This document shows positions 1 to 64,000 of a stretch of DNA of 64,000 bases, piece by piece. The stretch comes from Anoxybacter fermentans (lineage in GTDB: Bacteria; Bacillota; Halanaerobiia; DY22613). The stretch is from contig NZ_CP016379.1 of assembly GCF_003991135.1 (NCBI RefSeq), positions 2,232,001-2,296,000 of the forward strand. Direction: 5' to 3'. A program made the position numbers and the translations under genes. The notes below the pieces were generated by a model that saw only the letters and a program-made list of their open reading frames with translations, did no database searches and had not been told where the DNA came from. Numbering within the stretch: position 1 is the first letter of the stretch; each line of letters opens with the position of its first letter.

Positions 1-215
1 ACTATAACCTTAAGCATCATTTTCGGATGGTAGCTGCTTCTACCCCCACCTTTATATTTTTCAAGCAGGGGTTCAATATTCATCCTTTCTATAGCTGAAT
101 TTACCACCCTTACTAAATGATTTTCAGGAATAAACACATCAAAACTCAAAAGCAACATTGTCTGATTCATATTATATTCAATAAATGTCTTTTTATTATG
201 GTTTTTCCTCTTCAT
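1..215 (-). CDS. IS1182-type transposase, N-terminal part, cut by window edge
   Basis: An open frame starts with ATG at 215-213 and runs off the left edge (71 codons visible). It contains the segments LLSFDVFIPENHLVRVVN and GGGRSSYHPKMMLKVI, which match the N-terminal domain of IS1182-family transposases (the 'P.dHl.r.i...i' and 'GR..yhP..mlk' signatures as I remember them). The DDE catalytic part would lie outside the window. A terminal repeat and a hairpin lie directly upstream, as expected for an insertion sequence. Whether the full transposase is intact cannot be seen. Confidence 0.8.
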   Translation of the reverse strand, partial: MKRKNHNKKTFIEYNMNQTMLLLSFDVFIPENHLVRVVNSAIERMNIEPLLEKYKGGGRSSYHPKMMLKVI

Positions 216-236
216 ATTTATATTTTACCATAAAAA

Positions 237-275
237 AAAGGTGTTGTCTTTATAAAAATTTCTGACAACACCTTT
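237..275. terminator. Hairpin between IS end and transposase start
   Basis: AAAGGTGTTGTC (237-248) pairs perfectly with GACAACACCTTT (264-275) around a 15-nt loop. A-rich and T-rich flanks would allow termination in both directions. In an IS this position commonly insulates the transposase from outside transcription. Confidence 0.65.
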
Positions 276-407
276 CTTTTAATATTTACTTTTGGGGGTT
301 ATAAAGGGACTTTTGGGACAGCCCCTCCTAATCTATTTAAAGTCTTTACATCCAATCCAATTTTCTCTATCTGTAGAAATTATATACCACATCGAGGATA
401 TTTTTGA

Positions 408-1991
408 TTAATCAGCTAACCAGATATCTTTCCAGTCATGAATAAATCCGAGCGGACTTGGTCTCAAACCGCGAACCTTTTCATTGTAGACTGCATTAGC
501 TTTGGAGTACATTAAGAAGATATATGGATAGTCATCATGAATCAGTTCCTGAATTCTATAGTAAATCTTCTTCCGCTTCTCAATATCCATTGTAGTTCTA
601 CCTTCTTCTAACAGTTTGTCAACTTCCGGGTTGCGGTAAGATACAAAGTTGAAACCGTCTTCAATCTGGCTGGAGTGGAAGAGTGAATAATCATCTGGGT
701 CAGGACCCATACCGGTCCAACCAAGTACACATGCATCAAAATCTCTCTTCAAAATTCTCTCAGTGATGAAAGTAGTCCAGGTCAATGCATCTACTTCAAG
801 TTTCACGCCAATCTTTTTCCAGAAATTCTGCACCAACTGCAGAACCTTTTCACGCGCAGCATTACCCTTGTTGGTAATCAGAGTAAAGGTAAGCTCCTTA
901 CCATCTTTTTCACGAATTCCATCACCATCAGTATCAACCCAACCCGCTTCTTCTAACAGCCTCTTAGCTTCATCAACATTATACTCATACTCAGGAATAT
1001 TTGGATTGTAAGCCCACTTAATTCCGGGAACTACATTAGAAGTAGCTGGTCTACCCTGACCAAAGTAAGCAACCTTAATAATTGCTGGCTTATAAATAGA
1101 GATAGCCAGAGCTTTTCTTACACGAACATCTTTAAAGGGGTCTCTTGCCATGTTAAAACCAATATAAGTATAACCAAAATCCCAGCGGCTCCACAGTTTC
1201 AAGCCCTTAGCAGGAGCTTCTCTCTCTAGACGTGCAACTTCTGCAGGTGGTACAGAAGCACTATCAATATCACCAGCTTCAGCAGCAGCTAACAGAGCAT
1301 TCTGGTCAGCTACTACCTTATAGATAACCTTGTCTAAATAAACACGTCCACGATGATAATCTTCTCTTGCAACAAAGGTTGCATGATCATCATGTACCCA
1401 CTCTTCTAATACGAATGGACCAGTACCAACCGGATTCTGGTTAGCAGGATTGGTATTAATATCAGTACCAGCAAAGATATGAGCTGGTATAATTCCCCTA
1501 GTCATAGTACCATATAAGAAATCGGGGAATGGATACTTTAAAGTAAACTGAATTGTATAGTCATCAATAATTTTAATACTTTCAATAGGTTCTACAAGAT
1601 AACCACGAACGGTATTTGTATTAGGATCACCAATGATTTCAAAGGTATATTTAACATCTTCTGCTGTAAACTCATGACCATCACTGAATTTTACGCCTTT
1701 CTTTAAGTGGAAGGTCCATACAAGATTATCTTCAGAACTTTCAAAACTTTCACATAATGGACCTGGAATCGGTTCCATGGTATCTGGGTCTATATCCAAA
1801 ACAGCCTCATATACCATACTTGCATATGAACTTGCAGAGTTAGTTGTTCCAAGAACAGGGTTAATAACTTCCGCATCACCAATAGTACCTAAAATCAAAG
1901 TACCACCGTACTTTGGCTCTTCAGCTAAAACACCAAAACTCAAACCTAAAACTACTAAAGTTGCTAAAAGAACTACTAACTTCTTCTTCAT
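408..1991 (-). CDS. Oligopeptide ABC transporter substrate-binding protein (SBP_bac_5 family)
   Basis: The 527-residue product has a Sec signal peptide (KKK, a hydrophobic run, likely cleavage after LA near residue 23) and no lipobox Cys, then KYGGTLILGT, the usual start of the mature SBP_bac_5 domain. Internal family motifs include VEDVKYTFE-like 'AEDVKYTFE', 'NPVGTGPFVLEEW' and 'RKALAISI'. It would capture oligopeptides or similar solutes outside the membrane and hand them to the DppBCDF complex encoded just upstream in transcription order. It is a near-identical paralogue of the protein at 6587-8170. It has its own promoter about 340 bases upstream, so it is a separately expressed extra receptor. 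Substrate unknown. Confidence 0.92.
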   Translation of the reverse strand: MKKKLVVLLATLVVLGLSFGVLAEEPKYGGTLILGTIGDAEVINPVLGTTNSASSYASMVYEAVLDIDPDTMEPIPGPLCESFESSEDNLVWTFHLKKGVKFSDGHEFTAEDVKYTFEIIGDPNTNTVRGYLVEPIESIKIIDDYTIQFTLKYPFPDFLYGTMTRGIIPAHIFAGTDINTNPANQNPVGTGPFVLEEWVHDDHATFVAREDYHRGRVYLDKVIYKVVADQNALLAAAEAGDIDSASVPPAEVARLEREAPAKGLKLWSRWDFGYTYIGFNMARDPFKDVRVRKALAISIYKPAIIKVAYFGQGRPATSNVVPGIKWAYNPNIPEYEYNVDEAKRLLEEAGWVDTDGDGIREKDGKELTFTLITNKGNAAREKVLQLVQNFWKKIGVKLEVDALTWTTFITERILKRDFDACVLGWTGMGPDPDDYSLFHSSQIEDGFNFVSYRNPEVDKLLEEGRTTMDIEKRKKIYYRIQELIHDDYPYIFLMYSKANAVYNEKVRGLRPSPLGFIHDWKDIWLAD

Positions 1992-2331
1992 TAAACAAAT
2001 CTCCTCCTTTAAAAAGTTATCTCCTCCTCATAAGGAAAAGCTACTACTTTACTTTTCGCTACTCTACTTCTCACTACTCACCTCCCTTACAAAGATAAAT
2101 ATATGATAAATAACCCATTTATATTCCATATTTAGTTAATAACTAGCTTATATTAGTCATTCTTCCATAATAAAAAGATATATTAAGTAGTTGATAAGCG
2201 TCCCACCCTTGATAAATTAATTGATACATAAAGATATGGTATGTATAAGTCCTTCTTTACCTACTCAACCATTTACCTTACTTCCTATATTTTTGGGCTT
2301 ACTCCTCTTTTTTCATATACTATTTAGACAT

Positions 2332-2360
2332 ATTATATTATAACTTTTTTTTGATGTCAA
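2332..2360 (-). promoter_or_regulatory. Sigma-A promoter for the 408-1991 receptor gene
   Basis: On the minus strand TTGACA (2360-2355) and TATAAT (2337-2332) are separated by 17 bp, a full consensus match. The leader to the ATG is about 335 nt and contains a purine-rich GGGAGGTGAGTAGTGAG stretch near 2072-2087 resembling an extra ribosome site. I see no gene or known riboswitch in 1992-2331, nor anything in 2361-2526. Confidence 0.8.
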
Positions 2361-2526
2361 GATCAAATTACCTATAATCACATATTTTATCTGCTAATAT
2401 TATGCGACATTTAATAATAAATTTTCTATTTCATTAGTAAAGTACCTGCATAATTTAATAGAACAAATGGTCTTTGGTCATATCAAGGATGAGATTTATT
2501 TCCAGCTGCATAATTTCCCTGGCATT

Positions 2527-2562
2527 AAAAAAAGTCAATGGAATAATTCCATTGACTTTTTA
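2527..2562 (-). terminator. Rho-independent terminator of importer operon 1
   Basis: AAGTCAATGGAA (2532-2543) pairs with TTCCATTGACTT (2547-2558) around a 3-nt loop, with a T run on the minus strand. It lies just after dppF and is duplicated at 11415-11448. Confidence 0.9.
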
Positions 2563-2581
2563 AATAATATGATTTTTTCAT

Positions 2582-3556
2582 TCATCTCTCTAAAAGATGG
2601 CAAGCTACAAAGTGTTCACCACCATAATCCTTAAATACCGGATCCTCCACTTTACAAATATCCATACAATACTTACATCTGGTATGGAAGTGACATCCAC
2701 TCGGCGGATTCACCGGACTTGGTACATCACCTTCCAGAATAATCCGCTCACGCTTAATTGTTGGATCCGGAATCGGAATCGCACTCAACAATGCCTGAGT
2801 GTACGGATGCTGAGGATTGCGATAAAGCTCTTCTTTATCTGCCAATTCTACAATCTTTCCTAAATACATTACTGCTACACGATTACTTATATGCTTGACT
2901 ACACTTAAATCATGGGCAATAAAAAGATAGGTTAAACCAAACTCCTCTTGCAAATCCTGCATCAGGTTAATTACCTGTGCCTGAATAGATACATCCAATG
3001 CCGATACCGGCTCATCACATATAATCAAACTGGGATCCACCGCTAATGCACGGGCTATACCAATACGCTGACGCTGACCTCCAGAAAACTCATGGGGATA
3101 TCTTCTCATATGCTGGGCTGTCAAACCTACTCTCTCCAACAATTCAATTACTCTTTCTTCTTTCTCTTTTCCTTTGGCCAATCCATGAATCTCCATCGCT
3201 TCACCTATAATGTTACCTACTGTCATCCGCGGATTCAATGACGCATATGGATCCTGGAAAATAATCTGCATCTCACGACGAAGTGCCCGCATCTCCTCTT
3301 TATCCAGCTCTAATACATTCTTATCCCTAAACCAAACCTCACCAGCTGTAGCTTCTAAAAGCCTTAAAACCACTCGACCTGTAGTAGACTTTCCACAGCC
3401 AGACTCTCCTACTAATCCCAGAGTCTCTCCTTCCCGAATGAAAAAGTTAACTCCATCAACAGCCTTTACCGCTCCAATTGTCCTACCCAAAATCCCACCT
3501 TTTATTGGAAAATGCTTCACCAAATTCTTAACTTCTAATAAAATATCTCCTGCCAT
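2582..3556 (-). CDS. dppF: Oligopeptide ABC transporter ATPase, DppF/OppF type
   Basis: A nucleotide-binding subunit that would power peptide import with its partner DppD. It shows Walker [10 protein letters not shown], the Q-loop region [16 protein letters not shown] typical of OppF, signature [17 protein letters not shown] and Walker [13 protein letters not shown]. The C-terminus carries the four-Cys OppF-type motif around [15 protein letters not shown], associated with an Fe-S cluster or metal in this family. ATG at 3556 is chosen because AGGAGG lies 8 nt ahead; an in-frame GTG at 3565 is too close to that site. The gene is nearly identical over its whole length to 11697-12671. Confidence 0.93.
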
Positions 3557-3568
3557 CTCTTCCACCTC

Positions 3569-4588
3569 CTATGCACCCTGTTGGGCACCATGCTCTTTCT
3601 CAAATTCAACTACAGCATCCGGATACCAGCACCGAACTGAATGACCTGGGCTTAGCTCCTCAATCTCAGGTTCACTCTCACGACATTTGTCAGTTGCAAA
3701 ACGACAGCGTGGATGGAATTTACATCCTTCCGGTAAATGCAGTGGGTTTGGTACTACACCTTCAATAGTTAACAGCCTTTTTACCTGACTGTCTAATTTT
3801 GGAATCGACTTCAAAAGACCCCAGGTATATGGATGCCGTGGATTACCAAAAATAGTATTAACGTCTGAATACTCAACAACTTTACCCGCATACATAACTG
3901 CAACACGGTCACATACCTCTGCCACAACACCTAAGTCATGGGTAATCAGCATAATAGCTGTATTAAATTCTTCCTTCAGTTCCTTCATCAACTCCAAAAT
4001 CTGAGCCTGAATGGTCACATCCAAAGCTGTTGTAGGCTCGTCAGCTATCAAAAGTTTTGGATTACAGGATAAAGCCATCGCAATCATAACACGCTGTCTC
4101 ATTCCACCGGAAAGCTGGTGAGGATATTCATAAACCCGCTTCTCCGGAGAAGGTATCCCTACTTTTTTTAACATTTCTACAGCCCGTTCCATCGCCTCTT
4201 TTTTGCTGACTTTCTGATGCAGAATGATTGCCTCTGCAATCTGATCACCTACTGTATAAACAGGGTTTAAGGAGGTCATTGGTTCCTGGAAAATCATAGA
4301 AATATCGTTACCTCTAATCTTCCGCATTTCAGCTTCAGACTTGGTTAATAAATCCTCACCATCAAACCAAATATGACCTCCTACAATCTTTCCCGGAGGA
4401 TTTGGGATAAGTCTCATAATGGAAAGAGAGGTAACGCTTTTACCGCAGCCAGATTCACCAACTACCCCTAAAGTCTCTCCTTTATAAATCTCAAAATTTA
4501 CTCCATCAATAGCTCTAACTACTCCATCCTCGGTATAAAAATATGTTTTTAAATCTTCCAATTTCAATAAGAGCTCTTTTGACATCAT
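3569..4588 (-). CDS. dppD: Oligopeptide ABC transporter ATPase, DppD/OppD type
   Basis: Partner ATPase of the adjacent dppF. Visible motifs: Walker [10 protein letters not shown], the Q-loop [16 protein letters not shown], signature [19 protein letters not shown], Walker [13 protein letters not shown], and the C-terminal [14 protein letters not shown] cysteine cluster. 339 residues is normal for the family. AAAGGAGG precedes the ATG. Together with dppF it is part of a block repeated almost base for base at 11697-13703; the two copies diverge only in the first few dozen codons and beyond ([13 protein letters not shown] here, [13 protein letters not shown] there). Confidence 0.93.
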
Positions 4589-4621
4589 TATACCTCCTTT
4601 GCCATCCCTGGCCTCAATTCA

Positions 4622-5527
4622 TTATTGTTTTAATTTAGGATCCAGGGCATCTCTTAAACCATCGCCCAACAGGTTGAACGCTAAAACAGTTATAAAAATC
4701 ATTAATCCTGGGAAAATTGCAACCCATGGAGTTTCTACCATTACAGTAATTGACTGAGCTTCACGTAAAATACCGCCCCAACTTACAGTCCCCTGCTTTA
4801 CTCCAAGACCGAGGAAGCTCAATACCGCCTCTGTTAAGATTGTACTACCAATACGTAAAGTTGAAGCAACAATAATAGGAGCCATGGAGTTAGGTAAAAG
4901 GTGTTTAAAGATAATTCTAGCATCATTAGCTCCAAGAGCACGAGCTCCTTCAACAAATTCTCTCTCCTTCAGTGAGAGGAATTGACCGCGAACAAGACGG
5001 GTTACACCCATCCAACTGGTTAAACCAATGATAACAATAACCTTATATATACCATTACCGAATAAAGCTACAATGGTCAGAATAAGGAAGAAAGATGGGA
5101 AACAAAGAGCAATATCGGTAAAACGCATGATAATACTGTCAACGATTCCACCATAATAACCGGCAATCGCTCCCAAAAGAGTACCTATCGACACAGCTAT
5201 TAACATCGAAACAATTCCTACAGTCAAAGAAACTCGTGAACCGTAAATAATCAGTGTCAATAGATCACGCCCCATAGCATCAGTACCCATCCAGTGTTGT
5301 TTACTGGGGGGCCCCCATAAGTTCTCAAAATCCATCTCATCCAATTCATATGGAGCAATATATGGTGCAAAAATAGCCATTAAATACAGGAAAATAATAA
5401 TCCAGAGACTTATGACAGCTAATTTATTTTTCTTTAACCTCTTCCAGGTTATTTGAAGCATTGTCTCATTTTCAGTTTTCAAACCGTGTTTTTGTGCTGA
5501 TTGTGCCAGATTAGCTTTCTCAGTCAT
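4622..5527 (-). CDS. dppC: Oligopeptide ABC transporter permease, DppC type
   Basis: An inner-membrane subunit with about six transmembrane segments. The N-terminal OppC_N region (WKRLKKNKLAVISLWIIIF) is followed by the HWMGTDAMGRDLLT motif and the permease EAA loop around EGARALGANDARIIFKHLLPN, which docks on the ATPases. Ends in the family's usual [14 protein letters not shown]. It sits between dppB and dppD with short gaps, so one operon. Confidence 0.92.
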   Translation of the reverse strand: MTEKANLAQSAQKHGLKTENETMLQITWKRLKKNKLAVISLWIIIFLYLMAIFAPYIAPYELDEMDFENLWGPPSKQHWMGTDAMGRDLLTLIIYGSRVSLTVGIVSMLIAVSIGTLLGAIAGYYGGIVDSIIMRFTDIALCFPSFFLILTIVALFGNGIYKVIVIIGLTSWMGVTRLVRGQFLSLKEREFVEGARALGANDARIIFKHLLPNSMAPIIVASTLRIGSTILTEAVLSFLGLGVKQGTVSWGGILREAQSITVMVETPWVAIFPGLMIFITVLAFNLLGDGLRDALDPKLKQ

Positions 5528-5541
5528 TTATTGACACCTCC

Positions 5542-6495
5542 TTAATTGTACTTAATCCGTGGATCAATTGCAGCATAAGCAAGGTCAGTTAAAAAGTTAC
5601 AGACTAAAACCAAAATAGCTGTAATAGTGTTAATTGCCATAATAATTGGATAATCCCGTTGCCAAACAGCATCAATACCTGTTCGACCCATGCCTGGCCA
5701 ACCAAATATTCTCTCAGTAATAAAAGCACCACTAATCAGGAATGGGAGACTCAAACCTAATAATGTAACCATTGGAATTAATGCATTTTTTAAAGCATGC
5801 TTATAAATAACAACCTGTTCTCTAAGTCCTTTAGATCTAGCAGTGCGAATATAATCTTCCCGAATAACTTCCAGCATACTGGAACGCATATAACGGGTCC
5901 AACTGGCCATACTTGGTGCAGCAATACAGATAACTGGTAAAATCATATGGGATATCCTGTCCCAAAGTGTAACATGTTCTGCCCTAAGATTATACATCCC
6001 TGTAGCTGGCAACCAACCTAATTTGACACTGAAAACCAAAATTAACATTAAACCAAACCAGAATACCGGGATTGAAAGACCTGCAAAAGCGAAAATAGAT
6101 ACAACATAATCTATTAAGGAATATTGTCTTGTCGCTGAAATTATTCCAAGAAAGACAGAAATTATAACAGCTACCAGCATACCTGTACCTGTTAACAACA
6201 ATGTGACTGGAATTTTTTCCAACAGTATTTCAGAAACTAATCTTCCTGATATAAATGAGTTTCCAAAATCAAAACGCAGCATACTGGTAACCCATTTAAT
6301 ATATTGAACAGGTAGTGGATCGTCCAAACCAAGATTAGCTCTAATCCGTGCTAAATCCGAAGGCTTAAATTTAGGACTCATCATCATTGTTGTTGGATCT
6401 CCAGGCGCTAAGTGAATAATTGAAAATGAGATCAATGTTATACCGAGAAAAATAGGTATCATTGAGATAAGTCTTTTAATAATATAAGTCCTCAA
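5542..6495 (-). CDS. dppB: Oligopeptide ABC transporter permease, DppB type
   Basis: The second membrane subunit. It starts MRTYIIKRLISMIPIFLGIT (first segment), has the family PGDP motif (APGDPTT), about six membrane segments and the EAA loop RSKGLREQVVIYKHALKNAL. The ending AAIDPRIKYN is typical. The start codon is TTG, preceded by GGGGGG. It follows the receptor gene 6587-8170 after a long hairpin that may lower its expression relative to the receptor. Confidence 0.92.
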   Translation of the reverse strand: MRTYIIKRLISMIPIFLGITLISFSIIHLAPGDPTTMMMSPKFKPSDLARIRANLGLDDPLPVQYIKWVTSMLRFDFGNSFISGRLVSEILLEKIPVTLLLTGTGMLVAVIISVFLGIISATRQYSLIDYVVSIFAFAGLSIPVFWFGLMLILVFSVKLGWLPATGMYNLRAEHVTLWDRISHMILPVICIAAPSMASWTRYMRSSMLEVIREDYIRTARSKGLREQVVIYKHALKNALIPMVTLLGLSLPFLISGAFITERIFGWPGMGRTGIDAVWQRDYPIIMAINTITAILVLVCNFLTDLAYAAIDPRIKYN

Positions 6496-6526
6496 ACTCG
6501 TTACCCCCCTTAAAAAATTAGTTTAA

Positions 6527-6567
6527 ATATATGGCCCGAGATACCTGACATATCTCAGGCCATATAT
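6527..6567 (-). promoter_or_regulatory. Hairpin between receptor and permease genes
   Basis: A 17-bp stem with one mismatch pairs 6527-6543 with 6551-6567 (arms around ATATATGGCC / GGCCATATAT). On the minus strand a loose T-rich stretch follows. It is likely a partial terminator or mRNA 3'-end stabiliser that makes receptor mRNA more abundant than permease mRNA. Confidence 0.65.
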
Positions 6568-6586
6568 AATTTTATATATCATTTGA

Positions 6587-8170
6587 CTAATCAGCTAACC
6601 AGATATCTTTCCAGTCATGAATAAATCCGAGCGGACTTGGTCTCAAACCGCGAACCTTTTCATTGAAGACTGCATTAGCTTTGGAGTACATTAAGAAGAT
6701 ATATGGATAGTCATCATGAATTAATTCCTGAATTCTATAGTAGATCTTCTTCCGCTTCTCAATATCCATTGTAGTTCTACCTTCTTCTAACAGTTTGTCA
6801 ACTTCCGGGTTGCGGTAAGATACAAAGTTGAAACCGTCTTCAATCTGGCTGGAGTGGAAGAGTGAATAATCATCTGGGTCAGGACCCATACCGGTCCAAC
6901 CAAGTACACATGCATCAAAATCTCTCTTCAAAATTCTCTCAGTGATGAAAGTAGTCCAGGTCAATGCATCTACTTCAAGTTTCACACCAATCTTTTTCCA
7001 GAAATTCTGCGCTAACTGCAGAACTTTTTCACGTGAAGCATTACCTTTGTTGGTAATCAGAGTAAAGGTAAGCTCCTTACCATCTTTTTCACGAATTCCA
7101 TCACCATCAGTATCAACCCAACCCGCTTCTTCTAACAGCCTCTTAGCTTCATCAACATTATACTCATACTCAGGAATATTTGGATTGTAAGCCCACTTAA
7201 TTCCGGGAACTACATTAGAAGTAGCTGGTCTACCCTGACCAAAGTAAGCAACCTTAACAATTGCTGGCTTATAAATAGAGATAGCCAGAGCTTTTCTTAC
7301 ACGAACATCTTTAAAGATTTCTCTTTCCATGTTAAAACCAATATAAGTATAACCAAAGTCCCAACGGCTCCACAGTTTCAAGCCCTTAGCAGGAGCTTCT
7401 CTCTCTAGACGTGCAACTTCTGCAGGTGGTACAGAAGCACGATCAATGTCACCAGCTTCAGCAGCAGCTAACAGAGCATTCTGGTCAGCTACTACCTTAT
7501 AGATAACCTTGTCTAAATAAACACGTCCACGATGATAATCTTCTCTTGCAACAAAGGTTGCATGATCATCATGTACCCACTCTTCTAATACGAATGGACC
7601 AGTACCAACCGGATTCTGGTTAGCAGGATTGGTATTAATATCAGTACCAGCAAAGATATGAGCTGGTATAATTTCCATAGTCATAGTACCAGTTAAGAAA
7701 TCGGGGAATGGATACTTTAAAGTAAACTGAATTGTATAGTCATCAATAATTTTAATACTTTCAATAGGTTCTACAAGATAAGCACGAACGGTATTTGTAT
7801 TAGGATCACCAATGATTTCAAAGGTATATTTAACATCTTCTGCTGTAAACTCATGACCATCACTGAATTTTACGCCTTTCTTTAAGTGGAAAGTCCATAC
7901 AAGATTATCCTCAGAACTTTCAAAGCTTTCACATAATGGACCTGGAATCGGTTCCATGGTATCTGGGTCTATATCCAAAACAGCCTCATATACCATATCT
8001 GCATATTCATCTGCAGAGTCAGTTGTTCCAAGAACAGGGTTGATAACTTCCGCATCACCAATAGTACCTAAAATCAAGGTACCACCGTACTTTGGTTCTT
8101 CAGCTACAACGCCAAAGCTCAAACCTAAAACTACTAAAGTTACTAAAAGAACTACTAACGTCCTCTTCAT
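6587..8170 (-). CDS. Oligopeptide ABC transporter substrate-binding protein (SBP_bac_5 family)
   Basis: First gene of importer operon 1. ATG at 8170 (MKRTLVVLLVTLVVLG) is chosen because AGGAGGAG lies upstream inside a longer in-frame extension beginning at 8194. Signal peptide, then EEPKYGGTLILGTIGDAEV. The protein is almost identical to the 408-1991 product, differing by scattered substitutions (for example ADEYADMVYEA versus ASSYASMVYEA, and EREIFKDVRV versus ARDPFKDVRV), some near the likely ligand-contact segments. It has no lipobox, so it is either retained by another means or secreted to the cell surface. Confidence 0.93.
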   Translation of the reverse strand: MKRTLVVLLVTLVVLGLSFGVVAEEPKYGGTLILGTIGDAEVINPVLGTTDSADEYADMVYEAVLDIDPDTMEPIPGPLCESFESSEDNLVWTFHLKKGVKFSDGHEFTAEDVKYTFEIIGDPNTNTVRAYLVEPIESIKIIDDYTIQFTLKYPFPDFLTGTMTMEIIPAHIFAGTDINTNPANQNPVGTGPFVLEEWVHDDHATFVAREDYHRGRVYLDKVIYKVVADQNALLAAAEAGDIDRASVPPAEVARLEREAPAKGLKLWSRWDFGYTYIGFNMEREIFKDVRVRKALAISIYKPAIVKVAYFGQGRPATSNVVPGIKWAYNPNIPEYEYNVDEAKRLLEEAGWVDTDGDGIREKDGKELTFTLITNKGNASREKVLQLAQNFWKKIGVKLEVDALTWTTFITERILKRDFDACVLGWTGMGPDPDDYSLFHSSQIEDGFNFVSYRNPEVDKLLEEGRTTMDIEKRKKIYYRIQELIHDDYPYIFLMYSKANAVFNEKVRGLRPSPLGFIHDWKDIWLAD

Positions 8171-8333
8171 CAAACAAATCTCCTCCTTTTGCATAATCTC
8201 TTAATCAGTGAAACTGCTACCTACTTATTAAAATAATTACTACCACTTAAAATAATTACTACCACTACCTACTCCCCGTTACTCACCCCCTCTAAAAGAA
8301 AGGATAAACATATCTTTAAATATTTAAGAAGGT

Positions 8334-9071
8334 TTAACTATCCTGAGCCAACTCTAAAGTAGGACTAAATAATCCAGGTATAATTAATTTAATATAATCA
8401 CTGGAAAAGAAAAAAATTTCTTCTCCTAAAATCTGGTCCTTTATAGTTAATAAAGTGCGAATCTTGATGACAATATGGTCAGGAGAAAATTCAGAATCGA
8501 TAGGGTTTAATTTTAACAAATTAGATAACTTACCAATCTCTATCTCTGGACTTGTTAGCCTTATCTCTTCAAGATTTAAACCAGATAATTTAAAAATAAA
8601 GTCTTTTTGTTTTAATTTTTCATCGGGCAACCTAATTTGGGTAATAAAATCAATAATTCCAACAGGTTTTTGACAATAATATATATACTGCATATATCGA
8701 TAAAGTCGTTTTTTATCAATATTCCAGAGAAAATCTTCAGAACTTTCAATTAAATTACGATAAGGAACACTATAAGTAAAAACCGATGCGTTCTCTTCTG
8801 TATGTATATTTAATCTACTTACAGAATCTTTAATAGATAATAAGATTTTTGACTCTGAATACTTTTCCATTCTCCGGGCATATTCCTTCCTTAAATTCAT
8901 TAAAGATAGATTAGCATCAGAGAGAATTGTTCGAACATAATGCGGTGTAGTACCAGCCATTTCCGCAATCTCTTCAATTTTTAAAAAAGGATCCTCTTTA
9001 GCTACCCGGATAATAAATTCTTTTTTTGTCTCATTACCAAAATACTCAATTTTTCTCCTCTTCTTCTCCAT
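8334..9071 (-). CDS. HTH transcriptional regulator with possible UTRA-like sensor domain
   Basis: Residues 10-60 (from the ATG at 9071) hold a helix-turn-helix, EFIIRVAKEDPFLKIEEIAEMAGTTP split over the helices with TPHYVRTILSDANLSL as the recognition part. The remaining 180 residues have a strand-rich pattern ending ILGEEIFFFSSDYIKLII, which resembles the last strands of UTRA / chorismate-lyase-fold effector domains. ATG 9071 is preferred over 9101 because GAGGGG lies 5 nt upstream. It precedes importer operon 1 on the same strand with no terminator, so it may be cotranscribed and control peptide uptake. The effector is unknown and the C-terminal assignment is tentative. Confidence 0.6.
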   Translation of the reverse strand: MEKKRRKIEYFGNETKKEFIIRVAKEDPFLKIEEIAEMAGTTPHYVRTILSDANLSLMNLRKEYARRMEKYSESKILLSIKDSVSRLNIHTEENASVFTYSVPYRNLIESSEDFLWNIDKKRLYRYMQYIYYCQKPVGIIDFITQIRLPDEKLKQKDFIFKLSGLNLEEIRLTSPEIEIGKLSNLLKLNPIDSEFSPDHIVIKIRTLLTIKDQILGEEIFFFSSDYIKLIIPGLFSPTLELAQDS

Positions 9072-9387
9072 TATACCCCTCATTCCTGTTAAAGCTAACA
9101 TATGTCAGCTTCAAAACAAAAAAATAAACTTACAAGATAGTTAACAGTTCCTTAAACTACTCAACTACTATGTAAAAAATAAATAAACTTTGAATCTCTT
9201 TACTAATTTAAAGGAATTTCATAATTAAATTTTTAAATATCCTAGCTCAATAGATTATATATTTTGAGAGTTTATCAACGTAATATATTGAAATGGTTGA
9301 AAGTTTAACTAATTATAAATTTCTCTTATTTATTAAAAAAGATAATTAATCTCCTTCACCAATAAATAAATATACGATGCTAGTTCA

Positions 9388-9416
9388 ATTATATTACAAC
9401 ACTCCTGCTATGTCAA
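9388..9416 (-). promoter_or_regulatory. Sigma-A promoter upstream of the HTH regulator
   Basis: TTGACA (9416-9411), 17-bp spacer, TATAAT (9393-9388) on the minus strand: full consensus. The leader to the ATG at 9071 is about 310 nt; apart from AT-rich sequence I see no gene in 9102-9387. Confidence 0.8.
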
Positions 9417-9434
9417 GGATATAGATTTAAATAA

Positions 9435-9668
9435 TTATCGTTTGGTTTTTTTTATTAATTTTCCAAAAATTAAGATAGTCAATAAAAATATCGGAAAATA
9501 TTTCTTGATCTGAATAAAATATGGAAGTGAAATTTTTTCAATCTCTGGACCGAAAAAATAGAGCAAACTACCCATAACCAAAATACCCATCAGTAATAGC
9601 AAAAAATAACATCCAACAACCTTAATACCTCCATCATTTAATACCTTTTTCTTTAAATTTACTCTCAT
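9435..9668 (-). CDS. Small membrane protein of unknown function
   Basis: 77 residues with two predicted membrane segments (GCYFLLLLMGILVMGSLLYF and YFPIFLLTILIFG) and basic ends (MRVNLKKK, KLIKKTKR). It starts 6 nt after the stop of the beta-propeller gene with a GAGGTGATG ribosome site, so the two are one operon. I do not recognise a family. It may be an accessory subunit of its membrane-anchored partner. Confidence 0.7.
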   Translation of the reverse strand: MRVNLKKKVLNDGGIKVVGCYFLLLLMGILVMGSLLYFFGPEIEKISLPYFIQIKKYFPIFLLTILIFGKLIKKTKR

Positions 9669-9674
9669 TCTTCA

Positions 9675-11327
9675 TCACCTCAATAATTTTGAACCTGCAG
9701 GAATCAACATTAAAAATACATAAGAATACAGCCACATTATCTCTAACAAAACGAAAGTCATCCCATCATTGAAATTAAATTGAATAAATCTGCCAATCAA
9801 AAGAACAATAATTATAGATATGCCTATTACCAAAAGTTCATAGAGTGAACTAAATTCATCTGGAAAAGCAGCAAAAATAGTATTGGAAAAAGCAAGAATA
9901 ATACTAACCATTAGTAAAAACTTAAAAACCCAATGAACTCCCTTAATCCATCGCTCTAAACATACGATAATAATAAATGCTACACTCAAAGGAATAAAAT
10001 TCATAATAATCGCAAGAGCACTGAAAAAACCTATACTTATCAGGCGATAAATAAAAGTGGCAAAAAAGTTTTTTATATCTAAACCCAGTCGATTAAAATA
10101 AACTATCTTCGCTGGGTTAATAGTATTCATATAACTTAAATTATAACGACCTTCTTCTTCAAACTCCATATAAAAGAGGTGTTTTCTACCTTTTTGATCT
10201 ATTTTAAAATTTGGTAACCACATATTTTTTGAAATAACTGCTAGACGACTCTGAGGATGTAAAATATTATTATCTTTAAATACCGCGTATAAATTTACCA
10301 TCGGACCGTATAAATTATCACTCCAGACCACATGGACTTTATCTTCATCGTCAATGTAGAGAGTAGGAGAAAGGGCTGTAGCATAACTTCTTCCATGATT
10401 CGAAATTTTCTTTTCACGCACTATAAATTTTTGATCTCTATCTAAAAGAGAATAAAACAACTCATAATTAACAACACCATAACCTCCACCATCATTTTTA
10501 ATCCAGACAATATACACCCGGTCTTTAGTATCAACACCAATCTGAGGAAGGTTATAATTTGGATACTCAATTGAGCGTCCAATATTAATTACATCAGAAA
10601 CCTGCTTGCCTTCTTTTGACAAAACCTGGTACTTTAATCTCCATACAGCTCCATCATACTCATTCCAGATAAGATGAATCCGGTTTTTAGAATCGATTGC
10701 AAGATTAGGTATAATACTCACTTCTTCTGTATCTGTTACAGGTATAGGCGGGATAAGTTGTACTAAATCAGAAGAAAATTTACTATAAAAAATCTCATAA
10801 TTAGATAACCTTAAATCTGCCCAGAGTAAGTGGATATTCCCCTCATGATCTATTTGACCATTTAACCCTTTAATTGGACGGTTAAACTCCAGAAGAATTT
10901 TTTCCGGCTCCACTGCCCCTGTAACAGGATTAAAGTTTAAATGTCTGATCTGAAATTCACCATTCTTAATAGTTTCCAGAAATATATGGATTTTATTGTT
11001 TTTATCCATTAACGTCTTAAAGTTGCGAATTTTCCATTCTGATTCCTGGATTAATTTAGACTTTGCCAGTACCTGGCCCTGATCGTCTGCTTTTAAATAC
11101 CAGATTTGATTATTATTTTTCTCCCGATCCAACCAGATAACATAGAAAAATCCTTTATCATCCAACATTACATCTGGTGCAGGTGAATATTGGGAGGCTT
11201 TTCCTAAAATTATCGTATCCGACCAGCCTTTACCCCAACCTTCTGGAACAGCACCAAAAACAGTAATGGAAAAAGTAAACAACATAAATATGCTCAGTAA
11301 TAAAACAATTTTTCCATACTTTTTCAT
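9675..11327 (-). CDS. Secreted beta-propeller (BNR/sialidase-like repeats) protein with C-terminal membrane domain
   Basis: The 550-residue product starts with a signal peptide (to about VFGA, residue 26). Residues 40-410 hold repeats of the type 'D.kg.iHl.W.d', for example LDDKGFFYVIWLD, DHEGNIHLLWAD, DSKNRIHLIWNE, DTKDRVYIVWIK and DDEDKVHVVWSD, spaced about 45-60 residues, as in six-bladed propellers of the exo-alpha-sialidase/BNR superfamily. No catalytic sialidase residues are evident. The last 130 residues contain about four membrane segments. The topology suggests an extracellular propeller anchored in the membrane. Ligand and role unknown. Confidence 0.75.
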   Translation of the reverse strand: MKKYGKIVLLLSIFMLFTFSITVFGAVPEGWGKGWSDTIILGKASQYSPAPDVMLDDKGFFYVIWLDREKNNNQIWYLKADDQGQVLAKSKLIQESEWKIRNFKTLMDKNNKIHIFLETIKNGEFQIRHLNFNPVTGAVEPEKILLEFNRPIKGLNGQIDHEGNIHLLWADLRLSNYEIFYSKFSSDLVQLIPPIPVTDTEEVSIIPNLAIDSKNRIHLIWNEYDGAVWRLKYQVLSKEGKQVSDVINIGRSIEYPNYNLPQIGVDTKDRVYIVWIKNDGGGYGVVNYELFYSLLDRDQKFIVREKKISNHGRSYATALSPTLYIDDEDKVHVVWSDNLYGPMVNLYAVFKDNNILHPQSRLAVISKNMWLPNFKIDQKGRKHLFYMEFEEEGRYNLSYMNTINPAKIVYFNRLGLDIKNFFATFIYRLISIGFFSALAIIMNFIPLSVAFIIIVCLERWIKGVHWVFKFLLMVSIILAFSNTIFAAFPDEFSSLYELLVIGISIIIVLLIGRFIQFNFNDGMTFVLLEIMWLYSYVFLMLIPAGSKLLR

Positions 11328-11360
11328 TAAATAACCTCCCTAATTTCTAATATTTGTTTA

Positions 11361-11389
11361 ATTATATCACTGTTATTTGATTTTATCAA
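11361..11389 (-). promoter_or_regulatory. Sigma-A promoter for the beta-propeller operon
   Basis: TTGATA (11389-11384), 17-bp spacer, TATAAT (11366-11361) on the minus strand, about 35 nt ahead of the ATG at 11327. Confidence 0.75.
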
Positions 11390-11414
11390 TGATAATTATA
11401 TTTAAAACTTAGAG

Positions 11415-11448
11415 AAAAAAGTCAATGGAATAATTCCATTGACTTTTT
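11415..11448 (-). terminator. Rho-independent terminator of importer operon 2
   Basis: The same GTCAATGGAA..TTCCATTGAC hairpin with T run as at 2527-2562. Here it is separated from dppF by an inserted palindromic element (copy A). Confidence 0.9.
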
Positions 11449-11457
11449 AAGTAATAT

Positions 11458-11678
11458 GATTTTACTGCAAAAAGCTAATTTTTCGCTTCAAAAGAAATTT
11501 TTCGAACCATCTAAAGTTCGATCTCAGTTGAAATAAGGTACACTAATCAATGGGCCCTCCTGGCCCTTGATTAGCTCATCACATCCTGTGATGAGGCCTT
11601 ATTTCTCCTTCGATCTCACTAAGATGGTTTAACGAAAAATTTCTATGGCACTCAAAATTAGCTTTTTGCAGTTTAATT
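11458..11678 (+). repeat. Palindromic mobile repeat, copy A (MITE-like)
   Basis: 221 bp with inverted ends GATTTTACTGCAAAAAGC and GCTTTTTGCAGTTTAATT. It is flanked by GTAATAT (11451-11457) and ATAATAT (11679-11685), a 7-bp duplication with one change. The paralogous locus at 2564-2571 has a single ATAATAT followed directly by GATTTTTTC, that is, the empty site. The centre holds two hairpins: AATCAATGGGCC with GGCCCTTGATT, and CTCATCAC with GTGATGAG. Confidence 0.9.
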
Positions 11679-11696
11679 ATAATATGATTTTTTCAT

Positions 11697-12671
11697 TTAT
11701 CTCTCTAAAAGATGACAAGCTACAAAGTGTTCACCACCATAATCCTTAAATACCGGATCCTCCACTTTACAAATATCCATACAATACTTACATCTGGTAT
11801 GGAAGTGACATCCACTCGGTGGATTCACCGGACTTGGTACATCACCTTCCAAAATAATCCGCTCACGCTTAATTGTTGGATCCGGAATCGGAATCGCACT
11901 CAACAATGCCTGAGTGTACGGATGCTGAGGATTGCGATAAAGCTCTTCTTTATCTGCCAATTCTACAATCTTTCCTAAATACATTACTGCTACACGATTA
12001 CTTATATGCTTGACTACACTTAAATCATGGGCAATAAAAAGATAGGTTAAACCAAACTCCTCTTGCAAATCCTGCATCAGGTTAATTACCTGTGCCTGAA
12101 TAGATACATCCAATGCTGATACCGGCTCATCACATATAATCAAACTGGGATCCACCGCTAATGCACGGGCTATACCAATACGCTGACGCTGACCTCCAGA
12201 AAACTCATGGGGATATCTTCTCATATGCTGGGCTGTCAAACCTACTGTCTCCAACAGTTCAATTACTCTTTCTTCTTTCTCTTTTCCTCTGGCCAGTCCA
12301 TGAATCTCCATCGCTTCACCTATAATGTTACCTACTGTCATCCGCGGATTCAATGACGCATATGGATCCTGGAAAATAATCTGCATCTCACGACGAAGTG
12401 CCCGCATCTCCTCTTTACCCAGCTCTAATACATTCTTATCCCTAAACCAAACCTCACCAGCTGTAGCTTCTAAAAGCCTCAAAATTACTCGACCTGTAGT
12501 AGACTTTCCACAGCCAGACTCTCCTACTAATCCCAGAGTCTCTCCTTCCCGAATGAAAAAGTTAACTCCATCAACAGCCTTTACCGCTCCAATTGTCCTA
12601 CCCAAAATCCCACCTTTTATTGGAAAATGCTTCACCAAATTCTTAACTTCTAATAAAATATCTCCTGCCAT
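11697..12671 (-). CDS. dppF: Oligopeptide ABC transporter ATPase, DppF/OppF type (duplicate)
   Basis: Near-identical to 2582-3556; only a handful of substitutions are visible (VILRLL versus VVLRLL, LGKEE versus LDKEE, GLARGKE versus GLAKGKE, LLETVG versus LLERVG). It has the same Walker [10 protein letters not shown], signature SGGQRQR, Walker [10 protein letters not shown] and C-terminal cysteine motif. It completes importer operon 2, whose permeases and receptor are clearly different from those of operon 1, so identity here points to recent duplication or gene conversion confined to the ATPase block. Confidence 0.93.
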
Positions 12672-12683
12672 CTCTTCCACCTC

Positions 12684-13703
12684 CTATGCACCCTGTTGGG
12701 CACCATGCTCTTTCTCAAATTCAACTACAGCATCCGGATACCAGCACCGAACTGAATGACCTGGGCTTAGCTCCTCAATCTCAGGTTCACTTTCACGACA
12801 CTTGTCAGTTGCAAAACGACAGCGTGGATGGAATTTACATCCTTCCGGTAAATGCAATGGGTTTGGTACTACACCTTCAATAGTTAACAGCCTTTTTACC
12901 TGACTGTCTAATTTTGGAATCGACTTCAAAAGACCCCAGGTATATGGATGCCGTGGATTACCAAAAATAGTATTAACGTCTGAATACTCAACAACTTTAC
13001 CCGCATACATAACTGCAACACGGTCACATACCTCTGCCACAACACCTAAGTCATGGGTAATCAGCATAATAGCTGTATTAAATTCTTCCTTCAGTTCCTT
13101 CATCAACTCCAAAATCTGAGCCTGAATGGTCACATCCAAAGCTGTTGTAGGCTCGTCAGCTATCAAAAGTTTTGGATTACAGGATAAAGCCATCGCAATC
13201 ATAACACGCTGTCTCATTCCACCGGAAAGCTGGTGAGGATATTCATAAACCCGCTTCTCCGGAGAAGGTATCCCTACTTTTTTTAACATTTCTACAGCCT
13301 GTTCCATCGCCTCTTTTTTGCTGACTTTCTGATGCAGAATGATTGCCTCTGCAATCTGATCACCTACTGTATAAACAGGATTTAAGGAGGTCATTGGTTC
13401 CTGGAAAATCATAGAAATATCGTTACCTCTAATCTTCCGCATTTCAGCTTCAGACTTGGTTAATAAATCCTCACCGTCAAACCAAATATGACCTCCTACA
13501 ATCTTTCCCGGAGGGTTTGGGATAAGTCTCATAATGGAAAGAGAGGTAACGCTTTTACCGCAGCCAGATTCACCAACTACCCCTAAAGTCTCTCCTTTAT
13601 AAATCTCAAAATTTACTCCGTCAACAGCTTTAACTACTCCATCCTCGGTATAAAAATATGTTTTTAAATTATCAAGTTGCAGAAGTAATTCCTTCTCTTT
13701 CAA
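12684..13703 (-). CDS. dppD: Oligopeptide ABC transporter ATPase, DppD/OppD type (duplicate)
   Basis: Near-identical to 3569-4588 from about residue 15 onward, including silent positions. Walker [48 protein letters not shown] and the [14 protein letters not shown] cysteine cluster are all present. The first codons differ ([17 protein letters not shown]) and the start codon is TTG after GGGGGAGG. It is the fourth gene of importer operon 2. Confidence 0.93.
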
Positions 13704-13730
13704 CCTTTCCTCCCCCTTTAATCAATATTT

Positions 13731-14645
13731 TTAATCCTTTAGCCTGGGATCCAGAGCATCCCTGAGCCCATCACCCAAAAGGTTAAATCCAAGAACTGTT
13801 AAACATATTGCAATTCCTGGGAAGACAGCCCACCACCATTTGCCAGCAGAAATATAACTCTGGCCCATAGAGATCATATAACCCCAACTTGGAGTAGGTG
13901 GTTGAGTTCCAAAGCCTAAATATGTCAATGCAGCTTCCAGCATAATAATACTGCCCATACCTAAAGTCGCATCTACAATAATTGGAGCAATTGCATTGGG
14001 CAGTAAATGTTTGAACATAATTGCAAAATCACTGGCTCCTAGAGCTCTTGCAGCTTCGACAAATTCTTTTTCCCGTAAAGAAAGAAATTGACCGCGAATT
14101 AATCGAGCATAACGCATCCAGCTAACACAACCAATTGCTACAAAAGTTAACCACATACTCGGTGGTAAATAAGCTACAATAGCAATAATAAAGAGCAGGA
14201 ATGGGAATGAATAAATAACATTAATTAACCAGGAAATTACATCATCAATCCATCCGCCAAAATAACCCGCACATGCCCCCAAAAAGACACCAACAATCAC
14301 AGAAATAGCGGTAGCAGCTACAGCAATGGTTAAAGAAATTCTAGTACCGTAAATTACACGTGTAAATATATCACGCCCATATAAATCAGTTCCAAATAAA
14401 TGTTTCCAACTCGGGGGAGCAAGTTTTGCTTTAGCCCCTTCAGTCCAGATCAACTGCTCCGTTGGCCCATAAGGAGTTATGAAATCAGCAAAAATCGCTA
14501 AAAAGACAATTAAACTTACTAAAAATAAACCAAATAAAGCCAATTTATTTCGCTTTAATCTTTTCCAGCTATCCTTCCAAAGACTCGTACCTTTTTCGTA
14601 CTTAATTTTAGTTGTATCTAATTTTTTTTCTTCGGCCGGCTTCAA
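13731..14645 (-). CDS. dppC: Oligopeptide ABC transporter permease, DppC type
   Basis: Six membrane segments, the OppC_N segment WKRLKRNKLALFGLFLV, the LFGTDLYGRDIFTRV motif, the EAA loop EAARALGASDFAIMFKHLLPN and the ending [14 protein letters not shown]. The start is TTG with AAGGAGGG 8 nt upstream. It is clearly divergent from the operon 1 homologue at 4622-5527, unlike the neighbouring ATPases. It probably forms the translocation channel with the DppB product of 14683-15615. Confidence 0.92.
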   Translation of the reverse strand: MKPAEEKKLDTTKIKYEKGTSLWKDSWKRLKRNKLALFGLFLVSLIVFLAIFADFITPYGPTEQLIWTEGAKAKLAPPSWKHLFGTDLYGRDIFTRVIYGTRISLTIAVAATAISVIVGVFLGACAGYFGGWIDDVISWLINVIYSFPFLLFIIAIVAYLPPSMWLTFVAIGCVSWMRYARLIRGQFLSLREKEFVEAARALGASDFAIMFKHLLPNAIAPIIVDATLGMGSIIMLEAALTYLGFGTQPPTPSWGYMISMGQSYISAGKWWWAVFPGIAICLTVLGFNLLGDGLRDALDPRLKD

Positions 14646-14682
14646 CTTTTATCCCTCCTTAGTAAAAATACTTGCTGTTTCA

Positions 14683-15615
14683 TTAATCATAACGAATTCG
14701 GGGATCAAGAAAACCATACGAAAGATCTACCAAAATATTTACCACAACAAAAGTTAATGCCATAAACAATACGACTCCACGAATAACAGGAAAGTCCCGT
14801 CTAATTACTGCATTAATGGAAAGTCTACCAATACCAGGCCAACTGAATATTTGTTCAGTCACAATTACCCCACCTAAAACTGACGCAGTTTGCAAACCAA
14901 CAATAGTAACAACAGGAATTAATGCATTTTTCAAAGCATGTTTAAAGATAACAATCGTTTCCCGTACACCTTTGGCACGTGCAGTAGTTATATAATCTTG
15001 ACGTATAACCTCCAACATTGTAGAACGGGTTAAACGCGCTATTAAAGCCAACAATCTATAACCAAGAGTTACAGCAGGCAGTATAATATAAATGGAAAAT
15101 ATTCCTCCATTACCAGTACCAGTTCCTGGAATCCACCTAAGCCAAACTATAAATACCAGGATACATACGATACCAACAAAAAATGAGGGCGCCGAAATTC
15201 CGAGTAAGGAAAAAATCATAGCAAAATAATCAAATACAGAATACTGTTTTGTAGCTGAAATAACTCCAGCCAAAATTCCAAAAATTATGGCAATAGACAT
15301 AGCTACAAAAGCTAGCGCAGCAGTATAAGGTAATCTTTGACCTATAGCCTCTAAAACCGTCATATTATTAACATAAGATCGTCCCAAATTCCCAGTAAGT
15401 ACAGACTTATAGAAATTTAACAGTTGAATATGCAAAGGATCGTTTAAACCCATCTCCTCACGAATTCTTTCTATTGTTTCAGGGTCACCCCGCTGTCCAG
15501 ACATAATTAAAGCCGGATCCCCCGGTATAATAGTAGTTAAAATAAACACTACTAATATTACACCGAGAATTACAGGGATTGCACCTAGGAGTCGTCTTAT
15601 AAGATATGTGAACAA
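14683..15615 (-). CDS. dppB: Oligopeptide ABC transporter permease, DppB type
   Basis: The N-terminus MFTYLIRRLLGAIPVILGVI and the IIPGDPALI motif identify DppB/OppB. The EAA loop ARAKGVRETIVIFKHALKNAL and the ending FLDPRIRYD are present. The start is TTG (15615) after GGGAGGTAG. It follows a strong terminator-like hairpin that separates it from the receptor gene. Confidence 0.92.
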   Translation of the reverse strand: MFTYLIRRLLGAIPVILGVILVVFILTTIIPGDPALIMSGQRGDPETIERIREEMGLNDPLHIQLLNFYKSVLTGNLGRSYVNNMTVLEAIGQRLPYTAALAFVAMSIAIIFGILAGVISATKQYSVFDYFAMIFSLLGISAPSFFVGIVCILVFIVWLRWIPGTGTGNGGIFSIYIILPAVTLGYRLLALIARLTRSTMLEVIRQDYITTARAKGVRETIVIFKHALKNALIPVVTIVGLQTASVLGGVIVTEQIFSWPGIGRLSINAVIRRDFPVIRGVVLFMALTFVVVNILVDLSYGFLDPRIRYD

Positions 15616-15667
15616 ATCTATCTACCTCCCTGGATATCCTATAAAATTTTAGTACTTTATCTCAAAA

Positions 15668-15718
15668 AAAATAACTTAACATATCTTGACTTCCGGGAAG
15701 ACCCGGAAGTCAAGATAT
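15668..15718 (-). terminator. Intrinsic terminator/attenuator between receptor and permeases, operon 2
   Basis: A perfect 17-bp stem (15681-15697 with 15702-15718, core GACTTCCGGG / CCCGGAAGTC) with a 4-nt loop. On the minus strand it is followed by TTATTTTTTTT near 15661-15675. Placed after the receptor gene, it would leave only read-through transcription for the permeases and ATPases. Confidence 0.88.
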
Positions 15719-15728
15719 ACAAAACAGA

Positions 15729-17348
15729 TTAGAGATCTAACCAAACTTTTGTGAACTTGTTAGAATATTGACCGAAGGAAGGTAAAACGTAATTTTTAAC
15801 AAATGGCTGTACCAGAGAATGAGTAGTGTAATGATAAATAAATACCCATGGAGCATCCTCTACAACAATTTGTTCAGCTTCTTGATAAAGCTTCTTACGT
15901 ACTTCGGGGTTGGTCTCACGACGTGCTCTTAAAGTTAACATATCAAATACCGGGTTATGATAACGGGTATAGTTACCTTGTGGACCCTTGTTAGCAGAGT
16001 TCAAAAGTACATAAAGGAAGTTATCTGGGTCATTATAGTCAGCAACCCAACCCATTCTGAAGAATGGAACTTCACCACGTGCAGTTGTATCCAAGTGAGT
16101 ACCCCACTCAACATTCTTTAAGTTTACTTTAATACCAACCTGTGCATACATAGCTTGCAGAGCCTCAGCAATTCGCTTATGACCAGAACTGGTGTTATAC
16201 TGGAGAGTTACTTCAAAACCATCTGGATAACCAGCTTCTTTCAGTAATTGTTTAGCTTTTTCAGGATCATAGGTATAACCTTTCAGGTCAGGATTGTAAG
16301 CAAACATACCTGGAGGAAGAACACCTTTAGCTGGTTCACCACGACCATTCATTACCAGTTCAATTAAAGCTTCACGATTGATCGCATAGTTCATAGCCTG
16401 ACGTAAAGCTTTATTGTTAGCAAATGGCCCTTTCTCCATGTTCATACCATAGTAGTAAGTACCTAACATTGGTTTTTCAAAGAAAGTATCTGGATATTTT
16501 GCCTTAGCTTCTTCATAATATGGATCATCAACATAACATTGATAAATATTTCCAACCTTAAACTCTTCCCACTCTACAGCATGGTCTATAATAATTCTGA
16601 ACTCAATACCATCCAGGTATGGTAAAGGATTACCATTCTCATCCTTAGCCCAGTAATTTTCATTTTTACTTAAAACAATTTTATCATCCTGAATCCACTT
16701 TTCGAACTTAAATGGACCAGTACCAACTGGATGGAAGTTCCAGTCTTCACCCCACTTCAAAACATCCTCTTTTGGCAAAACAACGAAAGTGTTATAAGCA
16801 AGAACATTTAAGAATGGAGCAAATGGTCCACTCAGTTCAAACTGGAGAGTATAGTCATCTAGTGCTCTTACACCAGCTAAATGATCAGTTTTACCTTCAC
16901 GATACTCATCATAACCTTTAATCATATCTATAAAGTAAGCTCGAGGGGAATTAGTTTCTGGGGAACAGATATAATTGAATGTCCATACCCAGTCATGGGC
17001 AGTTACTTCTCTTCCGCCATTAGCAGTTGGTTGACCACCCTCAGTAGTTGCATGGAATCTTACACCTTTACGTAACTTAAAAGTAATAATAGTAGCATCT
17101 TCATTTACTTCCCAACTTTCAGCTAATAAAGGAACCAGATTACCTTCAGTATCGTTTTCTACCAGAGTTTCGAAAATTTGATAATCCACCTCAGCAGAAG
17201 TAGTATCTGTAGCCATTACAGGATCAAGATATGGAGGGTTAGAATTCAAAGCATCCTTCCAAATTCCACCATATTTAGGAGCGGCAAAACCAACAGCAGT
17301 TATGCCCAGAACTAACAGACATATCAGCAAAAATGTAAATCTTCTCAA
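15729..17348 (-). CDS. Oligopeptide ABC transporter substrate-binding protein (SBP_bac_5 family)
   Basis: The receptor of importer operon 2. A TTG at 17348 is preferred as the start: GAGGAGG lies 8 nt upstream, inside a longer in-frame reading that begins at 17378, and it gives a clean signal peptide (RRFTFLLICLLVLGITAVGFA). The mature part begins APKYGGIWKDAL. Family motifs include PVGTGPFKFEKW, RQAMNYAINREALIE and NPVFDMLTLRARRETN. No lipobox. It is more similar in layout to the 34938-36566 lipoprotein than to the operon 1 receptors (for example LPPGMFAYNPDLKGYTYDPEKAK split motif). Substrate unknown. Confidence 0.92.
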   Translation of the reverse strand: MRRFTFLLICLLVLGITAVGFAAPKYGGIWKDALNSNPPYLDPVMATDTTSAEVDYQIFETLVENDTEGNLVPLLAESWEVNEDATIITFKLRKGVRFHATTEGGQPTANGGREVTAHDWVWTFNYICSPETNSPRAYFIDMIKGYDEYREGKTDHLAGVRALDDYTLQFELSGPFAPFLNVLAYNTFVVLPKEDVLKWGEDWNFHPVGTGPFKFEKWIQDDKIVLSKNENYWAKDENGNPLPYLDGIEFRIIIDHAVEWEEFKVGNIYQCYVDDPYYEEAKAKYPDTFFEKPMLGTYYYGMNMEKGPFANNKALRQAMNYAINREALIELVMNGRGEPAKGVLPPGMFAYNPDLKGYTYDPEKAKQLLKEAGYPDGFEVTLQYNTSSGHKRIAEALQAMYAQVGIKVNLKNVEWGTHLDTTARGEVPFFRMGWVADYNDPDNFLYVLLNSANKGPQGNYTRYHNPVFDMLTLRARRETNPEVRKKLYQEAEQIVVEDAPWVFIYHYTTHSLVQPFVKNYVLPSFGQYSNKFTKVWLDL

Positions 17349-17378
17349 CTCAACTACCTCCTCGTTTAATTTTTTCAT

Positions 17379-17729
17379 TAAAAATGTAGTTATGTTTGAC
17401 TCACTACTAAACTCCTTTCTACTCTTTTGTCACCCCCTCATTAAATTGCTTTTATAATGCTGCCCACTCTCCTCTACAGGAGTAGGCGAAAATTTATCTT
17501 AAAAATTGTCTGCTAGAATAATATTAACCAAAATAACTAATTATTCTAACTTCCTATGATCTTATTTTATTTTTTATAATACAACATACAAGTGAATTTT
17601 CCTGCAATTTTTAAAATTTTGTACTCAATAATTATCCCACTATAATTGTCTTTTTTTAAATCATTCAACACTATATATCTTTTTCCTTCTTTATTGTGAA
17701 TCGTTTTTTTGAAAATTTATAATTTTTAA
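17379..17729. other. AT-rich intergenic region upstream of importer operon 2
   Basis: No gene seen. The minus strand offers only weak promoter candidates (TTGAAT, 18 bp, TATAGT around 17638-17667; TTGCAG near 17601-17606 with TATTAT). A GAGGGGGTGACA purine-rich site near 17437-17450 resembles the extra ribosome sites ahead of the other receptor genes. Confidence 0.4.
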
Positions 17730-17763
17730 ATTAAAAATAAAGACCCAACATAACTGTTGGGCC
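17730..17763 (-). terminator. Terminator downstream of the RiPP/tld operon
   Basis: CCCAACA (17744-17750) pairs with TGTTGGG (17755-17761) around TAAC, and the minus strand continues TCTTTATTTTT. It would end transcription coming from the tldD/tldE-like pair, beyond an IS remnant. Confidence 0.75.
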
Positions 17764-17858
17764 CATACTATTGACAAAGTTAGAAGGTCAACAGCAGCTT
17801 TTTTATGTCGAATTTAAATTATTAGACTTTTTTCTGAGAGTTATATTCATGTTTAGAA

Positions 17859-18075
17859 ATGGAATTGGTTCATATAGATGCTCTTGTTCCTCAAGACCAC
17901 TTATTAAAGAAAATAGATAAATACATAGACTTCAGTCTTATAACTGAAAAAACAAGACCTTTTTATTGCGAAAAAAACAGGCGTCCCTGTGTTGATTCGG
18001 TTATCCTTTTCAAAATAATGTTTATCGGTTATCTCTTTGGCATTCGTTCAGGGTATCAACTAGGCTATCTTATTT
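17859..18075 (+). pseudogene. IS1182-type transposase fragment
   Basis: The frame MELVHIDALVPQDHLLKKID and the later CVDSVILFKIMFIGYLFGIRS match the N-terminal region of IS1182-family transposases. Homology fades after about codon 70 and the frame then ends without any DDE domain, so this is a truncated remnant. It is distinct in sequence from the copy at the left edge. It lies between the tldE-like gene and the operon terminator. Confidence 0.75.
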
Positions 18076-18206
18076 TAAAAATCCAGATAAATTACAGTAA
18101 AAAAACTAGTGTTTGTCAACAACCTGATGCTAAAAGCAAAATGTTTTTAAAACGACCCTCTTTAACCTTCTCCAACAATTCTAGAAGTAGATTAAATTTT
18201 TTTATT

Positions 18207-19502
18207 TTAAACTTTGATTAATACATCCTGTACAATAATAGACGGTGCCAACATGGCTCCATAAGGAGTCATTTTCCATCGCCAGTCATCTCCAAAATAA
18301 ATCATATCATTGAATAATTTAATCAAATTGATATTTACAGTAACTCCCTTAACCCCTGAAATCAATTTTCTATTTTTTACTATAATCACTGTTCCAATAC
18401 CTGATAAATCCCCTATTAAAATATTTTTACCTTGCCTTAAACCACGGAGTGCTACTAAATATAAACCAGAGTCAATCTCATTTAATAAAGAAGACTTACT
18501 TCTTAAATTAAATTTCATTCTTAAATTTGTAATTCCAGGTTCAATGCATGCTACATCTTTTTGACGCCATCCACAACCCATAGGTTCTAAACCTAACCGA
18601 ATCGCTTCATCCATTGTACAGATTGGACCATTAAAGATTCCATCTTTAATTAAATAAAACTCTTTAGTTTTAACTCCTTCATCATCGAATGAATAATGTT
18701 TAAGTCCTGTCGGCGTAATAAAAACATTTAAATTTTTATTTCCTATACGTTTACCAATAAATTTTTTTAAAAAAGACTTATCTTTTTCAAAAAAAGTATT
18801 TAAAAAAACAGGAAAAAAAGCTGATAAAATATCAATTACAACACTATTTTTTATTAAGGTCAAATATGAACCGCTCTTAAGTTGTGAAGTTGTGTTAAAC
18901 ATTCGACTTTCCTGACAAAGTCGATCAATGTAAAATTCTAATTCTTCTAAAGTTAATAACCTATTTGAAAAGTAATCATCACCCAATGAAGTATTTTTAC
19001 TTCCTACCGCTATATTATATTCATAATAGTAATTGGAATCCATAAGTTGATGACCTTGAGAAGTTAACAACCACCTCTTCTTCTTATTTATCTTGCCTTG
19101 ACATATAAGAGGAATCATATTCCGTTTCTTAATCATAAACCACATTTGCTTCAATTGTTCAATCATTACCTTCTCATTCTCAGGCTCTTTACATTTTTTC
19201 GGAGCCTGGTTAACAACAAAATCCGGATTATAGCTATATTTGCCTTCCTGTAAATCTAAACTTGCCTTTTTATAGAGTTCATCCCATTCTTTTACTGTAT
19301 AAATTGCTCCAGTTCCTGCCTTACCCACTTTTCCTTTATGAAAAACACGAACTGCATTTTCCTCTAACAAAGATCTAAAATTTTGAAGCATTTGCCCCTT
19401 TTTTAAATTAAAAGTATGAATCTCATTGACTCTGGAATAAACTTCAACTAAATCAAAACTTGATTTTTTGAGCCATTCTATTTTTTCTATGATATTATCC
19501 AT
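18207..19502 (-). CDS. TldE/PmbA-like protease subunit of the RiPP locus
   Basis: The 431-residue product has the TldE/PmbA layout and lacks the HExxxH metal motif, as expected for the non-catalytic subunit. Recognisable segments are the TGLKHYSFDDEGVKTKEF region (equivalent to 'fDdEG.p....vi..G.l') and the C-terminal GDWRW/APSIIVQDVLI end. It starts 2 nt after the TldD-like gene, so translation is coupled. In known systems (microcin B17) the TldD/TldE heterodimer trims leader peptide; here it is inferred to process the precursor at 26403-26495. Last gene of the operon. Confidence 0.78.
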   Translation of the reverse strand: MDNIIEKIEWLKKSSFDLVEVYSRVNEIHTFNLKKGQMLQNFRSLLEENAVRVFHKGKVGKAGTGAIYTVKEWDELYKKASLDLQEGKYSYNPDFVVNQAPKKCKEPENEKVMIEQLKQMWFMIKKRNMIPLICQGKINKKKRWLLTSQGHQLMDSNYYYEYNIAVGSKNTSLGDDYFSNRLLTLEELEFYIDRLCQESRMFNTTSQLKSGSYLTLIKNSVVIDILSAFFPVFLNTFFEKDKSFLKKFIGKRIGNKNLNVFITPTGLKHYSFDDEGVKTKEFYLIKDGIFNGPICTMDEAIRLGLEPMGCGWRQKDVACIEPGITNLRMKFNLRSKSSLLNEIDSGLYLVALRGLRQGKNILIGDLSGIGTVIIVKNRKLISGVKGVTVNINLIKLFNDMIYFGDDWRWKMTPYGAMLAPSIIVQDVLIKV

Positions 19503-19504
19503 AT

Positions 19505-20818
19505 TTATCCAACCACTTTCATCTTCGAAATTTTTAATGTTGGTTGTCCTACTCCGACAGGCAAAATTCCATTCGGAGTAAAACAGAAATAATTTGAAAA
19601 GACAAGATCATTCCCAATCATCTCTATGTTATTTAAAAACTCATATCCATTCCCAACAACAGTAACATTTTTTATCGGTTTTATCAGTTTTCCATTCTTT
19701 ATAAAATAACCATGTTTAATTACAAAAGTAAAATCACCTGTTAAAGGATTTACATTTCCACCACCAAATGTAGTTGCAAAAATCCCATCTTTTACTGATG
19801 CAATAATTTCTTCAGGTTCATAAATACCAGGTTTTAAATATGTATTTGACATTCTTGAAGTTACCAATTTTTTATAACTCTCTCTCCTTCCATTACCTGT
19901 TGATGAAGAGTTCATTAAAAGTGCACTTCTTCGATCCAAAAGAACGCTTCTTAATAACCCATTTTCAATTAAAACGGTCTTTTTAGCAACTGTTCCCTGA
20001 TCATCATAATAATATGTTCCTCCCAGATCCGGAATTGTTGGATCATCAATTAGCGTAACTTCTTCCACAGCAACCTTTTGATTCATTTTCTCTTTTAAAT
20101 AACTTCCTACCACAAAATTTGTTCCCTCTAAACTATGACCACAGGCCTCGTGAATCAATAAACCTCCTTCACCATTTCCAATGACCATAGGGTATTCTCC
20201 TGGTACAACCTGTTCTGCTATCAATAACTCTTCTGTATTTTTTATTTCTTTTTCAAGTTTGCTTCTCCAGTTTTTTTCTAAATTCCCTTCAGGATCAACC
20301 CGTAAGATAAAAGTTCGACTTACTCGTTCATTATAAATAAATGTAACTTGATAATAATATTCATGAATTTTCTTAAAACACTTATACCCTCTATGATCTG
20401 CTATAATAACATTTTTAGCTTTAAATTGCCCTGTAATATCTACATAATTTATTTTAAAAGATAACTTCAAACAGGTATTAAGTATTTCTTCTATCTGATG
20501 TCGAACATAATTTACTTCAATTTCATTTTCAATAGGTGGTAAAGTTATAAAAGTATTTTTATCTATCCCTCTTTTTCCCTTTAAAAGATAATAGATATTA
20601 TCAAGTCTTAAATTGTTTGTAAAAATATTAAAAAACTTATTTTCACCATAAATTGAATAACTCAACCCTTGCTCCTTCATTAATGAATGGTTAAAATCGT
20701 TATTTCTTTTATTATTTTTAGCTACCATTAATAATGAACAATTTTCTAAGTATATTTCCATTTCTAAATTTTTGTCTACATCTGCATAATCAATCAATTG
20801 ATAAATTATTTCTTCCAT
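19505..20818 (-). CDS. TldD-like metalloprotease subunit of the RiPP locus
   Basis: The catalytic HExxxH motif is present as HEACGH at residues 223-228 (GGLLIHEACGHSLEGTNF), and the C-terminal Cys metal-ligand region appears as CFTPNGILPVGVGQPTL. 'YYDDQGTVAKKTVLIENG' matches the conserved 'DDEGt.a..t.LIe.G' strand. 437 residues is slightly short for TldD (about 460-480). With the following TldE-like protein it would form a barrel protease that degrades or trims unfolded peptides. It is divergent from the housekeeping-type copy at 52126-53526, consistent with a dedicated RiPP protease. Confidence 0.85.
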   Translation of the reverse strand: MEEIIYQLIDYADVDKNLEMEIYLENCSLLMVAKNNKRNNDFNHSLMKEQGLSYSIYGENKFFNIFTNNLRLDNIYYLLKGKRGIDKNTFITLPPIENEIEVNYVRHQIEEILNTCLKLSFKINYVDITGQFKAKNVIIADHRGYKCFKKIHEYYYQVTFIYNERVSRTFILRVDPEGNLEKNWRSKLEKEIKNTEELLIAEQVVPGEYPMVIGNGEGGLLIHEACGHSLEGTNFVVGSYLKEKMNQKVAVEEVTLIDDPTIPDLGGTYYYDDQGTVAKKTVLIENGLLRSVLLDRRSALLMNSSSTGNGRRESYKKLVTSRMSNTYLKPGIYEPEEIIASVKDGIFATTFGGGNVNPLTGDFTFVIKHGYFIKNGKLIKPIKNVTVVGNGYEFLNNIEMIGNDLVFSNYFCFTPNGILPVGVGQPTLKISKMKVVG

Positions 20819-20825
20819 TGAATCA

Positions 20826-22625
20826 TCAACTCTCTTTAAGCGCTAAACTCAAATAATAATTATCTTCTCGATACATCAACTTATAATTCACAAATTGATT
20901 TAAAACATCCTTAATCTCATCTGGATCAATATCCTTAAAATGATTTTCAATATTTTTCAAACTTTTAATACTATCACAATAAAGATAAATATCACGAGCA
21001 TTTTTATCTAAAGTTATCTTCTTTGCTGGTTTAGTCCGGGCATCAGTTATCACTATAAACGTACCACCATCACGATATGTGAGAGTAGGCTTATCTTCTT
21101 TTTTATGTGATTCAATCCATTTAAATATTCGATCATAAAACTCATTAATATCATAATCTCTTTCTTTTTCCCGGACAAAATCATAACGATATGGAATCAT
21201 CTTTTTTATATCTTCTTCAGGAAACATTAAAGTTAACTCATAATGAGGTTTTATATATTTTATATTATATTCTGAATAATTATTATATATTGGACATAAA
21301 TACCCTAAACTAAATGTTGGTAATCCACTTGGAGGACATAAGTGTTTGATAAAACTTATTGCTTCAAAAGTTTCCTCTAAATCTTTTGAATCTTCATTTG
21401 GCATTGAATGAATTAAGTTATAAACTGGTTCAATCCCAATCTCCTGACAATGTTTAATATCTTCAATATTTTGAATTGCCCTACAACCCTTATTCATTTT
21501 TTTCAATAAACGGGTAGATAAACTTTCAACTCCTAACTGTAAAGTACGCCAACCAGCATTATATAATGCCTGGTAATCTTCCTTGGAAAGTAAATTCACT
21601 TTCATTTCCATCGTAAAATGTACATCTATACCTAACTTTCCAACCTCATCGATAAATTTTCTATAATATTTAGGATGAGGAGCATTATCCAGAAAAATAA
21701 AATCTAATTTTTTATATTTATCACTCAAAACTTTGATTTCCTTTACAAATTGATCTATAGATTTTGATTTATAATAACTATGAACCAGATTTAAATTACA
21801 AAAAGTACATCTTCTCCACCAACATCCACGTGAAAATTCAACAGGAATTTTCTGATGATAAAGAACATACTTTTGAAGAACAGATGAACATTTTTTTACC
21901 TGCTCAAAATATTGATCATAATCACACACAGGCAATTGTGTCATATCAAAATCATATCTCTCCCGATTATATCGAACACCATCTTTAATCCTATACATCA
22001 ATCCAGCAATATTAGTAATATTACCAGTATCAAAATTATTTACAAATTGCAGCAAAGGTATTTCTCCTTCACCACTAATAATAAAATCAATTTCTTTAAA
22101 AATTTCTAAGATTTTTAATCCTACTTCACCTGTTACACTTGAACCACCCAAAATAATTTTTTTATCAGGCCAACGCCTTTTAATTTCTCTACTTAAGTAT
22201 AATGCTGGAATTAATTGGCTGAAATTAATAGTAAATCCTATTAAATCATAACAGGAGAAGTCTATATTTTTAAAAAGCCAATCATGAAATTTTTCTATTT
22301 TTTCCAATATCTCTTCGATGACTACCTCCTGTCCGATCTCCTCAATCGCTCTTTTTTGAATCCACTGGTCAATCAAATGCTTTTTTTCTCTAGCATGTTT
22401 GGGATTAAGAAATGGAACATAAAACATTTCACCTACAAAGGGAACTTTAGAGAAAAAATGATAGGCTTCTATTCCAACAAAATCAGCAAAAAAGAGATAT
22501 AAATGTAAAGTATCAACACTTTCAAAACCATTTTCTTTTAAAAATGTCTGCAACAATGAAATCTGTATTGAAGGTATTTCTAATTGAGCAAAAGGGGGAG
22601 AAACTAAAAGAACTTTAGACTTCAC
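20826..22625 (-). CDS. B12-binding radical SAM enzyme (RiPP maturation type)
   Basis: About 599 residues. The N-terminal 200 residues have a cobalamin-binding Rossmann-like pattern (KVLLVSPPFAQLEIPSIQ; KKIILGGSSVTGEVG; IDFIISGEGEIPLL). The radical SAM cluster motif is SRGCWWRRCTFCNLN, with Cys at 274, 279 and 282 counting from the longer reading, a C-x4-C-x2-C spacing; the 'RGCWW..CTFC' form is typical of the 'RiPP maturation radical SAM protein 1' group. The last 90 residues look like a winged-helix domain. GTG at 22625 is preferred since GGAGGG lies upstream within the first codons of the ATG reading (22643). Such enzymes often methylate unactivated carbons; the actual reaction is unknown. 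Confidence 0.85.
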   Translation of the reverse strand: MKSKVLLVSPPFAQLEIPSIQISLLQTFLKENGFESVDTLHLYLFFADFVGIEAYHFFSKVPFVGEMFYVPFLNPKHAREKKHLIDQWIQKRAIEEIGQEVVIEEILEKIEKFHDWLFKNIDFSCYDLIGFTINFSQLIPALYLSREIKRRWPDKKIILGGSSVTGEVGLKILEIFKEIDFIISGEGEIPLLQFVNNFDTGNITNIAGLMYRIKDGVRYNRERYDFDMTQLPVCDYDQYFEQVKKCSSVLQKYVLYHQKIPVEFSRGCWWRRCTFCNLNLVHSYYKSKSIDQFVKEIKVLSDKYKKLDFIFLDNAPHPKYYRKFIDEVGKLGIDVHFTMEMKVNLLSKEDYQALYNAGWRTLQLGVESLSTRLLKKMNKGCRAIQNIEDIKHCQEIGIEPVYNLIHSMPNEDSKDLEETFEAISFIKHLCPPSGLPTFSLGYLCPIYNNYSEYNIKYIKPHYELTLMFPEEDIKKMIPYRYDFVREKERDYDINEFYDRIFKWIESHKKEDKPTLTYRDGGTFIVITDARTKPAKKITLDKNARDIYLYCDSIKSLKNIENHFKDIDPDEIKDVLNQFVNYKLMYREDNYYLSLALKES

Positions 22626-22639
22626 TATACTCCCTCCAT

Positions 22640-23773
22640 TCAAATATTTGATTTATATAAAAAGCAACCTGGATCTCTTTCTACTATATTTTTCCGTACA
22701 GCTTCTGTAATCGCCGGACATCCAAGACATACATTATAATAAAAACAATGACGACATTCAGAATTTTGTAATGTATCAAGTAACTGTTTATGTTTCACAC
22801 CATAAACCAAGTCCTGAAAAGAACTTTCTTTCACATTTCCTAAAAAAGAAGCATCTACTTTCCGACATTTATAAATATCTCCGGTAGGGGTAATAACAAA
22901 TATATTCTTTGTCATTGTACAATTATAACAATTTTCAATAGATACCATTTTCTGAAGTAATCGATTGTCTATATACCCTTTTTGATGCAAAAAAGGATAC
23001 CAGAGATGTTCTTTAAATAAAAAATGAATATTTTTCGTTTTATTTGAGAATATTTTAATATACACATCCAATAAAAGCTCAAATAATTCTTTCATTTCAT
23101 CCGGCTTATATATCATTTCATCAATATTATCCTTATCAGCATAACGTGCCACAGAAAAAGCAGAAATTTTCAAATTATTTTCGTCTAAAAAATATATTAA
23201 TGGTTTCAAATCATTTTGATTCAGCTTTGATACTGTATATTTTATAAAAACAGGAATATCATTCTGGTTTAATAATTGAATTCCTTTTATTGTTTTTTGA
23301 AAAGACCCTTTTGATCTTATAAAATCATGGGTTGATTCTATACCATCTAAACTTAACTGATATCTAATTAGACCGTTTTCTTTTAAATTTTTAATTAGTT
23401 CATCTGTGAGAAATACAGGATTTCCTTTAATGCCAAACTTTATTCCCTTATTTTTTACATAATCAATAATCTGAGTAAAATCATCTCTTAAAAATGGATC
23501 ACCACCAGTAAATTCAATAACAGGATCTAACTGAAGTTTTATAGCAGTATTATAAATACTATCAATTACCCTACACACCCATGAAAAACTTAATTCATTA
23601 GCCAGTTCATCTTGATACCGCTCACTATTCATATAAATATAACAGTGTTTACATTTCATACTACACTTAGAAGTTAAATGAAACTGAACAATCAATTTTT
23701 TACTAATAGCAAGTGCCCGCAACCTAAAAAACTCATTTATATAACCTCTCAAATATTTTAATCCATCACACAT
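22640..23773 (-). CDS. Radical SAM/SPASM peptide-modifying enzyme (third)
   Basis: 377 residues. The CxxxCxxC motif CSMKCKHC is at residues 37-44. The GGDPFLR segment is the usual SAM-contact 'GGE/DP' motif, and the LSLDGIESTHDFIRSKGSF region is typical of peptide-modifying members. The C-terminal SPASM domain has CYNCTMTKN, GDIYKCRK, and CRHCFYYNVCLGCP with a final Cys, enough to bind two auxiliary Fe-S clusters. The N-terminus carries an extra 30 residues before the core. The start overlaps the previous gene by 16 nt. Members of this family make thioether, C-C or C-O crosslinks in precursor peptides or epimerise residues; the chemistry here cannot be told. Confidence 0.88.
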   Translation of the reverse strand: MCDGLKYLRGYINEFFRLRALAISKKLIVQFHLTSKCSMKCKHCYIYMNSERYQDELANELSFSWVCRVIDSIYNTAIKLQLDPVIEFTGGDPFLRDDFTQIIDYVKNKGIKFGIKGNPVFLTDELIKNLKENGLIRYQLSLDGIESTHDFIRSKGSFQKTIKGIQLLNQNDIPVFIKYTVSKLNQNDLKPLIYFLDENNLKISAFSVARYADKDNIDEMIYKPDEMKELFELLLDVYIKIFSNKTKNIHFLFKEHLWYPFLHQKGYIDNRLLQKMVSIENCYNCTMTKNIFVITPTGDIYKCRKVDASFLGNVKESSFQDLVYGVKHKQLLDTLQNSECRHCFYYNVCLGCPAITEAVRKNIVERDPGCFLYKSNI

Positions 23774-24876
23774 ATGCTTTTTCCTTCCTTTTTAAGTCGT
23801 TTTCTAACCTCTATACAATCGGCTATATATAATTCTTTATTCTCTTCTAATGACCTGGAGGCAAAATGAAGAGGACAAATTCTCACACACATTTTATAAT
23901 ATTCACAGTTTTTGCAAATAGGTAATGCATTTTTAAAATAATGATATTTATAACTCAGAAAACGTTTAAAATAATTGGTTTCTTTTATATTAGCAGCATT
24001 TGAAATGTGTGCCTCATTCTCTGTAAAATGAAATAAAACTTTCAAACCCTCTTCTAACATCACATCTTCATTTACCATGTTACAGGGATGTAATTGAAGT
24101 TTATGATTTAAATAAAAAAGCTGACTTCCCGCAGGGCAGGACAATTTTTCCCCTACAAGATTCGCATTATATTTTGTATTAACATAATCGAGTATAATTT
24201 TTTTATCTGCTAAGTTTATTTCTAAATCTGGGTAATCTAAACTTAATTGTGCAATCCATTCTGCTATATCTATTTTTTTTTCAGGAGTCAATTTCCGTCG
24301 AAAAGAATCACCCTTATTTACTGGAACAATCCAATTAAATCCCACCCGCTCCAAATTTAAATCTTGAGCTAAATCCAGAATTTTTTTAACATCTTCTTTT
24401 TCTTTAATATTTAATGGAAATATTGTTACCGCTAACCCCTTAATAATCGTTGATTGCAAATCATTAGCTACTTTAACAAAAGTTTTAATTCCTTTTAAAG
24501 CCCTACGATAATTATTTTCCCCGCGAATTTTTTCATAAACTACAGGGTATGCACTCTCCAAACTAAAACTAATCCGATTTAATCCTGCATTAATAAGGTC
24601 ATATGATAACTGCTCATTCAAAAGTGTTGCATTTGTAGTCAAAAAAACCTGAAGATTATTTTCACTTAGACATTTAACCACCTCTACAATGTCAGATCTG
24701 AGCAAAGGTTCACCACCTAAAATATTTACAATTTTAATACCCAAAATTTTTAACTGGTTAACTATATAGGGAGTATCAAATTTTTCTTCTTTTTCCTTCA
24801 TCTCTATATAATCAGAATTATAACAATGTATACAGCTTAAATTACATTTATTCGTTATATCCCAAACTAATATCAC
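23758..24876 (-). CDS. Radical SAM/SPASM peptide-modifying enzyme (second)
   Basis: CNLSCIHC near the N-terminus (residues 17-24 of the longer reading) binds the catalytic 4Fe-4S cluster. ILGGEPLLR and LTTNATLL are the standard next motifs. The SPASM cysteines are seen in SCPAGSQLFYLN, LHPCNM and ICKNCEYYKMCVRICPLH plus a late Cys. GTG at 24876 is slightly favoured over ATG at 24894 because GGGGGG lies in between as a possible ribosome site; both are plausible. No other domain. It overlaps the next gene by 16 nt, which suggests translational coupling and complex formation. Confidence 0.88.
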   Translation of the reverse strand: MILVWDITNKCNLSCIHCYNSDYIEMKEKEEKFDTPYIVNQLKILGIKIVNILGGEPLLRSDIVEVVKCLSENNLQVFLTTNATLLNEQLSYDLINAGLNRISFSLESAYPVVYEKIRGENNYRRALKGIKTFVKVANDLQSTIIKGLAVTIFPLNIKEKEDVKKILDLAQDLNLERVGFNWIVPVNKGDSFRRKLTPEKKIDIAEWIAQLSLDYPDLEINLADKKIILDYVNTKYNANLVGEKLSCPAGSQLFYLNHKLQLHPCNMVNEDVMLEEGLKVLFHFTENEAHISNAANIKETNYFKRFLSYKYHYFKNALPICKNCEYYKMCVRICPLHFASRSLEENKELYIADCIEVRKRLKKEGKSICVMD

Positions 24877-24924
24877 AAATATTGTGCCCCCCATCTTATG
24901 GTTTTTTTAAAAAAACCTCCATTA

Positions 24925-26121
24925 TTAAATAACATCCTTTTTATATTTATTAAAGATTTCAATTAATTTTCTCTTTTCATAATCTTTTAATCCTAATAAG
25001 TCAGCAAAAAATTCATATTCTCCATTTTCAATTAAAATATTTATCTTTTCAAAAACATTATGAACCAAGCTGATGTTAAATTTACAAAAAGTTTCATATA
25101 ACTCAGAATAATGTGGGCAATAGGTGCAAAGTTTTTTTATTTTACATTCTTTGCATTGGATCCTCAAATGATCTTTATATAAATTATGCTTGTTCATATC
25201 AATGAAATTATGTATTTCATCTTGAAAATTTTCATCATAAACATTTATTTTATAATCAAAGCCCTGATAAAATTCATCCGGGCAATTGGATAAACCACCC
25301 TGTGGAAAAATTGTAAAATCCCTTATTTTTGTTGGACAAGCATAAAAAGCCACATCCTTATCTTCTAAATAAATCCATTTAAAAACAATTCCTTTAAGAA
25401 AAGGTCCTACAAATTTATAATCTGGCTTTTTACAAATAATTTTATTAAATGCAGAATGGACAGCATCAAGATATAATTGATAAAAATAAGATAATTCAAC
25501 CTCAAGTCCTGGACTTTTTTGAGCACTAAGCACAGTAATCCGCTCAGGTTGAAATTCCTTAGATAAATGCAAAATATTATCCAAAATCGATATATTTCTT
25601 TCTAAATGAACTTGATTAAATACACAGGTAATAGCTTTTAAATCTATACCCATACTTTTTAAAGTTTTATAATTCTTTACAATTCTTAAGTAAGGTGAAT
25701 CAATTCCTTTCGCCAATCGATTTGCATCATGAATTTTTTGATCTCCATCAATACTGGTGCTAATATAAAAATCATGTCCCCCCTCTTGAAGTTTTTTAAG
25801 TAATTTCTTAAATGAATCAGGTAGTTCAAGCAAATTTATAGAAAAAGCATATGTAGGTTTCTTTTTATATATTTTTGCTTCTACTACCTTATCTAAATAT
25901 TCATCAATTTGTTTTATTAAATCTACTTTTAATGTAGCTTCTCCACCGAAAAATTGAATGGTTCCAATTACACCTACATACTTCAGTATCTTACTAAATC
26001 CTGTTATAAAATCATCTAATACCATATCTCTTTTTAATCCCTGGGCACGTTTATTAGACTCATAACAATATTTACATTGTGAATTACATTTTTCTGTAAT
26101 TATCAATGTTAAACTATGCAT
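24925..26121 (-). CDS. Radical SAM/SPASM peptide-modifying enzyme (first)
   Basis: 398 residues. CNSQCKYC at residues 12-19, then the IQFFGGEATLKVDLI motif, the variant of 'GGEPtl' seen in anaerobic sulfatase-maturase-like and SPASM enzymes. STSIDGDQKIHDANR is the usual 'SiDG....hd..R' segment. The C-terminal SPASM-like region holds FYACPTKIRDF, LSNCPDE, and CKECKIKKLCTYCPHY with a distal Cys. The ATG at 26121 is preceded by AAGGGAA. It is the first enzyme gene after the precursor, separated by a strong attenuator and an odd 190-nt segment. Confidence 0.88.
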   Translation of the reverse strand: MHSLTLIITEKCNSQCKYCYESNKRAQGLKRDMVLDDFITGFSKILKYVGVIGTIQFFGGEATLKVDLIKQIDEYLDKVVEAKIYKKKPTYAFSINLLELPDSFKKLLKKLQEGGHDFYISTSIDGDQKIHDANRLAKGIDSPYLRIVKNYKTLKSMGIDLKAITCVFNQVHLERNISILDNILHLSKEFQPERITVLSAQKSPGLEVELSYFYQLYLDAVHSAFNKIICKKPDYKFVGPFLKGIVFKWIYLEDKDVAFYACPTKIRDFTIFPQGGLSNCPDEFYQGFDYKINVYDENFQDEIHNFIDMNKHNLYKDHLRIQCKECKIKKLCTYCPHYSELYETFCKFNISLVHNVFEKINILIENGEYEFFADLLGLKDYEKRKLIEIFNKYKKDVI

Positions 26122-26149
26122 ATAATTCCCTTCTTTCAGCTAAAGAATA

Positions 26150-26340
26150 ATTTCGTAAACAAAAGAAAGTAAATCAAATAAGATAACAACGAAGTGATCA
26201 GCTTCGGCTTATCCCTCTCATTCTCTTAAGCTTCCTTCAGATCTCACCGTTACCAGTGACCTTCTTGCATACGGGTTGCCACTTCGCTAATTAGGTAACA
26301 AGACTTCTTTCAACCCATTGGTTTAGCAAACATACCAGAT
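26150..26340 (-). other. Possible group II intron domain I remnant or structured leader
   Basis: No ORF. On the minus strand the segment contains stretches such as TTAGCGAAGTGGCAACCCG, GCAAGAAGGTCACTGG and AACGGTGAGATCTGAAGG, which resemble domain I of bacterial group II introns as I recall them. No reverse transcriptase or domain V is present, so it would be a relic. GC content is higher than the flanks. Alternatively it is a regulatory leader between the precursor attenuator and the first radical SAM gene. Confidence 0.35.
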
Positions 26341-26383
26341 AAACCTAAAAAGTGTTGGAATAAATCCAACACTTTTTAGGTTT
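26341..26383 (-). terminator. Attenuator after the RiPP precursor gene
   Basis: A perfect 19-bp stem pairs 26341-26359 with 26365-26383 around a 5-nt loop; the core AGTGTTGGA / TCCAACACT is followed by TTTTTAGGTTT on the minus strand. It starts 20 nt after the precursor stop codon. Such a partial terminator would give many precursor transcripts and few enzyme transcripts. Confidence 0.9.
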
Positions 26384-26402
26384 TGAATTTTTTTAAGTAA
26401 CT

Positions 26403-26495
26403 TTAGCAAATAACCCCACCATCTGCAATCTTTATATCAGCCTCAAATTCCATGTTCTCTAATACAGGCTCCTCAAGAATGTCAAATTTTTTCAT
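26403..26495 (-). CDS. RiPP precursor peptide (30 residues)
   Basis: ATG at 26495, TAA at 26405-26403. The peptide begins MKKFDILEEPVLENMEFEAD and ends IKIADGGVIC: an acidic leader-like N-terminal two thirds and a short tail with Gly-Gly and a single C-terminal Cys. Its translation signal is excellent (GAAAGGAGGGG, 6 nt before ATG) and a full-consensus promoter lies 52 nt upstream. It directly precedes three SPASM radical SAM genes, a B12 radical SAM gene and a TldD/E pair. I infer that it is the substrate of these enzymes. The boundary between leader and core, and the modified residues, cannot be told from one sequence; the tail IADGGVIC is the most likely core. Confidence 0.82.
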   Translation of the reverse strand: MKKFDILEEPVLENMEFEADIKIADGGVIC

Positions 26496-26546
26496 CTAAT
26501 TCCCCTCCTTTCTATAAATTTATCTATATATGCTTATTATATCATT

Positions 26547-26575
26547 ATTATACCTCAATTGATATTTTTTGTCAA
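26547..26575 (-). promoter_or_regulatory. Sigma-A promoter of the RiPP precursor operon
   Basis: TTGACA (26575-26570), 17-bp spacer, TATAAT (26552-26547) on the minus strand, a perfect consensus. It lies 52 nt upstream of the precursor ATG. No obvious operator palindrome overlaps it. Confidence 0.88.
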
Positions 26576-26631
26576 TACTGGTTACAAATTTTTTTGTAAT
26601 TCCTAGGTATTAAAACAAGGTTAAAATAGCT

Positions 26632-26656
26632 TAAAAAAAGGTGCCACCAGACACCT
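26632..26656 (-). terminator. Terminator of the ABC exporter unit
   Basis: On the minus strand AGGTGTC pairs with GGCACCT around TGGT and is followed by seven T. It separates the exporter genes from the precursor promoter. Copy B of the palindromic repeat is inserted between it and the exporter stop codon. Confidence 0.75.
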
Positions 26657-26676
26657 GAATTTAAAAACAATATACT

Positions 26677-26901
26677 GATTTTACTGCAAAAATCTAATTT
26701 TTCGCTTCATAAAGAAATTTTTCGAACCATCTAAAAGTTCGATTTTAGTAGAAATAAAGCACACTAATCATCAATGGGTTCTTATGACCTTTGATTAACT
26801 CATCACACCCTGTAACGAGGCCTTATTTCTCCTTCAATCTACTAAGAGAGTTTAACGAAAAATTTCAATAGCACTCAAAATTAGCTTTTTGCAGTTTAAT
26901 C
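26677..26901 (+). repeat. Palindromic mobile repeat, copy B
   Basis: 225 bp from GATTTTACTGC to GCAGTTTAATC. Flanks ATATACT (26670-26676) and ACATACT (26902-26908) match at 6 of 7 positions. The right duplication includes the first base of the exporter gene's stop codon, so insertion was flush with the end of the gene. Both internal hairpins are present but degenerate. Confidence 0.88.
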
Positions 26902-26907
26902 ACATAC

Positions 26908-28668
26908 TTAATTAACTGCAACTGTATCTGAATTATCCACAGCAATAAATTGCTGATAATATAATTTCCGATATACACCACCATTTACTTGTAATAACTC
27001 TTCATGAGTACCTTCTTCTACAATCTTTCCATCTTTAAGAACCAGAATTTTATCTGCATTTTGAACTGTAGATAATCTATGGGCAATAACTAAAGTTGTC
27101 CGGCCTATCATCAACCTGCTCAATGCTTCCTGAACGAGATACTCAGATTCCGTATCAAGAGCTGATGTAGCTTCATCTAATAGAAGTATTGGAGCATTTT
27201 TTAAAACTGCACGGGCAATAGCAATTCTCTGCCTCTGTCCACCTGAAAGATATGTTCCTCTCTCTCCAACCAATGTATCATAACCCTTCTCCAACCTGGT
27301 GATAAAATCATGGGCATTGGCTATTTTAGCAGCTTCAATAATTTCTTCCATTGTTGCTCCATTTTTACCATAACCAATATTTTCAGATATGGTACCTGAA
27401 AAAAGATATGCATCCTGAGGTACATAAGCTATTTTTGACCTGATTTCATCCAGTGTTAATTTTTCAATGAATTTACCTGCAAGGATAATATCACCCTTTT
27501 GTGGTTGATAAAAACCCAATATTAATTTAAATACAGTACTTTTTCCTCCACCACTTGGTCCAACTAAAGCTATAATTTTACCTTCAGGAACAGAAAAATT
27601 TAAATGATCCAAAACCTTTATATTCTGATCATAACCAAAAGTGACATTATTAAAAGAAATGATATAATCACTCTCATTTTTAAAAATTCTAAAAGAATAA
27701 TTTATTGGTTCTGCTTCTGTATCTAAAATCTCAAATAGTCTTTCTGCTGCGGCTAAAGAACTTTGTAATTGAGAATTAAAACTTCCTAAAAATTTGACCA
27801 GTTGATTTATTCCATTCTGTAATTGTACTACTGCCACAACAATTCCTATAGATATATAGCCTTTTATTGATAGATAAGAACCCATAGTAACAAGACCAAT
27901 AAAACTAATAATTCCAACAATACTGTTTAAGACAGAAAGTATAGCTTTTTTATTAACCCTTTCATATGAAGCTTCATAAACTGATTCAGTTGCACTATTA
28001 TACTTAGTCAAAATAATTTTATGTAAATTAAAATTTCGTATGACATGGATACCATTTAATAAATCTGAAAGCTTTTCTGTCAAATTGCTTAAACACTGTT
28101 GAACTTTATCACTTATTCTTTTTAATGATCTTGCAAACCAAATATTAACAATCAAAGTTAAAAATCCAGACATAATGGAAATAATCGCAAGCCTCCATTC
28201 AAGAACAAACATATAAAATGCTGTACCTATACCAGTAACAATTTGAATAACAAAATCCATAAAAATTTTTGAATAAGCTTTTTCTGTTTCAGCAATATCA
28301 TTGGTCAATCTGGATATTAAATTCCCACTATGGCCCTTTTTAAAATATTCTACAGCCAAACTCTGTAAATGCTGAAAAACTGCCTTTCTAATATTGCCGG
28401 TGGTTGTAGCCACTGTTGAATCCAATATGTAATAAAATAAAGGAAATATTGCAAAAACTACTAAAATAATAAGACCAAAATATTTAACAACATTTAACAT
28501 TAAAGTAAAGTTTTTTAGAGCAATAGCATCAAACATATCTTTAAATAAGTTAGCCAATAAAATCTGTGACCCCAAACTTAATAAAGATAATATTAATAAA
28601 CTAATAATATATATTGGCAATAACTTTTTCATAAATCCAAAAAGTCTTAAAAAACTATCTTTTCTCAT
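26908..28668 (-). CDS. ABC exporter half-transporter, second gene of pair
   Basis: 586 residues: a six-segment membrane domain (residues about 15-300) fused to a nucleotide-binding domain with Walker A GPSGGGKST, Q-loop YVPQDAYLF, signature [16 protein letters not shown], Walker B ILLLDEATSALD and the H-loop AHRLSTV. DEATSALD with a catalytic Glu indicates an active ATP site. No N-terminal C39 peptidase domain is present, so leader cleavage must come from elsewhere, plausibly the TldD/E pair. It overlaps the upstream exporter gene by one or more bases (TAATG junction) and likely forms a heterodimer with it. Confidence 0.9.
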   Translation of the reverse strand: MRKDSFLRLFGFMKKLLPIYIISLLILSLLSLGSQILLANLFKDMFDAIALKNFTLMLNVVKYFGLIILVVFAIFPLFYYILDSTVATTTGNIRKAVFQHLQSLAVEYFKKGHSGNLISRLTNDIAETEKAYSKIFMDFVIQIVTGIGTAFYMFVLEWRLAIISIMSGFLTLIVNIWFARSLKRISDKVQQCLSNLTEKLSDLLNGIHVIRNFNLHKIILTKYNSATESVYEASYERVNKKAILSVLNSIVGIISFIGLVTMGSYLSIKGYISIGIVVAVVQLQNGINQLVKFLGSFNSQLQSSLAAAERLFEILDTEAEPINYSFRIFKNESDYIISFNNVTFGYDQNIKVLDHLNFSVPEGKIIALVGPSGGGKSTVFKLILGFYQPQKGDIILAGKFIEKLTLDEIRSKIAYVPQDAYLFSGTISENIGYGKNGATMEEIIEAAKIANAHDFITRLEKGYDTLVGERGTYLSGGQRQRIAIARAVLKNAPILLLDEATSALDTESEYLVQEALSRLMIGRTTLVIAHRLSTVQNADKILVLKDGKIVEEGTHEELLQVNGGVYRKLYYQQFIAVDNSDTVAVN

Positions 28669-30434
28669 TACATAACCTCCTTCCTTTCTATAATTTCTTC
28701 ATTTGCCATCTGCCGATAATACAATTGACTATATAACCCACCTTTTTTTAAAAGTTGATCATGTGTTCCTTCTTCAACAATTCTACCTTGATCAATAACC
28801 AGAATTCGATCCGCATTTTTTATAGTAGAAAGTCGATGGGCAATAATAAGTACAGTCCGCTCTTTCATAAATCGGTCTAATGCTTCTTGTACCAATGCTT
28901 CAGAATCTGTATCCAGAGCGGAAGTTGGTTCATCAAGTAAAAGTAAGGGAGCATTTTTAAGAACTGCCCTGGCAATGGAAATTCTTTGTTTTTGACCACC
29001 AGATAGTTTACCACCCAGTTCCCCCACTTTTGTATCATAACCATCTCGTAAATTCATAATAAATTCATGAGCATTAGCTACTTTAGCAGCAGAAACAATT
29101 TCCTCAAAGGTTGCTTTAAGTTTACCATAATTGATATTTTCTCTTATACTTTCCGGAAAAAGGTATGTATCCTGTGAAACAAAGGATATTTGTTCACGAA
29201 GTGCTGTTAAATTCCATTCATGCAGTGATTCTTCAAATACTTTTATCTCTCCAGTAAAATCTTCATAATATCCTAATAAAAGTTTAACAATTGTACTCTT
29301 GCCACTACCACTCGGGCCAACTAAAGCAACAACCTCTCCACGGTTAATTTTAAAACTTAAATTATTTAAAACCTTTTCACCCTGTCCCTCATAAGCAAAA
29401 CTAACATTATTAAATTGAACAACAACATCTTTACCATCAGCCCTAAATACCTGGCCTCCTTCTCTTTCAACCTTTATATCCAAAATCTCAAAAAGCCTTC
29501 CCGCAGCTACCATATCAGTTTTCACCTGTCCTAACAATGTGGGCAAAACACTTATAGGAAATGTTAAATGATTCAAGAGATTAATAAATGCAATTAAACT
29601 ACCAGGAGTCATTTCGCCCCTTACTACCCAATAACCACCAATGCAGAAACAGATTAAAAAAGGGACAAGACTAATTAAATGAGAAAAACTATTCAGCAAA
29701 GCATTTCTTTTTGCTAAAGCTTTAGCACTTTTTACTGTATTATCAACTGCACTATTATATTTTCTTTCTAATCTTTCCTTTAAATTAAATGCTTTTGATA
29801 TTTCTATTCCAAAAATTGTTTCCTGTACTATAGAATTAACTACACCAAGACGCTCTTGCAATTGTTTACTATATTTAGTCATTGGATTGCTTAAAATAAC
29901 AGCACCTAAAAACAAAATCGGAACAAGTAAAGTTGTTAAAAGAGTGAGCTTCCAACTTAAAAAAGTAAGATAACAAAAAGCTCCCAAAGCTGCCAAAGGT
30001 CTATAAATAATCTCGATAATCGTCTCAGAAGCAAATGTCTGAATTCGATTAACATCATTAGTTAATCTGGAAATATAATCACCTGAATGATTGTTTTCCA
30101 ATTTTGAAAGTGGTAATAAACTTAAATGTTCAGCAATAAGCTTTCGTAATCTAGCAACACCCAGTTCTGCATATTTGCCACTCAATTTTATTTTCAGATA
30201 AGTTAAAATTAATTCACATATGATAGACCCAATTACCCAATACAGAAAGCGAAAAAAAACACTTAAATTTTTAGATAAAGCTGCATCAATTAATCCCTTC
30301 ATCAAATAAGAATAAAAAATTGTTATTCCAGATAAAATGATTACAACAATAATAGTAATGTACAAGAGCCAACTTTGTGGAAAAATTTTTACTATTCGCA
30401 TAAAATTATAAAATGCACCTTCCTTTTTTTTCAT
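28668..30434 (-). CDS. ABC exporter half-transporter, first gene of pair
   Basis: About 588 residues with membrane domain then ATPase: Walker A GPSGSGKST, Q-loop FVSQDTYLFPESI, signature KLSGGQKQRISIARAV, Walker B LLLLDEPTSALD and AHRLSTIKN. ATG at 30434 is chosen over a GTG six bases upstream because AGGAAGGG is better spaced. It pairs with the following gene by overlap. The promoter at 30514-30542 lies upstream. Position next to the precursor operon suggests export of the mature RiPP, or self-protection, but multidrug export cannot be excluded. Confidence 0.9.
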   Translation of the reverse strand: MKKKEGAFYNFMRIVKIFPQSWLLYITIIVVIILSGITIFYSYLMKGLIDAALSKNLSVFFRFLYWVIGSIICELILTYLKIKLSGKYAELGVARLRKLIAEHLSLLPLSKLENNHSGDYISRLTNDVNRIQTFASETIIEIIYRPLAALGAFCYLTFLSWKLTLLTTLLVPILFLGAVILSNPMTKYSKQLQERLGVVNSIVQETIFGIEISKAFNLKERLERKYNSAVDNTVKSAKALAKRNALLNSFSHLISLVPFLICFCIGGYWVVRGEMTPGSLIAFINLLNHLTFPISVLPTLLGQVKTDMVAAGRLFEILDIKVEREGGQVFRADGKDVVVQFNNVSFAYEGQGEKVLNNLSFKINRGEVVALVGPSGSGKSTIVKLLLGYYEDFTGEIKVFEESLHEWNLTALREQISFVSQDTYLFPESIRENINYGKLKATFEEIVSAAKVANAHEFIMNLRDGYDTKVGELGGKLSGGQKQRISIARAVLKNAPLLLLDEPTSALDTDSEALVQEALDRFMKERTVLIIAHRLSTIKNADRILVIDQGRIVEEGTHDQLLKKGGLYSQLYYRQMANEEIIERKEVM

Positions 30435-30513
30435 ATTCACACCCTTCCTATAAATTTATTTTATTAATTCTTACGTTAATATAATTAATATTTAACTAAA
30501 CTTTATTAATTGT

Positions 30514-30542
30514 ATTATATGCCCTTTTTAGAGAAAAGTCAA
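30514..30542 (-). promoter_or_regulatory. Sigma-A promoter of the ABC exporter pair
   Basis: TTGACT (30542-30537), 17-bp spacer, TATAAT (30519-30514) on the minus strand, 80 nt ahead of the ATG. Confidence 0.82.
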
Positions 30543-30598
30543 TATATTTCAATGATAAATTCTTTTTCATAAAATGGAAGGTATAGTTTACATATAAA

Positions 30599-30805
30599 GA
30601 TTTTATTACAAAAAGCTATTTTTTTTGCTTCAGATAGAAATTTTTTGAACCAACTAATATTCGATTTCAATCAAAATAAGGCACACTAATCAATAGGTCC
30701 TTATGACCATCACATCCTCATATGAGGCTATTCTTTTCAATCTCACTAAAATGGTTAAACGAAAAATTTCTATAACACTCAAAATTAGCTTTTTACAGTG
30801 TAATC
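30599..30805 (+). repeat. Palindromic mobile repeat, copy C
   Basis: 207 bp, GATTTTATTAC to TACAGTGTAATC, the most degraded full-size copy. Flanks ATATAAA (30592-30598) and ATATAAT (30806-30812) agree at 6 of 7. It lies immediately beyond the terminator of importer operon 3. Confidence 0.82.
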
Positions 30806-30813
30806 ATATAATA

Positions 30814-30845
30814 TAAAAAAAGGCCCAACTTAACTGTTGGACCTT
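30814..30845 (-). terminator. Terminator of importer operon 3
   Basis: GGCCCAAC (30822-30829) pairs with GTTGGACC (30836-30843) with one mismatch, followed on the minus strand by seven T. Directly after the dppF stop codon. Confidence 0.85.
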
Positions 30846-30852
30846 GAATTTC

Positions 30853-31818
30853 TCAAACCAAATGACATGCAACAAAGTGTTGATTTCCCTTATCTTTAAA
30901 TACTGGTTCTTCTTCTTTGCATATATCTTTTGCATAGGGGCATCTGGTATGAAACCGACATCCACCAGGTGGGTTAATTGGACTTGGTACATCTCCCTCT
31001 AAAAGAATTCTTTCTCGCTTAATAGTTGGATCCGGGATAGGAATAGCAGATAAAAGGGCCTGGGTGTAGGGATGTTTCGGATTATCATAAAGCTCGTTCG
31101 TCTCTGCCAGTTCTACTATTTTACCCAGATACATAACTGCAACTCGATCACTGATGTGTTTAACAACACTCAAATCGTGGGCAATAAAAAGGTAAGTTAG
31201 GCCCAATTTTTGTTGCAGATCCTGCATTAAGTTAATCACCTGGGCCTGAATTGATACATCCAGCGCAGATACAGGCTCATCACAAATGATCAGTTTTGGA
31301 TTTACTGCTAAGGCCCGGGCAATACCAATCCGCTGCCTTTGTCCACCACTAAATTCGTGCGGATAACGGTTAGCATGAGCTCTGGTCAAACCAACCTGTT
31401 CTAAAAGTTGTTGAACCCGTTCTTCTTTTTCTTGCTTTGTTTTAGCTAACTTGTGAATCTCAATGGCTTCACCTATAATATTACCTACCGTCATCCGCGG
31501 ATTCAAAGAAGCATATGGGTCTTGAAAAATAATCTGCATTTTTCTGCGCATTTCACGCATCTGCTTTTTATTAAAAGTTAAAATATTTTTTCCCTCAAAT
31601 ATTACTTCTCCTTCAGTAGGTTCAATTAACCGTAGGATCAGACGACCAGTAGTAGATTTACCACATCCGGATTCACCAACCATTCCCAGAGTCTCCCCAT
31701 CTTTAATATAAAAACTTACACCATCTACCGCTTTAACAGAACCCACCTGTTTACCAAAAATACCACCCTTAATCGGGAAATGCTTCTTTAGATTTTTTAC
31801 TTCAAGTAATTTTTTCAT
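30853..31818 (-). CDS. dppF: Oligopeptide ABC transporter ATPase, DppF/OppF type
   Basis: Walker [26 protein letters not shown], signature [15 protein letters not shown], Walker [10 protein letters not shown], and C-terminal [15 protein letters not shown] cysteines. About 70-80 percent similar by eye to the two duplicated copies but clearly diverged. ATG at 31818 has GGAGG 8 nt upstream; an in-frame GTG at 31827 is too near. It overlaps the preceding dppD by 17 nt. Confidence 0.92.
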
Positions 31819-32812
31819 CAGCTTCACCTCCCAGGCCCCCTATTTGATCATAAAACCAGCATCTGACAAAATGTCCTGTATCAATTTCTTTAATTTCCGG
31901 CTCTTTTTCAAAGCATAGATCTTTAGCATAAGGACAGCGATTATTAAATTTGCAGCCTTTTGGAAGATTTAATGGATTTGGTACAACTCCTTTTATCGGT
32001 TCTAGACGCTTCTTCCCACCATTTAATTTGGGTATCGAATTTAAAAGTCCAATAGTATAAGGATGTCTAGGTGAAAGAAAGATACGCTTAACATCAGTGT
32101 ATTCTACAACTTTACCTGAATACATTACAGCTACCCGATCACAAACCTCAGCAACTACACCCAGATCATGCGTAATAAGCATAATTGCTGTATTAAATTC
32201 ATCGCGTAACTGTTTCATTAGTTCCAGAATCTGGGCCTGAATAGTTACATCCAGAGCAGTGGTTGGCTCATCTGCAATAAGCAGAGACGGATTACAGGAA
32301 AGTGCCATAGCAATCATTACTCTCTGTCTCATTCCACCCGAAAGTTGGTGTGGGTATTCATAAACCCGCTTTTCCGGCGCTGGAATACCTACCTTTCTAA
32401 GCATTTCCACTGCCCGTTCCATCGCTTCTTTTTTTGAAACTTTCTGGTGTAGTATCACTGCTTCAGCTATTTGATCACCTACAGTATAAACAGGATTTAA
32501 AGAAGTCATGGGTTCCTGGAAAATCATACTGATCTCATTACCTCGAATTTTACGCATCTCTTCTTCAGATTTTTGCACCAGATCTTTTCCTTTAAAGAGA
32601 ATCTGACCGCCAACAATTTTTCCGGGAGGATTGGGTACCAGACGCATAATGGATATGGAGGTTACACTCTTTCCACATCCTGATTCACCTACAATACCCA
32701 GGGTTTCACCTTCATAAATCTCAAAATTTACTCCATCTACTGCTTTAACTACTCCATCATCAACAAAGAAATAAGTTTTTAAATCTTTTACTTCAAGAAT
32801 TGGCTGTCTCAT
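31802..32812 (-). CDS. dppD: Oligopeptide ABC transporter ATPase, DppD/OppD type
   Basis: Walker [26 protein letters not shown], signature [15 protein letters not shown], Walker [10 protein letters not shown], and the C-terminal [14 protein letters not shown] cysteine cluster. 336 residues, normal length. It partners with the following dppF, and both serve the DppB/DppC permease of operon 3. Confidence 0.92.
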
Positions 32813-32828
32813 ACTGCTTCCTCCTTTC

Positions 32829-33683
32829 CTACTGCTTCAACCTTGGGTCTAAAGCATCACGTAACCCATCTCCCAAAAGATTAAGACCCAAAATAGTTAT
32901 CATAATAGCTAAACCGGGATAAATTGTCAACCATGTTTTGCTGGTCACATAGGTCCGTCCCATAGCTAACATTAGTCCCCAACTAGGTTCGGGAGGTTGT
33001 GCACCCAGACCTAAGAAACTCAAACCCGCCTCAGAGAGAATGGCACCTGCCACTCCCAAAGTTGCTGTTACAATTACAGGAGCAAGACAATTAGGAATAA
33101 TATGCTTTAATATAATTCTTAAATCATTGCCGCCTAATGCGCGAATAGCTTCAATATATTCCTGTTCTTTTAACTGGAGTACCTGTCCTCGAACAATTCT
33201 GGCCAATCCAGGCCAACTAACCGCACCTAGAGCAATAAAAACATTATTTAAACCGGGCCCTAAAGTAGCCATAATAGCAATGGCAAAAAGTAAAGATGGG
33301 AAAGCAAAAAAGATATTTATCAGATAAGAAATCACATCATCTACTCTGCCACCGTAATAACCAGCTAAAGCCCCCATAATAATCCCAATTACTAAAGAAA
33401 TAGCCTGAGTGATTATTCCTACCCGTAAAGAGATCCGGGCTCCATAGAGAAGACGACTGAATTGATCACGGCCCAATTGGTCTGTTCCTAAAATATGACC
33501 ATCTTCCATGGGAGCTTTTAAAGCTCTACTCAAATCCACTTCATATGGGTCATATGGTGCAATAATTGGTGCTAACAGTGCCACAATGATTAAACCTACC
33601 GTAATAAAAAGTCCCAAAATAGCCATTTTATTTTTGCGTAAACGTTTCCAGACTTCATTGCCTTGTATAGTATTTTGACTCAT
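32829..33683 (-). CDS. dppC: Oligopeptide ABC transporter permease, DppC type
   Basis: ATG at 33683 ([19 protein letters not shown]) is chosen because GGAGGAGG lies 6 nt upstream inside a longer in-frame reading from 33707. It has six membrane segments, the [16 protein letters not shown] motif, the EAA loop [21 protein letters not shown] and the [14 protein letters not shown] end. Overlap of the longer reading with dppB disappears with this start. Confidence 0.92.
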
Positions 33684-33699
33684 GGTTCTCCTCCTCCCT

Positions 33700-34629
33700 C
33701 TACTCATATCGAATCCGTGGATCTAGCCATCCATAGGATAAGTCAACAAGCAGATTAATGACGATAAAGATTACAGCTAAAAATAATACTGTTCCCTGAA
33801 TCATAGGAAAATCTCTGTATTGTACTGCATCAACTGCTAGACGACCTATTCCAGGCCAGGAGAAGGTAGTTTCTGTCAATACCGTACCACCCAAAAGATA
33901 GCCTAATTGAGTACCGATAACAGTAATAACTGGAATTAGAGCATTTCTTAAAGCGTGTTTAAAGATAACCACACGTTCACTCAAACCCTTAGCACGGGCA
34001 GTACGGATATAATCCATCCTGACAACTTCCATCAAACTGGAACGGGTCATTCTAGCAATCCGGGCAGCCTGCATTGTACCCAGTGAAATTGCTGGTAAAA
34101 TTAAATACCTAATAGAACCACCACCATAACCGCCTACCGGTAACCAATTCAATTTAACTGCAAAAACAACAATTAAGAGTAAACCCAAATAGAAAACAGG
34201 AATAGAAATCCCCAATAAAGCCAAGCCCATAAAGAGATTATCCCAAATAGAATAGGGTTTTGTCGCTGAGATAATTCCTGCTATAATTCCAATCACAATA
34301 GCTACACCCATAGCACTTAATCCAAGGCGGAGGGTTGCAGGAAATCTTTCTGTAATACTATCAATTACAGGTCTTCTAGTCTTAAAAGACCTCCCCAAAT
34401 CACCTTTAAAGATTTGAGTAATAAATTTTATATATTGAATAGTTAAAGGCTGATCTAAGCCCAACTCATGTCGAATCATTGCAACCGTTTCTTCATCAGC
34501 ATTTTGCCCCATAATCATTCTGACCGGATCTCCCGGCACAAAAACAAAAGTCAAAAGAAAGGTAATCGTTGCTACACCTATCAAGATTGGAACAGCCATT
34601 ATCGAACGCCGAATAATATAAGTCATCAT
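33700..34629 (-). CDS. dppB: Oligopeptide ABC transporter permease, DppB type
   Basis: MTYIIRRSIMAVPILIGVAT, the VPGDPVRM motif, about six membrane segments, the EAA loop ARAKGLSERVVIFKHALRNAL, and the ending WLDPRIRYE. It is the first gene after the receptor, behind a hairpin and a repeat insertion that extend the gap to 308 bases. Confidence 0.92.
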   Translation of the reverse strand: MMTYIIRRSIMAVPILIGVATITFLLTFVFVPGDPVRMIMGQNADEETVAMIRHELGLDQPLTIQYIKFITQIFKGDLGRSFKTRRPVIDSITERFPATLRLGLSAMGVAIVIGIIAGIISATKPYSIWDNLFMGLALLGISIPVFYLGLLLIVVFAVKLNWLPVGGYGGGSIRYLILPAISLGTMQAARIARMTRSSLMEVVRMDYIRTARAKGLSERVVIFKHALRNALIPVITVIGTQLGYLLGGTVLTETTFSWPGIGRLAVDAVQYRDFPMIQGTVLFLAVIFIVINLLVDLSYGWLDPRIRYE

Positions 34630-34663
34630 TTTTCAAATCCCACCTTTCAATTAAAATAAATAC

Positions 34664-34699
34664 AAAATTTTACGTAACCCGAAAGTCACGCAAAATTTT
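34664..34699 (-). terminator. Hairpin between receptor and permeases, operon 3
   Basis: AAAATTTTACGTAAC (34664-34678) pairs with GTCACGCAAAATTTT (34685-34699) over 15 bp with two wobble pairs on the minus-strand RNA, with a modest T-rich continuation. It parallels the hairpins after the receptors of operons 1 and 2. Confidence 0.7.
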
Positions 34700-34714
34700 A
34701 TTTTAATAATTTAT

Positions 34715-34934
34715 GATTATACTGCAAAAAACTAATTTTGAGTAACATAGAAATTTTTCGATAAACCATCTTAGCAAAATTGAAATCGAAATAAGGCCTC
34801 ATCACAGAATGTGATGGACTAATCATGGGACAGGACGACCCTTTGATTAGTGTGGCCTTATTTCGACTGAAATCGAGCTTTAGATGTTCGAAAAAGTTCT
34901 CCTTAAGCAAAAAACTAGCTTTTCGCAGTTTAAC
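34715..34934 (-). repeat. Palindromic mobile repeat, copy D (reverse orientation)
   Basis: 220 bp, GATTATACTGC to GCAGTTTAAC. Flanks AATTTAT (34708-34714) and AATTTAC (34935-34941) match at 6 of 7. The right duplication covers the receptor's stop codon (34938-34940), so the element lies between that stop and the operon hairpin. A 70-codon open frame inside it is an artefact of the palindrome. Confidence 0.88.
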
Positions 34935-34937
34935 AAT

Positions 34938-36566
34938 TTACTTATTTTCACTTAACCAGACTGTCTTCAATGGCATAACACCTAATGGAGTCACCATATA
35001 ACCGTGTACAAACGGCTTGCGGAGAATCAGGTTTGTATAATAGTAAATCGGAACCCAGGGTGCATCATTGACAGCAATCTGTTCTGCCTGTTGATAGAGT
35101 TTAATTCTCTCTGGCCCAGGTTTCATACCTCTAGCCTTTTCGGTTAAACGGTCAAATTCAGGATTACTGTAAAATGATCCATTTCCTCCAGGGCCAGCAT
35201 TACTTGAATGAAGCAGAACATAGAGGAAATTATCTGGATCTGGATAGTCTCCAATCCAACCTAAACGGAACATCTGAGTATCTCCATTATCCACTTTAGT
35301 AATATAAGCACCCCAGTCCATATTCACTAACTTGACATTAATACCAATTTTCTTCAGGTCAGATTGAACCGCTTCAGCAATCATTTGATGTCCCTTACTG
35401 GTATTATAAGCAAGCTCAATCTCACCGGGAATACCATTAGGATATCCAGCTTCAGCTAAAAGTTTTTTAGCTTTTTCAACATTATATTCCAGAGCTTTCA
35501 AATCTTTGTTATAACCTGGCATACCTGGTGGTAAAATCCCTTTAGCTGGAATAACAGTACCGTGACGAAGCACTTCTGCGATCAATTCTTTATTTATCGC
35601 GTGGTTTATTGCCTGACGAACTTTTTTGTTATTCAATGGTGGTTTTGTAGTGTTCAGACCGATATAATAAACACCAAGCTGGGGTTTTTTGATCAATTCA
35701 TCTTTAAACTCATCACTATTTAAAACCCTTTCTATCTGTCCATCAGGTATAGTAGTTAGATCATAGATATTACCCTGCTCATACTCAGCAAAAGCTGATG
35801 AATCTTCGGGTATAATTCTAAATACGATTTTGTCCAAATATGGACGTCCTTCAAAATAATCTTCAAACGCTTCAAGGGTTACATGGTCATCATGCATCCA
35901 CTCAACAAATTTAAATGCACCTGTACCCACAGGATGGGAAGTAAAATCTTCACCATACTTTTCTACTTCCTCTTTTGGTACAATAGACGCATTAGTCATC
36001 GCCAATACAGATAAAAATGGTGTAAAAGGTTCTTCAAGTGTAATCTGGAAAGTATAATCATCAATCACTTTAAAACCTTCCACTCTGTCAGCTTCACCAT
36101 TTTGAAATGCTTTTGCTCCTTTAACATTGTCAAATAACCAGGCACGTGGTGATTTGGTTTTTGGATCCAAAAGACGTGTAAATGAATATTCCACATCTTC
36201 AGCTTTTACTTCACGACCATTGTGGAATTTGACACCTTTCCGCAAATAAAATTTCCAGACCAAACCATCATCACTAATATCCCAGTCTTTAGCAATGGCG
36301 CCAACTACATTTAAATTCTCATCATATTGGACCAGACCATCAAAGATGTTATTAGCTACCTGACTGGAAGTGGTATCTGTGATATATGCCGGATCTAAAG
36401 TTGGAGGATCTGCTGCCAGACGTCCTTTAAAGGTACCACCATACTTATCCTGTTTCTGAACCTGGCCAGGTGCTCCTTTTTCCGGCTCTTTTTTACGTCC
36501 CACACAACCAGAAAGAACTAAACCGATAATTAATACAAAAACCAACAGCGACATCCACTTCTTCAT
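34938..36566 (-). CDS. Oligopeptide ABC transporter substrate-binding lipoprotein
   Basis: 542 residues. The signal peptide ends with the lipobox LSGC (Cys at residue 21), so the mature protein is membrane-anchored by lipid, unlike the other three receptors in the window. The mature domain starts near KYGGTFKGRL. Family motifs: KAEDVEYSFTRLL, HPVGTGAFKFVEW, RQAINHAINKELIAE and SNPEFDRLTEKARG. First gene of importer operon 3. Confidence 0.94.
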   Translation of the reverse strand: MKKWMSLLVFVLIIGLVLSGCVGRKKEPEKGAPGQVQKQDKYGGTFKGRLAADPPTLDPAYITDTTSSQVANNIFDGLVQYDENLNVVGAIAKDWDISDDGLVWKFYLRKGVKFHNGREVKAEDVEYSFTRLLDPKTKSPRAWLFDNVKGAKAFQNGEADRVEGFKVIDDYTFQITLEEPFTPFLSVLAMTNASIVPKEEVEKYGEDFTSHPVGTGAFKFVEWMHDDHVTLEAFEDYFEGRPYLDKIVFRIIPEDSSAFAEYEQGNIYDLTTIPDGQIERVLNSDEFKDELIKKPQLGVYYIGLNTTKPPLNNKKVRQAINHAINKELIAEVLRHGTVIPAKGILPPGMPGYNKDLKALEYNVEKAKKLLAEAGYPNGIPGEIELAYNTSKGHQMIAEAVQSDLKKIGINVKLVNMDWGAYITKVDNGDTQMFRLGWIGDYPDPDNFLYVLLHSSNAGPGGNGSFYSNPEFDRLTEKARGMKPGPERIKLYQQAEQIAVNDAPWVPIYYYTNLILRKPFVHGYMVTPLGVMPLKTVWLSENK

Positions 36567-36712
36567 CTACTTCTCTCCCTTCTCGTATTTTTTAAAAATC
36601 TTATATAAAATCACATGGCGCCCCCTACTGAAATCCCACTCCTCTCCACGAATATGGATAATTTTTCTGGAATTTTAATTACAATATTTCTATTTTCCGT
36701 AATTTCACTCTC

Positions 36713-36741
36713 ATTATATATGATCGCTTTTTTATTGTCAA
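36713..36741 (-). promoter_or_regulatory. Sigma-A promoter of importer operon 3
   Basis: TTGACA (36741-36736), 17-bp spacer, TATAAT (36718-36713) on the minus strand, full consensus. Copy E of the repeat begins 17 bp upstream of the -35 box. The leader to the ATG is about 140 nt with no other feature seen. Confidence 0.85.
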
Positions 36742-36757
36742 AGGAAACTTATAGTAA

Positions 36758-36920
36758 GATTAAACTGCAAAAAACTAATTTTGAGCGATATTAAAATTTT
36801 TCGTTAAACCATCTTAGTGAGATTTAAGGAGAAATAAAGTCTCATCACAGAATGTGATGAACTAATTCTAATTCGAAAAATTTCTTTATGAAGCGAAAAA
36901 TTTGCTTTTTGCAGTTTAAC
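36758..36920 (-). repeat. Palindromic mobile repeat, copy E (shortened, reverse orientation)
   Basis: 163 bp, GATTAAACTGC to GCAGTTTAAC. It keeps the outer stem and the CTCATCACAGAATGTGATGA hairpin but has lost the GGGCCC-type hairpin. Flanks ATAGTAA and CAATAAG do not give a clear 7-bp duplication. Confidence 0.8.
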
Positions 36921-36947
36921 CAATAAGGTTTTCTCTTAAAAATGAAA

Positions 36948-36993
36948 AAAGGTCGAGCAAGCTCTGATTTACTACCAGGCTTTCTCGACCTTT
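36948..36993 (-). terminator. Terminator of cstA
   Basis: AAAGGTCGAG (36948-36957) pairs with CTCGACCTTT (36984-36993), extended by AAGC/GCTT; the minus strand continues with six T and TTTTTAAG. It lies 30 nt past the cstA stop. Confidence 0.88.
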
Positions 36994-37022
36994 GATGAAA
37001 TAATCAAAAAGAGATTTTAATA

Positions 37023-38684
37023 TTAAGCTGGAATATTGGATTCTACATCTATTTCTTTCGTCAGAATCTTTCTAGCTTCACCAGCAACTATAACTGCCAG
37101 AATTATTAACAATATCGAAGTAAAGCCAAGAATAAAGTTAGGTTTATCACTAAATAGGAAATTATATCCCTGATATACCAGGGCACCTAAAGTTGTAATG
37201 ATCATAAATATAGCAGGATATAGAGTATATTTAGTCGGCCTTTTAACACCTACAAGATAGGCTGTAATTACTAACAATGCAAGAGCAGCTACTAACTGGT
37301 TAGATGCACCAAACATTGGCCAGATAATATTATAAGTTCCGGTATAACCCAGATAGAAAGCAGGAATAGTAATGAAAAGTGAACCTGCTAATCTATTCTT
37401 CAAAATAGGAATAGTTGGTCCTAAAAGCTCTGAAGTTATAAATCTACCAAGTCGTATAGTTGTATCCAGTGTTGTCATAACAAAAGTCTTTAACATTGTA
37501 ATACCAAAAATCATACCAAATGTCCCTAATAAAGGCTCAACAAGACGGCCATATCCTACACCAAAGGCTTTGATTGGTCCACCAGATGCCAGTATATCAA
37601 AAAAGGAGAAATTCTCCATACCAGCAGGCGCCTTCCAGAAGAGACCGGCACTAACTGTTAATAAAGCAAGAATTGCCAGAACACCTTCAACCAGCATTGC
37701 TCCATAGCCCACCAAACGACCGTCAGATTCTTTTGCCAACTGTTTGGAGGTTGTTCCACCACCAACCAGAGAATGGAATCCGGAAATAGCACCACAGGCT
37801 ACCATTATAAACAACATAGGCCACATAGGTCCTTTTGCTGAATTAAATCCAACAAATACTGGAGCATTAATTGTTGGATGGGTAATAAAGGTTCCTATCA
37901 ATCCTACAACCATACCGATAATGAGAACCCAGTTAGAGATATAATCTCTGGGCTGTAATAACAACCAGACCGGCATAACTGATGCAATTAATCCATAACC
38001 CATGAGTAAAATGAACCAGATTGCAAAATTCACCTTATCAGAGAATGGCAGGGAAACTGGAACCATGTATCCTAACCAGATTAAGAAGAACAATAGACCT
38101 AGAGCAATAATTGTTCCAAGAGTAGTTGAAAAATTAGACCGATATACAAGGAAACCAAAAAGCATGGCTACTGGTATAATCCCAAAAGTTGGAATAACAA
38201 CTTCTGGAGTAGAGTTTAATGTTTTAGCTGCTACAAAACCAAAAACAGCTACAATGAGTATAAGAGTAATCAGAACAAAAATCGAGAACAGATTTCTTGC
38301 TCTGCGACCGATTACCTGTTGAGCAATTTCAGGAATGGAATTTCCTTTATACTTTACAGAAATCATAAGAGAGAGATAATCATGAACTGCTCCAATAAAT
38401 ACAGAACCTAAAAGAATCCAGAGAATAGATCCTCCCCATCCAAATGCTGCTACTGCTGCGATTGGCCCCAATATTGGTCCTGCACCTGCAATAGATGAGA
38501 AATGATGTCCAAATAAAATCATTGGTTTGGCAGGATAAAAGTCAACTCCATCATTTAACTCCATTGCAGGAGTTGGTCTGCTATCATCAGGAAGAACCAA
38601 TTTGTTTTCCAGCTTTTTACCATACCATTTATAAGCTATAGCAAACCAGACGACAGAGAAAATAATTATTAAAGCAGAATTCAT
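37023..38684 (-). CDS. cstA: CstA-family carbon starvation protein (pyruvate/peptide transporter)
   Basis: 553 residues with about 15 membrane segments. Hallmarks: DDSRPTPAMELNDGVDFYP, FGHHFSSIAGAGPILGPI and GGSILWILLGSVFIGAVHDY in the N-terminal half, and FHSLVGGGTTSKQLA and MFGASNQLVAALALL later. The family takes up pyruvate, and peptides in some reports. Compared with E. coli CstA (about 700 residues) this is the shorter form common in Clostridia. The ATG has GGGGGG about 12 nt upstream. A repeat copy sits in its 5' leader. No BtsS/LytT regulator is visible nearby. Confidence 0.93.
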   Translation of the reverse strand: MNSALIIIFSVVWFAIAYKWYGKKLENKLVLPDDSRPTPAMELNDGVDFYPAKPMILFGHHFSSIAGAGPILGPIAAVAAFGWGGSILWILLGSVFIGAVHDYLSLMISVKYKGNSIPEIAQQVIGRRARNLFSIFVLITLILIVAVFGFVAAKTLNSTPEVVIPTFGIIPVAMLFGFLVYRSNFSTTLGTIIALGLLFFLIWLGYMVPVSLPFSDKVNFAIWFILLMGYGLIASVMPVWLLLQPRDYISNWVLIIGMVVGLIGTFITHPTINAPVFVGFNSAKGPMWPMLFIMVACGAISGFHSLVGGGTTSKQLAKESDGRLVGYGAMLVEGVLAILALLTVSAGLFWKAPAGMENFSFFDILASGGPIKAFGVGYGRLVEPLLGTFGMIFGITMLKTFVMTTLDTTIRLGRFITSELLGPTIPILKNRLAGSLFITIPAFYLGYTGTYNIIWPMFGASNQLVAALALLVITAYLVGVKRPTKYTLYPAIFMIITTLGALVYQGYNFLFSDKPNFILGFTSILLIILAVIVAGEARKILTKEIDVESNIPA

Positions 38685-38759
38685 AATTTAATTAAACCCC
38701 CCTTTTTTTAAGTTTCTTTGTCCGACCAGATTTCAGGTAAAAATTTTAGAAAGTTAAAT

Positions 38760-38882
38760 GATTAAACTGCAAAAAGCTAATTTTGAGCATCATAGAAATT
38801 TTTCATTTACGGCTGAAATCGAACTTTAGATGGTTCGAAAAATTTCTTTTGAAGCGAAAAATTAGCTTTTTGCAGTAAAATC
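38760..38882 (-). repeat. Palindromic mobile repeat, copy F (short, reverse orientation)
   Basis: 123 bp, GATTAAACTGC to GCAGTAAAATC, with a perfect 7-bp duplication GTTAAAT on both sides (38753-38759 and 38883-38889). The two-hairpin head is missing, leaving a simple long hairpin. It lies between the cstA promoter and start codon, so it would be transcribed into the cstA leader. Confidence 0.9.
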
Positions 38883-38923
38883 GTTAAATATATTTTTTAA
38901 AATCCCTCCTTTTTATCAATTTT

Positions 38924-38952
38924 ATTATAAGTCAGAATCTTTTGTCAATCAA
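38924..38952 (-). promoter_or_regulatory. Probable promoter of cstA
   Basis: TTGATT (38952-38947), 17-bp spacer, TATAAT (38929-38924) on the minus strand. An AAAAAGGAGGGA ribosome-like site at 38903-38914 lies upstream of the repeat, perhaps displaced by its insertion. I see nothing else in 38953-39112. Confidence 0.65.
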
Positions 38953-39112
38953 AAAGAAAACCCCTACACTTTTGCTGTTTTAATTATACCCTTAATAAAA
39001 TAAAAAGGAAATAATTATAAACTAAACAGCAAAAAATGAGGGGTAAATTGCAAATATGTCTTCTGAATTGCAAAACAATTTAGCAAATTGTCATAAAAAA
39101 TAATTATTTGAC

Positions 39113-39679
39113 TTATTCCCTTTCATATAACTGTAAATATCTTTGATAAAGATTTAGAACACTGCTGACAAATTTTTTTGTCTCAGGAAAGGGAATCTGA
39201 TCAATTTGGTGAACCTTTCCTGACCATTCATTATTTTTTAACCACTTTTTTACATTACCGCGACCAGCATTATATGCAGCCAATATTAAAATCAAATTAC
39301 CCTCAAATTCCTCCGATAAATTTGCAAGATACCAATTACCAAAGTAAATATTTATTTCAGGTTTGTAGAGGTCTTCTAACTTAAAATTCTCAATTCGAAG
39401 GTTTTTAGCAATCCACCTGGCTGTATCAGGCATAATTTGCATCAAACCCATTGCTCCTTTAGAAGAAATAGCTTTAGGATTAAATCTACTCTCCCTATAA
39501 ATAATTGCTGTTACCAAATATGGGTCATTATCGAAAAAATCGGCATATTTAAAAACCAGGTCTTCATATTTAAGTGGATATAACATTTTCCAAATTAAGT
39601 CCAGATTTAAATAAATAATAATAGCCACAAGTACTATAAAAGTCATAAAAATCAGAAGGGTGATCTGCCCTTTACCCAT
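39113..39679 (-). CDS. Membrane-anchored lytic transglycosylase (Slt domain)
   Basis: About 188 residues: an N-terminal membrane anchor (LLIFMTFIVLVAIIIYL) followed by a goose-lysozyme-type SLT domain with YRESRFNPKAISSKGAMG (catalytic Glu in ES), GLMQIMP and AAYNAGRGNV. It cleaves peptidoglycan to anhydro-muropeptides outside the membrane. The ATG at 39679 is chosen with AAGGGAG upstream; an in-frame GTG at 39688 is possible. Similar to spore/cell-wall 'YjbJ-like' or MltE-type enzymes next to coaE in other Clostridia. Confidence 0.88.
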   Translation of the reverse strand: MGKGQITLLIFMTFIVLVAIIIYLNLDLIWKMLYPLKYEDLVFKYADFFDNDPYLVTAIIYRESRFNPKAISSKGAMGLMQIMPDTARWIAKNLRIENFKLEDLYKPEINIYFGNWYLANLSEEFEGNLILILAAYNAGRGNVKKWLKNNEWSGKVHQIDQIPFPETKKFVSSVLNLYQRYLQLYERE

Positions 39680-39837
39680 TCCTCCCACTCCCTTATTTAG
39701 CTCTCTTATAAATCAGTATATTATTTCATTTTATATTTGATTCCTGATAGATCGAATTATTTCCTCAATAAATGAGAGCCAAACTCATGGGAGAAAGGGA
39801 GTATTGATAAGAAATAGTTCTTCTTTACTTTGCAGCA

Positions 39838-40224
39838 TCACTCTAATTCCTCCAAATGCGCTTTGATAGCCTGGATTATAATTTCTCCTGTTGCCAGATT
39901 GGTAGCTAGAGGAACATTATGAACATCACATACTCTGAGCAGAGCAGAGACATCAGGCTCATGAGGTTGAGCAGTCAGTGGATCACGCAAAAAAATAACC
40001 GCATCTAACTGTTCTGTAGCAACCATTGCACCAATCTGCTGATCACCACCAATTGGCCCTGATTGAAGTCGGGTAATCGCTAATCCTACTTCCTCCATCA
40101 ACAACCGTCCGGTAGTACCAGTAGCCCATAATTGACATTTGGATAAAACTTCTTTATGGCGCCTGGCAAAATTAATCATATCACTTTTTTTCTTATCATG
40201 AGCGATTAAAGCAATTCTTTGCAC
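39838..40224 (-). CDS. mgsA: Methylglyoxal synthase
   Basis: It converts dihydroxyacetone phosphate to methylglyoxal. Motifs: [11 protein letters not shown] at the start, ATGTTGRLL (phosphate loop), [12 protein letters not shown] holding the catalytic Asp, and [15 protein letters not shown] and [14 protein letters not shown] at 40224 is chosen because GGAGGG lies 7 nt upstream and it gives the family's usual N-terminus; the ATG at 40239 would include the ribosome site in the coding region. Overlaps the end of coaE by 19 nt. Confidence 0.93.
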
Positions 40225-40811
40225 TTGATATCCCTCCATAATTGTTGTAAATGTTCTTTTAAATCTTCTAAATCTCCTGTGTTGTAAATAATATGATCTG
40301 CTAAAGTCTTTTTTATATCCAGAGGCATCTGGGCTTTAAGCCTCATTAGAGCTTCTTCTCGATTCAGACCATTTCTAGCCATTAAACGTTTTATCTGGGT
40401 CTCTTGATCCACATAAACAAGCCAGATCTGGTCAAACTTATTCTCAAGTCCTGCCTCAAAAAGAAGTGGTACCTCAACCACTACCACCCGCTTTCCTGCT
40501 TCTTTTAATTTTTGAATTCTTTCCTCCATTTTTTCAAGAATCAGCGGATGGGTAATAGATTCAAGCTTTTTTCTTAATGCTGGATCATTAAAGACAATCT
40601 CACCCAATGCTTTACGATCAATTTCTTTTTCTGAGTTAAGGATTGTTTGTCCAAAAGTCGCTAAGACCTCCCGGTAACCGGGAGTTCCTTTATCCAATAT
40701 TTCACGACTGATTAAATCAAGATTAATCACCGCTAACCCCATTTCAGCCAAAAATTTTGCCACTGTACTTTTTCCGCTGGCTATTCCACCAGTTAAACCA
40801 ATACGGTACAT
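40206..40811 (-). CDS. coaE: Dephospho-CoA kinase
   Basis: Last step of coenzyme A synthesis. The P-loop GGIASGKS is at residues 8-15 of [16 protein letters not shown], then DLISREIL and the [19 protein letters not shown] region of the lid/CoA domain. 201 residues is typical. It follows ytaF by 20 nt on the same strand. Confidence 0.95.
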
Positions 40812-40831
40812 TGTTGCACCTCCTAGACTAA

Positions 40832-41506
40832 CTAAAACAATTTCATTACACCCAGTAAAATTAAAATAACCCCCGATAGATATACTAACCGGTTATTAAA
40901 TAAATTGCTAAAACGGGCACCAAAAAAATTTCCCGAATATAAGAAGACAAATTTGGTCAAACCCACACAAAGGGGTATTAAAATAGGATTAAAACCTGTT
41001 AAGGCTGCCCCAAATCCAGCACCCAAAGCATCTAAAGCCAGGGCCAGCCCCAGAAAAATTGCTTCATAATTGCTGATAGAACCTGACGCATCAAAATCAG
41101 CTTCTGTAGGTTCACGCAAAATATTAATAATAATTCCTAAAGGTTTAATCTTCCAGGTAAACAATTGATGGGGTTCCTCATCTTTTGTTTCATCTACATA
41201 CATTATCGAATAACCCTCATTAACTTCTTTTTGCACCAGAAGGGATTTATAGGTCTCATAAATAACCATCACCCCTACACCAATTAGAATGACTGCTCCA
41301 ATCATTTCAGCCAACCCTGGAGAGATAAAATCCAATATACTACACCCAATTACCATAGCAACCATGATTATCAAACTGGATGTGGCACTGATGATCAAAA
41401 GTGGTATGAAAGAGACCTTAATTTTGCGGAACCCATATGTAATTCCAACAAAAAATCCGTCAAGACTTATTGCGATTGCAAGAAAGACTATGTACAACAG
41501 ATCCAT
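40832..41506 (-). CDS. ytaF: YtaF-type sporulation membrane protein (MntP/DUF204 relative)
   Basis: 224 residues with six membrane segments in two halves of three, separated by a hydrophilic loop (about residues 95-135). SLDGFFVGITYGFRKI and ALALDALGAGFGAALTG are the two repeated 'aiSlDaf..G..yG' motifs. YtaF sits between mutM and coaE in Bacillus, matching the order here except for an intervening ABC-F gene. It supports a spore-forming ancestry; the exact role is unknown. Confidence 0.88.
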   Translation of the reverse strand: MDLLYIVFLAIAISLDGFFVGITYGFRKIKVSFIPLLIISATSSLIIMVAMVIGCSILDFISPGLAEMIGAVILIGVGVMVIYETYKSLLVQKEVNEGYSIMYVDETKDEEPHQLFTWKIKPLGIIINILREPTEADFDASGSISNYEAIFLGLALALDALGAGFGAALTGFNPILIPLCVGLTKFVFLYSGNFFGARFSNLFNNRLVYLSGVILILLGVMKLF

Positions 41507-41582
41507 ACCTTCTCCCCCTTCAAATCAATTCACAATTCATCATATTCTAAAGGAGAAAGTATGGTGCCTGTCTTTAAGACAA

Positions 41583-43475
41583 TTATAAGACAAGGGATTC
41601 CCACTCTTCATAAAGCTTTTCTAACTTACTGCAAATCTGTTGATATTCCTCATTTATCTTTAAAAACTCTTCCTCCGATCGTTTATAAAGAGCTGGGTTA
41701 GCCAATTCTTCAGCTAAAATCTCTTTAGCCTCTTCTAATTGATAAATCTCTTTTTCCACTTCTTTAAGTCGACGCTTTAAACTCTGTTCCTCATTCCGTT
41801 TTCTCTGACGCCTCAAATAATCCTCTTTTGTTTCTGAATTTTTATTCACTTCAACTATTTTAATCTGTTCTGTTTTTTTACACTTATAATCTGAATAACT
41901 ACCCAGATATTCTTTAAATCGCCCATTCTCCAACTCCCAGATCTTGTTGGTAATCCGCTCCATAAAAAAACGATCATGGGAAACCATAAGAATGGTTCCA
42001 GGAAAATTAACCAATGCTTCCTCCAAAACTTCCATTGAGGTAATATCCAGATGATTGGTAGGCTCATCGAGAATTAATAGATTCCCCTTCTTTAAAGAAA
42101 GTTCAGCTAAAATCAGTCGACTCCTCTCTCCACCACTTAAATCACCTATCTTTTTATAAACATCATCCTCAGTGAATAAAAACCTTGCTAGAAGACTTCG
42201 GGCCTCCTTTTCCGGAAGGCGATATTTGTATCTGATAAAATCAATAATTGTACTCTCATAATCGAGATTTTCATGTTCCTGAGAAAAGTAAGAGATCTCA
42301 ACTCCTGTTCCCTGGATAACCTGGCCGGAATCAGGTTCAATCTGGCCCAAAATTATTTTTAAAAAGGTAGTCTTACCTGTCCCATTAGGACCAACAATTC
42401 CGACTTTATCACCTCTATATAAATTTAGATTTACATTCTTGAACAAAGTTAATCCAGAATAGCTTTTACTTAAATTCTCAATTTTTAGTACTTCTTTTCC
42501 ACTCCGGCGATTAAAAGTAAAATAAATTTTAGGTATATTCGGTTCCATAGGTGGACGTTTGATCCGTTCCATCCGGGCCAGCTGTTTGCGCCGCCCCCGT
42601 GCTTGCTTTGAGTTAACACCGGCAATATTCCGCCTAATATACTCTTCCATAGCAGCAATCTTTTCCTGCTGTTTTTGATATTCTCGCTGCCATTCCAAAA
42701 GACGGCGTTTACGCTCTTTTAAATAAAAACTGTAATTGCCCGGATAATGCTCCAGTTCACCATCTCTAAGATCCAAAATCCGGGTAACAATTTGATCCAA
42801 AAAATACCGGTCATGTGAGATGATAATCATAGCTCCTGGATAATCCTTCAAAAAGCCTTCCAGCCATTCCCGGGCACTTAAATCCAGATGGTTAGTAGGC
42901 TCATCTAATAATAGCAAATCCGGACTGGTCAATAGAAGCCTGGCCAATCCGGCCCTGGTCTTTTGTCCACCGCTTAACTGGCTTATCTTTAATTGATAGT
43001 CTCTCTCTTCAAACCCCAATCCTTTCAATACACCTTTAACCCGGCTTTCAACAGAGTAACCATCCAGTTCCTCATAACGCTGCATAAGGAGTGAATATTC
43101 ATCCATCACCTTAGAATAGAGTTTTAAATCTTCCTGTACTTCTTTTTTTCCCATCTCTACTTCCAATTCCCTGAGCCGGTCGTTGATAGAAAAAACTTCT
43201 GAAAATACCTCCAACATGGCAGAAAAAAGACTAACATCAGACTCCCATTCAAAATCCTGCGGAAGATAGCCAATGGTGGCTTTACTACTTTTAATCAGCT
43301 CACCCTGATCCAACTCTTCTATACCCATAAGAATTTTAAAGAGGGTACTCTTTCCTGCGCCATTAGGTCCAATCAAACCAACCCGTTCTTTTGGCTGAAT
43401 CTGAAAACTCACATCGACTAAAATTTCCTGATTAATAAATGACTTATAGGCATTACGTAACTCCAATAACGCCAT
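41583..43475 (-). CDS. ABC-F family ATPase
   Basis: 630 residues with two ATP-binding domains and no membrane segments. Domain 1: Walker A GPNGAGKST, signature QLSGGQKTRAGLARLL, Walker B LLLLDEPTNHLD. Domain 2: GPNGTGKTT, DLSGGERSRLILAEL, LLILDEPTNHLD. The linker between them (rich in Arg, Lys and Gln, near residues 240-320) and a coiled-coil C-terminal tail fit the Uup/YfmR/EttA-like ribosome-associated ABC-F group. Role inferred: relief of stalled ribosomes or antibiotic protection. Confidence 0.9.
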   Translation of the reverse strand: MALLELRNAYKSFINQEILVDVSFQIQPKERVGLIGPNGAGKSTLFKILMGIEELDQGELIKSSKATIGYLPQDFEWESDVSLFSAMLEVFSEVFSINDRLRELEVEMGKKEVQEDLKLYSKVMDEYSLLMQRYEELDGYSVESRVKGVLKGLGFEERDYQLKISQLSGGQKTRAGLARLLLTSPDLLLLDEPTNHLDLSAREWLEGFLKDYPGAMIIISHDRYFLDQIVTRILDLRDGELEHYPGNYSFYLKERKRRLLEWQREYQKQQEKIAAMEEYIRRNIAGVNSKQARGRRKQLARMERIKRPPMEPNIPKIYFTFNRRSGKEVLKIENLSKSYSGLTLFKNVNLNLYRGDKVGIVGPNGTGKTTFLKIILGQIEPDSGQVIQGTGVEISYFSQEHENLDYESTIIDFIRYKYRLPEKEARSLLARFLFTEDDVYKKIGDLSGGERSRLILAELSLKKGNLLILDEPTNHLDITSMEVLEEALVNFPGTILMVSHDRFFMERITNKIWELENGRFKEYLGSYSDYKCKKTEQIKIVEVNKNSETKEDYLRRQRKRNEEQSLKRRLKEVEKEIYQLEEAKEILAEELANPALYKRSEEEFLKINEEYQQICSKLEKLYEEWESLVL

Positions 43476-43504
43476 CTTTTATCCCTTCCTTTTTCTTAAA
43501 GTGC

Positions 43505-44329
43505 TCATTTTGGCGGCTGGCAATTGGGGCAATAGTGACTACTCCGTCCCCCTACTTTAATTCTTAAAATCTCCGTACCACAGGTATAACACTTCTCTCC
43601 TTCCCGACCATAGACCTTTAAATAGTTCTGATTTTTACCAGCCTGACCGAAAGCATCCACATAATCTCTTTTTGTAGTTCCTCTATTCTCTATTCCAATA
43701 TTTAATACCTGCTGGATAGCAGAAAAGAGTAGTTCTTTCTCTTCTTCACTTAAAGTATCAACAGTCCGTTCGGGATGAATCTTACTTAAAAATAGGGCCT
43801 CATCAGCATAAATATTTCCCACACCAGCAATAAACTCCTGATTTAAAAGGAGTGATTTAATCTTTCCTTTTCTATTTTTAAGCCCGGCTTTAAACTCATC
43901 CATAGTCATCTTAAGGGGTTCAGGACCTAATGTAGCAAATCCCCCTGCTTTCTCCAACTGATTCTCCGGAATCAAAAACATCCGACCAAATTTACGAACT
44001 TCTATAAAACGCAGTTCATGATTATCATTTAATGAAATGATTACATGTGTGTGTTTTTCTACCTTTGTTTCTTGGGGAACATAAATCAGCCGTCCTGACA
44101 TTTTGAGATGAGTTATAAGTAATTCTCCCCCCGTAACCTCCATTACGATATATTTTCCTCTCCGCCTTATTTCTTCTATCTTTTTACCAACCAATTTATT
44201 AGCAAAAGTTTCGGCAGCCGGATAGCCAATGATAGGAGCATATCTTACATCTACACCAACGACTTTTTTGCCGGTAATCATTGGGCGAAGAGAACGGACG
44301 ATAGTTTCCACTTCCGGTAATTCTGGCAT
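43505..44329 (-). CDS. mutM: Formamidopyrimidine-DNA glycosylase
   Basis: Repairs oxidised purines. The N-terminus MPELPEVETIVRSLRP has the catalytic Pro and Glu after Met removal. The lysine in LKMSGRL and the H2TH region LLNQEFIAGVGNIYADEALF are present. The zinc finger cysteines are C247, C250, C267 and C270. Normal length (274). Confidence 0.96.
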   Translation of the reverse strand: MPELPEVETIVRSLRPMITGKKVVGVDVRYAPIIGYPAAETFANKLVGKKIEEIRRRGKYIVMEVTGGELLITHLKMSGRLIYVPQETKVEKHTHVIISLNDNHELRFIEVRKFGRMFLIPENQLEKAGGFATLGPEPLKMTMDEFKAGLKNRKGKIKSLLLNQEFIAGVGNIYADEALFLSKIHPERTVDTLSEEEKELLFSAIQQVLNIGIENRGTTKRDYVDAFGQAGKNQNYLKVYGREGEKCYTCGTEILRIKVGGRSSHYCPNCQPPK

Positions 44330-44396
44330 TTTAACTCCTCCATCTCAACTTTGTTCATACTACTAGTTTATCATATCAAAGAGAGAATTAAAATAT

Positions 44397-44562
44397 GATT
44401 AAACTGCAAAAAGCTAATTTTGAACGACATAGAAATTTTTCGCCAAATCATCTTAGCGAAATTTCCGACGAAATAAGGCCTCATTGATTAGGAAGCCTTA
44501 TTTCGGCAGAAATCGAGCTTTAGATTCTCAAGAAGCGAAAAATTAGCTTTTTACAGTTTAAC
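44397..44562 (-). repeat. Palindromic mobile repeat, copy G (shortened head, reverse orientation)
   Basis: 166 bp, GATTAAACTGC to ACAGTTTAAC. Flanks AAAATAT (44390-44396) and CAAATAT (44563-44569) match at 6 of 7. The central head has collapsed to a single short hairpin, GGCCTCATTGATTAGGAAGCC, between intact AATAAGG/CCTTATT arms. Confidence 0.85.
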
Positions 44563-44651
44563 CAAATATATTTTGGGTAAAGAGGATTAGATCACAAACA
44601 AGATTATTTATTCTTGAAGGTTCATCAGAATTAGAATCAAACAAAAAAGAA

Positions 44652-44701
44652 TGATCAGGTTTTATAAAAGGTGGGGTTTGAATTTCAATAAAACCTGATC
44701 A
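44652..44701 (-). terminator. Terminator of the small HTH gene
   Basis: TGATCAGGTTTTAT (44652-44665) pairs perfectly with ATAAAACCTGATCA (44688-44701) around a 22-nt loop; the minus strand continues TTCTTTTTTG. Downstream of the 44736-44945 gene. Confidence 0.8.
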
Positions 44702-44735
44702 CTCATTATATTAAAAAAATCTTAAAGATCTATTC

Positions 44736-44945
44736 TTAATCTAAAAGAATAAATTTCCTGAAGTCTAAATTTTCCTGTTCACAAAACTTCAACAATCCTG
44801 CTATAAATTTATTTCCAATACCCCGTTGGCCCCGCATTACTCTATAAACATAAGAATAATCTAAATTCAATTTTCTGGCAAATAGAACTTCATTCCAACC
44901 ACGTTCCTCTAAAAAACTTTTTATTTTTTCCAAATTCAACCTCAT
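44736..44945 (-). CDS. Small HTH (Cro/CI-like) DNA-binding protein
   Basis: 69 residues, essentially one helix-turn-helix: FLEERGWNEVLFARKLNLD then YSYVYRVMRGQRGIGNKF. XRE-type signature (first helix with G.n...lA..l, recognition helix with R). Unusually short, so a pure DNA-binding unit. GGGAGGGG precedes the ATG. Repeat copy H lies about 45 bp upstream. It is not closely similar to the two regulators at 45300 and 49206. Confidence 0.75.
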   Translation of the reverse strand: MRLNLEKIKSFLEERGWNEVLFARKLNLDYSYVYRVMRGQRGIGNKFIAGLLKFCEQENLDFRKFILLD

Positions 44946-44989
44946 TACCGCCCCTCCCTTAATGTTATGTCAATTCATAATATTTGACA

Positions 44990-45113
44990 AATACTACTGC
45001 AAAAAGCTAATTTTTCGCTTCAAAAGAAATTTTTCGAACTATCTAAAGTTTAGTTTTAGTCGTAAACGAAAAATTTCTATGACGCTCAAAATTAGCTTTT
45101 TGCAGTTTAATCT
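44990..45113 (+). repeat. Palindromic mobile repeat, copy H (short)
   Basis: About 124 bp. The right end GCAGTTTAATC is clear; the left end is eroded (AATACTACTGC). The hairpin head is absent, as in copy F but in the opposite orientation. No target duplication is visible. Confidence 0.8.
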
Positions 45114-45249
45114 TAAATGTAAAATATAGGTAACACTAGAAATACATAAAAAATTTCAAAAATAGGCTCAATTTCATTATATATTAAAAATGACATTTTG
45201 TCAATATAATTAATTTTTTGTTTTTTCGTCATTGAATTGTTTGTTTTTA

Positions 45250-45278
45250 TTGACTATTTATTCCATATATATTATAAT
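45250..45278 (+). promoter_or_regulatory. Promoter of the short HTH regulator
   Basis: TTGACT (45250-45255), 17-bp spacer, TATAAT (45273-45278). The whole box including spacer is nearly identical to the promoter at 49738-49766, where the paralogue is transcribed from the other strand. Confidence 0.82.
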
Positions 45279-45299
45279 CAAAGAAAAGGAGGTATAAAT

Positions 45300-45647
45300 A
45301 TGTCAAAACAAACAAAAAAAATATTTAATAAGATAGAATTTTTAAAAGAAAAAAGCGGCCATTCTGACCGCGACATTGCACATGCTCTTGGAATTACACC
45401 TTCTGGTTACTCCCGAATTAAAAACCAACAACGTAGATTGACTGTAGATCAACTTGAAAAAATTGCTTCATTTTTTAATGTACCATTCTTTTATTTATTT
45501 TTTACTGAAGACGATTTAAAAAAACTTTCCTTTGGCAAAACTCTGGATGGACGTATTGAATTAATCAAACTTTTGTTAGAAGAATTAGGACTTGACCAAT
45601 CCAGGATTGAAAGTATATTAGATTACATAGTGCAAAGTGAATCTTAA
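45300..45647 (+). CDS. XRE-family regulator, short paralogue
   Basis: 115 residues from the ATG at 45300 (AAAGGAGG 8 nt upstream). The N-terminal 70 residues are an XRE helix-turn-helix with KSGHSDRDIAHALGITPSGY and SRIKNQQRRLTVDQLEKIA, then FFNVPFFYLFFTEDDL. The C-terminal 35 residues, DGRIELIKLLLEELGLDQSR, match the end of the 49206-49715 product. Compared with that paralogue a central segment of about 50 residues holding a second helix-turn-helix is missing. Likely autoregulated, given the shared promoter. Plus strand, unlike most neighbours. Confidence 0.85.
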   Translation: MSKQTKKIFNKIEFLKEKSGHSDRDIAHALGITPSGYSRIKNQQRRLTVDQLEKIASFFNVPFFYLFFTEDDLKKLSFGKTLDGRIELIKLLLEELGLDQSRIESILDYIVQSES

Positions 45648-45861
45648 ATGGAGTTTGTACTCCTTTACTTATCAAATTATATATCAAAACGAAAAAAAGT
45701 TCTCCTCAAAGTATTACCTCTTTTAGCGCACGTTGAACATCAACTCATGGCAACTTAAAATATTCTTCAATAGATAGAATCCACCTGGTAAAGCCATTGT
45801 TAATGTTTTTTAATGGCCTGGTTTTTTATATCCTTTTTTAGGGGCAGAAAAAATTTTTACT

Positions 45862-47115
45862 TTACTGAACTGTGACATCTTTATATACCTTATTTTCCAT
45901 CCTAATAGTTGGATGCCATATGAAAACAAACCCACATAGTACTGCACATAAAGCAGATATTACAATCATTTTTCCTGCCCCAAATAATCCTACCAGAAAA
46001 CCAGCAACCACTAAGCCGGATGATTCTCCAACAACAGAAGCAGATCCACATATTGAAAATACCCGTCCCTGTAGTTTTTCAGGTACACTAGTCTGTAAAA
46101 ACGTAGAATACAGAATATCAACAGGTGATAATATTAACCCTGCTAATACAACAAATACAGCCATTTGTAAAATATTTGATGACAATCCAACTCCGATATA
46201 AAGCAAACCATGAATCATAATTATACCCACCAGAACTTTTCCCAAATTCACTTTCCATTCAACTGCACCTATAATGAAAGACCCTATTAATAATGCTCCT
46301 GAACTTAATGACATAATTAATCCTAAATTCTTAGCTCCTAACAGCAACTCCTGTTTAATAAATACAGGAAAACCTACAGCAAGAGTTCCCCAGAGAGTAA
46401 AGTTCCAGATAAAAAATATAAAAATTATTATTAGAAGAGCCTTATTTTTATAAATATATGCTAAACCTTCCCTGTTATTTTTCCATATATTCATAATATT
46501 ATCTTTTTTCTCAATATCCGGAACAAATCTTTTGCTATTCACCATTATTAAATAAAAAATAAAAGCAATTAACAAAAAAGTTGCAGAATCAACAAACATT
46601 AGATTTGCTGAACCTATAATATCGATCAAAATTCCAGCGACAGCTGGTGCAATTAAACGGGCAATTCTATATTGAATTGATTTTAAGGAATTCGCCGTCA
46701 CTAAATTTTCAGAAGATATTAAATGTGGAATCATAATATTATTTCCTGCCCTACTGATTGCTGATAATCCAGAAGAGAGTGCAATTAATAACATTAATAT
46801 CCATAAGTTAAGTATATTTAACTTATATGTGATGGGAATAGCGCTTATAAACAATGCCCTTAATAAAGATTCTACTATTATTACTTTTTCTACCCGGTAT
46901 TGATCAAGATAATATCCTGCAATTGGTGCCATAAAAACTGGTGGTAACTCATAGGCTAAGAGTGTCAACCCCAAAGAAAAGGCAGATCCATTTATTTCAA
47001 GAATAAGCCATGTTAAACTTAAATATGTAAAAATATCTCCAAAATTAGATATTAAAAGTCCTAGCCAAAATAATGCAAAATTCTTTTCTTTTAATACACT
47101 AAAATATTTTTTCAA
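45862..47115 (-). CDS. MFS transporter (MFS_3-type efflux protein)
   Basis: About 417 residues, twelve membrane segments. The N-terminus NFALFWLGLLISNFGDIFTY and the later PVFMAPIAGYYLDQYRVEKV are typical of the macrolide-efflux/enterobactin-exporter-like group; ISRAGNNIMIPHLIS and LQGRVFSICGSASVVGES are the paired family motifs. TTG at 47115 is preferred, 8 nt after AGGAGG; GTG at 47124 is the alternative. Substrate unknown. Repeat copy I lies just upstream. Confidence 0.88.
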   Translation of the reverse strand: MKKYFSVLKEKNFALFWLGLLISNFGDIFTYLSLTWLILEINGSAFSLGLTLLAYELPPVFMAPIAGYYLDQYRVEKVIIVESLLRALFISAIPITYKLNILNLWILMLLIALSSGLSAISRAGNNIMIPHLISSENLVTANSLKSIQYRIARLIAPAVAGILIDIIGSANLMFVDSATFLLIAFIFYLIMVNSKRFVPDIEKKDNIMNIWKNNREGLAYIYKNKALLIIIFIFFIWNFTLWGTLAVGFPVFIKQELLLGAKNLGLIMSLSSGALLIGSFIIGAVEWKVNLGKVLVGIIMIHGLLYIGVGLSSNILQMAVFVVLAGLILSPVDILYSTFLQTSVPEKLQGRVFSICGSASVVGESSGLVVAGFLVGLFGAGKMIVISALCAVLCGFVFIWHPTIRMENKVYKDVTVQ

Positions 47116-47181
47116 GATTGCCACCTCCTCCTGGTGACCATTTTTATATGTGTAAATAACTTTCGTAAGATCTCATAAAAT

Positions 47182-47402
47182 GGTTAAACTGCAAAAAACT
47201 AATTTTTCGCTTCTTGAGAAATTTTTCAAATCATCTAAAGCTCCATTTCCGCCGAAATAAGGCTTTCTAATCAAAGGGCTCTCCTGGCCCTTGATTAGCT
47301 CATCACCTCCTGTAATGAGGCCTTATTTCGTCGGAAATCTCGCTAAGATGATTTGACAAAAAATTTCTATGTCGTTCAAAATTAGCTTTTTGCAGTATAA
47401 TC
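47182..47402 (+). repeat. Palindromic mobile repeat, copy I
   Basis: 221 bp, GGTTAAACTGC to GCAGTATAATC. Flanks ATAAAAT (47175-47181) and ATAAAAC (47403-47409) match at 6 of 7. It belongs to the subtype with ATCATC / GATGAT and TTTCCGCCG / CGTCGGAAA in its outer stem. Confidence 0.9.
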
Positions 47403-47407
47403 ATAAA

Positions 47408-47432
47408 ACAAAAAAAGAATCCTTCTTTTTTA
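47408..47432 (-). terminator. Possible terminator of the TPR/peptide operon
   Basis: AAAAAAGAA (47411-47419) pairs with TTCTTTTTT (47423-47431) around a 3-nt loop, giving a T run on the minus strand. Weak because the stem is almost all A-T. The 230 bases between it and the small peptide gene (47433-47661) show nothing else. Confidence 0.45.
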
Positions 47433-47661
47433 TGAATTCCTTCGCATTTTAGCAGGTAATATAAATTTAAATCCCCATCCATTGAAAAAAATTAATCAAA
47501 AAAAAAACACTAAGACTACAACAATTTTTATCTTTTGTTCTCCTTCAATGCCTGACCCTAATTATACTTTCCAAAATAGCTTCTCTTTCCAGTTAAATAA
47601 TAAGAATTTAGCTGGGATTAATTGTTAAAATCAGCATAATAATTTTAAAGTTTATTTAATT

Positions 47662-47805
47662 TTAATCCTCATCAGCAATGGGTAATGGGCCGTTAGTCGT
47701 AACTATGCTATAATCACTCATTAACTGTAAATCATTAGCTAAAACAGTAAAAGATATGGAAAAAGTCAAAAACAAAATCAAAAACAAGCCAATAATCTTC
47801 TTCAT
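47662..47805 (-). CDS. Secreted small peptide, Phr-like candidate signal
   Basis: 47 codons from ATG 47805 to TAA 47662. The peptide has a clear export signal (MKKIIGLFLILFLTFSISF, then TVLAND) and a short tail, DLQLMSDYSIVTTNG followed by PLPIADED. Its ATG overlaps the stop codon of the TPR gene by one base (TAATG), and AGGAGG lies 8 nt upstream. This is the layout of rap-phr pairs, where a TPR receptor gene overlaps a pre-peptide gene whose secreted fragment is later reimported. The mature fragment cannot be defined; Opp-type importers are abundant in this window. Confidence 0.75.
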   Translation of the reverse strand: MKKIIGLFLILFLTFSISFTVLANDLQLMSDYSIVTTNGPLPIADED

Positions 47806-48779
47806 TATATAACCTCCTTTTCAAAATCTAATTTTAAATGAATCTCTTCACCTAAGCTATTCAAAACCTTATTTTTAAAATTCTCCTTCATAAGTTTTAT
47901 TGATTCCCGATTAATCTTAGCCTGTAACCTCAAAATATTGTCAAAACATTCATAAATCTCTAATGGGGCCTGAACAGAAATAAAATGATCTAATGCAACT
48001 TGATAATAATCTATAGCTCTTAGGTAATCTTCATTATATTCGGACAACTCAGCTAAAATAACATAGGACTGTGCTTTTTCAAAATAATTTTTAGTTCTAT
48101 CTGCAATAAGTTCTGCTTTATCAATAAATTCATATGCTTTTTCGGTCTCTCCTAACTGAACATAAACTGACGCAAGATTATTGAACAATCTGGGATGGTC
48201 TTTAACATATTTTAGTGCTTCATTAAATACATCTAAAGACTCTTTAAAATTTTTCTGATACCAATAAACTGTTCCTAAATTTATTAAAACTTTCCCCCTT
48301 AGATCATTATCATCAAATAAATTAAACTGAGTTATAAGGCTATTACATTTTTCAATAGCCTTCTTTAAAAATTCAGAATCTGATTTCTGTTTAAACAAAT
48401 AAACATAAACCCATGCAAGATTATTTATAGCTCCAATTTTTATGCGGGGATATTCATCTAACTTCGATAATCTTTCAAATATTTGTACAGCATCTTCTAA
48501 TGCCCCCAATTTACCTAAAATAATACCTTTAATTTTTATTAAGTTATATTTTTTTTCCGGTTCTTGAACTACAATTGCTTCTTCTATCTCCTCATAAGCC
48601 CCTTTATAATCACCCAATTTATATAATCCAATTGCATATTGATAAAGAACTTCTGGTCTATATTCTGTATAAGATTTTGTCAAATGTTTTGCTATAACTA
48701 TATTTTCTATAAATCTTTTAAAATCTTTTTCTTCTAAACTCTGTTTAGCTTTTTCCAAATAGGGTTCAATATTTTCCAT
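47805..48779 (-). CDS. TPR-repeat protein, Rap-like candidate receptor
   Basis: 324 residues built almost wholly of helical TPR-like repeats, for example YQYAIGLYKLGDYKGAYEEI, NNLAWVYVYLFKQK, LINLGTVYWYQKNFKESLDV and NNLASVYVQLGETEKAYEFI. There is no helix-turn-helix and no signal peptide, so it is cytosolic and would act by protein or peptide contact. Overlap with a secreted-peptide gene suggests a peptide-responsive regulator. Rap proteins are somewhat longer (about 370-380); the target is unknown. Confidence 0.75.
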   Translation of the reverse strand: MENIEPYLEKAKQSLEEKDFKRFIENIVIAKHLTKSYTEYRPEVLYQYAIGLYKLGDYKGAYEEIEEAIVVQEPEKKYNLIKIKGIILGKLGALEDAVQIFERLSKLDEYPRIKIGAINNLAWVYVYLFKQKSDSEFLKKAIEKCNSLITQFNLFDDNDLRGKVLINLGTVYWYQKNFKESLDVFNEALKYVKDHPRLFNNLASVYVQLGETEKAYEFIDKAELIADRTKNYFEKAQSYVILAELSEYNEDYLRAIDYYQVALDHFISVQAPLEIYECFDNILRLQAKINRESIKLMKENFKNKVLNSLGEEIHLKLDFEKEVI

Positions 48780-48834
48780 GCCAACACCCCCAGATATTCT
48801 TTCTATCCCCTATTTTTGTATAAGTTACATCATT

Positions 48835-48863
48835 ATTATATCATCAGATTTGTCATTCTGCAA
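48835..48863 (-). promoter_or_regulatory. Promoter of the TPR/peptide operon
   Basis: TTGCAG (48863-48858), 17-bp spacer, TATAAT (48840-48835) on the minus strand. A small palindrome GAAATGTCTCAGACATTC at 48905-48922 lies about 40 bp upstream and could be an operator. Confidence 0.65.
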
Positions 48864-48982
48864 GAATAAAATTCATTATTTTACTATTTTTAATCTATAT
48901 TGTTTGAAATGTCTCAGACATTCATAATTTTATTGATTTAAACAAAATTAATTATCTCAAGACAAGGATAATCAACTTTAAT

Positions 48983-49182
48983 GGTTAAACTGCAAAAAGT
49001 TAATTTTTCACTTCTTGAGAAATTTCTCGAATCATCTAAAGCTCGATTTCCGCCGAAATAAGGCTTCCTGACTCAAAGGAGCCTCCTGGTCCTTGATTAG
49101 CTCATCACCTCCTGTGATGAGGCCTTATTTCGTCGGAAATCTCGTGAAGATTTGGCGAAAAATTTCTATGCCGTTTATAATC
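48983..49182 (+). repeat. Palindromic mobile repeat, copy J (right end deleted internally)
   Basis: 200 bp. The left end GGTTAAACTGC is intact; the right arm has lost the AAAATTAGCTTTTTGCA segment but keeps GTTTATAATC. The target duplication CTTTAAT is perfect on both sides (48976-48982 and 49183-49189). Same stem subtype as copies I and M. Confidence 0.88.
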
Positions 49183-49205
49183 CTTTAATAAGTTATGATT
49201 TAAGT

Positions 49206-49715
49206 TCAATTTTGCTCTATATACTCCAGAATAACTGCAATCCTGGATTCATCAAGTTCCAACTCCTCTAATAAAAGCTTAATTAATTCAACTCGTCCAT
49301 CTATTGTATTATGCCCGGTTAATTTAATACCTAATGTAGAAATAATTCTCCTGACCTCCTCTTTGGTAGGAGTTGCCCCCTGGGAAAGTTCTATAACCCT
49401 CAAAACATTTAATCCTATATGTTTAGCCAGCTCTTCATAAGTCCAATTTTTCTCTTTTAGATATGTTTTCAAATTCCCAGCAAAGGAGAGACTTTCCAGA
49501 TCGCCTTCAGTGAAAAACAAATAAAAGAACGGCACTTTAAAAAAATCTGCAAGCTTTTCAAGATGTTCTATAGTTAATCTTCGCTGATTATTTTTGATAC
49601 GGGAATAACCGGATGGAGATATTTGTAATGCCTTTGCTATATCACGGTCAGAATACCCGGCTCTCCTTTTTAAAAATTCTATCTTTTTTAATATCTTTTC
49701 TGTCTGTTTTGGCAT
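49206..49715 (-). CDS. XRE-family regulator with two HTH domains, long paralogue
   Basis: 169 residues. HTH 1: RAGYSDRDIAKALQISPSGY with SRIKNNQRRLTIEHLEKLA. Then PFFYLFFTEGDLESLSF. HTH 2: LKEKNWTYEELAKHIGLNV with the VLRVIELSQGATPTKEEV helix. The C-terminal 40 residues match the short paralogue at 45300. A GGAGGG site precedes the ATG. It is divergent from the small gene at 49905, with back-to-back promoters, so it may repress both. Confidence 0.85.
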   Translation of the reverse strand: MPKQTEKILKKIEFLKRRAGYSDRDIAKALQISPSGYSRIKNNQRRLTIEHLEKLADFFKVPFFYLFFTEGDLESLSFAGNLKTYLKEKNWTYEELAKHIGLNVLRVIELSQGATPTKEEVRRIISTLGIKLTGHNTIDGRVELIKLLLEELELDESRIAVILEYIEQN

Positions 49716-49737
49716 ATTTTAACCCTCCTTCATATTA

Positions 49738-49766
49738 ATTATAATATATTTGGTATAAATAGTCAA
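49738..49766 (-). promoter_or_regulatory. Promoter of the long XRE regulator
   Basis: TTGACT (49766-49761), 17-bp spacer, TATAAT (49743-49738) on the minus strand. The spacer (ATTTATACCAAATATAT) differs from that of the short paralogue by only two or three bases, suggesting a shared operator. Confidence 0.82.
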
Positions 49767-49812
49767 TATAAACAAACATTTTCAGTGACAAAAAGTTAAA
49801 AATATCATAATG

Positions 49813-49841
49813 TTGACAATTTGGCATTTTCGAGATATAAT
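49813..49841 (+). promoter_or_regulatory. Promoter of the 49905-50177 gene
   Basis: TTGACA (49813-49818), 17-bp spacer, TATAAT (49836-49841), full consensus, divergent from the regulator promoter 47 bp away. Confidence 0.85.
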
Positions 49842-49904
49842 GAAAATGATCCTAAATTGTGAATTATTTGGTTTTCAAATTCACTTCAAAGGAGGAAATT
49901 ATAA

Positions 49905-50177
49905 ATGAGTAAATATTACTTAATGATGTCAAATGGGGCCATAAAAACTATTAATCATTTTCTTTCAATCAATGAAGACGAACATAACTTATTAATCAAT
50001 ACAGAATTTGATCAATTCAGTGTTTGCAAAAAAGATGTGGTGATTCATGGCGATGAGAAGTATTGGACAAAAGTTTTAGAATTACTCAAATGTCTTGACA
50101 AAATCATTCAAAAAAGAGTAAATAAAATTACAACTAAAGCAACTTTTTTAGGTTTTTTTCTTGGACGCTTAAGTTAG
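49905..50177 (+). CDS. Small protein of unknown function
   Basis: 90 residues, MSKYYLMMSNGAIKTINHFL at the start, Lys/Asp-rich, with a hydrophobic end (ATFLGFFLGRLS). AAGGAGG lies 9 nt upstream and a full-consensus promoter drives it, so it is probably real and well expressed. I do not recognise a family. The stop codon lies within the eroded left end of repeat copy K, so the C-terminus may have been altered by the insertion. Confidence 0.65.
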   Translation: MSKYYLMMSNGAIKTINHFLSINEDEHNLLINTEFDQFSVCKKDVVIHGDEKYWTKVLELLKCLDKIIQKRVNKITTKATFLGFFLGRLS

Positions 50178-50395
50178 TTTCTGCAAAAAGCTAACTTTTC
50201 GCTTCATAAAGAAACTTTTCGAACCATCTAAAGTTCGATTTCAGTCAAAATAAGGCACACTAATCAATGGATCCTCCTGACCCTTGATTAGCTCATCACA
50301 TCCTGTGATGAGGACTTATTTCGACTGAAATCTCACTAAGATGGTTTAACGAAAAATTTCTATGGCACTCAAAATTAGCTTTTTGTAATTTAATC
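50174..50395 (+). repeat. Palindromic mobile repeat, copy K
   Basis: About 222 bp, left end eroded (TTAGTTTCTGC), right end TAATTTAATC. Both head hairpins (CTAATCAATGGATCC.. and CTCATCACATCCTGTGATGAG) are intact. No clear target duplication, consistent with rearrangement at the left end. Confidence 0.85.
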
Positions 50396-50402
50396 ATATA
50401 AT

Positions 50403-50433
50403 AAAAAAAAGAAGGTACTGACTTTCAGCACCT
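50403..50433 (-). terminator. Terminator of the tldD-pmbA-zinc ribbon operon
   Basis: AGGTACTGA (50413-50421) pairs with TCAGCACCT (50425-50433) with one wobble pair; the minus strand continues TCTTTTTTTTAT. Directly after the zinc-ribbon gene. Confidence 0.85.
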
Positions 50434-50439
50434 CTGGTA

Positions 50440-50703
50440 TCATATTAAACTTTCTCCATCAGGAAAAAACTCAGCAATCTTCTGTCCTAAATTCATAACT
50501 TCTTCTTCATAGGAGTCAAAAAAATCGGCCCGTGTTACGGAAATGGTACCACACCGGCTACATTTTACATCATAATTATCAAAATCTACATCCAATACCT
50601 GATGTAAAGTATCTGCATCACAGATAGGACAATAGTACAACCCATAATTCAAACCATCTTCATTGTTATAAGCAGGTTGATATTCCACTCCCCAAAAGTC
50701 CAT
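50440..50703 (-). CDS. Small zinc-ribbon protein
   Basis: 87 residues with two CxxC pairs, YYCPICDADTLHQVL and VKCSRCGTISV, forming a zinc ribbon, and an acidic tail (FFDSYEEEVMNLGQ). The ATG at 50703 has AAGGGGAG upstream. It is downstream of pmbA by 80 nt and probably cotranscribed. Function unknown. Confidence 0.75.
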   Translation of the reverse strand: MDFWGVEYQPAYNNEDGLNYGLYYCPICDADTLHQVLDVDFDNYDVKCSRCGTISVTRADFFDSYEEEVMNLGQKIAEFFPDGESLI

Positions 50704-50783
50704 CAACGTCTCCCCTTTATTTATGATTCTAGTATTAGGATGGACTTAAAGGAAGTCAACTATGAATGGTAAATTCTTTAGTT

Positions 50784-52124
50784 TTACGTACCACTTACTG
50801 CTAATTTACGCACCAGAAATGATGGGGTTCCCATAAATCCTGTTAATGGATTAAATGTCAGATCATTACCTATCTTAATAATATCTTTTAACAGCTGACT
50901 AAAATTGCCTGCGATAGTAACTTTTCTAACTGGTTGAGCCAGTTTTCCATCTTTAATCCAGATTCCGGAAGCTCCAATGGAAAAATCGCCCGAAATAGGG
51001 TTAGCTCCACTATGTACTCCAGATAATTGCAAAACAAGAAAACCTTCTTCAATTCCAGCAATCATCTCTTCTAAACTATCATTACCCGGTTTTAAATAGA
51101 AATTGGTCGGAGAAGCTTCCGGAAAATCTCTATAACTTTTTCTTCTAGAATTACCGGTAGAAATAACACCGTCAATTCTGGCTGTATGGGAATCGTAAAG
51201 ATAGTTTTTTAAGACTCCATTTTCAACTACAACAGTTTCTTTAGAAGGGATTCCCTCATCATCAAAAGGAGCAGTCATAAGTCCTTCTTTTTTAAGACCA
51301 TCATCTATTAATGTAACCAATGGATTGGCAATCTCCCGGCCTAATTTACCTTTAAAGAGAGATTTACCTTTCTGAACTTTTTCTGCAAGAAAACCGGGAA
51401 CAAATGGATAAAATATCATTGAACCGGAATAAGAATTAAAAAGTACCGGTACTTCCTGGGACGGGACAGGTTTACCACCAAGCATGGAAATAGCTTCTTT
51501 AGCTGCTTTTTCACCAATTATCTCAGGATTTAGATCACTAAAACCTTTCCCAAAGCCAATCCCTATTCCTGTCTGGTTATGACCATCCTCTCTGGCAAGA
51601 GCAAAAAGATAGGCCACAACCTGGGTTTTACGATATTTAAGATTTAATCCCTTAGAATTGATAAGATGGATTTCTATATCTTTATCCTGATAGGTCACCG
51701 ATGGAACCATGACAATCCGCGGATCATAATCCAATGCAGCTTTTTCAATGGCAACTGCTAAATTTATTTTTTCATCAATCTCTATGTCAAAAAGCCCTGG
51801 ATCGTAAATATCTACTTCCGGGTATTGGCTGAAGAGTTCTGGAAGCTTTCTTTTTTCTGTTGTATCTCCCATCAAACCGGCATTGGCAATAGCTTCACTA
51901 ATAACTTTCTTAAGCCCCTCATCATTGAAATTAGAAGTATAGGCAAAACCCATCCTTCCATCAATAAAGGCTCTGACTCCTATACCCTGACCTTTAGAAG
52001 AAAGGAGTGATTCTACTTCACCTTTAAAGATCTGTATCTGATCTGATTTAATCTGTTGAAGGTATATCTCTATTTCCTGAGCACCCTGACCCAGACCAAA
52101 ATCAATTAACTTTTCGAAATTCAT
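50784..52124 (-). CDS. pmbA: TldE/PmbA metalloprotease subunit
   Basis: About 446 residues from ATG 52124 (GGGGGAG upstream; a longer reading from 52169 overlaps tldD). No HExxxH motif, as usual for TldE. Conserved segments: QGIGVRAFIDGRMGFAYTSN near the N-terminus, PFDDEGIPSKETVVVENGVL, GNSRRKSYRDFPEASPTNF, and the C-terminal GNFSQLLKDIIKIGNDLTF. It follows tldD by one base. This is the standard housekeeping-type pair and the best candidate for general TldD/E activity in the cell. Confidence 0.92.
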   Translation of the reverse strand: MNFEKLIDFGLGQGAQEIEIYLQQIKSDQIQIFKGEVESLLSSKGQGIGVRAFIDGRMGFAYTSNFNDEGLKKVISEAIANAGLMGDTTEKRKLPELFSQYPEVDIYDPGLFDIEIDEKINLAVAIEKAALDYDPRIVMVPSVTYQDKDIEIHLINSKGLNLKYRKTQVVAYLFALAREDGHNQTGIGIGFGKGFSDLNPEIIGEKAAKEAISMLGGKPVPSQEVPVLFNSYSGSMIFYPFVPGFLAEKVQKGKSLFKGKLGREIANPLVTLIDDGLKKEGLMTAPFDDEGIPSKETVVVENGVLKNYLYDSHTARIDGVISTGNSRRKSYRDFPEASPTNFYLKPGNDSLEEMIAGIEEGFLVLQLSGVHSGANPISGDFSIGASGIWIKDGKLAQPVRKVTIAGNFSQLLKDIIKIGNDLTFNPLTGFMGTPSFLVRKLAVSGT

Positions 52125-52125
52125 C

Positions 52126-53526
52126 TCACTTCTCCCCCTTTCTCTCGGTTCCACCAACCGTAATATCACTGATTAAAAGTGTAGGCTGACCAACAGCAGC
52201 ATTGACAGACTGAAACTGTTTACCACACATACCGGGTTCAAAATCCAAATTATCAGCTATCATCTCAATTTTATGTAATACCTCAGGGCCATTACCGACT
52301 AAAGTCGCACCCCGGACCGGCTCTGTAATCTGTCCATTTTCAATCAGATAACCCTCTCTTACGGCAAAAACAAAATCACCAGTGGAAGTATTCACCTGAC
52401 CACCACCTAAAGCTTTAGCAAAAAGACCCCTCTGGACATTTTTAAAGAGTTCCTCATATTTACTTTCACCATTGGCGATAAAAGTATTGGTCATTCGAGG
52501 AATCGGTAAATGACGGTAGGACATGCGGCGTCCGTTACCTGTAGATCTTAAACGACCAGCTTTTTTAGCATTTACCCGATCCCACATATATTCTCTTAAA
52601 ATTCCATTCTCAATCAGGACGGTACGCTGTGCAGGGGTTCCTTCATCATCAATATTATAAGATCCCCACTCATTTGGTATAGTAGGATCATCAATGGCAG
52701 TTACAATGGATGATGCTACCTTTTGGCCCACCTTTCCAGCAAAAACCGATGAACCTTTAACTATAGCGTCTGCTTCTAAACCATGACCACAGGCTTCATG
52801 GAAGAGAACTCCACCAAAACCATTATTGATAATCACATCCATTTTTCCTGACGGCGCAGGTCTGGCATTTAACATGGTTATAGCCTGTTCACCCGCAGTA
52901 CGCGCTAAAATCTCTGGGTCATATAAATCAAAGAGTTCAATACCCATAGCCTTACCTTTAGAGACTGAACCGGTTTGAATTAAATCTCCTCGTTGGGCTA
53001 CAGTACTTACGGTAAAACGGATAAACACCTGTTCATCTTCAACCCAGAGTCCCTCACTATTAGCAATCATAATTTTCCGGAACTGATCCATAAAACTGAT
53101 AGTAACCTGTTTTATCAGATCCGAAACCCGCGCTGCCTCGTCAGCTTTCATGATAATCTCTACTTTGGCATTTTTGTTATACCCAGTAGGTTCAATCTTA
53201 ACCGGATGAAGGTTGGGGACAGATTTACGGGTCAGATCAATGACAATCACATCTTTACCCGAACCTTTAGCAGCTGCCGCTGCACTCCGGGCAGCTTCCA
53301 TTAACTCCTTCGGACTTAAATCATCAGTAAAAGCATAAGATACTTTTTCCCCATAAATAACCCGGATACCTACCCCCATATCAAAACCGCTCTTTACCTT
53401 TTCTATTACTCCACCTTCAGCAACAATATTATTTGTACGCTTATCTTCAAAAAATATTTCAGCAAAATCACCTCCATACTCCAGGGCTTTTTTAAGTACC
53501 TTTTCCATTAACTCTTTATCCAGCAT
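52126..53526 (-). CDS. tldD: TldD metalloprotease
   Basis: 466 residues. HEACGH at residues 243-248 (FGGVLFHEACGHGLEADAI) gives the catalytic HExxxH; the C-terminal GMCGKQFQSVNAAVGQPTL supplies the Cys ligand. YNIDDEGTPAQRTVLIENGI and STGNGRRMSYRHLPIPRMTN are strong family signatures. Forms a heterodimer with PmbA that degrades unfolded peptides. Upstream is polA, separated by repeat copy L. Confidence 0.95.
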   Translation of the reverse strand: MLDKELMEKVLKKALEYGGDFAEIFFEDKRTNNIVAEGGVIEKVKSGFDMGVGIRVIYGEKVSYAFTDDLSPKELMEAARSAAAAAKGSGKDVIVIDLTRKSVPNLHPVKIEPTGYNKNAKVEIIMKADEAARVSDLIKQVTISFMDQFRKIMIANSEGLWVEDEQVFIRFTVSTVAQRGDLIQTGSVSKGKAMGIELFDLYDPEILARTAGEQAITMLNARPAPSGKMDVIINNGFGGVLFHEACGHGLEADAIVKGSSVFAGKVGQKVASSIVTAIDDPTIPNEWGSYNIDDEGTPAQRTVLIENGILREYMWDRVNAKKAGRLRSTGNGRRMSYRHLPIPRMTNTFIANGESKYEELFKNVQRGLFAKALGGGQVNTSTGDFVFAVREGYLIENGQITEPVRGATLVGNGPEVLHKIEMIADNLDFEPGMCGKQFQSVNAAVGQPTLLISDITVGGTERKGEK

Positions 53527-53548
53527 TGTTCACTCCTCCTCAAATTTT

Positions 53549-53767
53549 GATTAAACTGCAAAAAGCAAATTTTTCACTTCAAAAGAAATTTTTCGAACCA
53601 TCTAAAGTTCGATTTCAGTCGAAATAAGATACACTAATCAATGGGCCCTCCTGGCCCTTGATTAGCTCATCAATCCTCATATGAGGCCTTATTTCGACTG
53701 AAATCTCACTAAGATGGTTTAACAAAAAATTTCTATGACACTCAAAATTAGCTTTTTGCAGTAAATA
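53549..53767 (+). repeat. Palindromic mobile repeat, copy L
   Basis: About 219 bp, GATTAAACTGC to GCAGTAAAT. Its stem TTTCAGTCGAAATAAG / CTTATTTCGACTGAAA is perfectly paired. One hairpin of the head is shortened (CTCATCAATCCTCATATGAG). It lies 2 bp from the polA stop codon. A 7-bp duplication is uncertain (AAATTTT versus AAATATT, depending on the right boundary). Confidence 0.85.
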
Positions 53768-53768
53768 T

Positions 53769-56395
53769 TTATGAAATAGGTGATTGATCACGCCAGTTTT
53801 GACCAATTTCAATATCAACAATCAGTGGTACAGATAATTTATATGCCCCTTCCATTTCTGATCGTACAAGTTGGATGATCTGATCTAATTCATCTTTATA
53901 GACTTCCAATACCAGTTCGTCATGAACCTGTAGGAGTAATCTGGAGCGATATCCACCCTTTTTCAAAGCCTGATAAACTTTATTCATAGCAATCTTCATT
54001 ATATCAGCGGCAGTTCCCTGAATAGGTGTATTAATAGCCATCCGTTCAGCAAAACTTCGCCTATGGTAATTACGACTATTAATGTCAGGGAGATAGCGGC
54101 GGCGTTTTTCTAAAGTGGTTACATACCCCTGTTTTTTAGCCAGTTGAATGGTAGAATCAATATATTCTTTTACCCCCGATACCGGGTAAAGTATTTTAAA
54201 ATATATTCTTCTGCTTCCTTACGCGGAATTCCTAGATCTTTCGAGAGGCCATAGGGACTTAAACCATAGGCAATACCAAAATTGATGGCCTTTGCACGTC
54301 GGCGAAGCTCTTTATCCACTTTTTCAGGCGGTATATCAAAGACCTCAGCAGCGGTTCTTGTATGAATATCTGCATTTTCATTAAATGCCTCGATCAACCC
54401 AGGATCTTTAGAAATATGAGCCAGAATCCTCAACTCCACCTGTGAATAGTCAGCAGTAAGGAGAAGGGTTTCTTCTTCACCTGCCACAAAAGCTGCCCTG
54501 ATCTTACGCCCTTCCTCTGTTCTTATGGGAATATTTTGCAAATTGGGTTCAGTACTGCTTAATCTACCTGTTGCAGTCACAGTCTGGTTGAAATAGGTAT
54601 GAATTCGCCCTGTCTCAGGATGAACCATTGGTGGAAGAGCATCTACATAGGTAGATTTCAATTTTGTTAATTCCCGATATTCCTGAATCAGACGAATAAT
54701 ACCTGTGGTATCATGATTTTTTAATTCATCTAAAACTTCAGCATCAGTTGAATAACCGGTCTTTGTCTTTTTAATTACTGGCAGTCCAAGTTTTTCAAAA
54801 AGAACCTCTCCTAATTGTTTGGGTGAATTAATATTAAATTCATAATCTGCAATCTCATAGATCTCCTCAGCTATCTGATCAATTCTCTGACCAAACTCTT
54901 CAGACAATTGATGGAGATACTCTTCATCCACATCTATTCCATTAAACTCCATTTCCGCTAGTACTTCTTCTAAGGGAATTTCTATATCATTGAAAAGATG
55001 GGTCAGCTCATTTTCCTCTAACCTTGCAGTCAGTACTTCTTCCAACCGTTCCAGCAGTTCTACACGCATGGCAGCATATCCTATAGCATCATCTTCTTCA
55101 GGAAGGGTAATCATTAAATGCTCACTGACAATCTCCTTCCAGGTAGGATTTTTCTCTGAGGGTCTAAGAAGATATACCGCCAGATCTGGGTCAAATTTTA
55201 ACCCCTTAAGTTCCACTCCATATCTGCGCAGGGCCACCATTTTACACTTAGCCTGATAGAGTGACTTGGAAATATTTTCATCAGAGAGGAGATTCTTTAA
55301 AAGATCGGGAATCTGATTATCAAAAAGATCAAGAGGTATATAATAGGTATCTTCCCCATCCCCTTTTAAGATAAGACCCAAAATTTCAGCACGCATGGGG
55401 TCTTCTTCTGAAAGAATAAGATCCAGCTTTATTTTTTTCTTTGAAAAAGTATCTACAATCTTTTTAAGTTCTTTTTCATCAGAGATGGTCTGGTATTCAG
55501 CCTTAATTGGCTCAATCTCCTTTTTTAAGGTAATTTCATTCATCAAACTGCGAAACTCCAACTTTGCAAAGATTTCTAAAACTCTCTTTTGGTCTACTTC
55601 TCCCATTTTACAACTATCAAAATCGATCTCAATGGGAACATCGGTAATAATAGTAGCCAATCGTTTGCTCAAGACAGCATCTTCTTTGTGTTTCGTAAGG
55701 TTCTCTTTTCGTTTTTTCCCACTGACCTTATCAATGTTGGCCAATACCTCTTCTAATGAACCGAATTCTTTAATTAGAGCAATAGCTGTCTTTTCGCCAA
55801 TTCCCGGAACTCCTGGAATATTATCTGATTTATCACCTGTCAATGCCTTAATATCAATTAGTTGTTCAGGTTCCACTTGATATTTTTTACGAACATTTTC
55901 CAGAGTGTAATCTTCAATCTCAGTTATACCTTTTTTGTTATACATTACCCGAATATTTTCCGACACAAGCTGTAGGGCATCACGGTCCCCTGTCACAATG
56001 GTTACAGAATGGCCCTGTTTTTCTCCTTCCTTAGCTAGAGTTCCCAAAATATCATCAGCTTCATATCCTTCAATTTCATAAATTGGAATATCAAAAGCAC
56101 GTAATATTTCTTTTACCATTTCAAATTGTGGGATTAATTCATCAGGTGTTTTTTCCCGATGACCTTTGTAATCGGCAAATTCTTTGTGACGAAATGTCGG
56201 AGCTTTTAAGTCAAAAGCAACTGCAAGAAAATCAGGTTTTTCCTCTTTGATTAGCTTTAGCAACATCTTTGTAAAACCAAATACTGCATTGGTCGGCTTT
56301 CCATCTGAAGTACTCATTGGAGGCAATGCATAAAACGCACGATGGGTTAAACTGTTCCCATCCAATAAAAACAGACGTTTTCTTTGTTGAGCCAT
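53769..56395 (-). CDS. polA: DNA polymerase I, with one-base frameshift
   Basis: Start ATG 56395 (MAQQRKRLFLLDGNSLTHRA; AAGGAGGAA upstream). Residues 1-300: 5'-3' exonuclease/FEN domain (TGDRDALQLVS, GDKSDNIPGVPGIGEKTA). Middle: a 3'-5' exonuclease-like domain lacking the DxE motif (KLDLIL), so probably inactive as in Bacillus. Polymerase domain: LLTADYSQVELRILAHIS (motif A), RRRAKAINFGIAYG (motif B). The frame ends after YFTRYRG near 54170. Removing the shift at the C run 54173-54177 restores VKEYIDSTIQLAKKQGYVTT and leads into MAINTPIQGTAADIM and motif C QVHDELVLEV. One G appears missing near 54178 relative to the expected TACCCCCGGATA. Confidence 0.9.
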
Positions 56396-56573
56396 TATTA
56401 TTAGTTCCTCCTTCAAAATTACTATGGTTATAATAACCATAATTAAAATAATTCATGAACAAAGTTAAAAACCCTTCATTTTTTTTTCTGTTTTTAGGTT
56501 TATCTTAGTCTAACCATTTATACTTTTTTATAAAATGAGGCTTTATTATCAACATTTTCAGAAATAAAAGAAA

Positions 56574-56636
56574 GACTTCACCCCTATTATGTCGCATATA
56601 TTGATGACCAAACTAAAAACCGACAGGGGTGAAGTC
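56574..56636. repeat. Inverted repeat of unknown origin
   Basis: GACTTCACCCCT (56574-56585) pairs perfectly with AGGGGTGAAGTC (56625-56636); four further bases (GTCG/CGAC) pair inside. T-rich or A-rich flanks are weak, so it may be the ends of a deleted insertion sequence rather than a terminator. The rest of 56396-56707 shows nothing I can name. Confidence 0.6.
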
Positions 56637-56707
56637 ACAAAAGATTTTACGATTTTGAAGGAATACCAATGTGCAGAGGTAGATATAAAATGGTATATTA
56701 GATCAAT

Positions 56708-56931
56708 GATTTTACTGCAAAAAGCTAATTTTTCGCTTCAAAAGAAATTTTTCGAATCATCTAAAGCTCGATTTCCGCCGAAATAAGGCTTCCTAATCCA
56801 AGGGCCCTCCTGGCCCTTGATTAGCTCATCATCTCCTCTAATGAGGCCTTATTTTGTCGGAAATCTCGCTAAGATGATTTGGCAAAAAATTTCTATGCTT
56901 CTTAAAATTAGCTTTTTAGCTTTTTGTAATA
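56708..56931 (+). repeat. Palindromic mobile repeat, copy M
   Basis: About 224 bp, left end GATTTTACTGC clear, right end blurred by a duplicated GCTTTTTAGCTTTTTG. Stem subtype with ATCATC / GATGAT. Both head hairpins are present. The stop codon of the decayed MFS gene lies in its right end. Confidence 0.83.
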
Positions 56932-58144
56932 CAGTTATTACCTTTTTTGGCTAAAAATTGATAGATTAAAAATACTGTAAAAAAGCCAAAAACGAAAGAC
57001 TAAAAGGAATAAAAAACCCATATCGATTGACCAAAACACCAGATAAGAGAGGAATACCCATTCCAATCAATTTTTCCAAAGAACTAACACTCCCAAAAAA
57101 CTTCCCCCTTTTCTCACGAGGAACTAATTTCATCAGAAATGAATAATGATGCAGGAACCAGACTGTATTGCCAATCGAATAAAAAATGAAAGCAGCAATG
57201 ATCATCCAATAACTTTTAGCCAGACTCATTAAACCTGCAAATAATACAATCCCATATTATTGGGCAATTCTAACCTCAGAAATTTTTGACCCTAAATTTT
57301 TACTATATAACCCGGTAAAAATTACAACCAGAGATGAAACAATCTTTAAAACCAAAACATCCATGACTGTTCCCTGCATTTTATCTAAAATGTAGTAACT
57401 TGTCACTAACATTGAAGCAAAATTAAGTCCAACAAAAATTAAAATTTGTGCTAAGGCCACTAAATATAATTCGCGCGGGAAATTAATTGCAGCCTTATGT
57501 TTTGTAATCTCTATCAGTTCAACCCATTTCAAAAATTTATATGGAATCAATGCAACAAATAAAAATCCGATACCACAAATCAAAAAAACAACTCGAAAAG
57601 CAAAAATCGAAGTAAATTTATATGTCAATAAATAACCTATAAAAGAATAAAAAATCAAAGTAAAAACTTCCGGTGTAATCAGATGATATGTATAAATTAA
57701 ACTTTGCTTATCCTTTGAAAAAATTTCATTTTCATAAACCTTATAAACAGGATTCAGTATATTTGTAATCCTACCAGCTATTGATCCCAACACAAAATGA
57801 AAGGGAGTAGATGCCAAACTATAAATTAATGGAGGTAAACTTTCTGTAAGCCAATCCAGACTCATTCCTATATTGGGAGATATTTTGTCCAAAAATCTGC
57901 TCAAGATAAATGTTAATATTACATCAACTAATGCTGTGATACTAAAAATTGCTCCCGCAGTTATTATATTAATGCCTAATTTATTCATGAATATTGGTAG
58001 GAGTACTGTATAGATTAATAAAATTCCGCCAAACCAATGCATAACCATGTATTTAATTATAGAATTATCAAGAGCTAAAAATTCCGTCAGCGGAATAGTT
58101 ATCAATTCTGTATAATTAATTACCTTTTTTACTATTGCTTTCAT
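56916..58144 (-). pseudogene. MFS transporter, inactivated
   Basis: The frame from ATG 58144 (GGAGG upstream) encodes about ten membrane segments, stops at an in-frame TAA (57259-57257), then continues in the same frame as YGIVLFAGLMSLAKSYWMII up to about 56990, where a second change shifts the frame; the third reading VFGFFTVFLIYQFLAKK completes the last membrane segment and ends in repeat copy M. Two independent lesions argue for true decay rather than sequencing error. The LMKLVPREKRGKFFGSVSSL segment is typical of MFS members. Original substrate unknown. Confidence 0.8.
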
Positions 58145-58189
58145 GCAACATACCTCCAGTATGTGTCTATTTCTTATAACTTTTCTTTA

Positions 58190-58365
58190 AAGTGGACTTT
58201 CTGCGAACCTAAATAAACTATTTTACCTTCACGCTCTTTTATCATAGTTCCATTTTGTTAAGCAAGTTGCGTTTTATGATAAAGTCAACGTTAGTTTCAG
58301 GTTTTAAACAAATCTTTCTATTTTCAATGCTATCATAGCCCAAATCCATACTAACCAGCAGGGGG
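58190..58365 (-). pseudogene. IS1380-type transposase fragment
   Basis: On the minus strand SMDLGYDSIENRKICLKPET and VDFIIKRNLLNK match the DDE-domain region of IS1380-family transposases ('D.g....n...c......fi.k.n'), followed by stop codons and the trailing KSVKVK fragments. Short, broken, no ends visible. Confidence 0.6.
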
Positions 58366-58389
58366 AGTGAAATAACTTTTTTAACACGG

Positions 58390-58870
58390 TGAATAGCATT
58401 AGCCAGAAATTCGGTAGTACCATTTTGAAAGTGATCCTTTCAAGAACACAACTCTACAAATATAAGATCAAAAAAGCTATGAAGGACCGTAACGCTAGAT
58501 ATATGTTATTAGGTATTATGGAGATTGATGATACTTTTTTGGGAGTCCCATCTAGAGCGGTAAACATGGTCGTGAAACAGAAAAAACTAAAGTTATATGT
58601 ACTATATTCCTTTATGAAGAAGGCCGCCCTAAGTATTTGAAAATGGCTGAGAATTCCCAGTTTCTCAAATGACTGCATACTGTATTGGTAATGCCAGTGC
58701 TTTTATAGAAGGTACTTATCATGAATTAGGCAGAAAGCATCTTCAGTCTTATTGGAAGAATTCTTGTTATCGTTTTAATCCTCGCTGGATGCAGAACTGA
58801 CTGTTTGACAGGCTTCTAGTAGCAGGCACTTCAACTCCTACGATTACCTATGCTGAATTAACTGCATAGC
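58390..58870 (+). pseudogene. IS1595 (ISXO2-like) transposase remnant
   Basis: The first frame reads KIKKAMKDRNARYMLLGIME then IDDTFLGVPSRA, the start of the ISXO2 transposase domain. After frameshifts the pieces NEEGRPKYLKMA-like, ASAFIEGTYHELGRKHLQSY and FDRLLVAGTSTPTITYAELT (58800-58865) match the end of the same family. Several stops and shifts, so inactive. Confidence 0.75.
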
Positions 58871-59094
58871 CATAAAAATTATTAAGAATCCGAAATAAAT
58901 ATATTTTCCTTAATAATACTTCTATTTTCGCCCGTTTTTTCCCTTTTTTAATCTTACAAATTACGGATTCAAGTACTTAGAATGATATGCTAAAAAACTT
59001 CTTGTTCTTGCTGAAAAAGAATTAGAACTAGCAATTTTTTTAGAGAACTTAGAGACAAGGTAAACCCTCAATAATATATAGAGAAATAGATAGA

Positions 59095-59690
59095 ACCTGG
59101 ATATAAGACCAGCCTGGTTTTAAGCTTTATCGGCTTATCTTCATCTACATATTATGAGAACATAGCAAGAAAACCAGAAAAACAGGTTGGTATTAGAAAA
59201 CCTTCAGGAAGACCAATTCCTGGTTACTCCTTTACCAGTAAAGGTGTAAAAATCTCTGATGAGCAAATTAAGAAATGATTATGTAAGTTGGTTGCTGAAG
59301 ATATGTTTCCTTATGGATATCGCAAACTGACGGTATGTCTTCAGAAAGACTATGATCTTCAAATTAATCACAAAAAGGTTTATAGGTTATGTAAATAGTT
59401 GAATATCTTGAGGCAACAGAGGAAAATTAAACAAAAACATCCTCGTCGATTAGCAAAAAAAGAAAAAATACATTCACCAAATCAACTATGGGAAATGGAT
59501 ATAAAATATGGATATATTTGTAAAAATGATCAATTTTCTTTCAACTATCACTAATAGACGTTTTCGACTGTTCAATAATAGATTATCATTTGGGATTATC
59601 TTGTAAAGCAAAATATGCTTGTAGAGTTCTAAAAAAATGCATTAAGAAAAAGGTGTATAGTAAAAGGAATGGACATGCCAAAATTATCTA
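59095..59690 (+). pseudogene. IS3-type (IS150 group) OrfB transposase remnant
   Basis: Pieces in changing frames: RKPSGRPIPGYSFTSKGVKI, ISDEQIKKWLCKLVAEDMF, PYGYRKLTVCLQKDYDLQIN, HKKVYRLCK, RRLAKKEKIHSPNQLWEMDI (first catalytic Asp) and IDVFDCSIIDYHLGLSC (second). In-frame stops (for example after KVYRLCK) and shifts make it non-functional. The DDE Glu is not reached. Confidence 0.78.
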
Positions 59691-59955
59691 AACCATCCCT
59701 TCTTAAAAATTTATTATTTCAACTAAAATAAGTAAAAATCCTCCTATTAAAAGAAAACCATAATTATCATATCATACTTTATAATATTATTAACTATTTA
59801 AAGTCAATTTCCACTGATATGGCAACCAAACGGAGTCTCTTATCTCCTCTCCTCATTCCCAAATCAAAATAGGCTTCGGATCAAAACCCAGCTATTTGGC
59901 AACTTAATACCTCATCATTATGCTCTCATAATAAAATCCAGCTTAAAGTTTACTT
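59691..59955. other. Intergenic region with no recognised feature
   Basis: Downstream of the third tldE-like gene. It contains only short frames (one of 20 codons at about 59810-59872 on the minus strand after a GGGAATGAGG site) that I cannot support as genes, and no convincing terminator. Confidence 0.4.
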
Positions 59956-61341
59956 TTATTTTGTAATATTAATATTTTCTAAAACCAAAGCAGGAGTTAC
60001 AACAACCCTTTTCTCTGAAACAACCTGTGAGTCACCCCATGACCCACAAACATTTTTTAATATATCAGGTATATTTAGTGTTACAAAAACAGTTCCAACA
60101 TTGTAATTTAACCCATTATTAAAATCTGCTATCTGTTCAGGTAATATAACCTGAGCAGTCACATGAAAAATACCTCCACCAACATTAATCGTCCTTAACC
60201 CACCAAAATTTAAAATTATCAATTGGGTTTTAAAATCATCAAGTTTTACAGATGGAGCAACAACTTTTAAAACTGTCGCTTGTGGAGAGGGAATACTCCA
60301 TGGAAAAATACGGTGTGCACGTCCTCCTCTATATTGCATATTAGGATTTCTGACATCACTTGTAGCAAGATTATCAAGAGTATTTAATAACACACCGTCT
60401 TTAATTAAACTAAGTATACTCATCGGGACCCCTTCCATATCATATTTCCCACTATCTGGTAATAAAGAATCCGGGGAATCATATAAACTAAAAGCAGAAG
60501 ATGCTACTTTTTTACTAATCTTATTAGAAAACATAGACATATTTGTCTGAATCAACTCACCAGATAATGCCCGTCCAATCATAACTATTAGCTTGGCAAC
60601 TGCTTGAGGTTGGAGAAGTACAGTTACCATACCTGTAGGCAAAGAATCTAAATTATTTACCAGACAACATCTTTTTGCTGCTTTTTTTACAACTGATAAT
60701 GGGTTAGGAGGATTACCTATAGTTCCTCTGATCATAGCCACACCTGTCCGAGCTGGTTCTCTTAAAACCTGACATAAAAGTATTACTTCACTTCGCCAAT
60801 CTTTTACCAGAACCCCACAGGAATTGACTATCCAAAATCTTATTATTTGAAGAAAACATTCTGCCTGAAGCACTTTTCCCTCATCTTTTGCTATAGAGTA
60901 TAATTCTAAAGCTTTAGTAGAAGTTAGATCTTTAATTGCCTGCTCATCTTGAAACAACTCATTTAACATTCTATTCCTTTCATTATCCAACTCGCTTTCG
61001 GCTAAAGGTATTAATTTAGCTGGAAAAAACGGAAATTCTGAACCCAGTAATGTTGCTGCCTGGACAGCATTTTTAGTAGCATTTATTACCATTTCATTCC
61101 AACTATTTCCAACACCACATGCAGCAAACCCTACACGCTTTTTTTTAGAAAGCCAAGAACGTACTGCTACAAAACGATCAATACCGCTTACTTGATTTAT
61201 TACTACACCTTTAGCCACTCGGGCCTTTAATGATATCTTCTCCTGTAAATAAACCTCCACATCCCCTGCAACAAATTTTTTTGCATCTAATAAGACTGAT
61301 GGCAGATTAACCTCCCCATCTCCAAAATAAACTTTATTCAT
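59956..61341 (-). CDS. TldE/PmbA-like protein of the third pair
   Basis: About 461 residues from ATG 61341 (GGGGTGA upstream). It has the TldE fold pattern without HExxxH: KYDMEGVPMSILSLIKDGVL corresponds to the 'fD.eG.p.....vi.dGvL' strand, and FGGLRTINVGGGIFHVTAQV to the conserved C-terminal strands. Many family positions are changed, so it is strongly diverged. It overlaps or abuts the TldD-like gene and shares the exporter context, arguing for a dedicated peptide-processing role. Confidence 0.72.
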   Translation of the reverse strand: MNKVYFGDGEVNLPSVLLDAKKFVAGDVEVYLQEKISLKARVAKGVVINQVSGIDRFVAVRSWLSKKKRVGFAACGVGNSWNEMVINATKNAVQAATLLGSEFPFFPAKLIPLAESELDNERNRMLNELFQDEQAIKDLTSTKALELYSIAKDEGKVLQAECFLQIIRFWIVNSCGVLVKDWRSEVILLCQVLREPARTGVAMIRGTIGNPPNPLSVVKKAAKRCCLVNNLDSLPTGMVTVLLQPQAVAKLIVMIGRALSGELIQTNMSMFSNKISKKVASSAFSLYDSPDSLLPDSGKYDMEGVPMSILSLIKDGVLLNTLDNLATSDVRNPNMQYRGGRAHRIFPWSIPSPQATVLKVVAPSVKLDDFKTQLIILNFGGLRTINVGGGIFHVTAQVILPEQIADFNNGLNYNVGTVFVTLNIPDILKNVCGSWGDSQVVSEKRVVVTPALVLENINITK

Positions 61342-61346
61342 TATTA

Positions 61347-62579
61347 TCACCCCATTTTAAGATTCTTTACAAACAAACTAGGACAAACTATTCCAACAGG
61401 TACTACCTGATCACCTTTTCCACAGGGATGTGAAGTTACATAAAGATCGTCACATACTGCCTCAATGTTTTTTAATGCAGATGTTGTAAAACCAGTAATA
61501 GTAAATGGTGCAATTGGATAAGCTATTTTTCCATTTCTGATTAGATAAACCTCCGAAACTGCTAAAGAAAACTTACCTGTTACTATGTTCACTTTACCAC
61601 TTCTTATCCGTGAGATAAACACCCCTTTCTTTATATCTGATATTACATCATCTAACTTGGAGGTCCCGGGTGATACCATTGAAATTCGTATTCTAGGAAG
61701 AGAAGGATAACGATAATCATGCCTTCGTCCATTTCCACCTGCTTTTTTTCCCAGAAGCTTTGCTCTACGAAAATCATACAAACCTCCAGACAAAATTCCC
61801 TGAGAAATTAACGGTATCGGAATACATTCAGTTCCTTCATCATCAACCTTTAATGAAAGTGCACATCCTGGATAATTACTTATATCTGCTAGACTGAATA
61901 TACTATTAGCTACATATTCTCCCTCATGAATATTGGAAAAAACACTGGCCCCCCCAAGCAATGCATCTGCTTCAAAATGGTGACTGCATGCTTCATGGAT
62001 AAAAAAGGCGGCTGCTTCACGGGAAAAAAGAACATTCTCAGTAGATATATCTGGATAATATTTAGCACCAACCATTTGACAACAACCTTCCAGAGCATAT
62101 CGAAGGTAGTCCAACAATTGTTGACTAAACTCTTTTCTAGAGTAGGGAAGATTAAATACTTCATCCAAACTATACTCTGACTTTTTTCGTTGTATCCGAA
62201 GTCTTAATCTTATAGTTGAGTAAACCCGCCTATCAGTCTTATTTCCATTCTCAACCCGTTTAATTTTAACAAATTGATCTGTGTACCAAACATTTAAATT
62301 CAAATATAATCGTGAATTTCTTCCCATTAGGGAACTAATTTCTTTTTGAGCAATAGTAAGTATTTCAATAGTCTGATTCACCCAATCAGTAAAAGATATT
62401 AAGCTTTTAAATTCAGAATCAATCGACTGAAAATAATATTTTTCATAACAATTACTATAAATTCTTATCCCTTTACCACTTTGCTGCATATTATCCCCAA
62501 ATTCAAATTTATTATTAATCAGAGATAGACCATAAATAGTTTTATACTCGGTAAATATTTCTTTATAAAAATTATTCAT
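61347..62579 (-). CDS. TldD-like metalloprotease of the third pair
   Basis: 410 residues, short for TldD. The catalytic motif is intact as HEACSH at residues 195-200 (AAFFIHEACSHHFEADALLG), and KVDDEGTECIPIPLISQGIL and GGNGRRHDYRYPSLPRIRIS match TldD signatures. The C-terminal HPCGKGDQVVPVGIVCPSL gives the Cys ligand. It follows the ABC-2 permease by 15 nt, so transporter and protease form one operon. Confidence 0.82.
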   Translation of the reverse strand: MNNFYKEIFTEYKTIYGLSLINNKFEFGDNMQQSGKGIRIYSNCYEKYYFQSIDSEFKSLISFTDWVNQTIEILTIAQKEISSLMGRNSRLYLNLNVWYTDQFVKIKRVENGNKTDRRVYSTIRLRLRIQRKKSEYSLDEVFNLPYSRKEFSQQLLDYLRYALEGCCQMVGAKYYPDISTENVLFSREAAAFFIHEACSHHFEADALLGGASVFSNIHEGEYVANSIFSLADISNYPGCALSLKVDDEGTECIPIPLISQGILSGGLYDFRRAKLLGKKAGGNGRRHDYRYPSLPRIRISMVSPGTSKLDDVISDIKKGVFISRIRSGKVNIVTGKFSLAVSEVYLIRNGKIAYPIAPFTITGFTTSALKNIEAVCDDLYVTSHPCGKGDQVVPVGIVCPSLFVKNLKMG

Positions 62580-62594
62580 TTAACTCACTACTCC

Positions 62595-63497
62595 TTAATA
62601 ATGTCCAAGTGTACCATCACGTAATGCTTTACGATATCCCATATTTAAAACCAATATTCCAAGAGGAATGAATAAAACTGATATAACCAACAGTGTGGCT
62701 ACATCTTTCAATACAGGTATTGACCATAGGGATTCTCCATTGAGTAAAATATGCCGTAAAGCATCAAGCGAATATGTCAGAGGTAACATAAAGGCTATTA
62801 TACGTAAACCAATAGGCAAAATTGCTATTGGATAAAACATTCCACATAAAAGACGACTAATCCAATCAAAAACGGTAGCTGCAGGATTTGCGGCCTTAGT
62901 TACAAGTATTGCTCCCATCGATGCAAGACCAAAACCTAAATGAGATGTCACAAGCAAACATGAAACAACAATCGTAGAAAGTACAGTAGTTAAATTTAAT
63001 ACAGGACGAAAACCAAGCAATAACATACCTGTTCCTAAAGTTAAAATCACATAAAACCAAGAGTAACAGAAATAGCAAGAATAATTTCCTAAAGCATAAG
63101 TTATTGGATTTATTGGAGTAACCAAAACCGCTTCAACTGTTCCCCAATTCTGTTCACGTCTGGTATTCCAGTCAATAGCCATAAATATCTCATATACAAA
63201 ATGTTGAAAACTAATACCTACAATAACAAAAGAAAAATAACCTCCTGAAAAACCTCCTACATTTTTATTACTTATCAAGCTATCTAAAAAAAAGTATGTA
63301 AGTATTGGAAGAAAAATTTGAATAAAATCTAGAAGGACCAGGGAACCATAACCTGTCCATATTTTAAATTCTTTTAGAAAAAATCTTTTTATAATATAAA
63401 GCACACCTACAGGTTCATAAGTTTCTTTCAAAGAATTTATAACTTCATTTACTCCAGTAATATTAGGAGTAATATTAGGTGTAACCTTATGATGCAC
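62595..63497 (-). CDS. ABC-2 type transporter permease
   Basis: 300 residues, six membrane segments. ABC2_membrane pattern: the N-terminal amphipathic region, then GYGSLVLLDFIQIFLPILTY, the WNTRREQNWGTVEAVLVTPI loop, and a C-terminal MFYPIAILPIGLRIIAFMLP followed by LTYSLDALRHIL, which is typical. It starts 11 nt inside the end of the ATPase gene. With it, it would export a peptide or drug-like substrate. Confidence 0.85.
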   Translation of the reverse strand: MHHKVTPNITPNITGVNEVINSLKETYEPVGVLYIIKRFFLKEFKIWTGYGSLVLLDFIQIFLPILTYFFLDSLISNKNVGGFSGGYFSFVIVGISFQHFVYEIFMAIDWNTRREQNWGTVEAVLVTPINPITYALGNYSCYFCYSWFYVILTLGTGMLLLGFRPVLNLTTVLSTIVVSCLLVTSHLGFGLASMGAILVTKAANPAATVFDWISRLLCGMFYPIAILPIGLRIIAFMLPLTYSLDALRHILLNGESLWSIPVLKDVATLLVISVLFIPLGILVLNMGYRKALRDGTLGHY

Positions 63498-64000
63498 AAA
63501 GATCCCCCCATCCCATTGTAATTTTTAAGACATCCTCAAGACCACATTCTTCAGGCCAGATCCCTACCAGTTCTTCTTTACCAAACTTTTCGATTATCTG
63601 TGATATGGCACTTGATGCATCAGGTACTAATAACTTAAATGATACTATATCATCTGAATTATCAGAATTTGTAATCTCTTCTTGAATATCAAGAATATAT
63701 GGTAATGGTCTTATTTGTTTTTTAAAATGAACTGAATCCCCTTTCAGTTTAATTTTAACAACCTCTGTTTTTCTTATTTGACGATTGAGCTCACTTATTG
63801 AACCTTCCAGCAGTATTTTCCCTTTATGAATAATGGAAACTTTTTGGCATAATTCTTCTATTTCTTTTAAATGATGTGAGGTATAAAGAATAGTAGTACC
63901 AAGTTCTTCATTTATTCCTTTAAGCAGAATATAAATATCCTGTGCTGAAAAATAATCTATACCTGATGTTGGTTCATCCAATAACAGAACATCAGGATTA
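63487..64000 (-). CDS. ABC transporter ATPase, C-terminal part, cut by window edge
   Basis: The reading runs in from the right edge (NPDVLLLDEPTSGIDYFSAQ), showing Walker B and D-loop, then the H-loop SHHLKEIEELC and a C-terminal extension of about 80 residues seen in ABC-2/drug-export ATPases. Walker A and the signature motif lie outside the window. The start codon is not visible. Confidence 0.85.
   Translation of the reverse strand, partial: NPDVLLLDEPTSGIDYFSAQDIYILLKGINEELGTTILYTSHHLKEIEELCQKVSIIHKGKILLEGSISELNRQIRKTEVVKIKLKGDSVHFKKQIRPLPYILDIQEEITNSDNSDDIVSFKLLVPDASSAISQIIEKFGKEELVGIWPEECGLEDVLKITMGWGDLCAS

Follow-up and report, generated by a model that had tools for sequence, protein, structure and literature searches.

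A very successful miniature transposon of Anoxybacter fermentans with IS1182-like ends and an interior resembling the TwoAYGGAY RNA

TwoAYGGAY (RF01731) is classified as cis-regulatory by Rfam, while it is described as a probable non-cis-regulatory RNA in the available part of PMC2864571 and as a predicted CsrA-binding RNA in that of PMC4333381; in these portions of the TwoAYGGAY literature, transposition is not mentioned. Commonly, RNAs acting as sponges for CsrA or RsmA, such as CsrB, RsmY and RsmZ, possess paired hairpins with GGA loops and are encoded by one or a few genes. Among mobile elements, ISMac2-derived MITEs of Methanosarcina acetivorans are short and non-autonomous, with ends resembling an IS1182-family transposon and target duplications of 4 or 0 (PMC3852290). 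A literature search for MITEs together with CsrA returned no earlier link. Here, we describe an element of Anoxybacter fermentans (genome G000, a single contig of 3.56 Mb) which is very probably a MITE moved in trans by an IS1182-family transposase, with an interior formed by a TwoAYGGAY-type RNA structure. The element is likewise short and non-autonomous with IS1182-like ends; unlike the ISMac2 MITEs, it duplicates 6-8 bp of its target, numbers about 600 copies and contains a conserved RNA-like core. With CsrB, RsmY and RsmZ it shares the paired GGA-loop hairpins, but it occurs as hundreds of mobile copies.

The analysed window is a stretch of 64,000 nucleotides (G000:C1:2232001-2296000). It harbors several paralogous oligo/dipeptide transporter gene sets (403-4700, 6582-6881, 11415-13703 and 30829-34600), two of which are near-identical over dppD/dppF. 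Copy A of the element and its surroundings are composed as follows.

2564-2570, no strand: empty target site ATAATAT, downstream of the second dppF copy
11451-11457, no strand: left target duplication GTAATAT, one substitution compared to ATAATAT
11458-11678, minus strand: MITE copy A, 221 bp
11458-11482, plus strand: left terminal inverted repeat of copy A, GATTTTACTGCAAAAAGCTAATTTT
11499-11633, minus strand: structured core of copy A, a three-way junction
11543-11574, minus strand: hairpin 2 of copy A, loop AGGAG
11575-11595, minus strand: hairpin 1 of copy A, loop AGGAU (CUCAUCACAGGAUGUGAUGAG)
11654-11678, minus strand: right terminal inverted repeat of copy A, AATTAAACTGCAAAAAGCTAATTTT on the minus strand
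11679-11685, no strand: right target duplication ATAATAT
11697-12680, minus strand: oligo/dipeptide ABC transporter ATPase (DppF/OppF), just upstream of copy A in its own reading direction

According to the first-pass annotation, one of the two dppF 3' regions produced by duplication carries an insertion here, for which the other provides an exact empty site; both the sequences and the empty site are present where it had placed them. The empty site at 2564-2579 consists of ATAATAT followed by GATTTTTTC, and upon removal of the element and one duplicate the flanks of copy A match it without gaps at 93 of 96 bases; the proposed insertion is supported. As GATTTT follows ATAATAT in the empty site and also forms the left end of copy A, the dppF locus alone fits a duplication of either 7 or 13 bp, the latter of which is excluded by the duplications of other copies. 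No open reading frame of at least 90 aa is present within the 221 bp of copy A, in line with the lack of coding capacity and the size below about 600 bp that characterize a MITE. The AGGA loops are on the minus strand, which corresponds to TwoAYGGAY in RNA sense and is co-directional with dppF. The closest named relative of this dppF that was found, at 90% identity, belongs to a Halothermothrix MAG, which places the host near Halanaerobiales. In this MAG, the dppF 3' region is without the element, and no copy was found elsewhere in its genome.

A profile of the element was searched against 1.264 Mb, made up of the window and 60 pieces of 20 kb distributed across the genome, and yielded 222 copies, which extrapolates to about 625 genome-wide or 3.1% of bases. 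Similarly, 1160 genomic occurrences of the end pattern ACTGCAAAAAGCTAATTTT (up to three mismatches) compare with a single one of its reversed control. Among the 167 copies with both ends, perfect duplications of 6, 7, 8 and 9 bp were observed in 36, 20, 3 and 1 cases, compared to 1.7, 0.5, 0.07 and 0.02 expected when flanks are re-paired among copies; those of 5 bp occur at chance level (1 versus 1.2), and about half of the two-ended copies are without a readable duplication. The target duplication is 6-8 bp in length, with a mode of 6 bp (often ATTTAT-like). The annotation had held that a 7-bp duplication explains all copies and had proposed to score 7-bp flanking repeats genome-wide as a test, the outcome of which is an overwhelming excess; what stands is a short AT-rich duplication, and what falls is its fixed length. 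A duplication of strictly 7 bp, consistent as it is with the abundance of perfect 7-mers, is highly improbable and refuted as a strict rule, as 6-mers without a seventh match are commoner and the intact IS relatives described below show 6, 7 and 8 bp. The search for further empty sites, which had likewise been suggested, was also successful: in addition to that in the window, four could be aligned (L130:11201, L114:14731, L141:9779 and L088:2878), part of which are copies of another repeat family lacking the insertion. The insertion represents a genuine miniature transposon that was once very successful, and its past mobility is directly apparent from the duplications and empty sites.

The other copies within the window are listed below. 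Their flanks read as previously given, with the exception that the letters around copy G, although correct, constitute a perfect 6-mer rather than a 7-bp duplication.

26677-26901, minus strand: copy B, ATATACT/ACATACT, 6/7 matching
30599-30805, minus strand: copy C, ATATAAA/ATATAAT, 6/7 matching
34715-34935, plus strand: copy D
36758-36921, plus strand: copy with internal deletion, without duplication
38760-38882, plus strand: core-less copy F, perfect 7-bp duplication (7/7; oriented ATTTAAC, GTTAAAT on the plus strand)
44397-44563, plus strand: copy G, partial core, perfect 6-bp duplication (oriented ATATTT)
44990-45112, minus strand: core-less copy without duplication
47182-47402, minus strand: copy I, ATAAAAT/ATAAAAC, 6/7 matching
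48983-49183, minus strand: copy J, CTTTAAT/CTTTAAT, perfect 7/7, right end without its inner part
50174-50395, minus strand: copy with intact core
53549-53768, minus strand: copy with intact core
56708-56928, minus strand: copy with intact core and degenerate right end

Two classes of deletion derivatives, one of 133-136 bp in which the core is missing and one of 181-189 bp in which one hairpin is missing, are each present in multiple copies with common breakpoints and target duplications of their own. As derivatives without the core have also spread, the terminal repeats appear to be sufficient for mobility. With regard to gene context, 29 copies of the sample reside in tandem gene arrangements 0-10 bp past the upstream stop codon; among the 33 copies located at most 10 bp after a stop codon, the AGGA strand is sense in 22 and antisense in 11. 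At G000:C1:1943-1982 kb (L019, L020, L022, L023, L025, L027, L029 and L030), units of about 2.1 kb are arranged in tandem, each comprising an RHS-core-like (NPLKYVDPSG) open frame, a small frame of 118 aa and one MITE copy, all in the same orientation in the two units read; the repeats may promote expansion of the array via recombination.

A 778-bp element with MITE-like ends (L116:9028-9806) led to a 1650-bp element (L220:790-2439), the ends of which, GATTATACTGCAAAAA and GATTAAACTGCAAAAA, conform to the end pattern GATTAWACTGCAAAAA of the MITE without a mismatch, and which encodes broken pieces of an IS1182-family transposase (NF033551, E 8e-20; PF13751). No intact copy of this partner transposase was found in the A. 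fermentans genome, and intact relatives were identified in sister genera (L226 and L241 in G045, L228 in G052 and L230 in G054). The G045 transposase has 530 aa (NF033551, E 1e-50), and the frame of L228 is split in two. The IS ends are GATTGCACTGCGAAAAGTC (also given as GATTGCACTGCGAAAAG) in G045, with duplications ATAGAT and ATTTTAAT, GATTACACTGCGAAAAA in G052, with duplication AACTAT, and GATTGTACCACAAAAAC in G054, with duplication ATATTAT; accordingly, duplication lengths are 6 bp for L226, L227 and L228, 7 bp for L230 and 8 bp for L241. A MITE adjoining the IS of G054 ends in ...CCACAAAAAGG, and those of G003 and G005 end in ...CCACAAAAAG and have readable duplications of 6-7 bp (ATAATAT in L066, ATTTAT in L061, ATAAAT in L071 and ATATTAT in L062). 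Thus, IS and MITE ends appear to vary together, lineage by lineage. The MITE has its ends in common with the IS and shows like target duplications, and its putative autonomous partner is an IS1182-family element which is broken in A. fermentans. This genome also contains intact IS1182-like elements in abundance (521 aa frame, ends GGGGCTGTCCC), which are not the partner of the MITE. An intact IS with these ends, a DDE_Tnp_1 transposase of 518 aa and about 19 similar copies is located at L097:595-2391, and at L098 an IS of the same ends is inserted within a MITE copy. Two further candidates for a full-length element were rejected, one near L107:7672-8649 (a PpiC-type protein) and one near L079:8222-9424 (an ISL3 transposase).

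Folded as single-stranded RNA, both strands of copy A far outperform shuffled sequences (z -15.7 and -14.7). When 24 cores from A. fermentans and four other genera were aligned and a curated structure of 43 pairs was applied, base pairing proved to be conserved: 91% of cells are paired, compared to 39% at most after sliding of the partners, and 27 of the 43 pairs are altered on both sides, compared to at most 11 after sliding. RNAalifold alone missed hairpin 1 due to gaps in the alignment, and the curated structure was counted instead. At its tip, the core forms a three-way junction that bears two hairpins, and AGGAY is the predominant loop sequence (loops being mostly AGGAU/AGGAC/AGGAG). The score of the copy A core against the covariance model R1, which was built from this element family only, is 156 bits, a match by construction as copy A is among the 24 sequences of the model.

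The conserved helix and two adjacent GGA-loop hairpins ending a long stem are common to this core and RF01731, and the models match reciprocally on the same strand. In contrast to RF01731, two literal AYGGAY terminal loops are absent, the present loops being mostly AGGAY, and the RNA makes up no more than the tip of an element that has terminal repeats and is flanked by target duplications. The best A. fermentans copy (G000:C1:3463418-3463572) reaches 51.7 bits with the RF01731 model (gathering cut-off 43); among the matches listed for this genome there is one further copy at 27.7 bits, copy A was not found, and Rfam at gathering threshold gave no matches in the window. Most A. fermentans copies fall below the cut-off because the AGGAY loop is one base shorter than AYGGAY. 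As the loops are mostly AGGAU, AGGAC or AGGAG, we refer to the element as a related variant of RF01731 and not as a strict member. Conversely, R1 produced 12 matches in 11 of 29 loci for which RF01731 had been the sole means of detection; the best E is 2.3e-7, and with one exception these matches coincide with those of RF01731 in position and strand. Of 398 genomes from the phylum, 50 contain RF01731, often in multiple copies; the sequences flanking the 168-nt Rfam model are complementary in 28 of 28 foreign TwoAYGGAY loci (above the 95% level of mismatched pairs), and in G308 the TwoAYGGAY elements start with CAGACTGAAGACAAA, like an IS1182 transposase locus in the same genome. TwoAYGGAY thus looks like the tip of IS1182-type MITEs, suggesting that this widespread 'RNA family' is cargo of mobile DNA. 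Sub-threshold matches of the reverse complement to the Bacillaceae-1 RNA (RF01690, cut-off 35) occur at L071:1564-1625 (27.5 bits) and L061:1576-1637 (24.1 bits) on the strand opposite to TwoAYGGAY, which fits CsrA-like motifs in the reverse complement described in the available part of the literature; this resemblance is only a lead.

A. fermentans also carries a second MITE family, about 231 bp long and with the ends CTTGTTGACAAA and CTTTTTCAACAGCCTG, of which the sample yielded 17 pieces (about 48 when extrapolated to the genome), with copies at L144:6384-6615, L131:1296-1525, L117:9112-9341 and 12410-12639, and others. Its core consists of two hairpins with CCAGGAKGG loops capping a long stem, and a sequence-model match to the first family was not detectable. 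Copies are often located between two similar hairpin/terminator sequences, as though the target hairpin had been duplicated; that at L117:9112-9341 resides inside hairpin 1 of a first-family copy, with the hairpin CTCATCACTTCCTGTGATGAG on both sides.

A csrA gene is located at C1:2465407 of the A. fermentans genome, and the core of the first family has the paired GGA hairpin loops of sponge RNAs. Based on loop sequence and pairing, we infer that transcripts of the element may bind CsrA and that this binding may have kept the core through evolution, a role favored by the fact that the junction has been retained in genera whose ends differ. A rather plausible alternative, if somewhat short of an even chance, is that of a decaying IS1182 MITE, a palindrome without RNA function, in which the likeness to TwoAYGGAY reflects MITE descent and the Rfam family is a mis-annotated MITE. 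In the sample, the orientation of copies with respect to genes is not significantly biased towards sense (81 sense versus 66 antisense, p 0.25), and the second AGGA loop is less conserved in A. fermentans copies than the average paired position (0.78-0.88 versus 0.92). Both observations argue against a general maintenance of individual copies as RNAs and conform to such decay, and so does the success of the core-less derivatives, which also counts against a CsrA-binding role. Decay is, however, difficult to reconcile with compensatory changes that keep junction and loops across genera despite the differing ends, or with two CCAGGAKGG-loop hairpins in a second MITE family unrelated in sequence.

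The structure might instead act at the level of DNA, with the hairpins as a folded single-stranded substrate needed in transposition, as the long perfect palindrome and the conserved junction would allow; since core-less subfamilies spread with duplications of their own, we consider this very unlikely. Hardly credible is a dispersed small-RNA gene or cis-regulatory RNA multiplied by recombination instead of transposition: it would account for a structured, conserved sequence that matches RF01731 and for copies often directly following stop codons, but is already contradicted by the 6-8-bp duplications, to which precise ends, empty sites and ends like those of an IS1182 element are added.

For the MITE moved in trans, which we prefer, the following scenario is proposed. 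An IS1182-family DDE transposase would recognize the ends GATTWWACTGCAAAAA... and insert the element at AT-rich sites (preferably ATNNAT), duplicating 6-8 bp, with the terminal repeats alone presumably sufficing for movement. Copy A would have entered one dppF 3' region after the dppF duplication, between stop codon and terminator hairpin. The interior is predicted to form a TwoAYGGAY-type RNA, in which a long imperfect stem leads to a three-way junction with two AGGA-loop hairpins, and these paired loops would represent the kind of paired site that is bound by CsrA.

The target-duplication rule for this MITE is thereby corrected and a transposase family probably responsible for it is named. 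The first-pass annotation had included neither this transposase nor the TwoAYGGAY core, which we regard as the more interesting parts. An orphan RNA family proposed to bind CsrA would thus be linked to transposition, which would explain its many scattered copies, and A. fermentans represents an extreme case with about 600 copies and about 3% of the genome. It might tentatively be speculated, albeit with more doubt than confidence, that RNAs with two GGA hairpins, including TwoAYGGAY, are cargo of IS1182-type MITEs across Bacillota, and that transcripts from the many copies titrate or exploit CsrA as a decoy. If true, a family of mobile elements would carry a decoy for the global regulator CsrA of its host.
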